Below the pieces are notes generated by a model, which was given only the letters and a program-made list of their open reading frames with translations, ran no database searches and had not been told where the DNA came from. This document shows, piece after piece, positions 1-41,729 of a stretch of 41,729 bases of DNA. Position 1 is the stretch's first letter. Every line of letters begins with the position of its first letter. Position numbers and translations under genes: made by a program. Location of the stretch: NCBI GenBank assembly GCA_013153865.1, contig JAADDR010000123.1, positions 1 through 41,729 on the forward strand, written 5' to 3'. The DNA comes from Chlorobiota bacterium. GTDB lineage: Bacteria; Bacteroidota; Bacteroidia; Bacteroidales; JAADGE01.

Positions 1-1163
1 AAAGCAATGAAAAACAAAAAATATTGATAAACAATATTCCCGTTCATATTTACTTTAAAGATATTAATCTTAGATATATTCTGGCAAATAACTCATATGC
101 AAATTTATTAGGATTAACCGTTAATGATATTATAGGAAAAACTGATGATGAAATTTCAAACTCAGAAATTGCTGAGTTTTATCAGAAATTAGACAGACAA
201 GTTATTGAAACAAAAAAACCGATTATTGATTTACTACGAGAACATGAAGATCCTAATGGAAAAAAATATTGGGCAAAAACATCAAAAATGCCGTATTTTG
301 GAGAAGATAATAAAATCAAAGGTGTAATAGGAATTGTTAATGATGTTACAAAACAAATTGAAAATGAGCAGAAAATGAAACTGCAAACAGAAATACTGCA
401 AAACGCACATAAAGATATAACAGATAGTATTTCATATGCAAAAACAATTCAACAAGCATTACTTCCAAACAAAAATATTATAGATAAATACTTTGATGAC
501 TATTTTGTATTTTACAAACCAAAAGAAGCTGTAAGTGGCGACTTCTATTATTTGTCGGAAAAAGATGAATACATAATCTTTGCGGTTGCAGACTGTACGG
601 GACATGGTGTCCCCGGAGGGTTCTTAACTATGCTGGGAATAACATATCTTAACGATATAATTAAAAGAAACGAAACAGACAATGTAGGTAAAGTTCTTGA
701 TATTCTGAATAAAAGAATAAAATCAGCTTTTAAGTACAAATCCGATAATACAAACGGTTTGGATATTGCCTTATGTGCAATAAACAGGAATACTAATGTA
801 TTACAATATGCGGGGGCTTATAATCCGCTGTGGATTATTAGAGATAATAATTTATTGGAGTATAGAGCAACAAGAAAAACAATAGGAGTATATTTTAATG
901 AAGCAAATTTTAATACAAATATAATTCAACTTTACGATAATGATTTAATTTATTTATTTTCGGACGGATATCGAGATCAGATAGGAGGCAAAGAAAATAA
1001 AAAGTTTTTAGTTAAACGATTTAGAAAACTGTTATTAGATAATCACAAATTACCAATGAAAGAACAAGAAGAAGTCTTTAATAAAACATTAAAGAACTGG
1101 AAAGGAAACAATGAACAAATTGACGATATTACAATTATGGGTATTAAATGGAAAATCTCTTAG
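1..1163 (+). CDS. PAS domain / SpoIIE-type PP2C serine phosphatase, 5' partial
   Basis: The reading frame is open to the left edge (first full codon at base 3), so the N-terminus lies outside the window; the TTG at 24 is not a convincing start because the residues before it continue the fold. The first ~115 visible residues form a PAS domain (HIYFKDINLRYILANNSYA; a PAC-like end near GIVNDVTKQ). A short helical linker follows, then SISYAKTIQQALLP and a PP2C/SpoIIE catalytic domain with VSGDFYYL and VADCTGHGVPGGF, the latter carrying a metal-binding Asp, and a C-terminal LFSDGYRDQIGG plus IDDITIMGIKW. Proteins of this design sense a small ligand or redox state through PAS and dephosphorylate partner-switching anti-anti-sigma proteins or similar targets. 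The missing upstream part could hold further sensor domains or a membrane anchor. The family is clear; the partner and signal are unknown. Confidence 0.9.
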   Translation, partial: SNEKQKILINNIPVHIYFKDINLRYILANNSYANLLGLTVNDIIGKTDDEISNSEIAEFYQKLDRQVIETKKPIIDLLREHEDPNGKKYWAKTSKMPYFGEDNKIKGVIGIVNDVTKQIENEQKMKLQTEILQNAHKDITDSISYAKTIQQALLPNKNIIDKYFDDYFVFYKPKEAVSGDFYYLSEKDEYIIFAVADCTGHGVPGGFLTMLGITYLNDIIKRNETDNVGKVLDILNKRIKSAFKYKSDNTNGLDIALCAINRNTNVLQYAGAYNPLWIIRDNNLLEYRATRKTIGVYFNEANFNTNIIQLYDNDLIYLFSDGYRDQIGGKENKKFLVKRFRKLLLDNHKLPMKEQEEVFNKTLKNWKGNNEQIDDITIMGIKWKIS

Positions 1164-1259
1164 ATACTGCCCTGAAAACCGTTCAAGGTAATGGTGCAAT
1201 ATAATTGGTAATGTTTAACCCCCGCCAAAAAACTCTGACAAGATTTAACTTTGTCAATT

Positions 1260-1366
1260 ATGAAAAAAAGAACATTCACAAAAAAGCAAAAACTATCCGT
1301 TTTAAAAATAAGCACCAAAATAAGAAGTTACAAAAAATCTCGAAAAGTATGGTACTTATACGGTTT
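1260..1366 (+). pseudogene. IS3-family OrfA-like transposase remnant
   Basis: The 297-base gap between the phosphatase and the acyl-CoA dehydrogenase contains a short coding relic. From ATG 1260 the frame reads MKKRTFTKKQKLSVLK, which resembles the start of the helix-turn-helix OrfA protein of IS3-type elements. At about 1339 the similarity moves to the +1 frame, where LEKYGTYTV resembles the LEKYGI-YPATYY segment of the same family, and a stop follows at 1366. A frameshift plus truncation means it cannot make a working protein. No OrfB (DDE integrase) or terminal inverted repeats were seen nearby. The match is from memory of the family pattern over about 25 residues, so this is moderate confidence. 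Confidence 0.45.
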
Positions 1367-1460
1367 AATAAAAATAAAAATATTATCTTTATTTTATCGA
1401 ATTTTGATTAAATTTACACACTTTCAATATATTGTTTAATCAAACAGATAAAATAAAAAA

Positions 1461-2606
1461 ATGAACTTCGAACTATCCGACGAACAAAAAATGATAAGGC
1501 AAACAGTCAGAGACTTTGCCGAAAGAGAAGTAAAACCCCTTGCAAAAGAACTTGACGAAAAAGGACAATTCTCAGAAGAATTAACCAATAAAATGGGAGA
1601 ACTCGGACTTTTCGGCATGTATTTACCCGAAAAATACGGCGGACAGGGGCTCGACACCCTTTCATATATCATTGCCGTTGAAGAACTCGCAAGAGTTGAC
1701 AGCTCGCAGGCGGCAACCTTGGCGGCACACAACTCGCTCGGAATTGGTCCTATTTATTACTACGGCACCGAAGAACAAAAAATGAAATACCTGCCGAAAC
1801 TTTGCACCGGCGAACATCTTTGGGCATTCGGACTTACAGAACCCGACGCCGGAAGCGATTCCAGAGCAACCAAAACAACCGCAAAACTCGAAAACGGAAA
1901 ATGGATTATCAACGGCTCTAAAATTTTTATAACAAACGGAGCTTCCGATTTATCAGCCGGAGCAACCGTACAAACAGTTTCCGACATAAAAGACGGAAGA
2001 AAAGAATTTACGACAATAATTGTCGAAAAAGGAACCCCCGGATTTAACCAAATTCCTATGCACGACAAAATGATGTGGCGAGCATCCGATACCGCCGAAC
2101 TTTATTTCGACAACTGCGAAGTCCCCGAAGAAAATATACTCGGAGTAAGAGGACAAGGATCCCGAATAATGCTAAGCACCCTCGACAACGGACGGCTCTC
2201 GATAGCCGCCATGGGATTGGGCTTGGCACAAGGAGCATTGGAAATGGCAATTCAATATTCAAAAGAAAGAAAACAATTCGGAAAACCAATATCCCGGTTT
2301 CAAGCAATATCATTCCGCATTGCCGATATGGCAACAAAGGTAGAACTCGCGAGAACACTCTTATATAAAGCATGTTGGCTTAAAGATGCCGGAAAACCCT
2401 TTGCAAAAGAAGCAGCAATGTCAAAATACTACTGTTCCGAAATAGCAAAAGAAGTTACCGACGATGCAGTACAAATTCACGGAGGATACGGACTTATGAA
2501 AGACTATCCCGTCGAAAGATTTTATCGAGACCAAAGAATACTGCAAATAGGAGAGGGCACCTCCGAAATACAAAAATTGGTAATAGCTAGAAAAGTATTA
2601 AACTAA
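1461..2606 (+). CDS. acyl-CoA dehydrogenase (short-chain/butyryl-CoA type)
   Basis: FAD-dependent enzyme that oxidises acyl-CoA to trans-2-enoyl-CoA and passes electrons to electron-transfer flavoprotein. At 381 residues it is the usual length. Order of domains: N-terminal helical domain (FELSDEQKMIRQTVRDFAE), central beta domain with the FAD/substrate signature FGLTEPDAGSDS, and C-terminal helical domain ending IQIHGGYGLMKDYPVER then RILQIGEGTSEIQKLVIARK. The Glu of the IGEGTSEIQ segment matches the catalytic base of short- and medium-chain dehydrogenases. The first ATG is at 1461 and is preceded by an A-rich leader without Shine-Dalgarno, as expected in this phylum. It stands alone: no ETF or enoyl-CoA hydratase gene lies beside it, so substrate chain length (butyryl-CoA is likeliest) is inferred only from family resemblance. 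Confidence 0.93.
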   Translation: MNFELSDEQKMIRQTVRDFAEREVKPLAKELDEKGQFSEELTNKMGELGLFGMYLPEKYGGQGLDTLSYIIAVEELARVDSSQAATLAAHNSLGIGPIYYYGTEEQKMKYLPKLCTGEHLWAFGLTEPDAGSDSRATKTTAKLENGKWIINGSKIFITNGASDLSAGATVQTVSDIKDGRKEFTTIIVEKGTPGFNQIPMHDKMMWRASDTAELYFDNCEVPEENILGVRGQGSRIMLSTLDNGRLSIAAMGLGLAQGALEMAIQYSKERKQFGKPISRFQAISFRIADMATKVELARTLLYKACWLKDAGKPFAKEAAMSKYYCSEIAKEVTDDAVQIHGGYGLMKDYPVERFYRDQRILQIGEGTSEIQKLVIARKVLN

Positions 2607-2670
2607 AAAAAAAATATACAGTCTGAAACTTGTTTTTTAAAAATAAATTTTTTATTTTTATACTAATTAA

Positions 2671-2678
2671 TAATTTTG
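2671..2678 (+). promoter_or_regulatory. -7 promoter box for rpsU
   Basis: TAATTTTG fits the Bacteroidota -7 consensus TAnnTTTG and lies 43 bases before the rpsU start codon in a very AT-rich stretch. No TTTG -33 box at the right spacing is visible, so the assignment rests on the -7 box alone. Confidence 0.5.
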
Positions 2679-2721
2679 CCGTTCAAAATTTTTTAAATTC
2701 AAATTTTAAAGAAGTAATTCT

Positions 2722-2916
2722 ATGATTAAAATACCCGTTAAAGAAGGCGAAAGCATTGAAAGAGCTTTAAAAAGACTAAAAAGAAAAACCGACAGTACCG
2801 GAATAATAAAAGAAGTCAGAAGACGAAAAGAATTTGTAAAACCTTCGGTTCTGAGACGTCAGCAACTCATAAAAGCTCGATACGTAGAACAACTGAAAAG
2901 AGAAGCAAACGAATAA
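2722..2916 (+). CDS. rpsU: 30S ribosomal protein S21 (bS21)
   Basis: A 64-residue basic protein beginning MIKIPVKEGESIERALKRLKRK and continuing with the RRRKEFVKPSVLRRQQ stretch that identifies bS21. bS21 sits on the 30S platform near the anti-Shine-Dalgarno end of 16S rRNA and helps mRNA selection; in Bacteroidota it takes part in hiding the anti-Shine-Dalgarno sequence, which agrees with the lack of Shine-Dalgarno sites across this window. Length is normal for the family. It leads the rpsU, xerC, hpf, tRNA, tuf order typical of the phylum, but a strong hairpin just downstream (2942-2973) probably ends or attenuates its transcript before xerC. Confidence 0.97.
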   Translation: MIKIPVKEGESIERALKRLKRKTDSTGIIKEVRRRKEFVKPSVLRRQQLIKARYVEQLKREANE

Positions 2917-2941
2917 ACATTACTGATTTGTTTTATATCCG

Positions 2942-2983
2942 GCTGTCCCGAATAAAAAATAATTCGGGATAGCACCTCTTTTA
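2942..2983 (+). terminator. intrinsic terminator after rpsU
   Basis: GCTGTCCCGAAT (2942-2953) pairs with ATTCGGGATAGC (2962-2973), a 12-bp stem with one G-T pair and an A-rich 8-base loop, followed by CTCTTTT. A second small inverted repeat, AATGTAAA (2986-2993) with TTTACATT (3000-3007), lies between it and xerC. Confidence 0.7.
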
Positions 2984-3023
2984 AAAATGTAAATTCTGTT
3001 TTACATTGTTAAACATTTGGCGA

Positions 3024-3914
3024 ATGCATAAGAATAAATTCCTTAAATATTTGGAATACCAAAAAAAATATTCCCCCGAAACAATAACCTCTTATGCGAT
3101 TGATTTAAATGACTTCTATTCTTTCTGTATAGAAAACAAATACATAAAATCTGAAAACGAAATAATAAACGATTTCAGGATTATAAGAAAATGGGTAGCC
3201 GACCTGTCCGAACAAAAACTCTCTCCGCGTTCCGTAAACAGAAAACTGTCAGCACTTAAATCATTCTATAATTTCTTGCAAAAAGAAAATATAATAAACT
3301 CAAACCCGGTTCAAAAAATTTCCCGTTTAAAAACAGAAAAAAAACTTCCCGATTTCATTACGGAAGAAAAAATGAACATGCTAACCGAACTTCCCTTATT
3401 TACCGACGATTTCGAAGGCATCAGAAATAACCTTATAATAGAAATGCTTTACGGAACGGGAATCAGAAGAGCCGAACTTATAAATCTGTATTTAAAAGAC
3501 GTAAATACCGAAAAAAAAAATATAAAAGTTACCGGAAAAAGAAACAAACAAAGAATAATACCTTATCCCGAATCCGTTAACGAACTTATACAAAAATATC
3601 TGGCTCTGAGAAAAAAAATTAACCCGGAAAACGAATACTTCTTTATTACAAAATCAGGAAAAAAACTGTATCCTAACTTGGTTTACAGAACGGTAAAAAA
3701 ATACATATCTTACATAAGCACACGAAAAAAAAAGAGCCCCCATACACTAAGACATACATATGCAACACACTTACTTAACAACGGAGCAGACATAAATGCA
3801 GTAAAAGAACTGCTCGGACACGCAAATTTATCCGCAACACAAATTTATACACATAACACATTCGAAAAATTAAACCGAATTTATAAACAAGCTCATCCCA
3901 GAGCAAAAAAATAA
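3024..3914 (+). CDS. xerC: tyrosine recombinase XerC/XerD type
   Basis: A 296-residue site-specific recombinase, the standard Xer length. The N-terminal SAM-like core-binding domain (residues ~1-105, FLKYLEYQKKYSPETITSY) precedes the catalytic domain. All six active-site residues are visible, numbered from the ATG at 3024: Arg148 (YGTGIRRAEL), Lys172 (VTGKRNKQR), His240 and Arg243 (PHTLRHTYATH), His266 (LLGHANLSATQ) and the nucleophile Tyr275 (QIYTHN). The start is placed at ATG 3024 because it gives the normal Xer N-terminus; an upstream TTG at 3006 would add six residues of no family resemblance. Xer recombinases resolve chromosome dimers at dif with FtsK. The chromosomal position between rpsU and hpf is the conserved one in Bacteroidota, which argues for a housekeeping Xer rather than an integrase of a mobile element. 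XerC versus XerD cannot be settled by eye. Confidence 0.92.
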   Translation: MHKNKFLKYLEYQKKYSPETITSYAIDLNDFYSFCIENKYIKSENEIINDFRIIRKWVADLSEQKLSPRSVNRKLSALKSFYNFLQKENIINSNPVQKISRLKTEKKLPDFITEEKMNMLTELPLFTDDFEGIRNNLIIEMLYGTGIRRAELINLYLKDVNTEKKNIKVTGKRNKQRIIPYPESVNELIQKYLALRKKINPENEYFFITKSGKKLYPNLVYRTVKKYISYISTRKKKSPHTLRHTYATHLLNNGADINAVKELLGHANLSATQIYTHNTFEKLNRIYKQAHPRAKK

Positions 3915-3920
3915 AACACT

Positions 3921-4223
3921 ATGGATATAAATATTAAAACAACAAATTTTGATGCAGATAAAAAATTAATAGAATTTGTAGAACATAAAATTAACAAACT
4001 CGATAAATACTTCGACGGTATAATACGCTCCGAAGTAGTACTTAATTTCAACAAATCCAAAAAAAAATATACCGACAACAAAGAAGCAAAAGTAATTCTT
4101 GAAGTTCCGGGCAACGATTTATTTGCCGAAAAAGAAGCTGTCACCTTCGAAGAAGCTGTTGATAACGTGATAGATGCACTCGAAAAACAAATCAAAAAAC
4201 ACAAAGGAAAATTAAGAGGTTAA
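3921..4223 (+). CDS. hpf: ribosome hibernation promoting factor, short form
   Basis: A 100-residue protein of the S30AE/sigma-54-modulation family: MDINIKTTNFDADKKLIEFV, then INKLDKYFDGIIRSEV and a KKHKGKLRG tail. It starts six bases after the xerC stop, so the two are presumably co-transcribed. Hpf binds the decoding region of the 30S subunit in stationary phase and promotes 100S dimer formation. The protein lacks the C-terminal dimerisation domain of the long form (~180 residues), so it is the short HPF/RaiA type. The promoter of the tRNA-tuf unit begins just after its stop codon. Confidence 0.93.
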   Translation: MDINIKTTNFDADKKLIEFVEHKINKLDKYFDGIIRSEVVLNFNKSKKKYTDNKEAKVILEVPGNDLFAEKEAVTFEEAVDNVIDALEKQIKKHKGKLRG

Positions 4224-4240
4224 AAAAAAACAAAAAACAT

Positions 4241-4272
4241 TTTGTTTAATAAAAATTTATTCCTTAAATTTG
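4241..4272 (+). promoter_or_regulatory. promoter of the tRNA-tuf unit
   Basis: A -33 TTTG (4241-4244) and a -7 TAAATTTG (4265-4272) are separated by 20 bases. Both boxes and the spacing match the Bacteroidota primary sigma factor promoter. Transcription would begin near 4279, about 70 bases before the first tRNA. Confidence 0.8.
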
Positions 4273-4351
4273 CAACCCGATTTTTGAAGGCAACCGATAA
4301 AATCAAAAGTTCTAAAAGGAAATAATTTATCTCTAAAAAAGATAAGAGTTT

Positions 4352-4425
4352 GCCGATATAGCTCAGTTGGCCAGAGCAGCTGATTTGTAATCAGCCGGTC
4401 GGCGGTTCGAATCCGTCTATCGGCT
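4352..4425 (+). tRNA. tRNA-Thr (anticodon TGT)
   Basis: Full cloverleaf of 74 bases: acceptor GCCGATA with TATCGGC and discriminator T, D arm GCTC...GAGC, anticodon stem GCTGA/TCAGC with loop TTTGTAA, T arm with GGTTCGAATCC. The anticodon TGT reads ACA and wobbling Thr codons. The 3' CCA is not encoded. Confidence 0.96.
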
Positions 4426-4444
4426 CGTTTTTTTGACTTTTTTA

Positions 4445-4526
4445 GGGGGGATTCCGGAGCGGTCAAACGGGGCAGACTGTAAATCTGTTGGCACAGCCTT
4501 CGGAGGTTCGAATCCTCCTCCCCCCA
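4445..4526 (+). tRNA. tRNA-Tyr (anticodon GTA)
   Basis: An 82-base tRNA with a long variable arm, as expected for bacterial tRNA-Tyr. The acceptor GGGGGGA pairs with TCCCCCC and the discriminator is A. The anticodon loop CTGTAAA contains GTA. The T arm is GGAGGTTCGAATCCTCC. CCA is not encoded. Confidence 0.96.
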
Positions 4527-4560
4527 CGGTCAAAAAAGTCAAAAAAACTAATTAAAAAAA

Positions 4561-4633
4561 GCGGGAGTAGCTCAGTTGGTAGAGCGGCAGCCTTCCAAGC
4601 TGCAGGTCGCGGGTTCGAGCCTCGTCTTCCGCT
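4561..4633 (+). tRNA. tRNA-Gly (anticodon TCC)
   Basis: A 73-base cloverleaf: acceptor GCGGGAG with CTTCCGC (one G-T pair), discriminator T, anticodon stem GCAGC/GCTGC with loop CTTCCAA (anticodon TCC), and a T arm containing GGGTTCGAGCC. CCA is not encoded. Confidence 0.96.
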
Positions 4634-4647
4634 CTTTTTTTTAATCA

Positions 4648-4719
4648 GCCGATGTAGCTCAGGGGTAGAGCGTTTCCTTGGTAAGGAAGAGGTCATGAGT
4701 TCAATTCTCATCATCGGCT
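4648..4719 (+). tRNA. tRNA-Thr (anticodon GGT)
   Basis: A 72-base cloverleaf: acceptor GCCGATG with CATCGGC, discriminator T, anticodon loop TTGGTAA (anticodon GGT, reading ACC and ACT), T loop GTTCAATTC. This is the second threonine isoacceptor of the cluster and lies 85 bases before tuf. CCA is not encoded. Confidence 0.96.
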
Positions 4720-4804
4720 CTTTCTCATTTTTAGTGATAAAATTAATTTTTTTTAAAACGAAATATTTTTCAATCACTTTTATATATAATAATAAATAAT
4801 AATC

Positions 4805-5992
4805 ATGGCTAAAGAAAAATTTGACAGGTCCAAACCGCACGTAAATATCGGTACCATCGGTCACGTCGACCACGGAAAAACAACTTTGACTGCTGCTATT
4901 ACTTTAGTTTTAAGTAAAAAAGGTTTATCGGAAGTTAAAGATTTTGACTCAATTGATAATGCCCCCGAAGAAAAAGAAAGAGGTATTACAATTAATACGG
5001 CTCACGTTGAGTACGAAACTGAAAAAAGACACTATGCCCACGTTGACTGTCCCGGTCACGCAGACTACGTTAAAAACATGGTTACCGGTGCAGCTCAAAT
5101 GGACGGCGCAATTATAGTTGTTGCAGGAACAGACGGTCCTATGCCGCAAACAAGAGAACACATCTTATTGGCTCGCCAAGTAAACGTTCCCAGAATTGTC
5201 GTATTTATCAACAAAGTTGATATGGTGGACGACCCCGAATTATTGGAACTCGTTGAAATGGAAATGAGAGAATTACTCGATTTCTACGAATACGACGGCG
5301 AAAACACTCCGGTTATTCTCGGTTCGGCTCTCGGCGCATTAAACGGAGAACCCGAATGGGAAGAAAAAGTTATGGAATTAATGGATGCTGTTGACGAATG
5401 GATACCGCTTCCCCCGAGAGACATCGACAAACCTTTCCTTATGCCCGTAGAAGACGTATTCTCTATTACAGGTAGAGGAACCGTTGCAACAGGAAGAATC
5501 GAAACAGGTATTATTCACACAGGAGACGAAGTTCAAATTATAGGTCTCGGTGCAGAAAAAATGAAATCAGTTGTTACCGGAGTCGAAATGTTCCGTAAAA
5601 TTCTCGACGAAGGACAAGCAGGTGATAACGTAGGATTACTTTTAAGAGGTGTTAAAAAAGAAGAAATCAAAAGAGGTATGGTTATAGCACAACCTAACTC
5701 TATTACTCCTCACACAAAATTCAAAGCGGAAGTTTACGTATTGAAAAAAGAAGAAGGCGGACGTCACACACCCTTCCATAACAATTACAGACCGCAATTC
5801 TACTTAAGAACACTCGACGTTACCGGTGAAATAAAATTACCCGAAGGAACCGAAATGGTTATGCCGGGCGATAACGTAACAATCGAAGTTACACTGATTT
5901 ATCCGGTAGCTCTCGACAAAGGATTAAGCTTTGCTATTCGCGAAGGAGGCAGAACGGTCGGAGCAGGACAGGTTATTGAAATTATTGAATAA
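4805..5992 (+). CDS. tuf: translation elongation factor Tu
   Basis: A 395-residue GTPase that delivers aminoacyl-tRNA to the ribosome; length is normal. GTPase motifs: G1 GHVDHGKT (residues 19-26), switch I with [15 protein letters not shown]3 DCPGHADYV with the catalytic His, G4 NKVDMVD and G5 SALGAL. Domains 2 and 3 follow ([31 protein letters not shown]). It sits directly after four tRNA genes and before tRNA-Trp, so it probably shares their promoter. The leader between the last tRNA and the ATG is A/T-only and unstructured, the usual Bacteroidota substitute for a Shine-Dalgarno site in a highly translated gene. Confidence 0.99.
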
Positions 5993-6015
5993 AAACAATA
6001 AATTCCTAACTAAAA

Positions 6016-6050
6016 TTAATTCGGTAGTTTAATACTGCCGAATTAATTTA
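6016..6050 (+). terminator. hairpin after tuf
   Basis: TTAATTCGGTAG (6016-6027) pairs with CTGCCGAATTAA (6035-6046), a 12-bp stem with one wobble pair and a 7-base loop, followed by TTTATTAT. It could terminate or attenuate transcription between tuf and the tRNA-Trp to nusG genes, or it could be an RNA-processing site. Confidence 0.6.
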
Positions 6051-6057
6051 TTATCAA

Positions 6058-6130
6058 ACGGGAGTAGCTCAGTTGGTAGAGCATCGGTCTCCAAAACCGA
6101 GTGCCGGGAGTTCGAGTCTCTCCTCCCGTG
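6058..6130 (+). tRNA. tRNA-Trp (anticodon CCA)
   Basis: A 73-base cloverleaf: acceptor ACGGGAG with CTCCCGT, discriminator G as usual for tRNA-Trp, D arm GCTC...GAGC, anticodon stem TCGGT/ACCGA with loop CTCCAAA (anticodon CCA), T loop TTCGAGT. It sits between tuf and secE as in many bacteria. CCA is not encoded. Confidence 0.97.
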
Positions 6131-6143
6131 CAAAATTTCAGTT

Positions 6144-6332
6144 ATGAAACTTAAAGGATATTTAAAAGAATCATATACGGAGTTGGTAAAAAAAGTAACT
6201 TGGCCATCATGGTCAGAATTACAAAACAGTGCCATAGTCGTAATGATTGCATCATTTATTATAGCTGTTGTGGTATATCTTATGGATATATCATTCAGTT
6301 TTATAATGGAACAAATTTATAAGTTGGTTTGA
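6144..6332 (+). CDS. secE: preprotein translocase subunit SecE
   Basis: A 62-residue protein with the SecE signature: an amphipathic N-terminal helix ([20 protein letters not shown]) followed by one membrane helix ([19 protein letters not shown]). This is the short single-span form of SecE. SecE clamps SecY in the inner-membrane translocon. The gene starts 14 bases after tRNA-Trp and is followed four bases later by nusG, the near-universal secE-nusG pair. The TWPSW motif, which contacts SecY, is intact. Confidence 0.97.
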
Positions 6333-6336
6333 GGAT

Positions 6337-6894
6337 ATGAGCGAAGCAGCAGACAAGATACCTAAATGGTATGTGCTTAGAGCAATAGGAGGAAAGGAAA
6401 AAAAAGTGAAAAGCTACATAGAAAGCGAAATTTCACGCCTTAACCTTCAAGACTATATTACTCAGATAATTATCCCTACTGAAAAAGTTTACCAAGTTAG
6501 AAACGGTAAAAAAATCAGCAGAGAAAGAAACTATTTTCCGGGTTATGTATTCGTTGAAGCAATATTAGTCGGAGAAATACCGCATATATTAAAAAACGTC
6601 CCGAATGTAATAAGTTTCCTCAGCGAAACAAGAGGAGGAGACCCGGTACCCTTACGACAAGCAGAAGTAAACAGAATGCTTGGCAAAGTTGACGAATTAC
6701 TCGAATCCGAAGAACTGAACGAAATACCCTACTTCGTAGGAGAAAATGTAAAAGTAACCGACGGACCTTTTAACGGGTTTACCGGAGTTATAGAAGAGGT
6801 TAACGAAGAAAAAAAGAAACTGAAAGTAATGGTGAAAATTTTCGGTCGAAAAACACCTCTCGAATTAAGTTTTATGCAAGTAGAAAAAGAATAG
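6337..6894 (+). CDS. nusG: transcription antitermination factor NusG
   Basis: A 185-residue protein with an N-terminal NGN domain ([20 protein letters not shown], then [11 protein letters not shown]) and a C-terminal KOW domain ([20 protein letters not shown]). NusG binds the beta' clamp helices, suppresses pausing and couples RNA polymerase to the ribosome through S10. Its size is that of the ordinary housekeeping factor; it lacks features of the specialised UpxY-type antiterminators of Bacteroidota polysaccharide loci, and its place between secE and rplK supports the housekeeping role. Confidence 0.97.
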
Positions 6895-6948
6895 CTGTTA
6901 CGTTATATTAAATGCTTCCAAATTTTAATACTTTCAAAAAGAAAGAAA

Positions 6949-7386
6949 ATGGCTAAAGAAGTTACAAAAGTTGTTAAATTACAAATCAAAGGAGGAGCCG
7001 CAAACCCCTCACCTCCGGTTGGTCCCGCTCTCGGTGCCGCAGGCGTTAATATTATGGAATTCTGTAAACAATTCAACGCCCGTACACAAGACAAAGCAGG
7101 ACAGGTAATCCCGGTGGAGATTTCGGTTTACAAAGACAAAACCTTTGATTTTGTTACAAAAACTTCACCCGCTGCAGTCCAACTGTTACAAGCAGCAAAA
7201 ATAAAGTCAGGTTCAAGCGAATCTAACAGAATTAAAGTTGCAACCGTAACATGGGACCAAATCAGACAAATTGCCGAAGATAAAATGGCCGACTTAAATG
7301 CCTTTAAAATTGAATCGGCAATGAAAATGATTGCAGGAACGGCTAGAAGTATGGGAATCGTAGTTAAAGGCGACTTTCCCGGTTAA
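6949..7386 (+). CDS. rplK: 50S ribosomal protein L11 (uL11)
   Basis: 145 residues, family length. The N-terminal domain contains [21 protein letters not shown], the region that meets the GTPase-associated centre and thiopeptide antibiotics. The C-terminal RNA-binding domain carries the [10 protein letters not shown] ending. L11 organises the factor-binding stalk base. First gene of the conserved rplK-rplA-rplJ-rplL-rpoB-rpoC series, 54 bases downstream of nusG with an A/T-rich leader. Confidence 0.98.
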
Positions 7387-7413
7387 GATGAATTATTTAA
7401 TCTTCCAAACGAG

Positions 7414-8115
7414 ATGGCAAGAATAACTAAAAATGCAAAACTGGCTTTATCAAAAATTGATAAAGATAAAAAGTACTCATTGTCAGAAGCTGCAGCTTTG
7501 GTAAAAGACATTTCAACTACTAAGTTTGATTCATCTGTAGATATTGACGTAAAACTCGGTGTAGATCCGCGAAAAGCGGACCAAATGGTTAGAGGAACGG
7601 TTTCTCTGCCGCACGGAACGGGAAAAGACGTAAAAGTCTTGGTTTTGTGTACACCCGACAAAGAAGAAGAAGCAAAATCTGCAGGTGCCGATTACGTCGG
7701 TTTAGATGAATATGTTGAAAAAATTAAAGGCGGCTGGACTGATATAGACGTTGTGGTGGCAACACCCTCGGTAATGGGTAAAGTAGGTCCGTTAGGACGA
7801 ATACTCGGCCCCAGAGGGCTTATGCCTAACCCGAAAATCGGAACCGTTACAATGGATGTGGCTAATACGGTAAAAGAACTGAAACAAGGTAAAATAGACT
7901 TTAAAGTCGATAAATACGGAATAGTTCATTCCGCAATCGGCAAAGTCTCTTTCGATGCTTCAAAAATTGCCGAAAATGCTAAAGAATTTTTAAAAACTGT
8001 TTTAAAACTTCGACCGGCATCCGCAAAAGGATCCTACATACAAAGTATATATATGTCCGGAACAATGAGTCCGAGTATCAGAATAGACGAGAAATCAGTT
8101 ATTTCTGAGAATTAA
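7414..8115 (+). CDS. rplA: 50S ribosomal protein L1 (uL1)
   Basis: 233 residues, family length. Diagnostic segments are [20 protein letters not shown] and [18 protein letters not shown], the latter the L1 signature. L1 forms the mobile stalk near the E site and in many bacteria represses translation of the rplK-rplA mRNA. Separated from rplK by 27 bases; no obvious L1-binding mimic hairpin was recognised by eye. Confidence 0.98.
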
Positions 8116-8136
8116 AAAATTTCAAATAATCTGATT

Positions 8137-8664
8137 ATGACACGTGAAGAAAAAAACAGGGTAATAGATGTGCTGACTGACAAAATCAACAAAGCATCTC
8201 ACATATACATCACGGATTCGCTCGGATTAAACGCCGGCGATACAGTAGAACTGAGAAAACAATGCTATAAAAACGAAATTGAGTTAGTCGTTGCTAAAAA
8301 TACCTTGTTAAAAAAAGCTATCGAAAAGTCCGAAAAAGACTTATCAGAATTGTTTGAAGCACTGAAAGGACAAACAGCCGTTATGTTTTCCGAAGTAGGA
8401 AACAAACCCGCAAAACTCATAAAAGACTTCAGAAAGAAAAAAAACCTCGAAAAACCCCTTTTCAAAGGAGCTTACGTCGAAGAAGGATTCTATCTCGGAG
8501 AAGAACAATTAGACGTTCTTGTCTCTATTAAGTCTAAAGAAGAACTCGTTGCGGATATTATCGGACTGTTACAATCACCTGTCCAAAACGTGCTTTCGGC
8601 ATTACAATCAGGAGGTAATACACTCACGGGTGTATTAAAAACTCTTGAAGAAAAAAATAATTAA
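8137..8664 (+). CDS. rplJ: 50S ribosomal protein L10 (uL10)
   Basis: 175 residues, family length. The N-terminal RNA-binding domain has the KNTLLKKAIEKS segment; the C-terminal helical part (KEELVADIIGLLQSPVQNVLSALQSG) is where L7/L12 dimers attach. L10 anchors the stalk on 23S rRNA. Begins 21 bases after rplA and is followed 35 bases later by rplL, the usual stalk pair. Confidence 0.97.
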   Translation: MTREEKNRVIDVLTDKINKASHIYITDSLGLNAGDTVELRKQCYKNEIELVVAKNTLLKKAIEKSEKDLSELFEALKGQTAVMFSEVGNKPAKLIKDFRKKKNLEKPLFKGAYVEEGFYLGEEQLDVLVSIKSKEELVADIIGLLQSPVQNVLSALQSGGNTLTGVLKTLEEKNN

Positions 8665-8699
8665 AAAAGTAAATTAAAACTGGTTTAAAATTTAATAAA

Positions 8700-9077
8700 A
8701 TGGCAAACATTAAAGATTTTGCAGAGCAATTAGTAAACTTAACTGTAAAAGAAGTTAAAGAATTAGCAGATATTCTTAAAGACGAATACGGCATTGAACC
8801 GGCAGCAGCTCCTGTTGCGGTAGCAGCCGCAGGCGGTGCTGCAGACGGCGGCGCAGCAGAAGAAAAAACATCTTTCGATGTAATTCTTAAATCAGCAGGT
8901 TCGGCTAAATTAAAAGTTGTTAAAAAAGTTAAAGAATTAACAAGTGCCGGATTAAAAGAAGCTAAAGAAATAGTTGACGGTGCACCTTCTGTTATAAAAG
9001 AAGGCGTTTCTAAAGAAGAAGCCGAAGCTTTAAAATCGGAATTAGAAGCCGAAGGTGCCGAAGTAGAACTGAAATAA
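8700..9077 (+). CDS. rplL: 50S ribosomal protein L7/L12 (bL12)
   Basis: 125 residues, family length. It has an N-terminal dimerisation helix pair ([20 protein letters not shown]), an Ala/Gly-rich flexible hinge ([19 protein letters not shown]) and the conserved C-terminal factor-binding domain ([20 protein letters not shown], then [13 protein letters not shown]). L7/L12 is present in several copies per ribosome, which fits the attenuator-like hairpin directly downstream that could let the cell make more L7/L12 than RNA polymerase from the same unit. Confidence 0.98.
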
Positions 9078-9098
9078 CATACTTTTTCGGTTTTTGCA

Positions 9099-9137
9099 GG
9101 TTTAGAGTTAATGAAATTTAACTCTAAACCTTTTATT
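9099..9137 (+). terminator. attenuator/terminator between rplL and rpoB
   Basis: GGTTTAGAGTTAA (9099-9111) and TTAACTCTAAACC (9118-9130) form a perfect 13-bp stem with a 6-base loop, followed by TTTTATTG. It lies 21 bases after the rplL stop and 42 before the rpoB ATG. An attenuator at this place is well known in E. coli, where part of the transcription reads through into rpoBC. Confidence 0.8.
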
Positions 9138-9172
9138 GTAATTAGTAAACAATTATTAAATCTTTATTGCTG

Positions 9173-12100
9173 ATGACATCTTCCAACCAAAGAATAAATT
9201 TCTCTTCTACAGGTCAAAGCCTTGATTATCCTGACTTCCTCGAAATTCAACTGAAATCGTTTCAAGAATTTTTTCAACTTAATTCAACTTACGAGGAAAG
9301 AAAAAAAGAAGGTCTCTATAAAGTCTTTACCGATAATTTCCCGATAACGGATACAAGAAACAATTTTGTTCTCGAATTTTTAGACTATACGCTCGACCCG
9401 CCGAGATATTCCATAGACGAATGCCTCGAAAGAGGACTTACATACAGTCTGCCGTTCAGAGCAAAACTGAAACTCTATTGCACCGACCCGGAGCACGAAG
9501 ACTTCGATACGGTTATACAAGACGTATATCTCGACCAAATACCGTATATGACACCGAAAGGAACATTCATCATAAACGGAGCGGAAAGAGCAATAGTATC
9601 ACAATTACACCGTTCACCCGGAGTATTTTTCAGCCAAAGTTTGCATGCTAACGGCTCTAAATTATACTCCGCAAGAATAATCCCTTTCAAAGGCTCTTGG
9701 ATAGAATTTGCCACAGACATCAACAACGTAATGCATGCATACATCGACAGAAAGAAAAAACTGCCGGTTACAACCTTATTAAGAGCAATAGGATATGAAA
9801 GCGATAAAGAAATTCTTGAAATTTTTGACCTCGCCGACGAAATAAAAGTTACAAAAGCCGCTTTAAAAGAATCTGTAGGCAAAAAATTAGCGGCAAGAGT
9901 ACTTAAATCTTGGGTAGAAGACTTTGTCGACGAAGACACGGGAGAAGTCGTCTCAATCGAACGAAACGAAGTTATTATCGACAGAGAAACAGTGCTGGAA
10001 GAAGAACATATCGATCAAATAATCGACTCCGGAGCAAAAACAATTCTTCTGCACAAAGAAACCTCAAGCCCTATAGATTACGCATTAATATACAGCACTC
10101 TGCAAAAAGACCCGTGTAACTCCGAAAAAGAAGCCGTACTCTACATATACAGACAACTTAGAAGCGCAGAACCCCCCGATGAATCCACGGCAAGAGAAGT
10201 AATCGAAAACTTATTCTTTTCCGACAAACGATACGACTTAGGTGATGTCGGAAGATATAAAATGAATAAAAAACTCGGTCTTAATATACCCCAAGAAACA
10301 AGAATATTAACCAAAGAAGATATCACGGCAATTATCAAATACCTCATTGAATTAATTAATTCTAAAATTGATGTTGACGATATAGACCACTTAAGTAACC
10401 GTAGAGTAAGAACCGTAGGCGAACAACTCGCAAACCAATTCGGAGTAGGTCTTGCAAGAATGGCAAGAACCATCAGAGAAAGAATGAATGTGAGAGACAA
10501 CGAAGTATTTACACCGATAGATTTAATAAACGCAAAAACACTGTCTTCGGTTATTAACTCCTTCTTCGGAACAAACCAACTTTCGCAATTCCTCGACCAA
10601 ACAAACCCTCTGGCCGAAATGACACACAAAAGAAGAATGTCGGCACTCGGTCCCGGAGGTCTCTCCAGAGAAAGAGCAGGATTCGAAGTTCGCGACGTTC
10701 ACTATACTCATTACGGAAGACTTTGCCCCATTGAAACTCCCGAAGGTCCTAATATCGGATTAATATCCTCTTTATGCGTATATGCAAAAATTAACGACCT
10801 CGGATTTATTGAAACTCCATACCGGAAAGTAAAAACCGGAAAAGTCGATATTACCGAAAACGGAGTCGTATATCTAAGTGCCGAAGAAGAAGACAATAAA
10901 ATAATCGGACAAGCAAATTCCAACTTCGACGAAAACGGCGAACTCTTAACCGATAAAGTAAAAGCAAGATCACAAGGTGATTTCCCGTATATCGAAAAAG
11001 AAAAACTCGATTATATGGACGTTGCACCTAACCAAATAGCATCAATAGCAGCATCACTCATTCCTTTCCTCGAACACAACGACGCAAACAGAGCATTGAT
11101 GGGATCAAACATGATGCGTCAGGCAGTTCCGCTTATAACATGCGAAGCTCCTATAGTCGGAACAGGAATAGAACCTATCGTTGTCAGAGACGGACGAAAC
11201 CAAATATTTGCAGAAGGCGACGGAGTAGTAGAATATGTTGATGCCGACGAAATAGTCGTAAGATATTCAAGAAGCGAAGAAGAAAAATTCGTCAGTTTCG
11301 AAGAAGATACCGTAAGATATAAATTACCAAAATTCAGAAAAACAAACCAAAACACAACGGTAAATCTTATACCGGTAGTCCGAAAAGGCGATAAAGTAAC
11401 CAAAGGACAAATTTTAACCGACGGATACTCAACCGAAAACGCCGAACTCGCACTCGGTAAAAACCTGAAAGTCGCTTTCATGCCTTGGAAAGGATATAAC
11501 TTCGAAGATGCTATAGTAATATCGGAAAGAGTTGTAAGAGAAGACATATTTACATCTATACACGTAGAAGAACACGTATTGCAAGTGCGTGATACAAAAC
11601 GAGGTATGGAAGAACTTACCCCGGACATTCCAAACGTGAGCGAAGAAGCCACTAGACAATTAGACGAAAACGGAATGATAAGAATAGGCGCACACGTAAA
11701 ACCGGGCGATATTCTTATAGGTAAAATTACACCCAAAGGAGAGTCTGACCCCTCTCCCGAAGAAAAACTTTTACGAGCAATATTCGGAGATAAAGCCGGC
11801 GACGTTAAAGATGCATCGCTTAAAGCATCTCCGTCTCTAAAAGGAGTTGTTATAGACAAAAAACTTTTCTCGCGCTCAATGAAAAGTAAAAAAGTTAAAA
11901 ATGCAGAAAAACCTTTGCTCGAAAAAATAGACTTCGAACAAGAACGAGAACTTTCGCAATTAAACGAAAAATTAGTCGATAAACTCTTTGTACTCGTAAA
12001 CGGAAAAACATCACAAGGCGTTTACGACTTTTTAAATGCCGAAATCATTCCTAAAGGAAAAAAATTTGCCCTTAAAAAATTAAAAGAAATAGATTATCTG

Positions 12101-12979
12101 TCGATTAATCCCGTTGATTGGACTACCGACGAAAAAACAAACAAACTTATAGAACGCCTGCTTCATAACTATATAATAAAATACAAAACAATACAAGGCA
12201 AATATAAACGTAAAAAATACAGTATTACCGTAGGAGACGAATTACCTATAGGAATATTGCAACTGGCAAAAGTTTATATAGCCAAAAAACGTAAAATAAA
12301 AGTAGGAGATAAAATGGCGGGACGTCACGGAAATAAAGGTATTGTGGCTCGTATAGTAAGAGACGAAGATATGCCTTTCCTCGAAGACGGAACCCCCGTT
12401 GATATAGTTCTTAACCCCTTAGGCGTACCGTCGCGTATGAACCTCGGACAAATATACGAAACCGTTCTCGGATGGGCGGGAATGAAACTCGGAGTTAAAT
12501 TCTTTACACCGATTTTCGACGGCGCTTCAATTGACGATATTAACGAACAAACAGATAAAGCAGGTTTGCCGAGATACGGAAAAACATATCTGTATGACGG
12601 AGGAACAGGGCAAAAATTCCATCAACCTGCTACGGTGGGAGTTATATACATGCTCAAATTAGGTCACATGGTTGACGATAAAATGCATGCACGTTCAATA
12701 GGACCTTACTCTCTGATAACACAACAACCGCTCGGAGGTAAAGCCCAATTCGGAGGTCAGCGTTTCGGAGAAATGGAAGTATGGGCTCTCGAAGCATACG
12801 GAGCATCTAATATACTTCAAGAAATGCTTACCATAAAATCCGACGATGTAGTAGGAAGAGCAAAAGCATACGAAGCGATTGTAAAAGGAAAAACTCTGCC
12901 CAAACCGGGAGTACCCGAATCGTTTAAAGTTATTTTGCACGAACTCAGAGGTTTATGTTTACGCATTGGTTTAGAATAA
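9173..12979 (+). CDS. rpoB: DNA-directed RNA polymerase subunit beta
   Basis: 1268 residues, typical for Bacteroidota. The ATG at 9173 is preferred over the TTG two codons earlier because [20 protein letters not shown] matches the family N-terminus. Visible landmarks: the rifampicin region ([18 protein letters not shown] and the following [20 protein letters not shown]), the [10 protein letters not shown] segment, the catalytic-core [10 protein letters not shown] and the C-terminal [18 protein letters not shown]. With beta' it forms the active-site cleft. The canonical Asp and His of the rifampicin pocket ([16 protein letters not shown]) are present, so no obvious resistance substitution is seen there. 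It follows the rplL hairpin and precedes rpoC by 59 bases. Confidence 0.99.
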
Positions 12980-13038
12980 ACACTTGCGAATTATAAATTA
13001 CAATTAAATTATAATTACATTCTATTTAAAATAAAAAT

Positions 13039-16000
13039 ATGGCTTTCAGACAAAAAAACAATACTGAAAATGATTTTTCAAAAGTTGTCATTAGTTTAGC
13101 TTCTCCCGAAGAAATTCTCGAACATTCATTCGGCGAAGTCCTAAAACCTGAAACAATTAATTACAGAACATATAAACCCGAGCGGGACGGGCTGTTTTGC
13201 GAGAGAATATTCGGTCCCGTTAAAGATTATGAATGTCATTGCGGAAAATATAAAAGAATACGTTACAAAGGAATTGTATGCGACAGATGCGGTGTCGAAG
13301 TAACCGAAAAAAAAGTAAGAAGAGAAAGAACCGGACACATATCTTTAGTCGTACCCGTGGTACATTTGTGGTATTTCAGATCATTACCCAATAAATTGGG
13401 ATACCTGCTCGGTATTCCGACTAAAAAACTTAACTCAATTATTTATTACGAAAAATATGTCGTTATACAACCCGGAGTAAAACAGGAAGACGGTATAAAC
13501 CATATGGATTTTCTTTCGGAAGAAGAATACATCGAAATAATTGACTCTTTACCGAAAGACAATCACCTGCTGCCTGACGAAGACCCGAATAAATTTATAG
13601 CCAAAATGGGTGCCGAAGCAATCGAAGACTTGCTGAAAAGAATCGATTTGGAAAAATTGGCAACCGAACTGAGAATAGCTGCAAACACCGAAACTTCTCA
13701 ACAACGTAAAAACCAAGCGCTTAAAAGACTTAATGTCGTAAATGCACTTAACGCATCAAAACACATTAACAAACCGGAGTGGATGATTGTTAAAGTTCTG
13801 CCGGTTATACCGCCCGAATTAAGACCTTTAGTTCCGCTTGACGGAGGACGATTTGCAACATCCGATCTAAACGATTTATATCGAAGAGTTATAATAAGAA
13901 ATAATCGTCTTAAAAGACTTATAGAAATTAAAGCTCCGGAAGTTATCCTGAGAAACGAAAAAAGGATGCTTCAAGAAGCGGTAGATTCTTTATTCGATAA
14001 TTCGCGTAAATCAAGCGCAGTAACAACCGAAGCAAACAGACCTTTAAAATCATTAAGCGACAGCTTAAAAGGAAAACAAGGTCGTTTCAGACAAAATCTT
14101 CTCGGTAAAAGAGTTGATTACTCGGCACGTTCGGTTATTGTTGTCGGTCCGGAATTAAAACTTCACGAATGCGGTATCCCGAAAGAAATGGCGGCAGAAC
14201 TCTATAAGCCGTTTATTATCAGAAAACTTATAGAAAGAGGAATCGTAAAAACCGTTAAATCGGCCAAAAAAATTGTTGACAGAAGAGATGCCGTTGTTTG
14301 GGATATTCTCGAAAACATCTTAAAAGGACATCCCGTATTACTCAACCGTGCACCTACTTTGCACAAACTCGGTATTCAGGCATTCCAACCCAAACTGATA
14401 GAAGGAAAAGCAATTCAACTGCATCCTTTGGTATGTACCGGATTTAACGCCGACTTCGACGGAGACCAAATGGCGGTGCATTTACCGCTCGGAAACGATG
14501 CCATACTCGAAGCTCAAGTTTTGATGCTCGCATCGCACAACATACTTAACCCCGCAAACGGAGCACCGATTACAGTACCTTCGCAAGACATGGTACTCGG
14601 ATTATATTACCTTACTAAAGCAAAAAAATCAACCGAAAAAAATAAGGTTAAAGGAGCGGGACTCACTTTTTACTCTCCGGAAGAAGTTAAAATAGCTTTA
14701 AACGAAGGTAAAGTGGATATGCACGCCGAAGTTAAAGTTCTTATTAACGACGAAATAATCGATACAACGGTAGGACGTGTAATATTCAATCAATATGTTC
14801 CGGAAGAAGTAGGATACATTAACGAATTGCTTACAAAAAAATCTTTAAGAAACATTATAGGAAAAATTATAAAAGTTTGCGGAACCTCAAAAACCGCAAA
14901 ATTCCTTGATGCCATTAAAGACTTAGGATATAAAACGGCTTTCGAAGGCGGCTTGTCATTTAATTTGGACGACGTTATAATCCCCGAAATTAAACAAGAA
15001 CTGGTGGAAGAAGGATACCGTCAGGTAGAAGAAGTTATGAATAACTTTAATATGGGATTTATTGCCAACAACGAAAGATATAACCAGATTATCGACATCT
15101 GGACTCATACCAACGCACGCCTTACCGAACAGGTAATGAAAGTTATCAGCCAAGATAAAGACGGATTTAACTCTGTATTTATGATGCTAGACTCCGGAGC
15201 AAGGGGTTCGAGAGAACAAATTCGTCAGCTCTCGGGAATGAGAGGTTTGATGGCTAAACCGCAAAAATCCGGAGCAACTACCGGGCAAATTATCGAAAAC
15301 CCGATTTTATCAAACTTTAAAGAAGGACTTTCGGTGTTGGAATACTTCGTATCAACCCACGGTGCTCGTAAAGGTTTGGCAGATACGGCGTTAAAAACCG
15401 CCGATGCCGGATATTTAACTCGTCGTCTGGTCGATGTTGCTCAAGATGTGGTGATAACCGAAGAAGATTGCGGAACATTAAGAGGTTTGGAAGCTACAAC
15501 AATAATGAATAAAGATGATGTGGTAGAATCGCTTTACGACCGTATTCTCGGACGTACCGCAGTCCATAACATTTATCATCCCAACGATAATCATTTGATT
15601 GTCGCCGCAGGAGAAGAAATTACCGAAGAAATAGCCGAAGAAATTGAGAACTCTCCCATAGAACGTGTAGAAATACGTTCGGTATTAACATGCGAAACAC
15701 GTCACGGAGTTTGTGCAAAATGCTACGGAAGAAACTTATCAACCGGCAGAATGGTTGAAAAAGGAGAAGCCATAGGCGTTATAGCGGCACAATCAATCGG
15801 AGAACCGGGTACACAGCTTACTCTTAGAACATTCCACGTAGGAGGGGTTGCAGGAGGTGCCGTATCCGAAAACAGTATATCGGCTAAATATGACGGTGTA
15901 TGCGAATTTGAAGAATTAAGAACGGTTGAAGCGGAGAAAAACGGCGAGAAATTTAATATTGTAGTAAGCCGTATGACCGAAATGAAAGTATTCGACAAAA

Positions 16001-17283
16001 ATACGGGCATTCAACTTACAAGCTACTCAATACCTTACGGCTCTAAATTATACGTAAAACCGGGCGAAATTAAAAAAGGCACTTTAATTTGCGAATGGGA
16101 TCCTTTTAACGCTTTAATTATTTCCGAATTTTCAGGTAAAGTTGAATTAAGAAATCTTAAAGAAGGAGTTACTTATAAAATAGAGAAAGACGAACAAACA
16201 AACTTTATAGAAAAAGTTATTATCGAAACTAAAGATAAACGAAAAAATCCGGAAATTACGATACTCGATAAAGACGGAAAAGATTTAATAACTTACAACC
16301 TGCCTGCAGGCGCACACTTATCGGTAGAAGACGGCGACGAGATAAAACAAGGAGATACAATTGCAAAAATACCGAGAACGGCAGGTAAAGCCGGCGATAT
16401 TACCGGAGGTTTGCCGAGAGTAACAGAGCTTGTAGAAGCTCGAAACCCGTCTAACCCGGCAACTGTTGCCGAAATTGACGGTATAATATCTTTCGACAAA
16501 GTTAAAAGAGGTAAAAAAGCCGTTATTATTACGTCTAAAACAGGCGAAACCAAGAAATATTACATCTCTCTGTCTAAGCAAATTTTAGTTCAACCCGGCG
16601 ATTTTGTTAAAGCGGGAACACCTCTGTCAGACGGAGCAATTACTCCGGACGATATTTTGGACATAAAAGGTGCAACCAAAGTTCAGGAACACATCGTTAA
16701 CGAAGTACAGGAAGTATATCGTTTGCAAGGCGTGAAAATTAACGATAAGCACTTTGAAGTTATCGTAAGACAGATGATGAAAAAAGTTGAGATTGAAGAT
16801 ACCGGCGATACAATTTTCCGTGAAAAAGAAATTGTCGATAAATGGGATTTTATTGACGAAAACGATAAAATTTACGGAATGAAAGTTATAGAAGATGCCG
16901 GAGATTCTCAAAATTATAAAGTAGGGGAGATTATTTCTAACCGTCAGTTAAGGAACGAAAATTCCATGCTGAAACGAAAAGATTTAAAACAAATGGTGGC
17001 AAGAGATGCCGTTCAGGCAACATCAAGACCCGTGTTGCAGGGTATTACAAAAGCATCTCTCGGAACCAAAAGTTTTCTTTCTTCGGCTTCGTTCCAAGAA
17101 ACGACCAAAGTACTCAATATGGCTGCAATTTCCGGAAAAGTCGATTATTTACGCGGCTTAAAAGAAAATGTTATCGTAGGGCATAAAATACCTGCAGGTA
17201 CCGGAATGCGGGAATACGAAAATATTATCGTAGGTTCGAAAGAGGAAATGGATAAACTGATTGAAGATAAAAAATCGGAATAA
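13039..17283 (+). CDS. rpoC: DNA-directed RNA polymerase subunit beta'
   Basis: 1414 residues, typical for the phylum. It has the N-terminal zinc ribbon ([20 protein letters not shown]), the lid/rudder region, and the catalytic [12 protein letters not shown] with Asp472, Asp474 and Asp476 holding the active-site magnesium. Further on lie the trigger-loop neighbourhood ([10 protein letters not shown]) and a second zinc site with Cys residues around [16 protein letters not shown]. The C-terminus carries [20 protein letters not shown] and the omega-contact segment [15 protein letters not shown]. The upstream gap to rpoB contains only an A/T-rich leader. A GAAA-capped hairpin follows the stop codon. 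Confidence 0.99.
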
Positions 17284-17317
17284 TATCCGTATTTTCTAAA
17301 AAATAATAATAAACGGG

Positions 17318-17351
17318 AAAGGTCGGGTCGAAAGATTTGACCTTTTCTTTG
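17318..17351 (+). terminator. GAAA-capped hairpin between rpoC and DUF3467 gene
   Basis: AAAGGTCGGGTC (17318-17329) pairs with GATTTGACCTTT (17334-17345) around a GAAA tetraloop: 12 bp including three consecutive G-T pairs, then TCTTTG. It can end the rpoBC transcript or act as a leader structure for the next gene, whose ATG is 21 bases beyond the stem. Confidence 0.6.
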
Positions 17352-17366
17352 ATAAACATTAGAATT

Positions 17367-17684
17367 ATGGAAGATAAAAAAAAGGACAAACAAGGAGGTT
17401 TAAATATCGAATTATCGGAAGAAGTTGCACAGGGGATATATGCAAATTTGGCTGTTATATCGCATTCGGGCTCTGAGTTTATAATTGATTTTGTAAGAAT
17501 GTTGCCCGGAGTTCCGAAAGCACCGGTAAAATCAAGAATTATTTTATCGCCCGATAATGCCAAACGGCTGCTTAAAGCTTTATCTGACAATTTGCGAAAA
17601 TACGAGCAGGTTTTCGGAGAAATTAAAGAAAATAAAGGACCGCAAATACCAATGAATTTCGGAGGTCCTGCGGCTAAGGCATAA
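17367..17684 (+). CDS. DUF3467 family protein
   Basis: A 105-residue protein of unknown function, recognised by LNIELSEEVAQGIYANLAVI, then HSGSEFIIDFVRMLPGVPKA and VKSRIILSPDNAKRLLKALSDNL. The start is taken at ATG 17367; a TTG at 17337 would lie inside the hairpin stem. DUF3467 genes commonly follow rpoC in Bacteroidota, so the position agrees with the assignment. The predicted fold is small alpha/beta with no signal peptide, so it is cytoplasmic. Its stop lies 18 bases from the convergent CapA-family stop codon. No function is proposed. Confidence 0.85.
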   Translation: MEDKKKDKQGGLNIELSEEVAQGIYANLAVISHSGSEFIIDFVRMLPGVPKAPVKSRIILSPDNAKRLLKALSDNLRKYEQVFGEIKENKGPQIPMNFGGPAAKA

Positions 17685-17702
17685 AATAAACCGTTGATTT
17701 GC

Positions 17703-18893
17703 TTAGTGTGTCGAAATCAGGTTATTAAAGTTGAGTTCGCTTACGTTAAGATTTTCTTTGTTAAGCAAAGTTCTTGAATCTCTGATATACAGCATCATCT
17801 TTTCGTAATCGGCGGAATTTTTAAAGAATGTTTTTTTGTTTTCGTAATCGGCGGCAGGCAAGATAAAATAATAATACAAACCGTTTGCCCGCGGTTTTTT
17901 GTAAACCCAAGTTAAGATGTAATTGCTTGTGTCGATGAAAGTTTTGCCGTTTTCTTTTTTCAGGACAATTTGTGCCATTACGCCGCCGTCGGTTTTTGTT
18001 TTTCGTTGGTTCGATACGAAGTTTCCGAGCGAATAAGCGACAAAATGTTCTTTTATACTGTCGTTTCCGGGTAAATACATCATTTTTTGTATTACGTGCG
18101 GGTGCGAACCGATGATAATATCCGCTCCTTTGTCAAATAAAAAAGATACCAAATCTGTTTGTGCTTTATTCGGGTGCGATTGATATTCACTGCCGAAATG
18201 CAAAACAATAATCAGCTTATCCAAACTGTCTTTTTTTGCACCGGCAATATCAGTATGCATAACAGCCGTATCAATTAAATTTACGACGGCAGGTTTCGGA
18301 ACCGGAATGCCGTTGGTGCCGTAGGTATAATTTAAAATACCGACCTTTATGTTGTTTTTTTCAAGAATAATCAAATTTGTCGTATCTCGCGCTTCCTTAT
18401 TTTTAAAAGTTCCGGTATGTAAAATTCGTAAAGTGTCCAATATGTCGATAGTGCGGTTTAATCCTTGCAAACGCCTGTCAACGCAATGATTGTTTGCCGT
18501 AACAAAAAGGTCGATGCCGGCATTTTTTCCGGCTTGTGCCAATGCATCGGGCGAGCTGAATTGCGGATAACCTTTGTAAACCGGACCTGCAAGCGTAACT
18601 TCGAGGTTTGCAATCGTAAAGTCGGGTTCGCTCATTATATTTTTTATGTAATAAAAAACCGTATCGTAGTTGTATTTTTTTGTTTTAGGATTATATGCCG
18701 AGCGAATTTGCGGACCGTGTCCCATTATGTCGCCGATAAACAACATACTTACGGTATTTTGCGTACTGTCTGTTTTTGCGGTATCGTTTATGCATATATT
18801 TACCGAATCTTTAAGAGTGTTTATACTGTCGGGTTGTGCGTTTATGCTCGCATTAAAAATAATAAGCAGACTTATGGTAATCGTTATTTTCAT
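17703..18893 (-). CDS. CapA-family (PGA_cap) metallophosphatase-like exported protein
   Basis: 396 residues. An N-terminal signal peptide (ITITISLLIIFNASINA, cut before QPDS) is followed by the CapA fold, which resembles calcineurin-type phosphoesterases: LFIGDIMGHGPQI, FTIANLEVTLAG, DLFVTANNHCVDR, LIIVLHFGSEYQ and ADIIIGSHPHVIQKM. These carry the Asp, Asn and His residues expected to bind metals. The family was named after the capsule protein CapA for poly-gamma-glutamate export, but most members lie outside capsule loci and their substrates are unknown. Here the gene is 31 bases downstream of trmO and no capB/capC is present, so a capsule role is not supported. It ends the long minus-strand gene run that starts with hydrogenase maturation genes. 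Confidence 0.85.
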   Translation of the reverse strand: MKITITISLLIIFNASINAQPDSINTLKDSVNICINDTAKTDSTQNTVSMLFIGDIMGHGPQIRSAYNPKTKKYNYDTVFYYIKNIMSEPDFTIANLEVTLAGPVYKGYPQFSSPDALAQAGKNAGIDLFVTANNHCVDRRLQGLNRTIDILDTLRILHTGTFKNKEARDTTNLIILEKNNIKVGILNYTYGTNGIPVPKPAVVNLIDTAVMHTDIAGAKKDSLDKLIIVLHFGSEYQSHPNKAQTDLVSFLFDKGADIIIGSHPHVIQKMMYLPGNDSIKEHFVAYSLGNFVSNQRKTKTDGGVMAQIVLKKENGKTFIDTSNYILTWVYKKPRANGLYYYFILPAADYENKKTFFKNSADYEKMMLYIRDSRTLLNKENLNVSELNFNNLISTH

Positions 18894-18924
18894 TTTTTAA
18901 TTTTATTCTCGGTAAAGATAATTT

Positions 18925-19434
18925 TTATTTGTTTTTCTTTTTTCCTTCAATAAATTCCTCTATTTGCAAGCTGTTCATATAAATATTGTCGTGATGACCG
19001 AGGAAATTTTCGGCATTCGTGTTTTTACGGCTTACGGCGGTATCTATGCTCGGCAGGTACGGTTTTATGTCAATTACGGGAGTTCCGTCGAAAGCATCCG
19101 CATGGTTTATATACAGTTTATTTTCTATAATTCGTTCGAGTTTTACGAGCGACAGTCCCAGCGGGTTGGGTCTTCGCGGGCTGCGGGTGGCAAAAACGCC
19201 GAAAACGTGTTCGCTATCAGGCGGATTTACTTTATTGTCCCAAGAATCCGCTTTGTCGAAATGAAACAATACCCAAATATATTCGAACGACGACAGATAG
19301 TCGAGAGCATCTTTAAATTCTTCGTTTAAGACGATAACGCCTCTTGCGTTTTCGAGCAGTTTGCCTTGCCTCGGGGCTCCGCTTTTTTTGTTAAATTCGG
19401 TTTCGAATATTCCTATCGGTTTGTATGTTATCAT
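18925..19434 (-). CDS. trmO: TrmO-like tRNA (N6-threonylcarbamoyladenosine37-N6)-methyltransferase
   Basis: 169 residues of the TsaA/YaeB/VirR family. The N-terminus MITYKPIGIFETEF begins a beta-barrel fold; the key motif is FATRSPRRPNPLGLSLVKLE, which binds S-adenosylmethionine, and HADAFDGTPVIDIKPYLP gives the conserved D-G-T-P-V-D-I-K-P-Y. TrmO methylates t6A37 in a subset of threonine tRNAs, and two tRNA-Thr genes are in this window. The protein is the single-domain version, without the C-terminal domain of E. coli TrmO (~235 residues). ATG 19434 is chosen over an upstream TTG at 19458 that would overlap hypE. It lies 17 bases after the hypE stop on the same strand. Confidence 0.88.
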   Translation of the reverse strand: MITYKPIGIFETEFNKKSGAPRQGKLLENARGVIVLNEEFKDALDYLSSFEYIWVLFHFDKADSWDNKVNPPDSEHVFGVFATRSPRRPNPLGLSLVKLERIIENKLYINHADAFDGTPVIDIKPYLPSIDTAVSRKNTNAENFLGHHDNIYMNSLQIEEFIEGKKKNK

Positions 19435-19451
19435 TTTTACGGTATTATTTT

Positions 19452-20504
19452 TCAGCAAATTCGCGGCAATTGTTCGCCTACCGGCATTTGAACAACTCTT
19501 TTTCCTCCTATGCCGCTTGATATTAAAACTTTTTGCGGGTGTTCTTTTGTAACTTCACCTATTATTGCCGCATTTGCGGCATCTTTGTTTTGTCTTAACG
19601 TTTCAGTTATTTCTTCGGCAATATCGGTATCGGCAAATGTAACGAATATGCCTTCGTTTGCGGAGTATAAGGGGTCTAACCCGAGTATTTCGCATGCGGC
19701 TTTTACTTGCGGGTCAATCGGTAAATCTTTTTCGGAGAGCTCTATGCCGAGATTTGTTTCTTCGGCTATTTCGTTAAGTATGCCTGCAACTCCGCTTCTT
19801 GTGGGGTCTCTGAAAAGATGTATTTTTTTGCCGTATTTGTCGAGAAGTTTTTCGGTAAGTTTATTAAGATTTCTAGTATCGCTTTTTATGTCTGTTTCGA
19901 ATTCAAGACCTTTTCTTACGGAAAGTATTGCTATGCCGTGAGTTGCTATATTGTTGCTGATTATTATTTTGTCGCCCGGTTTAATGTTTTTTGTATCTAT
20001 GTCGGCTTCGGGGTGCATTTTTCCGAACCCGGTGGTGTTTATGAATATTTTGTCGCCTTTGCCTCTGTCAACTACTTTTGTATCGCCGGTAATTATTTTA
20101 ATGCCCGCTTTTTCGGATGCATATTTTATAGAGACGAGAATATCCCAAAATTCGGTCATTTTAAGACCTTCTTCGATAATGAAACTTAACGAAAGATATT
20201 CGGGTACGGCTCCGCACATTGCTACGTCGTTTACGGTTCCGTTTACGGCAAGTTCGCCTATGTCGCCTCCGGGAAAGAATATCGGAGATATTACGAAACT
20301 GTCGGTTGATACGGCAATTTTTCCGTTTGCGGAGAATATTGCACCGTCGTGTTTTTTGTTTAGCTTGTCGTTTTTGAGCAGGTCAAAAACACCGGTATCG
20401 AGTAATTTTCCGGTTAATAATCCTCCGCTTCCGTGTGCAAGTGTTATAATGTCGAAATCCGTTTTGGGCATCGGGCATTGCAATCTGAATTTACTTTTTT
20501 CCAT
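19452..20504 (-). CDS. hypE: hydrogenase maturation factor HypE
   Basis: 350 residues of the PurM/ThiL-like ATPase family. It has the ATP-binding glycine region (LAHGSGGLLTGKLLD), STDSFVISPIFFPGGDIG, NGTVNDVAMCGA, and TGDTKVVDRGKGD, plus FRDPTRSGVAGILNE. The last four residues are PRIC; the C-terminal Cys350 is carbamoylated by HypF and dehydrated to a thiocyanate that supplies CN to the iron centre. The intact terminus indicates a working protein. It lies five bases after hypD and within the contiguous hypF-hypD-hypE block, the normal functional grouping. Confidence 0.96.
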   Translation of the reverse strand: MEKSKFRLQCPMPKTDFDIITLAHGSGGLLTGKLLDTGVFDLLKNDKLNKKHDGAIFSANGKIAVSTDSFVISPIFFPGGDIGELAVNGTVNDVAMCGAVPEYLSLSFIIEEGLKMTEFWDILVSIKYASEKAGIKIITGDTKVVDRGKGDKIFINTTGFGKMHPEADIDTKNIKPGDKIIISNNIATHGIAILSVRKGLEFETDIKSDTRNLNKLTEKLLDKYGKKIHLFRDPTRSGVAGILNEIAEETNLGIELSEKDLPIDPQVKAACEILGLDPLYSANEGIFVTFADTDIAEEITETLRQNKDAANAAIIGEVTKEHPQKVLISSGIGGKRVVQMPVGEQLPRIC

Positions 20505-20509
20505 TTATG

Positions 20510-21607
20510 TTATATTTTTTTGAACATGTTTTGAAAGTTAAAATATGCGGCACAAGCTCCTTCGGAGCTTACCATAGGCGCACCCGCCGGGTTTATCGGC
20601 GTGCATTCTTTTCCGAAAAGCGGGCATTCGAAAGGTTTTTTTATGCCTTTCATTATTTCTCCGGCAATGCATTTTCCCGAGTCTTTTATTTTGTCTGTTT
20701 TTATTTCGAATTTTATTTCGGCATCGTATTTTTTGTATTTTTCGCGTATTTTATATCCGCTGTCTTTTATCGTGCCTATTCCTCGCCACATTCTGTCGCT
20801 TATTTCGAAAACTTCGGAAATTATTTTTTGTGCTTGTATGTTTCCTTTTTCGGTTACCATGCGTTTATATTGATTTTCGACTTCGTAACGCCCTTCTTCG
20901 AGTTGTTTTACGGCTGCCGAAATTCCGAGCAGTAAATCCAAAGGTTCGAATCCTGTAACCACTACGGGCAGTTTGTATTTTTCGGCAAGCGGGATATATT
21001 CCCAATATCCCATAACCGAGCATACGTGTCCGGCGGCGAGAAATGCGTCTATTTTGCTTTCCGGGTCTTCGGCAAGTGCCGTTATTGCGGGCGGTACCAA
21101 TACGTGTGAGGTCAGTATCGAGTAGTTGTTAAGTCCGATTTTATCGGCTTGTATTACCGACAGGGCATTAGCCGGTGCGGTTGTTTCGAATCCCACGGCA
21201 AAAAATACGACTTCTTTGTCGGGGTTTTGTTTTGCAATGTTTACGGCTTCATTAGGCGAATATAATATTCTTACGTCGGCACCTTCGGCTTTTATTTCCG
21301 AAAGACTTTTTTTACTTCCGGGAACTCTTACCATATCTCCGAAACTGCACATTATAACTTTTTCTTTTTCGGCAAGATATACGGCTTTGTCGATAAGTTC
21401 GACGGGAGTAACGCAAACCGGACATCCGGGTCCGTGGAGCATTGTAATTTCTTCGGGTAATACGTTTAGTATTCCGTTTTTAATTAAACTGTGAGTTTGT
21501 CCTCCGCAAACTTCCATTATTTTCCGCGGACGCGTAACCGTTCTTTTTATTTCTTCGAGTATTTTAAGAGCTTTTTCGGGGTTTCTGTATTCGGTAAGGT
21601 ATTTCAT
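20510..21607 (-). CDS. hypD: hydrogenase maturation factor HypD
   Basis: 365 residues, family length. HypD is the scaffold on which the Fe(CN)2CO group is assembled with HypC. Visible residues: Cys34 in MEVCGGQTHS, Cys62 and Cys65 in GPGCPVCV, the GFETTAPANALS segment, AAGHVCSVMGYWEY, and VVTGFEPLDLL. The C-terminal [4Fe-4S] ligands are Cys313, Cys328, Cys335 and Cys352 (the last in MVSSEGACAAY). All motifs are intact. It lies 30 bases after hypF and five before hypE, so the three are probably made from one transcript. Confidence 0.96.
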   Translation of the reverse strand: MKYLTEYRNPEKALKILEEIKRTVTRPRKIMEVCGGQTHSLIKNGILNVLPEEITMLHGPGCPVCVTPVELIDKAVYLAEKEKVIMCSFGDMVRVPGSKKSLSEIKAEGADVRILYSPNEAVNIAKQNPDKEVVFFAVGFETTAPANALSVIQADKIGLNNYSILTSHVLVPPAITALAEDPESKIDAFLAAGHVCSVMGYWEYIPLAEKYKLPVVVTGFEPLDLLLGISAAVKQLEEGRYEVENQYKRMVTEKGNIQAQKIISEVFEISDRMWRGIGTIKDSGYKIREKYKKYDAEIKFEIKTDKIKDSGKCIAGEIMKGIKKPFECPLFGKECTPINPAGAPMVSSEGACAAYFNFQNMFKKI

Positions 21608-21637
21608 GGATATAATTTTGATACAAAAATATTAAAA

Positions 21638-23926
21638 TCATTGCATTAAAGTCAGTCCGGCGTAAATTAATTGTCCGAACGGGATGTTTTCGTCGTTCGG
21701 AGAAAATTCTTCATTAAAAAAGAGAGTATAATCTTTTTGCATAAAATCGATAATCATATCGACAAGCAAGGCATTTTGAAAAACACCGCCGCCGAAAGCA
21801 ATTTTTTCGGTATTTGTTTTTTTTGCGATATTAATGACGTATTTTACGAGAGTAAGGTGAAATTTTGCCGCCGTATATTTTTTATCGGTATTTTGTTTTA
21901 TGTCTTCGATTATTTTTTCGATAATGTATGTTGAAAAATTTTCGGGTATTTCGTTGTCTTTAATGTATGCTTCATCAAGCGTTATTTTGTGCGAACCGTA
22001 ATATTCGGCGGCTTGTTCTTCGAGCATTACGGATGCGTGTGCTTCGAACAGATGTTTGTCGATATTAAGAATAAGCGATGCCGCCGCATCGAACAGTCGT
22101 CCGACACTTGTGCTTTTGAGTTTGTTTTCGAATAAAAGCTTTTTATATACTGCATATTCTTGTGTCGTAAATTTGGGTTTCAGAAGTTTTTCGGCTTTTT
22201 TAAGTTTACCGGCTGTCGCGAGTGCCGATATTCGCGGTTCTTTTACCATTTTATCGCCGAGTATGAAATCGAATTCGCCTGTTGATGCCGTGCGTTTCAT
22301 TTTTTTGTTTTCGTAAATAAAAAATTCTCCGCCCCAAATATTTCCGTCATCTCCGAGTCCTGTTCCGTCCCATATAACTCCGAGTATTTTTTCGTCGGAT
22401 TCGGTAAGCGAATGTTCGCCGAGCAGCGAATAAAAATGTGCTTTGTGATGTTGAAGGTAAAGAATTTCGGCATTGTTTTCGGATGCTTCTTTTTCTGCAA
22501 ACCGGCTTGAAAAATAATCGGGGTGTTTATCGGCAATAATAATTTCGGGTTTGAATTTAAGAATTTCTTTAAGCCGGTTGTATGTTGTTTCGTAATTTAT
22601 GCAAGTTTCGTAATTCTCGGTATTGCCGAGATATTGGCTTACGTAAATATTTTTTTGCGAGAACAGGGCAAATGTGCTTTTCATCATTGAGCCCGCGGCA
22701 AATACGGATTTGTCCGGAATTTTTATTTCGGGATTTATATATACGGGGGCTTTTCCTCGCGAACGTCTCAGTGTTATTTTTTGTTTGTTTTTTTCGGTGA
22801 ATTTAACTACTCCGTCGTCTTGCGGTATTGTAATGTCTCTGTTGTTAAGAAGAATTATGTCGGCAATTCCGGATAATTTGTTTACGGCGTCGGTATTATC
22901 GTAAATAATTGTGGAGTTGCTTATGTTTCCGCTGGTTGCGATAACGGGATTTTTAAATTTTTTCAGAAGAATTTCGAATAAAGGCGTGTAAGGGAGCATT
23001 ATTCCGGATCGACTCAAATCTTTGTTAATCAAGTTAAAACACAATTTATTGCCGGGTTTGTCTTTTATTTTAAGAAGCACAATAGGAGCGTGTATGTCGA
23101 GCAGTTCTTTTTTTTCTGTTTCAGATAAAAAGACGTCTTTTTTTACGGTTTTCGTATCGGGATACATTAAAGCAAAGGGTTTTACGGGTCTGTTTTTTCG
23201 TTTTCGCAGTTTTGCGATTGCTTCGGGGTTTGATGCGTCGCAAGTAAGCAGAAAACCGCCTATTCCTTTAACGGCAATTATTTTTCCTTCTTTCCATTTT
23301 TTTGCGATGTATTGTAAATCGGTAAAATCGTCGGTCAGTTTTGCGTTTTCGTAAAGTTGCATTTCTATTTTACAGTCGGGGCACGAATTTGTCTGCGAAA
23401 AGTGTCTTCTTTCGAGCGGGTTGTTGTATTCGTCTTCGCAAATTTTGCACATTTTAAATTTTGCCATGGTTGTGTGCGGTCTGTCGTAAGGCAGTTGTGT
23501 TATTATGGAATATCGCGGACCGCAGTTTGTGCATGTAATAAAAGGGTATTGGAAGCGTCTGTTTTCGGGGTCGTTAAGTTCGTTTTTGCATTCGTTACAC
23601 ATTGCTACATCCGGTGTAACGGGCAGGTTTATTTTTTCGGCACCGGAGCTTTCCGTTATTTTAAATTGCGTAAATATTTCGGATGTTTTAATTTCGGTTA
23701 TGTTATGCGATGTTATTTCAGCAAGCGGAGGCAGGTTGTTTAAAATGTAGTCGAGAAATGCTTCTGCATCTTTTCTGTCGGAGTTTATTTTTATATGCAC
23801 TCCGTCTGCCGTATTTTTTACTGTTCCTTTGAGATTATGATTTATTGCCGAGCGATAAACAAAAGGTCTGAATCCTACGCCTTGCACAATTCCCCGTATA
23901 TGTATATGGAAAGTTTTTACGGTCAT
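21638..23926 (-). CDS. hypF: carbamoyltransferase HypF
   Basis: 762 residues, full length. The domains are in the usual order. An acylphosphatase domain comes first (residues ~1-90, IRGIVQGVGFRPFVYRSA). Two C4 zinc fingers follow (~110-185, CNECKNELNDPENRRF and CKICEDEYNNPLERRHF with the partner CTNCGP and CPDC pairs). A YrdC-like domain (~200-385, GKIIAVKGIGGFLLTCDA) comes next, then a Kae1/HypF C-terminal domain with LYLQHHKAHFYSLLGEH and AFGGGVFQNALL. HypF uses carbamoyl phosphate and ATP to carbamoylate the terminal Cys of HypE, the first step to the cyanide ligands. It begins 45 bases after the protease gene and precedes hypD by 30. Confidence 0.97.
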   Translation of the reverse strand: MTVKTFHIHIRGIVQGVGFRPFVYRSAINHNLKGTVKNTADGVHIKINSDRKDAEAFLDYILNNLPPLAEITSHNITEIKTSEIFTQFKITESSGAEKINLPVTPDVAMCNECKNELNDPENRRFQYPFITCTNCGPRYSIITQLPYDRPHTTMAKFKMCKICEDEYNNPLERRHFSQTNSCPDCKIEMQLYENAKLTDDFTDLQYIAKKWKEGKIIAVKGIGGFLLTCDASNPEAIAKLRKRKNRPVKPFALMYPDTKTVKKDVFLSETEKKELLDIHAPIVLLKIKDKPGNKLCFNLINKDLSRSGIMLPYTPLFEILLKKFKNPVIATSGNISNSTIIYDNTDAVNKLSGIADIILLNNRDITIPQDDGVVKFTEKNKQKITLRRSRGKAPVYINPEIKIPDKSVFAAGSMMKSTFALFSQKNIYVSQYLGNTENYETCINYETTYNRLKEILKFKPEIIIADKHPDYFSSRFAEKEASENNAEILYLQHHKAHFYSLLGEHSLTESDEKILGVIWDGTGLGDDGNIWGGEFFIYENKKMKRTASTGEFDFILGDKMVKEPRISALATAGKLKKAEKLLKPKFTTQEYAVYKKLLFENKLKSTSVGRLFDAAASLILNIDKHLFEAHASVMLEEQAAEYYGSHKITLDEAYIKDNEIPENFSTYIIEKIIEDIKQNTDKKYTAAKFHLTLVKYVINIAKKTNTEKIAFGGGVFQNALLVDMIIDFMQKDYTLFFNEEFSPNDENIPFGQLIYAGLTLMQ

Positions 23927-23971
23927 GTGTTTTTACTGCAAAGATAAGAATGTTGTAAGAATAAATGTTGT

Positions 23972-24532
23972 TCAGGATGTTTGGTTGTCAGGATTTTTTT
24001 CGATTATTTTTATTTTATCGAGTATGTTTTTAATTCGTTTTACTGCTTCGGGAATACTTTTTTGAATTTCTTCGGTAAGTTCCGTTGTCATAGGAATCAT
24101 TTCTTTGATGCTTATTGTAAGGAGTATTATTTCGGGAAGTTCTCCTTTAAATTCCAGAGCATCTATCATGTCTTTAAGTCCTACGTCGTGGGCGCTTAAA
24201 ACTGTAGGGAAGTCTTTTGCGAATTTAGGATATATTACGTCAATTGTTCCGGGCGGTCTTCCGTCCATTGTTGCGTCAATAAATATTACGAGAGGATATT
24301 TTGCAAGTATGGGCATTAAGTCAAAGCTTCCGGTTCCGCCGTCAATAATATCGACCCTGTCGGGAAGTTTTGTTTTGCTTAAAGCGTGTATAACATGTAC
24401 TCCCACACCTTCGTCGCCCATTAAATAATTGCCTATTCCGAGTACAAGTAATTTATTTTGGTATTCTTTTTCGGTATAATCGTGTGTTTGGTAAAAGAGT
24501 TTTTGTAATTGGATAACGTCGTCTGAAATCAT
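23972..24532 (-). CDS. hyaD: [NiFe] hydrogenase maturation protease (HyaD/HupD-like)
   Basis: 186 residues of the HycI/HupD endopeptidase family. After a short N-terminal extension comes LLVLGIGNYLMGDEGVGVHV, with the Glu that binds nickel, then VDIIDGGTGSFDL, VIFIDATMDGRPPG (second ligand Asp) and SAHDVGLKDMI (His ligand). The enzyme removes the C-terminal peptide of the large subunit after nickel insertion. ATG 24532 is chosen; a TTG at 24589 would start inside a terminator-like hairpin. The N-terminal ~30 residues before LLVLG are longer than in E. coli HyaD. It is the first gene after the hairpin that separates structural from maturation genes and is 45 bases upstream of hypF. Confidence 0.92.
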   Translation of the reverse strand: MISDDVIQLQKLFYQTHDYTEKEYQNKLLVLGIGNYLMGDEGVGVHVIHALSKTKLPDRVDIIDGGTGSFDLMPILAKYPLVIFIDATMDGRPPGTIDVIYPKFAKDFPTVLSAHDVGLKDMIDALEFKGELPEIILLTISIKEMIPMTTELTEEIQKSIPEAVKRIKNILDKIKIIEKNPDNQTS

Positions 24533-24550
24533 ATTTTTATTCTTAAAAGT

Positions 24551-24598
24551 AGAAAAAAAAGAAATACAGAATTTACCGTTTAAGGGCAAATTCTGTAT
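24551..24598 (-). terminator. intrinsic terminator between hydrogenase structural and maturation genes
   Basis: Read on the minus strand, ATACAGAATTT (24598-24588) pairs with AAATTCTGTAT (24574-24564), a perfect 11-bp stem with a 13-base loop that can pair further. A run TTCTTTTTTTTCT follows. It sits 25 bases after the cytochrome b stop codon. Confidence 0.75.
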
Positions 24599-24622
24599 TG
24601 TTTTATGTTTGTTTCGTATAAT

Positions 24623-25384
24623 TTATTCGTCTTCGGTATCGCCGTTCCACATTTGTTTTTCTGTTTTTTCTATTATTTCTTCTTCTGTTTCTTTTATTCT
24701 TTCCGCTCTTACGAATTTAAATCCGCTTACCATTGCCGATACTTCGCCTCTTGCTTCGACATAATCGTGGTATAATACGAGATATACGTGAATTAAAATA
24801 AAAACCAAGAACAACCAAGTGAAAATATGGTGTATGTATCTGACTTTTATATCTCCTCCGAGAAGCGGAACTACGAAATGAAACATTTTAGGCAGCCACC
24901 ATGATGAGTTATCGGCATAGAGTCCGAGTCCTGTTATTACCTGTATAACAAAAAACAGTGTCATTATCGTATATGAGAATGCTGCAAGATAGTTATGTCC
25001 TATACTTATGTCGGATAATTTGTGTTTTTTGTCTTTTTGTAAGAATATGTCAACTTTTAATACGTAAAGGATGTTTTGTATTCCTTTTTTTGTGTACGGG
25101 ATAAAGTTTCTCCAGTTTGCAAATCTGTTTCCCGCAAAAGCCCAATATATTCTGAAAAGCAGGTTTGCTATAAGAATGAAGGCAGCGGAAAAATGGAATA
25201 GTCTTACCGTACCGAACCAGTATGAGTTAAATGCTTCGGAACTGCTGTTTATTGCCGGCGGGTCGGCGATAACAAATCCCGTTGTGATGAGAACTGCCAT
25301 TGAGATTACCGTTGTCCAGTGAAATATTCTTACCGGAAGTTCCCATACGTACACTCTTTTATAATTGTATGTATTTGCTTTCAT
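24623..25384 (-). CDS. hyaC: Ni/Fe-hydrogenase b-type cytochrome subunit (HyaC-like)
   Basis: 253 residues. It has four membrane helices: FHWTTVISMAVLITTGFVIA, LFHFSAAFILIANLLFRIYW, YTIMTLFFVIQVITGLGLYA and FTWLFLVFILIHVYLVLYH. Histidines at their ends (VRIFHW, VRLFHF, IHHIFTW, LIHVYLVLYHD) are positioned to bind two haems b. The subunit anchors the hydrogenase at the periplasmic face of the inner membrane and hands electrons from H2 to the quinone pool. A charged cytoplasmic tail of ~50 residues, rich in Glu and Lys, ends the protein. It is 18 bases downstream of the large subunit, and a terminator hairpin follows it. Confidence 0.94.
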   Translation of the reverse strand: MKANTYNYKRVYVWELPVRIFHWTTVISMAVLITTGFVIADPPAINSSSEAFNSYWFGTVRLFHFSAAFILIANLLFRIYWAFAGNRFANWRNFIPYTKKGIQNILYVLKVDIFLQKDKKHKLSDISIGHNYLAAFSYTIMTLFFVIQVITGLGLYADNSSWWLPKMFHFVVPLLGGDIKVRYIHHIFTWLFLVFILIHVYLVLYHDYVEARGEVSAMVSGFKFVRAERIKETEEEIIEKTEKQMWNGDTEDE

Positions 25385-25402
25385 CGGTTTTGTTTTTTTA
25401 AG

Positions 25403-27139
25403 TTAAACTGTGCATGCGCCTCCTACTTGTATTTGGCTTACATTTTTTCCGTGTTCGTCGTAAAGATGTACCGCACATGCCAAACACGGATCAAACGAGT
25501 GTATCGTTCTTAAAATTTCCACGGGATTTTTCGGGTCGGCAATCGGTGTTCCTATGAGTGCCGATTCGTATGCCGACATTTGTCCTTTGGGGTCTCTCGG
25601 GGATGCATTCCAAGTTGTCGGAACAACCATTTGATAGTTTGCCGTTTTTTGGTCTTTTATTACAATCCAGTGAGCCAGCCCGCCTCTCGGTGCTTCCATA
25701 TATCCTACTCCTTTTGCTTCTTTAGGCCAAGTATTCGGAGAGAATTTTTCGGTTGAAGCCATTCTTGTATCTCCGTTTTTAATGTTAGTTATGAGTTTGT
25801 CGTAAAATTCAAGCCCCCAGTCTGCAAGGAGTTTTGATTCCAGTCCTCTTGCGGCTGTTCTTCCGAGTGTTGATAATAATGCGCTTACCGGGACATCTAG
25901 TTTTTTAAGAGCGAAGTCTATAACTTCTTTATATTCCGGTATTCCGCTTACGTATCCTGTCAGCATACGCGAAAGCGGTCCTACTTCCATCGGTTTTCCT
26001 TGCCATCTCGGTGTTTTCAGGAAGCTGTATTCTTTATTGACATCAAGATATTCGTACGGAGGTTCCGGTCCTGTATAATTAATGTTAGTTTCGCCTTCCC
26101 ACGGATGTAATCCTTTATTCTTTCCTTCTGTATAATTATACCATGATTTATTAATAAATTCTTGTATTTCGTCTGTTTTTGTGAGATCTACCGGATGTAT
26201 TTTTGTTAAATCTCCGTTTAATATTATGCCTTGGGGCCATTTAAAACTTTCCGGGTTTCGTATGTTGTCCGTCGGCAGGTCGCCGAATGAGAGGTAATTG
26301 TTAAATTTATTTCCTCCTATTGCTCCCCAGTCTTTATAGAATGATGCAATAGCCAATAAGTCCGGAACATAAACTTCGTTTATGAATTTATGTGCATTTT
26401 TAAGTAAATCTCCGACATATGCCAGTCTTTCGGTATTTAATCCTCCTGCATCGTCAATATTAATAGGAGATGCCATTCCGCCTACCAAGAAATGCGGATG
26501 CGGATTTTTTCCTCCGAGAATAGTGTGAACTTTTACTATTTCTTTTTGCCATTCGAGAGCTTCGAGGTAATGAGCTACTGCAAGAAGGTTTACTTCCGGA
26601 GGAAGTTTCATGGCGGCATGTCCCCAATAACCGTTTGCGAATATTCCGAGTTGTCCGCTTTCAACGAATTTTTTAATTCTGTTTTTTACGTCGGAGAAAT
26701 ATCCGGGCGAGCTGTTATGCCATTTTGATATACTTTGAGCAAGTTCGGAAGTTGCTTTCGGGTCGGCTTTTAAGACTGCAGTAACATCAACCCAGTCGAG
26801 AGCGTGCAGATGATAAAAATGAACCACGTGATCTTGCATTGCATGAGCAATAGTCAGCAGGTTTCTGGCAATTTCGGCATTAGGAGGAATGACAATACCG
26901 AGAGCATCTTCTACCGCTCGAATTGATGCAATTGCATGTACCGTTGTGCATACTCCGCATGTTCGTTGAACGAAAGCCCAAACATCTCTGGGGTCTCTGC
27001 CTTCGACGATTTTTTCCATTCCTCTTACCATTGTTGACGAACTGTATGCTTTTACTACTTTTCCGTCTTTAATTTCCGCTTCAATACGTAAATGTCCTTC
27101 TATTCTTGTAATAGGGTCTATAACTATTCTGTTTGCCAT
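25403..27139 (-). CDS. hyaB: [NiFe] hydrogenase large subunit (group 1)
   Basis: 578 residues, family length. The nickel-iron site ligands are complete: L1 motif RTCGVCTTVHA with Cys61 and Cys64, and L2 motif DPCLACAVH with Cys552 and Cys555. The N-terminal ITRIEGHLRIE carries the conserved Glu. The L2 His558 marks the protease cut; a 20-residue tail (LYDEHGKNVS... ending GGACTV) would be removed after nickel insertion. That the tail is still encoded agrees with the presence of the protease gene downstream. Other typical stretches are AMQDHVVHFYHLHALDWVDV and GRTAARGLESKL. Twelve bases separate it from the small subunit gene. It has no signal peptide of its own and would be exported as a complex with the small subunit. 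Confidence 0.98.
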   Translation of the reverse strand: MANRIVIDPITRIEGHLRIEAEIKDGKVVKAYSSSTMVRGMEKIVEGRDPRDVWAFVQRTCGVCTTVHAIASIRAVEDALGIVIPPNAEIARNLLTIAHAMQDHVVHFYHLHALDWVDVTAVLKADPKATSELAQSISKWHNSSPGYFSDVKNRIKKFVESGQLGIFANGYWGHAAMKLPPEVNLLAVAHYLEALEWQKEIVKVHTILGGKNPHPHFLVGGMASPINIDDAGGLNTERLAYVGDLLKNAHKFINEVYVPDLLAIASFYKDWGAIGGNKFNNYLSFGDLPTDNIRNPESFKWPQGIILNGDLTKIHPVDLTKTDEIQEFINKSWYNYTEGKNKGLHPWEGETNINYTGPEPPYEYLDVNKEYSFLKTPRWQGKPMEVGPLSRMLTGYVSGIPEYKEVIDFALKKLDVPVSALLSTLGRTAARGLESKLLADWGLEFYDKLITNIKNGDTRMASTEKFSPNTWPKEAKGVGYMEAPRGGLAHWIVIKDQKTANYQMVVPTTWNASPRDPKGQMSAYESALIGTPIADPKNPVEILRTIHSFDPCLACAVHLYDEHGKNVSQIQVGGACTV

Positions 27140-27150
27140 GATTTCTTTTT

Positions 27151-28275
27151 TTATTCTTTAATTCTGTTTTCGTTAATTTCTCCCATGCACTCGTTTTCTT
27201 TCAATTCTTTTTTCTTTAAAACATTAGTAGCGATAGTGTGTGCCGCCGCACCCGCAGCTGCAGTTCCCAGTATTATCTTACCTATTTTGTCTGCAGTAGC
27301 TTCTATACTTGTTCCGGGAATATTTTCCAGTCGTTTGTAAAAAGGACTGTTGTCCCAGAAATTATTTTCGCTGCACCCGATACAGGGGTATCCCGATTTA
27401 ACGGGGAAACTTACGCCGTTATTCCATCCCGTTGTTCCGCAAGAGTTGTATGTAACGGGACCTCTGCATCCCATTTTATAAAGGCAGTAACCTTTTTTTG
27501 CCTCTTCGCTGTCGAAACTTTCTACAAATAAACCGGCATCGAAATAAGGTCTTCTGTAACAGCTGTCATGAACTCTTTTTCCGTAAAATTGTTTTGGTCT
27601 GCCTTGCGAATCAAGTTCGGGTAAAGTTTCGAATGTTGCATAGTGTAAGACGATTGCCGTCATAACTTCTGAGATGGGAGGGCATCCGGGAACCTTGATT
27701 ATCGGTTTGTTTTTTATTATTTTATCTACCGGAACAGAGCCCGTGGGGTTAGGCGATGCTGCCTGTACACCTCCGTATGACGAGCAACTGCCGAATGTTA
27801 TTATAGCTGCTGCTCCTTCAGCGGATTCTTTTATTATGTCAACGGCTGTTCTTCCGGCAATCGTGCAGTAAACCCCGTTATTTTTTGTCGGAATTGCACC
27901 TTCTACGACCAGAATGTATTTGCCGTAATTTTCTTTCATTGATGCCTGTTTGGCTTCTTCGGCATTATGTCCGGCTGCAGCCATAAGTGTGTCGGTATAA
28001 TCTAAAGATATGTGGTCGAAAATTAAGTCCGCTACCAGCGGATGATCGGATCTTATAAATGATTCGGAGCATCCGGTGCATTCTTGGAAATGCTCCCATA
28101 TTACCGGAATTCTTTTTTTCGTTTCAAGAGCTTCCATTATTTGCCCGACCGCACTGAATTTTAAACCCATAAATGCAGTCATGTATGTGGCGAATTTTAT
28201 AAATTCCCGCCGGGTGTATCCTTGTTTAATGATACTTTCATAGTAGGTTTCTTCCTTTTTTACAGAATTTTTCAT
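27151..28275 (-). CDS. hyaA: [NiFe] hydrogenase small subunit (group 1), Tat-exported
   Basis: 374 residues. A twin-arginine signal (YTRREFIKFATYM, Arg22-Arg23) targets the folded heterodimer to the Tat system. The proximal cluster ligands start with CTGCSE (Cys66, Cys69) and continue with FGSCSSYGG and VPGCPPISEV. The distal cluster is bound by His and Cys of RVHDSCYRR and by YCLYKMGC. The medial cluster is bound by YNSCGTTGWNNG and YPCIGCSE. A hydrophobic C-terminal segment (IILGTAAAGAAAHTIATNVL) is the membrane anchor that meets the cytochrome b subunit. The Gly in CTGC, rather than the Cys of CTCC, indicates a conventional four-Cys proximal cluster, so the enzyme is probably of the oxygen-sensitive type. 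First gene of the structural operon. Confidence 0.97.
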   Translation of the reverse strand: MKNSVKKEETYYESIIKQGYTRREFIKFATYMTAFMGLKFSAVGQIMEALETKKRIPVIWEHFQECTGCSESFIRSDHPLVADLIFDHISLDYTDTLMAAAGHNAEEAKQASMKENYGKYILVVEGAIPTKNNGVYCTIAGRTAVDIIKESAEGAAAIITFGSCSSYGGVQAASPNPTGSVPVDKIIKNKPIIKVPGCPPISEVMTAIVLHYATFETLPELDSQGRPKQFYGKRVHDSCYRRPYFDAGLFVESFDSEEAKKGYCLYKMGCRGPVTYNSCGTTGWNNGVSFPVKSGYPCIGCSENNFWDNSPFYKRLENIPGTSIEATADKIGKIILGTAAAGAAAHTIATNVLKKKELKENECMGEINENRIKE

Positions 28276-28309
28276 ATCATGATTTGAATTAAAAGTTTAA
28301 TTATCTTTT

Positions 28310-28317
28310 CAAAGATA
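28310..28317 (-). promoter_or_regulatory. -7 promoter box for the hydrogenase structural operon
   Basis: On the minus strand the sequence is TATCTTTG, an exact TAnnTTTG -7 box, 34 bases before the small-subunit start codon. No clear TTTG -33 box is seen at 19-21 bases, so an activator may be needed. Confidence 0.6.
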
Positions 28318-28484
28318 ATAAAAAATATACACATACGGATGTTAAAAAAAGTTAAATATTTTTAATAACGGAGTAATTTTTTATGGCAAATAATAAGTGA
28401 GAATAAGGCGTTTAAGCATTCGGGAATTTATTTTGTATGTTTAAAAGAATGATAACGGTTATTTAATAATATATTTTTTTTTAA

Positions 28485-28492
28485 TAGGTTTG
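28485..28492 (+). promoter_or_regulatory. -7 promoter box for hypABC-permease
   Basis: TAGGTTTG, an exact TAnnTTTG match, 20 bases before the hypA ATG. Transcription would start about 14 bases before the start codon, giving a very short leader. The -33 region is not well conserved. Confidence 0.6.
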
Positions 28493-28512
28493 CATAAGAG
28501 AAAATAAAAGAA

Positions 28513-28854
28513 ATGCACGAATTGTCAATTGCTTTGGGAATTGTAGAAATAGCCGAAAAAGAAGTTCTGAAAGCCGGAGCATCTAAAGTTGAGTTGATAG
28601 AACTTGAGATAGGAAAATTGTCGGGAGTTGAAATAGAAGCTTTAAATTTTGCATGGCCTCAGGCTACGGAGGGAAGTGTATTGGAAACTGCCGAAAAAAA
28701 GATTTATGTAATAAAAGGAGTTGCCGAATGCCTCGATTGTAATATAAAATTCGATATCGAAAATATATATGACAGTTGCCCGAAATGTAACGGATATTTG
28801 AAAAACATTATACAAGGAAAAGAGTTGCGAGTAAAAGCTCTAACTGTTGATTAA
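28513..28854 (+). CDS. hypA: hydrogenase nickel incorporation protein HypA
   Basis: 113 residues, family length. The N-terminal MHELSIALGIV supplies the nickel-binding Met1-His2-Glu3 trio. The zinc domain has two CxxC pairs, Cys73/Cys76 (ECLDCN) and Cys89/Cys92 (CPKC). HypA receives nickel from HypB and delivers it to the large subunit once the iron centre is in place. First gene of the plus-strand arm, 20 bases after its -7 box, with hypB 37 bases downstream. Confidence 0.97.
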   Translation: MHELSIALGIVEIAEKEVLKAGASKVELIELEIGKLSGVEIEALNFAWPQATEGSVLETAEKKIYVIKGVAECLDCNIKFDIENIYDSCPKCNGYLKNIIQGKELRVKALTVD

Positions 28855-28891
28855 AATGTATCGGAAAACATAACCTGATAAAATATATATT

Positions 28892-29692
28892 ATGTGCACA
28901 ACATGCGGATGCGGAGTAACCGACGAAATAAGCATAAAACTGCCGGGAGAAAATTTGTCCGGAGCGGTAAAAAATATGCAAATCGAAATAAGTAATCATC
29001 ATGAACACGAACACGGTCATCATCACGACCACAGTCATGAAAAAACGGTTATCGAGTTGGAACAAGATATTTTGCATGCCAATAAGATGCTTGCCGAAAG
29101 AAACAGAGGTTATTTTCTTGCCAAAAATATTTTTGCGATAAATTTAGTAAGTTCGCCGGGTTCGGGAAAAACAAGTTTGCTTGAAAAAACTTTGTCGGAT
29201 TTGAAAAACGAGATAGATTTTTACGTAATAGAAGGTGACCAGCAGACCATGAACGATGCCGACAGGATAGATGCGTTGAAAGTACCTGTTGTGCAGATTA
29301 ATACCGGAAAAGCATGTCATTTGGACAGCGATATGGTAAATAAAGCAATATTAAAATTAAACCCTTCGCAAGATTCGATAGTAATGATTGAAAATGTCGG
29401 TAATTTGGTATGTCCCGCGGCTTTTGATTTAGGTGAGAATGCCAGAGCGGTAATAATAAGCACTACCGAAGGAGACGACAAGCCGATAAAATATCCCGAT
29501 ATGTTTGCCGATTCGGATGTTTGCATCATAAATAAAATCGATTTGCTTCCTTACGTTAATTTTGATGTTTCCAAAGCAAAAGATTATGCACTGAGAGTAA
29601 ATCCGAAGCTCATATTTTTCGAAATATCGGTAACAACGGGCGAAGGAACCGATAAATGGTACGAATGGTTGAAAAGTAACGTTAAAAAATAA
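28892..29692 (+). CDS. hypB: hydrogenase nickel incorporation GTPase HypB
   Basis: 266 residues. Three nickel-handling elements are visible. First is the N-terminal CxxCxC motif (MCTTCGCG; Cys2, Cys5, Cys7), the high-affinity site. Second is a His-rich stretch at residues ~36-49 (HHEHEHGHHHDHSH) that can store nickel. Third is the G-domain metal site with Cys142-His143 in GKACHLDSDM. The SIMIBI-class GTPase domain has the P-loop SSPGSGKTS (residues 87-95), EGDQQT and the NKIDLLPY guanine-specificity motif. GTP-dependent dimerisation drives transfer of nickel to HypA. The gene is followed five bases later by hypC. Confidence 0.97.
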   Translation: MCTTCGCGVTDEISIKLPGENLSGAVKNMQIEISNHHEHEHGHHHDHSHEKTVIELEQDILHANKMLAERNRGYFLAKNIFAINLVSSPGSGKTSLLEKTLSDLKNEIDFYVIEGDQQTMNDADRIDALKVPVVQINTGKACHLDSDMVNKAILKLNPSQDSIVMIENVGNLVCPAAFDLGENARAVIISTTEGDDKPIKYPDMFADSDVCIINKIDLLPYVNFDVSKAKDYALRVNPKLIFFEISVTTGEGTDKWYEWLKSNVKK

Positions 29693-29697
29693 ATATT

Positions 29698-29967
29698 ATG
29701 TGTTTGGCAATTCCCGGAAAAATAACGGAAATAAACGATGAAGTCGATGCAATTTTTCGCACGGCGAAAGTAGATTTTAACGGCATAATAAAAGAGGTGA
29801 ATTTGGCAATGGTGCCGGAAGCAAATATCGGCGATTACGTTTTGGTTCATGTAGGCAGTGCAATAAGCGTGGTAGATGAAGAAGAAGCAAAAAAAACAAT
29901 GGACATTTTGATAAAAATGGACGAAATAAGTCTGGAAAACGACGAAGATTACGGACGCGAAGAGTAA
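29698..29967 (+). CDS. hypC: hydrogenase assembly chaperone HypC
   Basis: 89 residues. The functional N-terminus MCLAIPGKI is present; Cys2, exposed after Met removal, binds the iron centre with HypD and then escorts it to the large subunit. The body carries AKVDFNGIIKEVNLAMVPEA and GDYVLVHVGSAISVVDEEEA, the OB-fold of the HypC/HybG family. The end is acidic (ENDEDYGREE). Only one HypC-like chaperone is present, fitting a single hydrogenase. It lies five bases after hypB; its partner hypD is on the other arm of the locus. Confidence 0.96.
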   Translation: MCLAIPGKITEINDEVDAIFRTAKVDFNGIIKEVNLAMVPEANIGDYVLVHVGSAISVVDEEEAKKTMDILIKMDEISLENDEDYGREE

Positions 29968-29989
29968 TTTAATCCGAAATACGATTTTT

Positions 29990-30739
29990 ATGTATTTTTT
30001 GTTTGCTTTCGGTATTGTATTGTTAAATTCGATAAACGGTTATTCCGATATTCCTATTTTATCCGGATTAATTATGAGTATGTTGCACGTAATTTCCGGA
30101 CCCGACCATCTTGCCGCCGTAACGCCTCTTTCAATCGACAGTAAAAAAAAATCTTGGGCAATAGGTCTTTTTTGGGGTATAGGGCATACAGCCGGAATGC
30201 TGATAATAGGACTTATCTTTATTCTGTTGAGAGAAAAAATAAATATTGATTTACTGTCGGCAAACGGAGAAAAAACAGTCGGATTTTTGCTTATAGGTAT
30301 CGGTATTTATTCGCTTCTGAAAATAAACAAAAAACACTCCGGAAAACATACGCACCCGCATACCCACGGCAACGAAGTTCATATTCATTTTCACAAACAC
30401 GAACAAGAAGAAACACACGAACACACGCATAAATTAAATCACAAGGCAAATATGTTCGGAGCATTGGGAATAGGAATACTGCACGGTGTTGCCGGTGTTT
30501 CGCATTTGTTTGCGATATTACCCACTTTGGCTTTACCGACACGTTCCGATTCGATATTATATTTAAGCAGTTTCGGTGCAGGGACAATTTTGGCAATGGT
30601 TGCTTATGCTTCGGCAATAGGTCTTATAAGCAAAAAAGCAGATGCTTCAAACAACGGAAAAATATCTTTGTTTTTGCGAATTTTCGGCGGTGCGGCGGCA
30701 ATAATCGTCGGTATTGTTTGGATTGTTCTAAGTTTTTAG
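29990..30739 (+). CDS. NicO/UreH-like nickel permease
   Basis: 249 residues with about six membrane helices. The first half has the metal motif MLHVISGPDHLAAVTP and a second conserved WGIGHTAGMLIIGL; the second half repeats this with ILHGVAGVSHLFAILP. These His/Asp-containing helix motifs resemble the NiCoT/RcnA/UreH superfamily. Between the halves is a His-rich cytoplasmic or periplasmic loop (residues ~115-150) with clusters such as HTHPHTHGNEVHIHFHKH. Placed 22 bases after hypC at the end of the hyp operon, it most likely supplies Ni2+ for the hydrogenase. RcnA-like proteins of similar fold export nickel, so direction rests on context. Its His-rich loop parallels the one in HypB. Confidence 0.82.
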   Translation: MYFLFAFGIVLLNSINGYSDIPILSGLIMSMLHVISGPDHLAAVTPLSIDSKKKSWAIGLFWGIGHTAGMLIIGLIFILLREKINIDLLSANGEKTVGFLLIGIGIYSLLKINKKHSGKHTHPHTHGNEVHIHFHKHEQEETHEHTHKLNHKANMFGALGIGILHGVAGVSHLFAILPTLALPTRSDSILYLSSFGAGTILAMVAYASAIGLISKKADASNNGKISLFLRIFGGAAAIIVGIVWIVLSF

Positions 30740-30771
30740 ATGTTAAAATAAAATCATTTGCAACTTTTTAC

Positions 30772-30819
30772 GGTGTTTTTAAGTCTTTTAAGTATTAAAA
30801 ATATTTAAATAAAAACACC
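30772..30819 (+). other. long hairpin abutting the start codon of the SGNH-like gene
   Basis: GGTGTTTTTA (30772-30781) pairs perfectly with TAAAAACACC (30810-30819), and inside it TTTAAGTATT (30787-30796) pairs with AATATTTAAA (30800-30809). The 3' arm ends directly before the ATG at 30820. It could be a terminator of the hyp operon (a T run begins at 30829) or a leader structure controlling translation. Confidence 0.6.
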
Positions 30820-31914
30820 ATGAAAAATTTTTTACTTACTTTAAGCATATTTTTTATGCTTTATTCCGGAAGCCTGTTTTCTCAGGCAATAATAATAGAC
30901 CACAATTGTGCAAAACTCGAACCTGTTACCGAATCTGCCGTTAATCAGGCAAAACAAACATTACATATTGCCTACGGTCATACATCGCACGGCAGTCAGC
31001 TTATAACCGGCATGTCGGCATTAATCGGACAAACAAGTTTAAACGGTTATAAAGGCGATATTTACGATTGGAACGAAGGCGGAACCGACGGAGCTTTGGA
31101 TATTGACGATTATTTCGGGTCGGGGGACCTCGGGCATAACGGCGATACGTCTTGGGCACCTTACACTCGAACATATTTAGCCGATAATCCGGATGTTAAT
31201 GTCGTAATATATTCTTGGTGCGGAGGACTTTCCGATAATACTCCCGACGGTATTCAAACCTACTTGGATAAGATGAACGAATTGGAACAACAATATCCCG
31301 GCGTAAAATTTGTCTATATGACCGGACATGCCGATATATGGGCAGATGAAACCGTTAAATCCGGAAATAATCAAATCCGAAATTATTGCAGAACAAATAA
31401 TAAGATTTTGTATGATTTTAACGATATAGAAATGTATAATCCGGACGGCACTTATTTTGAGTTTGTAAACGATAATTGTGATTATTATGATGCTCCGGGC
31501 GGTAACCTGTCGGGTAATTGGGCTGAAGAATGGCGCAATACTCATACCGAAGGTGTCGATTGGTACGATTGTGATCCGGCACATACCGATGCTCTTAACG
31601 GAAATTTAAAAGCTTATGCCGCATGGTGGCTTTGGTGCAGACTTGCCGGCTGGGAAGGAACGGGCACGGAAATTATAAATGCAGAAAATAATTTCGAGTT
31701 ATATCCGAATCCTGTCGAAAATATCTTAAAAATAAAAACAAACGAAAAAATTCTACGTATCGAAATAACTGACATAACGGGTAAACTTGTTAAAACCGAA
31801 GGTTTTTCGGGTGCTTATAACGAAATTAACGTATCGGATTTAGAACCGGGCATCTATTTTTTGAATATGGATACGGAAAAAGGACAAAATATTTTGAATT
31901 TTATAAAGAAATAA
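30820..31914 (+). CDS. secreted SGNH-hydrolase-like protein with T9SS sorting domain
   Basis: 364 residues. The N-terminal signal peptide (FLLTLSIFFMLYSGSLFS, cut before QA) is followed by a catalytic-looking domain of ~255 residues. I do not recognise a named family but see an SGNH/GDSL-like layout. There is a possible nucleophile Ser in IAYGHTSHGSQL, Gly-rich GSGDLGHNGD, a beta strand ending in IYSWCGGLSDN, FVYMTGHAD, and a C-terminal DCDPAHTDALNGN that fits the Asp-x-x-His block. It ends with a T9SS type A sorting domain (residues ~285-364: FELYPNPVENILKI, VSDLEPGIYFLNM). The protein is therefore probably exported across the outer membrane and anchored or released. Substrate unknown. It lies downstream of the hyp operon behind a strong hairpin. 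Confidence 0.65.
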   Translation: MKNFLLTLSIFFMLYSGSLFSQAIIIDHNCAKLEPVTESAVNQAKQTLHIAYGHTSHGSQLITGMSALIGQTSLNGYKGDIYDWNEGGTDGALDIDDYFGSGDLGHNGDTSWAPYTRTYLADNPDVNVVIYSWCGGLSDNTPDGIQTYLDKMNELEQQYPGVKFVYMTGHADIWADETVKSGNNQIRNYCRTNNKILYDFNDIEMYNPDGTYFEFVNDNCDYYDAPGGNLSGNWAEEWRNTHTEGVDWYDCDPAHTDALNGNLKAYAAWWLWCRLAGWEGTGTEIINAENNFELYPNPVENILKIKTNEKILRIEITDITGKLVKTEGFSGAYNEINVSDLEPGIYFLNMDTEKGQNILNFIKK

Positions 31915-31919
31915 AAATA

Positions 31920-31958
31920 AAAGAGGGTTTTCCGCAATAAGAAGACTCTCTTTGTTTT
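31920..31958. terminator. bidirectional terminator between convergent genes
   Basis: AAAGAGGGTTTTC (31920-31932) pairs with GAAGACTCTCTTT (31941-31953), a 13-bp stem with two G-T pairs and an 8-base loop, followed by GTTTTAT. On the opposite strand the stem is followed by TATTTTTATT, so it can end both convergent transcripts. Confidence 0.75.
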
Positions 31959-32928
31959 ATTCTTCGTAATATTCGAAAGCATCTATTATATCAAGATAAA
32001 CCCCGTCGAAACCGGCATCAAGGATTTTTTTAAGATAAGAATTATCATTTCCGTAAATAATATCCTGCCATTCTTTTTCCCAATACCATACTTTATAATT
32101 TCCTTTCCAGTCGGGGTTTTCTTTATCTAACCAAAAAGGTTTGTCTTTATCCCATTCTTTTTGCCAGTAATACCTGTAATCTTCTGCTTCGCCGATGCTC
32201 ATGTATGATATTACAAGCCGTTTTCCGCCGTTATTTTTTATCTTTAGAGATGATATCTCACTTTCCGTAAAAGCTGTTTCGTTAAAAAACAAATCCGTCA
32301 GAATTATGTCGAAATTAGTTTCGGATACGGCGCCGATAAAATCTTCTTTTGACGTAAAATTTTCGGTATTAATAAGATAAAGAAAGTTTTTTGCATCGTT
32401 AATATTGTTTATATCATCGGAATTTTCGCCGTAAACAGGAACCGGATAATCCGGAATTACATTGAGGTTTCGTTCGGGGGCGGCAAAAGATATAAAACCG
32501 AGATTACTGTTTTCAGCATAAGAATCGGACATTTTGGATTGCGTATAACAATAGTCGGTAACGAGTATTTTAACTCCGTTTTCTTTTTCGATATTTAAGA
32601 ACGGCAACATAAAATTCTTATCGTTTTCCGAAGTTGCTTCATCATCGTTGTCATATCCGTAAAAAAGGTCTTCTCTGCCTTGTCCGTCAACGGCATTAAG
32701 GTAATAAGTCGCCGGAGTTCCGTCTGCTTCGCCGTTTTCGGTTGCCAGTTGCTCGCCGTTTTGCGGAATAACGGCAAAATCAGGGTTTATGTTTTTTGCA
32801 TAAGAACTTATTCCTTGCACAAAATTTCTCATCTCCTGCTTAAAGTCGATATTTTCGGGTATATCGTTTTTGTCGCACGACGACAAAGCAATTGCCGAAA
32901 TGCTTAAAAATATTATTGCTGCTTTCAT
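31957..32928 (-). CDS. TM1410/GH114-like putative endo-polygalactosaminidase lipoprotein
   Basis: 323 residues from ATG 32928 (upstream in-frame residues from 32961 do not look like a signal). The N-terminus MKAAIIFLSISAIALSSCDK is a lipoprotein signal with lipobox LSSC. The body follows the TM1410/MJ1477 family of (beta/alpha)8 glycosidases related to GH114: VKILVTDYCYT, NLGFISFAAPE, FDIILTDLFF, KRLVISYMSIGEAEDYRYYW, NYKVWYWEKEWQDI and the C-terminal GFDGVYLDIIDAFEYY with the acidic pair expected in the active site. Members of GH114 cut alpha-1,4-linked galactosamine polymers. The activity here is inferred from family resemblance only. It has its own -7 box and starts with a hairpin-containing leader. 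Confidence 0.78.
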   Translation of the reverse strand: MKAAIIFLSISAIALSSCDKNDIPENIDFKQEMRNFVQGISSYAKNINPDFAVIPQNGEQLATENGEADGTPATYYLNAVDGQGREDLFYGYDNDDEATSENDKNFMLPFLNIEKENGVKILVTDYCYTQSKMSDSYAENSNLGFISFAAPERNLNVIPDYPVPVYGENSDDINNINDAKNFLYLINTENFTSKEDFIGAVSETNFDIILTDLFFNETAFTESEISSLKIKNNGGKRLVISYMSIGEAEDYRYYWQKEWDKDKPFWLDKENPDWKGNYKVWYWEKEWQDIIYGNDNSYLKKILDAGFDGVYLDIIDAFEYYEE

Positions 32929-32951
32929 TATGTATGTTTTGGTAAAAACTA

Positions 32952-32974
32952 AGGACGACATAAAAAGCCGTCCT
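32952..32974 (-). terminator. small hairpin between the Asp-box gene and the lipoprotein gene
   Basis: AGGACG (32952-32957) pairs with CGTCCT (32969-32974) around an 11-base loop. Read on the minus strand the loop contains CTTTTTAT and the stem is followed by AGTTTTTACC. It may end the upstream Asp-box gene transcript or lie at the very 5' end of the lipoprotein mRNA, because the -7 box is just upstream. Confidence 0.45.
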
Positions 32975-32982
32975 CAAAGTTA
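32975..32982 (-). promoter_or_regulatory. -7 promoter box for the TM1410/GH114-like lipoprotein gene
   Basis: TAACTTTG on the minus strand, an exact TAnnTTTG match 46 bases before the start codon at 32928. A palindrome TTACGAA...TTCGTAA (32980-32998) overlaps its upstream edge and could be an operator. No -33 TTTG is evident. Confidence 0.5.
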
Positions 32983-33003
32983 CGAAATATATTCGTAATT
33001 TTA

Positions 33004-36000
33004 TTATTCGAAATCCGGTATTCTTCCGGGCGACCACGGACTTCCGGCTGCATTTGCGCGTTTTTCGAGCAACTGAAGTTTTTGGTCGAGAACTTTTGCC
33101 GTTTTTATGAGTTCGTTTACACCGTTTTTAACTATTTTCAGATTTTCTTTAAGGGTTTCGGTAGCATCCGAACCGTGAAAAGCTCCGTATGTAACTGCAG
33201 ATATTCGCATGTTTAAACTCGGCGGTTGGCTTTCGTGCAATTTATCCGTTATTTCGTCTCCTTGAAGTTCTCTTTTCATATCTCGGAGCTCGGCTATGAT
33301 TTCGTCGGCACGCATAATATCTTCTTGTGTGGCTCCGGCACCGTTTATTAATGCCGTTTTAAGAGCTTTTACGTTTTTGCTCATTTCGTCCGTCCATTTT
33401 ATAAGACCTTCGGTTACTCCGTAAACTTTTGCCGCTTCTTTTTTGAAGTTTTCAAGGGCAACGGGGTCTTGTGCCGGTAATGTCAGGTTACCGAGCGGTT
33501 TGAGACAGAAACTTTGCTCTTCGCCGATTTTTGTTTCTATTCCGTTTATTGTTTTCGACATTGATACTGTATATTTTCCGGGCGGGACGGGTATTCCTCC
33601 GGTTTGTTTGTTGTGGATGGGAGAATTTTCGCTTGTTACCGGATACATGTTAAAACGTCTCAGTCCCCAGTTAAACCTGTGTAATCCCGGACTTGTCGGG
33701 CGTTTTATTCGTCTTACGACTTCTCCTTTTTCGTTTTTTACGGTAAACATAAGATAAGGAGGTATTTCGTCTGCTTCTTCTCTCAAAATATCAATCGAAG
33801 GAAAAGAAATATCTTTGTTGTCTTTTTCCGCTTCCGTGCGATAATCTTTTTTTGTTTTTATTTTATCTTTAATGTAATATGTGAATGTAGCTCCGTATTC
33901 GGGATTTTTTCCGTAAAATTCGCTTGCTCCCTGTCCGTATTTTTTAGATGTTTGAGTATAAATGTAAGCATCTTTTACCGGAAACAGAATATTATCTTTC
34001 TTTAATGTTTTGGGTGTTATTTTTCTGAGTAACGAAAAATCGTCCAGTATGTAAAACCCTCTTCCGAAAGTGGCTATTACCAAATCGTCTTCTCTTTTTT
34101 GAATTTTTATGTCTCTTACCGCCGTTGTCGGTAATCCTCCGGACAGTTTAATCCACTTGCCGCCTCCGTTAACGGAAAAATATAATCCGAACTCCGTTCC
34201 CGCAAACAATAATTGTTTTTCCTCCGGATCTTCAACAATTGAATATACCGTTCCTCTTTCGGGTAAATCGGTAACTATCTCAAACCAAGTTTTGCCTTTG
34301 TCCATGCTCTTCATCAGGTAAGGTTTGAGGTCGTTGTTTTTTCTTCCGTCGAAAGCAACGTAAACCGTATTTTCGTCATGTTGCGAAGCAAATATGCAAC
34401 TTACGTATGTCATATCCGGAACATCACCGATTTTTTTGATTTTTCGCCACGTTTTACCGCCGTCTTCGGTAATTTGTATCAGCCCGTCGTCTGTTCCGAC
34501 ATACAGCAGATTTTCGTTTAACGGAGATTCGTCAAATGCCGTTATGTTGCCGAATATTGATGTTGAAGCATTTTTTGCCACTGCATCGACACCTTGTATT
34601 TTACCCATTACTTTAAGATTGTTTCTGTTTAATTGTCGCGTTAAATCAGGGCTTATTACTTTCCATGAGTTTCCTCTGTCGTCGCTTCTGAATACTTTGT
34701 TGGCACAAAAATAAAGTCTTTTATTATCGAAGTTACTTATTTTAAACGGAGCGTTCCAATTCCACCTGTATGCTTCTCCTTCCGGAGGAAGCGGTTGTAT
34801 GTAAACTCTTTCTCCGCTTTGTTTGTCGTATCTTACCATACCGCCGTATTGCGATTCGGCATAAATTATATTCGGATTTTCAGGGTCTGATGCAGAAAAA
34901 AATCCGTCGCCGCCTTGTGTTACCTTCCAATCTCCTTTTGTTATTCCGTCTCTGCAAATTGTTTGTGAAGGTCCGGTGCAACTGTGATTGTCTTGTGTTC
35001 CGCCCGAAATGTTATAAAAAGGTTTGGCATTGTCAACCGCAACCCTATAAAATTGAGTAACAGGCAAATTGGGAGTATGTCTCCAATTCTTTCCGAAATC
35101 AAAAGTTTCGTAAAGTCCTCCGTCGCTGCCTGTGAGAATATGGTTTGTGTTATCGGGGTCAATCCAAAAAGCATGGTCGTCAACATGTTTGTTTGACAAA
35201 CCGAATTTTTTCCATGTTTTTCCTCCGTCTTTGGAATATTGCGAATAAGTATCCGCGGAATATATTTTGTTTTCGTCTTTCGGATCGCAAAATATTCTGT
35301 TGTAATATTGAGGACTTGTCGATACGTAAGAACTCATTTTTTGCCACGACGCACCTCTGTTTGTTGTTCTGTAAACTCCGCCTTTTGCATCCGGAAGTTC
35401 TATAATGGCGTAAACATAATCCGGATTTGCCGGAGATATTGCCAATCCTATTCTGCCGACATTTCCTCCGGGCAGACCTTTTGTAAGTTTTTTCCATGTT
35501 TTTCCGGCATCTTCCGATTTGTATATTGCAGATTCCGGACCTCCGTCAATTAATGTGAATACTCTTCTTCTGCGCTGATAACTTGCGGCATAAAGTATGT
35601 CCGGATTTCGCGGGTCTGATACTATATCCGTAAATCCGGTATTTTCGCTTACGGTTAATAAAGTGTCCCAAGTTTGACCGTAGTCGGAAGTTTTAAAAAT
35701 CCCTCTTTCGCCTCCCGCTCCCCAAAGCGGACCTTGTGCGGCAACATAAACATCGGAGTTGCGCGGGTCAATAATTATTCTGCCGATATGTTCGGTATTT
35801 TTTAATCCCGTATTTTTAAATGATTGTCCTCCGTCAAAAGATACATATACGCCGTCGCCGTATCCTATGGCTCTTTGACTGTTATACTCTCCGGTTCCTA
35901 CCCATACTATGTTGGTGTTATTCGGGTCGATTGCCACATCTGCAATTGAATACGAACCGTAATTATCGAAAATCGGTTTAAATGTAATCCCGGCGTTATT

Positions 36001-36228
36001 TGTTTTCCATACTCCGCCTGCCGCGGCGGCAATATAAAATTCCGAATGATTCTGAGGATTTACTTCTATGTCGGCTATTCTGCCGGAAGCATAAGCAGGT
36101 CCTATACTTCTGAATTTGAATGCCGAAAATGTTTTTGAGTTTAAAGAAATATTTTCTTGCGAAAGAGCGAAGAAAGATAAAAACAGAAACAGGATAACTG
36201 CTTTTATGCTTAATATTGTTTTTTTCAT
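33004..36228 (-). CDS. large exported Asp-box (BNR/sortilin-like) beta-propeller protein
   Basis: 1074 residues. A signal peptide (AVILFLFLSFFALS, cut before QENI) precedes a long beta-propeller region built from Asp-box units of the form S-x-D-x-G-x-T-W. I count about eleven, among them YVSFDGGQSF, FKTSDYGQTW, YKSEDAGKTW, YRTTNRGASW, YSKDGGKTW, FRSDDRGNSW, ITEDGGKTW and MKSMDKGKTW. This suggests one or two propellers like VPS10/sortilin and sialidase-type folds. After ~residue 720 the repeats stop and a C-terminal part follows with an immunoglobulin-like stretch (FNWGLRRFNMYPV; GKYTVSMSKTING) and a helical end. No T9SS sorting domain is seen, so it is likely periplasmic. Function unknown; such proteins are common and usually annotated as glycosyl hydrolases without proof. 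Confidence 0.85.
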   Translation of the reverse strand: MKKTILSIKAVILFLFLSFFALSQENISLNSKTFSAFKFRSIGPAYASGRIADIEVNPQNHSEFYIAAAAGGVWKTNNAGITFKPIFDNYGSYSIADVAIDPNNTNIVWVGTGEYNSQRAIGYGDGVYVSFDGGQSFKNTGLKNTEHIGRIIIDPRNSDVYVAAQGPLWGAGGERGIFKTSDYGQTWDTLLTVSENTGFTDIVSDPRNPDILYAASYQRRRRVFTLIDGGPESAIYKSEDAGKTWKKLTKGLPGGNVGRIGLAISPANPDYVYAIIELPDAKGGVYRTTNRGASWQKMSSYVSTSPQYYNRIFCDPKDENKIYSADTYSQYSKDGGKTWKKFGLSNKHVDDHAFWIDPDNTNHILTGSDGGLYETFDFGKNWRHTPNLPVTQFYRVAVDNAKPFYNISGGTQDNHSCTGPSQTICRDGITKGDWKVTQGGDGFFSASDPENPNIIYAESQYGGMVRYDKQSGERVYIQPLPPEGEAYRWNWNAPFKISNFDNKRLYFCANKVFRSDDRGNSWKVISPDLTRQLNRNNLKVMGKIQGVDAVAKNASTSIFGNITAFDESPLNENLLYVGTDDGLIQITEDGGKTWRKIKKIGDVPDMTYVSCIFASQHDENTVYVAFDGRKNNDLKPYLMKSMDKGKTWFEIVTDLPERGTVYSIVEDPEEKQLLFAGTEFGLYFSVNGGGKWIKLSGGLPTTAVRDIKIQKREDDLVIATFGRGFYILDDFSLLRKITPKTLKKDNILFPVKDAYIYTQTSKKYGQGASEFYGKNPEYGATFTYYIKDKIKTKKDYRTEAEKDNKDISFPSIDILREEADEIPPYLMFTVKNEKGEVVRRIKRPTSPGLHRFNWGLRRFNMYPVTSENSPIHNKQTGGIPVPPGKYTVSMSKTINGIETKIGEEQSFCLKPLGNLTLPAQDPVALENFKKEAAKVYGVTEGLIKWTDEMSKNVKALKTALINGAGATQEDIMRADEIIAELRDMKRELQGDEITDKLHESQPPSLNMRISAVTYGAFHGSDATETLKENLKIVKNGVNELIKTAKVLDQKLQLLEKRANAAGSPWSPGRIPDFE

Positions 36229-36530
36229 AATTCTGATAATTAAGTTGAAAATAACTTTATGATATACAATAGCTAATATTGTAATTTATGTAAATATGCA
36301 AAAGTCGTGCAATAATTTCGGGTTACCGGTTAAAATCGGATATACGGGTTTTAAATAGTTAGTGTACTCTTCCTTGTTTGTTTTTTAAATTATTATGCTA
36401 ATTATTTGATTGGTAGTTGTTTGTACTATTGTATTTTTGCTTTAAATAAAATAATGATACTATGTTCTCATTATAAAAAAAAATCGGAAAAACCTTTATC
36501 TTTGCAAAATTTCGCAAAAAGTAATTAAAT
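36229..36530. other. 302-base divergent intergenic region
   Basis: AT-rich spacer between the divergent Asp-box gene and uvrA. It contains the uvrA -7 box (36497-36504). No -7 box for the minus-strand gene, no small ORF, no RNA gene and no LexA-like palindrome was recognised. Confidence 0.6.
36497..36504 (+). promoter_or_regulatory. -7 promoter box for uvrA
   Basis: TATCTTTG, an exact TAnnTTTG match 26 bases before the uvrA ATG. No TTTG is seen at the right -33 spacing. Confidence 0.55.
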
Positions 36531-39353
36531 ATGAGCAAATATATCGAAGTTATCGGAGCAAGAGTTCATAATCTTAAAAATATCGACGTGAAAATTCCGC
36601 GAAATAAACTTACGGTAATAACCGGATTAAGCGGAAGCGGAAAATCTTCATTGGCTTTTGACACAATATATGCCGAAGGACAAAGACGTTACATAGAAAC
36701 TTTTTCCGCTTATGCACGTCGGTTTCTCGGAAATCTTGAACGCCCTGACGTTGATAAAATATCCGGTTTAAGTCCTGTAATTTCGATAGAACAAAAGACT
36801 ACAAACAAAAATCCGCGATCCACGGTCGGAACCGTTACCGAAATTTATGATTTTATGCGTTTGCTTTTTGCAAGGGCGGGGGAGGCATATTCTTACAATA
36901 CCGGCGAAAAGATGGTGCAATACACTACGGAAAAAATTATAGAAATAATATCAAAAGATTATAACGAAAAAAAAATAATAATTACCGCGCCGATAATAAA
37001 AAGCCGAAAAGGTCATTATCGCGAGTTATTTGTAAGCATACGCAAAAAAGGATATTTACAAGCAGTAGTAAACGGCAAAATTACGGAAATAACTCCCGGA
37101 TTGCAATTAGACAGATATAAAACTCACGATATAGAAATTGTTATAGACAAGCTGAAAATAAACGAAAAAAACGGCGAACGTCTTAAAAAATCAATACAAA
37201 CAGGTTTAAAAGAAGGCAAAGAAGTTATACTTATTTACGATTACGACACCGGAGAATCAAGATATTTCAGCAAAAATCTTATGTGCCCTTCAACCGGAAT
37301 TTCTTACGATGTCCCCGAACCTAATTCGTTTTCTTTTAATTCGCCGAAAGGCGCCTGCCGTAATTGCAAAGGTTTGGGAACCGTCAGAAAAGTTGATTTC
37401 AACAAAGTTGTTCCGGATACTTCTCTTTCAGTTAAAAACGGTGCATTAAAACCTCTCGGAGAATATACGCCTTCGTTGATATTTATGCAAATTGAAGCCG
37501 TTTTAAAATCAGCGGGTTTAAGTTTAAAAACCCCTTTTAAAAAAATACCGGCTGATATTGTCGATAAAATAATGCACGGAGTTGATAAAGCATTAATTAT
37601 AGAAAATAAAAATATCGGAATAAAATCAAAAATAGAAATAAATTTTGACGGAGTTTACGGATATATTAATCGTCGCATTAAAAAAAACGGTGCCGAATCA
37701 AAGAAAATCCTCGAAAACTATTTTACCGAAGAAACTTGCCCGGTATGCAACGGCAATCGGCTTAAAAAAGAATCATTGTGGTTCAAATTTGCAGGAAAAA
37801 ACATTGCCGAACTTGCAAATACCGACATATCCGAATTATACGACTTCTTAAAAAAAACATCGAATAAAATAACGGGTAAACAAAAAAAAATAGCTGAAGA
37901 AATATTAAAAGAACTTTTAACTAGAATAGAATTTCTGCTTGATGTCGGGTTGGGTTATCTGAACCTTAATCGTTCTGCAAAAACTCTTTCCGGAGGCGAA
38001 AGTCAGCGCATACGTCTGGCATCTCAAATCGGCTCCAAACTCGTAAATGTTCTTTACATTCTCGACGAACCGAGTATAGGATTGCATCAGCGGGATAATC
38101 AAAAACTTATAAATTCGCTGTTGCAACTTCGCGATACCGGAAACTCGGTAATAGTGGTGGAACACGACAAAGACATTATGCTTGCGGCTGATTATATCAT
38201 AGATATAGGACCCGGAGCCGGGCGACACGGAGGAGAAATATCAGCAGAAGGAACTCCCGAAGAAATAAAAAAAACAAATTCGCTTACCGCAAAATATCTT
38301 TCCGGTAAAGCAGAAATAAAAGTGCCGGATAAATCAAGAAAAGGAAACGGCAAAATGCTTGTCCTGAAAGGAGCAAAAGGCAATAACCTGAAAAATATAA
38401 CCGTAAAATTTCCGCTCGGAAAATTTATTTGCGTAACAGGAGTTTCCGGCAGCGGAAAATCAACACTTATTAACGAAACCTTACATCCCGCTTTAAGCGC
38501 ATTACTTTATAATTCATTAAAAAAACCTTTGTCTTACGAAAAAATAGAAGGAGCGGAATATCTCGATAAAGTAATAGAAGTAAACCAATCTCCCATAGGC
38601 AGAACACCGCGAAGCAATCCGGCAACTTATACGAAAGTATTTGACGAAATAAGAAAATTGTTTGCAATGTTGCCCGAATCCAAAATAAGAGCTTACAAAC
38701 TCGGTCGCTTCTCTTTTAACGTAAAAGGAGGACGTTGCGAAACATGCCAAGGTGCGGGCTTAAGAACAATAGAAATGAACTTTCTGCCCGACGTTTACGT
38801 ACCTTGCGAAGATTGCAGAGGAAAACGCTACAACAGAGAAACCTTGGAAATAAGATATAAAGGCAAATCAATAAGCGATGTATTGAACATGACGGTAAAT
38901 ACGGCATACGATTTTTTTGAAAATATACCCAAAATAAAACGCACCCTTAAAGCAATGAAAGACGTCGGATTGGGATACGTAACTCTCGGGCAGTCCTCGG
39001 TAACGCTTTCCGGAGGCGAAGCTCAGAGAATAAAACTTGCCGCCGAACTCTCTAAACGCGATACCGGAAAAACACTTTATATTTTAGACGAACCCACAAC
39101 AGGTTTACACTTCGAAGACATAAAAATGTTGCTCGAAGTTTTAAATACTCTTGTCGATAAAGGCAATACAGTTATTGTTACGGAACATAATCTTGACGTA
39201 ATAAAAGTCGCCGACCATATTATCGATATGGGTAAAGAAGGCGGAATATCGGGAGGTTACGTAATTGCCGAAGGGTCGCCTCAACAAATAATAAAAAACA
39301 AAAACAGCTGTACAGCCGAATTTCTTAAAAAAGAATTTGATTATTATAAATAA
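36531..39353 (+). CDS. uvrA: excinuclease ABC subunit A
   Basis: 940 residues, normal for UvrA. It has two ABC ATPase units. The first has Walker [11 protein letters not shown] (residues 31-40), a zinc module ([12 protein letters not shown] and [12 protein letters not shown]), signature [12 protein letters not shown] near 487 and Walker [16 protein letters not shown]. The second has Walker [11 protein letters not shown] near 640, zinc module [15 protein letters not shown] with [10 protein letters not shown], signature [12 protein letters not shown] near 827 and [15 protein letters not shown]. The UvrB-binding segment (residues ~115-245) and the insertion domain are both present. UvrA dimers find helix-distorting lesions and load UvrB. 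The gene is monocistronic here. Confidence 0.98.
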
Positions 39354-39366
39354 ATATTAAATATTT
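39353..39366 (+). repeat. 14-base AT repeat, copy 1
   Basis: AATATTAAATATTT directly overlapping the uvrA stop codon. The same 14-mer recurs at 41662-41675, and its exact reverse complement is at 39408-39421, so copies flank the last gene on both sides. Its low complexity makes chance or a structural role possible. Confidence 0.5.
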
Positions 39367-39369
39367 TCG

Positions 39370-39377
39370 TAAATTTG
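39370..39377 (+). promoter_or_regulatory. -7 promoter box for the 744-residue T9SS protein gene
   Basis: TAAATTTG, an exact TAnnTTTG match 44 bases before the ATG at 39422, lying between two inverted copies of the 14-base AT repeat. No -33 TTTG at proper spacing. Confidence 0.5.
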
Positions 39378-39407
39378 AAGTTCTTAAAGCATTAGATTTA
39401 ATAACTT

Positions 39408-39421
39408 AAATATTTAATATT
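39408..39421 (-). repeat. 14-base AT repeat, inverted copy
   Basis: AAATATTTAATATT, the exact reverse complement of the copy at 39353-39366, ending directly before the ATG at 39422. The two arms could form a hairpin enclosing the -7 box. Confidence 0.5.
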
Positions 39422-41656
39422 ATGAAAAAATTATTACTTTTATTAACGGTAACACTATTTACTTTTTTTAGTGCTAAAGCCCAAATATTATGGGAATGTA
39501 ATTTTGAAACCGCGGGAGGATACACAACCGCTCATCCCGAACATAATGACGGAGCATACGATTATTTTGCCCGTTTAACTAATAATGATATCTCGGCAAC
39601 TTATAATTCTCCCGAACAATCTTATTTCTTTGCCTGTCAGGATATTGATGCTGACGGAGGGGTAAATCCCGATACTGTTTTTTTTACCGGAATTGATATA
39701 AGTTCGGCAACTCAACCGAATTTGACAATCTCATTTTTAGCATCAGAATTTGCTTCAGGTTGGGACGATGTTGACTTTGTCCATTTTCTTTACAGTGTTG
39801 ACGGCAGCTCTTACCAAAATCTGATTTGGTTTGAAAATGACGGCAGTCAATATAATTCTGCAGCTTTTGAAGATACCGATTTTGACGGAACAGGAGACGG
39901 CACTCAACTGACAAATACTTTTGCCGAATTTTCCAAACAAATTCCTTCCGGCGGATCTTCTCTTGATATTATGGTTGTTGTCAGCTTAAATTCAGGCAGC
40001 GAAGACTTTGCTTTCGATGATGTTCTTGTTTACGACGGAACTCCTGTTGTTATTCCGGAAATTACCAATATTGCTCAAATAGGAACTTCTGAGATAGGTA
40101 TTACTTACAATGCTTCTTTATCTGCTCCTGATGTCTCGAATTATCTTTTGGTTGACGGTATTAACAGTATTACTTTCGGCAGTCTTATTGCAAATTCGGG
40201 TAATGATACCATAGTATTATCAAATCCGTCTCAAACGATATCACAAGATGTTATACTCGACACACTCGTTGATGCTGCCGTTAATGATACTGCAGTATTT
40301 TATGCCGGAATTTTACCCGTTTCATACACAAATACGGCAAATAATCCCGATACGGTTATGCAAGGATATAACTTAACTTTGTCGGGTGTTGTTACCGCCA
40401 ACGATAATTATAATCAAGTTTGGATACAAGACTCCGATAACCCGATGTCGGGAGTGTTAATTTACAGCTCTTCTTTTGACTCCGAAGTTTCCGTGGGAGA
40501 CAGCATTGTAATAGCAGGACAAAAATCAATTTATAACGGTTTAACCGAAATCGTAAACCCTATTTTGATTTCTTCGGTAAGCGGACATACACCCGTTGCC
40601 GCAAATGTTGATGCCGCAGATTTAAGCTACGACAAAACACAAGACGACCCGGCGGCTGAGCCGTGGGAAGGACAACTCGTTACCGTAAACGAAATAATTA
40701 TTGACAGTTTAAATTCAAGCAATTATGAATATTACGGACATGATTGCGACGGAAATATTATATGCTTTGACGATGATGTTGATTATCACTACGGAAGCGG
40801 ATTTTCTTTAACAACCGGAAATATGTACTCAATTACGGGAGTTGTTACATTCTCTTACGGACATTACAGAATAAATCCGAGAGGAACGACTGATGCAATC
40901 GAAACATCAATAGATTTAACTTCCGTTGTCGAAGAACCGGACAATCAAGTTCCTAATCAAACAATAGACGCAACTGTTCCCGTCGATTCTTTACACGCAA
41001 TAGAAGTATTCAAATTTAAAATCGTTGACGAAGGTTCGGACGGATTGCCGACTAAATTATCTCAATTCGATTTATATCTCGGTCCCGAAAATACCGTAAG
41101 TTTTGAAAACGATGAAATAGCGGGAGGTTGGTTTGATTTCGGAGATGCAAATAACCCGATTCAATTTACTGGAGATCCCGATTTTGATACAGATCATTTC
41201 ACTTTTTACGTAAATCCCGAATCTGCCGTTATAGACAACGGAACCGAAAAAGAAGTAATATTGCATTTGTGGTTTGATTATGATTTACTGGAAGATGATG
41301 CCGTATTGCAAGTTGCATTAAAGTCCGATTCTCACGGCTTTGTTTCGGAATGTGCAACATCTCAATTTATGTCGGTATTTGCCTCTGATATTGACGGAGG
41401 AGAAATAACTTTGGATAAAAATGTATCAATAGAAACAATTGACGATAATGTAAAAATATATCCGAATCCGTCAAACGGAGTTTTCAATATTACTGCCGAC
41501 GGTTATAATCTTGAGGTATTTGATATTACGGGAAGAAAGATTACAACAAGAACATTAAACGGAACGGCAAGTATTAAATTACCCGTTTCTGGAGTTTATT
41601 TCTTAAAATTCTCAGATAATAAAGGGTCGTTTACTCAAAAAGTAATCGTGAAATAA
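39422..41656 (+). CDS. modular T9SS-secreted surface protein
   Basis: 744 residues. The signal peptide (LLLLLTVTLFTFFSAKA, cut before QI) is followed by a ~190-residue beta-rich domain (ILWECNFETAGGYTTAHPEH to FAFDDVLVYDGTP), which looks like a jelly-roll carbohydrate- or surface-binding domain. A ~100-residue Ig-like unit follows, then a region with an OB-like pattern (LTLSGVVTANDNYNQVWIQD, VSVGDSIVIAGQ, EPWEGQLVTVNEII, YSITGVVTFSYGHYRINP) seen in many T9SS exoproteins and in nuclease-associated modules. Another ~150-residue beta domain comes next, and finally a type A T9SS sorting domain (VKIYPNPSNGVFNIT ... GVYFLKFSD ... TQKVIVK). No catalytic motif is recognised. Function unknown; adhesion or polymer binding is a guess. 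Confidence 0.85.
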   Translation: MKKLLLLLTVTLFTFFSAKAQILWECNFETAGGYTTAHPEHNDGAYDYFARLTNNDISATYNSPEQSYFFACQDIDADGGVNPDTVFFTGIDISSATQPNLTISFLASEFASGWDDVDFVHFLYSVDGSSYQNLIWFENDGSQYNSAAFEDTDFDGTGDGTQLTNTFAEFSKQIPSGGSSLDIMVVVSLNSGSEDFAFDDVLVYDGTPVVIPEITNIAQIGTSEIGITYNASLSAPDVSNYLLVDGINSITFGSLIANSGNDTIVLSNPSQTISQDVILDTLVDAAVNDTAVFYAGILPVSYTNTANNPDTVMQGYNLTLSGVVTANDNYNQVWIQDSDNPMSGVLIYSSSFDSEVSVGDSIVIAGQKSIYNGLTEIVNPILISSVSGHTPVAANVDAADLSYDKTQDDPAAEPWEGQLVTVNEIIIDSLNSSNYEYYGHDCDGNIICFDDDVDYHYGSGFSLTTGNMYSITGVVTFSYGHYRINPRGTTDAIETSIDLTSVVEEPDNQVPNQTIDATVPVDSLHAIEVFKFKIVDEGSDGLPTKLSQFDLYLGPENTVSFENDEIAGGWFDFGDANNPIQFTGDPDFDTDHFTFYVNPESAVIDNGTEKEVILHLWFDYDLLEDDAVLQVALKSDSHGFVSECATSQFMSVFASDIDGGEITLDKNVSIETIDDNVKIYPNPSNGVFNITADGYNLEVFDITGRKITTRTLNGTASIKLPVSGVYFLKFSDNKGSFTQKVIVK

Positions 41657-41661
41657 TTTTG

Positions 41662-41675
41662 AATATTAAATATTT
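41662..41675 (+). repeat. 14-base AT repeat, copy 2
   Basis: AATATTAAATATTT six bases after the stop codon of the T9SS protein gene, identical to the copy at 39353-39366. Confidence 0.5.
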
Positions 41676-41690
41676 GAAAATCTAATAAAG

Positions 41691-41721
41691 AAAGTGTCGG
41701 TTTTAAATCGACACTTTTTTT
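41691..41721 (+). terminator. intrinsic terminator after the T9SS protein gene
   Basis: AAAGTGTCG (41691-41699) pairs with CGACACTTT (41709-41717), a perfect 9-bp stem with a 9-base loop, followed by TTTT. Confidence 0.85.
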
Positions 41722-41729
41722 GTAAAATA

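Follow-up and report, generated by a model that had tools for sequence, protein, structure and literature searches.

In the SGNH fold, AlAXEase, CE3 and Est24 carry the canonical SGNH blocks. Departures from these blocks have been described for several esterases. The passages on CE2 in PMC2661963 and PMC9487903 report that 14 of 26 sequences lack the Asp, and those in PMC2661963 present CtCE2 and CjCE2B as Ser-His dyads in which the His is held by a main-chain carbonyl, that of a Cys in CjCE2B. For CE20, a water-mediated triad is given in the relevant part of PMC12313940, while the section on SASA in PMC9487903 names the block-I residue next to Ser as the oxyanion donor.

We analyzed a 41,729-nucleotide stretch of DNA from a Chlorobiota bacterium (the window; contig JAADDR010000123.1) that encodes an exported protein of 364 aa, designated the window protein. 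Its features are given below, with counts referring to 72 aligned domains of the family, of which group A is the window's own.

30820..31914, + strand: coding sequence of the window protein, an exported protein of predicted SGNH fold, 364 aa (open reading frame, profile scans, selection)
30820..30882, + strand: putative signal peptide, residues 1-21 (hydrophobic N terminus; cleavage site unsure)
30883..31662, + strand: predicted SGNH-fold domain, residues 22-281 (alignments, predicted model, fold searches)
30976..30999, + strand: GHTSHGSQ, residues 53-60, block-I-like, just after beta-1 in the model
30985-30987, + strand: Ser56, candidate nucleophile, kept in 72/72
31213..31227, + strand: SWCGG, residues 132-136, end of beta-3; Trp133 in 72/72
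31318..31335, + strand: MTGHAD, residues 167-172; His170 invariant in group A only
31414..31416, + strand: Asp199, end of beta-5, 72/72
31573..31602, + strand: DPAHTDALNG, residues 252-261, block-V-like (alignments); Asp252 variable
31582-31584, + strand: His255, candidate general base; block-V His in 72/72
31699..31911, + strand: T9SS type A sorting domain (TIGR04183 / PF18962), residues 294-364 (hmmscan)
31957..32961, − strand: homologue of GH114-type (PF03537; MJ1477/TM1410 family) glycoside hydrolases, convergent 3′ neighbor (profile scans)

The open reading frame is real, and its coordinates and the four motifs were found in the translation as the first-pass annotation had reported them. 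The T9SS tail scored above the curated cut-offs in hmmscan (TIGR04183, 45.2 bits versus 23; PF18962, 56.2 versus 27) and was the sole domain that this search returned for the window protein, with nothing above cut-off for residues 22-281. By this tail, the window protein is a T9SS cargo, which agrees with the earlier proposal of a surface or released protein. Hydrophobic N termini were present in its relatives too. The window domain was 81-83% identical to those of the same-genus loci L001, L002 and L003, whereas the identity of the T9SS tails was merely 39-51%. For the domain, pN (dN) was about 0.11 against a synonymous p-distance (pS) of 0.65-0.69. As judged from these distances, the gene is under purifying selection, and the low pN relative to pS, together with the low identity of the tail, indicates that the domain is the part that selection keeps.

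No Pfam, NCBIfam or PHROG model matched residues 22-281. The GHTSHGSQ family is unnamed in these three collections, and the first-pass annotation had likewise been unable to put a family name to it. Its assignment to an SGNH-like enzyme found no backing in profile searches against SGNH/GDSL families, none of which showed a significant link. No Pfam SGNH model (Lipase_GDSL, GDSL_2, GDSL_3, SASA, DUF4886, PatB and others) was detected at an E value of ≤1 for 21 family members or at an E value of ≤0.1 for 10 members of clades B and C (see below). An hhalign comparison of the family with purpose-built PF13472, SASA, DUF4886 and GDSL_3 profiles yielded nothing significant (rows L079 and L082 were left out of the SASA set, as the cut stretch contained stops); for scale, two PF13472 sets matched each other at 99%. 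All 72 domains compared with the second PF13472 set gave an E value of 5e-4 and a probability of 31%, which was judged too weak to use. Since the hhalign links were not significant, the fold is the sole ground for common descent with known SGNH families. Among PDB sequences, the 7pzj lipase (E value of 6e-6) matched query residues 212-353, i.e., the T9SS tail plus about 70 domain residues, and was taken as a tail match; the match to 5jvk was confined to the tail, and a profile of the domain alone retrieved no SGNH chain. A Pfam match to the haemophore (MHB) model was rejected, as it lay below cut-off and covered one helix. The string TSHGSQ was absent from the open-licence papers searched, among which we found no description of the family, although such absence is no proof.

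The first AlphaFold2 model, built for the window domain from a 21-row alignment, showed a flavodoxin-like alpha/beta/alpha SGNH fold (pLDDT of 91.8, pTM of 0.91). In a Foldseek search of the PDB, the SGNH acetyltransferase PatB and GDSL acylhydrolases led the matches (best E value of 1.3e-3); nothing was found at an E value of ≤0.001, TM-scores were about 0.4-0.45, and unrelated folds (TubZ, racemase) appeared at ranks 6-8. Re-ranking of the Foldseek candidates by VIA-align gave a best Z of 12.3, with an rmsd of 3.6 over 164 for the GDSL lipase 4rw0 and of 3.6 over 173 for the acetyl xylan esterase 7ddy. These matches consisted mainly of GDSL-type esterases, CE3/acetylxylan esterases, sialate O-acetylesterases, PatB/OatA and PAF acetylhydrolase, together with three designed scaffolds and some entries whose titles were uninformative. 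A second model (pLDDT of 84.5) was obtained for the relative L033, which shares 36% identity with the window domain. In its fold search, SGNH-type entries (with three designed scaffolds counted in) occupied ranks 1-39 at Z of 10.8-8.3, and a clearly unrelated row first appeared at rank 41 (Z of 8.0). In a viral structure library, a putative acylhydrolase of phage PhiPLPE was among the leading named matches (TM of 0.52). An unrelated fold is ruled out for the window domain by the two models and their fold searches, and the predictions make it almost certain that the GHTSHGSQ family has the SGNH fold, as the first-pass annotation had supposed.

A scan of a named genome collection returned 12 loci with 40-74% identity over the best segments, the record titles of which comprised Bacteroidales, Bacteroidetes, Chlorobiota/Chlorobi, Ignavibacteriae, WOR-3 and Spirochaetales. 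The domain was detected in 12 of 60 close-relative genomes, among them 9 of the 14 from the window's genus (own genome included). The first profile found it in 4 of 395 genomes drawn across the phylum, and the wider profile, applied to a sample of 393 genomes from the order of the window, in 43. Four IMG/VR contigs carried it (4 of 21 candidate stretches were confirmed), and the family had no match among INPHARED phages or PLSDB plasmids. On two IMG/VR contigs (L043:3644-5711 and L044:3167-5723), the gene directly follows a piece of DNA polymerase B, which in L044 comes with an intein splicing domain; this adjacency may mark a mobile insertion site. Three tandem copies were seen within one genome each at L100:2059-9346 and L145:5475-10389, and long open reading frames were also noted, of 1422 aa in L100 and of 967 aa, with six Big_2 stretches, in L140.

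Conservation was counted first in 30 relatives and then in 72 deduplicated domains, a subset that includes the full-length matches of the order scan only in part and is not the family total. Excluded before counting were L006 (frame broken by a stop), L034 fragments, incomplete matches (G525 and G695:C139, among others) and repeat copies of contigs (e.g., L013, L021-L027, L037, L107, L109 and L110). A maximum-likelihood tree of the 72 domains supported clades B, C and D apart from group A, which does not form one side of a single branch, as the long-branched L045 joins clade C. Group A (56 rows) mostly shows HTSHG, SWC and MTGH. Clade B (7 rows) has G-E/M-S-H, TTGP or variants and mostly an Asp at −3 of the block-V His, clade C (3 rows) has FTGN or FTCN, and clade D (6 rows) has RRSHG and W-S-S. 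Aligned with group A at the profile level by hhalign, these clades gave E values of 1.5e-21 (B), 3e-48 (C) and 5e-61 (D).

Six residues (Ser56, His57, Trp133, Tyr148, Asp199 and Trp269) are identical in all 72 domains. In the model of the window domain, the strand at 28-33 is directly followed by the Ser at model residue 35, which is the block I position; this is the Ser of GHTSHGSQ that the first-pass annotation had put forward as the candidate nucleophile. The block-V His is kept throughout; it lies right before the C-terminal helix, and 25 residues is its usual distance from the end of the domain. The earlier proposal that DPAH represents the SGNH Asp-x-x-His block holds for this His and fails for the Asp: an Asp three residues before it is present in only 8 of 72 domains, with 2 of 56 in group A (the window protein and L009) and 5 of 7 in clade B. 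Tested by alignment, the proposed triad is therefore invariant at Ser and His and variable at Asp. CDPAH of the window protein is replaced by CSPAH in its three nearest relatives. In 10 L033-like rows, the second His (QH) was counted as the block-V His; the first His (GAH and variants), which stands one residue out of register, likewise has no Asp at −3. A conserved Asn was not found at the SGNH block III site after beta-3 in the 72 domains, where, by sequence position, S-W-C or variants stand (at residue 134, 63 domains have Cys, 8 have Ser and 1 has Tyr). His170 is present in 56/56 group A rows and gives way to Pro/Ala in B, Asn in C and Cys/Thr in D. In the block II region, the glycines of GDLGHNG include none that is invariant among the 30 relatives. 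A loop after beta-5 with a calcium-type pattern (D-x-[DN]-x-DG) was rejected as a family feature, since it occurs in 5 of 30 relatives (L038-L042) and is missing from the window protein. By these alignments, the family departs from the canonical S-G-N-H signature at the block III Asn and the block V Asp; Ser and His form the constant core, and the residues in the positions of third member and oxyanion partner differ between clades.

Around relatives, 48 neighbor proteins were scanned (one set of 8 and four sets of 10). As a raw count, five of the 48 looked carbohydrate active (one of them, DUF4832, weakly) and 43 were unrelated. A GH11 xylanase lies 190 nt upstream of the gene in L012, a rhamnogalacturonan lyase about 10 nt upstream in L099 and a GH5 about 170 nt downstream in L149, all on the same strand as the gene; L099 also has the weak DUF4832/GH42-like neighbor, and L106, from the window's genus, has a GH114 neighbor. 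Fusions of the domain were seen in L042, with a beta-helix and LamG, and in L141, where the partner is a Pel9A-like beta-helix. The L042 frame (L042:3-5852, IMG/VR) spans 1950 codons, with the beta-helix, LamG, further repeats and a C-terminal SGNH domain joined by Thr/Ser/Pro-rich linkers. The same-strand GH11, lyase and GH5 genes and the fusions are suggestive of a polysaccharide ester as the substrate.

A GH114-type gene is found near the family gene in the same-genus loci L001, L002, L003, L005 and L028. There was no evidence for a shared operon of the two, which in the window are convergent and not codirectional. The match of the window's GH114-type protein to PF03537 was limited to roughly the first half of the model (17-119 of 231) and lay close to the C terminus of the protein; TIGR01370 matched it in two stretches. 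Since the neighbor in L106 (L106:9832-10803) repeats this partial pattern, the domain may be permuted or shortened. Elsewhere in the window, positions 28513-30739 (+ strand) hold hypA, hypB (with a His-rich N terminus), a short open reading frame which we take to be HypC-like and, directly after it, a membrane protein. The latter has a DsbD_2/weak nickel-cobalt transporter match and a long His-rich loop and is likely, from these features, a nickel supply gene for hydrogenase maturation. A large T9SS-tailed protein at 39422-41656 (+ strand) matched an ExeM/NucH nuclease weakly (28 bits versus a cut-off of 300).

The explanation that we favor, and consider probable, is that the GHTSHGSQ family comprises undescribed SGNH-fold extracellular carbohydrate O-acetylesterases with a Ser-His dyad as in CE2. 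The esterase or acetylhydrolase activity guessed earlier remains the best reading, as a putative function. The protein would cross the inner membrane via its signal peptide and, judging from the tail model, its C-terminal tail would then route it out through the type IX system. Positioned where the first strand ends, Ser56 would attack an acetyl ester of a polysaccharide, with His255, in the loop before the last helix, as the base. Because most relatives lack the Asp at −3, this His is probably oriented by something else, in the simplest case, by analogy with CE2 esterases, a main-chain carbonyl. The block-III Asn is not kept, so the oxyanion hole must use other donors, one candidate being His57, the invariant neighbor of the nucleophile. 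Removal of the acetyl group could then enable nearby depolymerases to cut. A further proposal, tentative and rather improbable in our view, is that of a rebuilt active site in which the block-III Asn and the block-V Asp are unused, His57 serves in an inverted oxyanion hole, in the manner of the block-I Gln of SASA enzymes, and a helper residue is swapped between two sites across sister clades. The swap would correspond to the pattern of clade B, mostly with Asp before the block-V His and Pro/Ala at 170, and group A, with His170 and no Asp.

An SGNH-fold esterase for other substrates (a lipase, an aryl/thioesterase or a polyesterase that is not polysaccharide specific) is an unlikely alternative. 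Arylesterases, TesA and PAF acetylhydrolase share the fold among the VIA-align matches, and the 43 neighbors that are not carbohydrate active fit such an enzyme as well; the beta-helix/LamG fusions and the same-strand GH11, PL11-type and GH5 genes argue against it. We consider it very unlikely that the domain is an acyltransferase, similar to PatB, OatA or AT3 C-terminal domains, that moves acetyl groups onto a surface glycan. PatB was the top Foldseek match of the window model and the top VIA-align row of the L033 model, but known SGNH acyltransferases operate together with a membrane acetyl donor partner, according to PMC12148441, and no MBOAT/AT3 gene was present among the 48 scanned neighbors; the T9SS tail of the window protein and the copies on IMG/VR contigs also speak against this function. 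Slightly less credible still is a degenerate SGNH domain mainly for carbohydrate binding. Loss of the block-III Asn and the block-V Asp and the invariant tryptophans would suit such a role, and the part of PMC2661963 on CtCE2 describes an esterase site that serves cellulose binding; however, that enzyme retains esterase activity by the same account, and both Ser56 and the terminal His occur in 72/72, a pair for which a module that only binds would have no use. A canonical Ser-Asp-His triad with Asp252 has the least to recommend it, since the Asp of the window protein, L009 and 5 of 7 clade B rows is lacking in 54 of 56 group A rows, the three nearest relatives included.

If the carbohydrate O-acetylesterase reading is right, the SGNH clan would gain a family without a characterized member, and a candidate carbohydrate esterase family would become available for acetylated plant or algal polysaccharides. 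As the clades differ in the acid and block-III residues around the same Ser-His, the question of what replaces Asp in SGNH dyads becomes testable. The rebuilt site, if true, would provide a natural series of how a serine hydrolase swaps its triad.

With the SGNH/GDSL superfamily (Pfam clan CL0264), the family shares the alpha/beta/alpha architecture, the Ser at the end of beta-1 and the His just before the last helix, but it matches none of the Pfam families of the clan, has no conserved block-III Asn and mostly lacks the block-V Asp. AlAXEase (7ddy), CE3 (2vpt) and Est24 (5hoe) are among the best structural matches to the window domain (Z of 11-12), with about 14% identity. SASA, CE6 and CE20 resemble it in combining the SGNH fold with a changed block III; their GQSN block I and QGE block III are missing here, with HTSHG and SWCG instead, and hhalign with SASA was not significant. 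The PatB/OatA peptidoglycan O-acetyltransferases have the same fold, PatB ranking top in Foldseek, whereas the window protein is T9SS exported, carries other block motifs and has no membrane donor partner among the scanned neighbors. CE2 enzymes possess an N-terminal beta (CBM-like) domain and an oxyanion Asn. The window protein has neither, only a leader of about 21 residues preceding its domain. The likeness to CE2, as read from the alignment, would lie in the Ser-His pair kept without a conserved Asp and in Cys251, which stands four residues before the His of the window protein and is reminiscent of the CjCE2B Cys.
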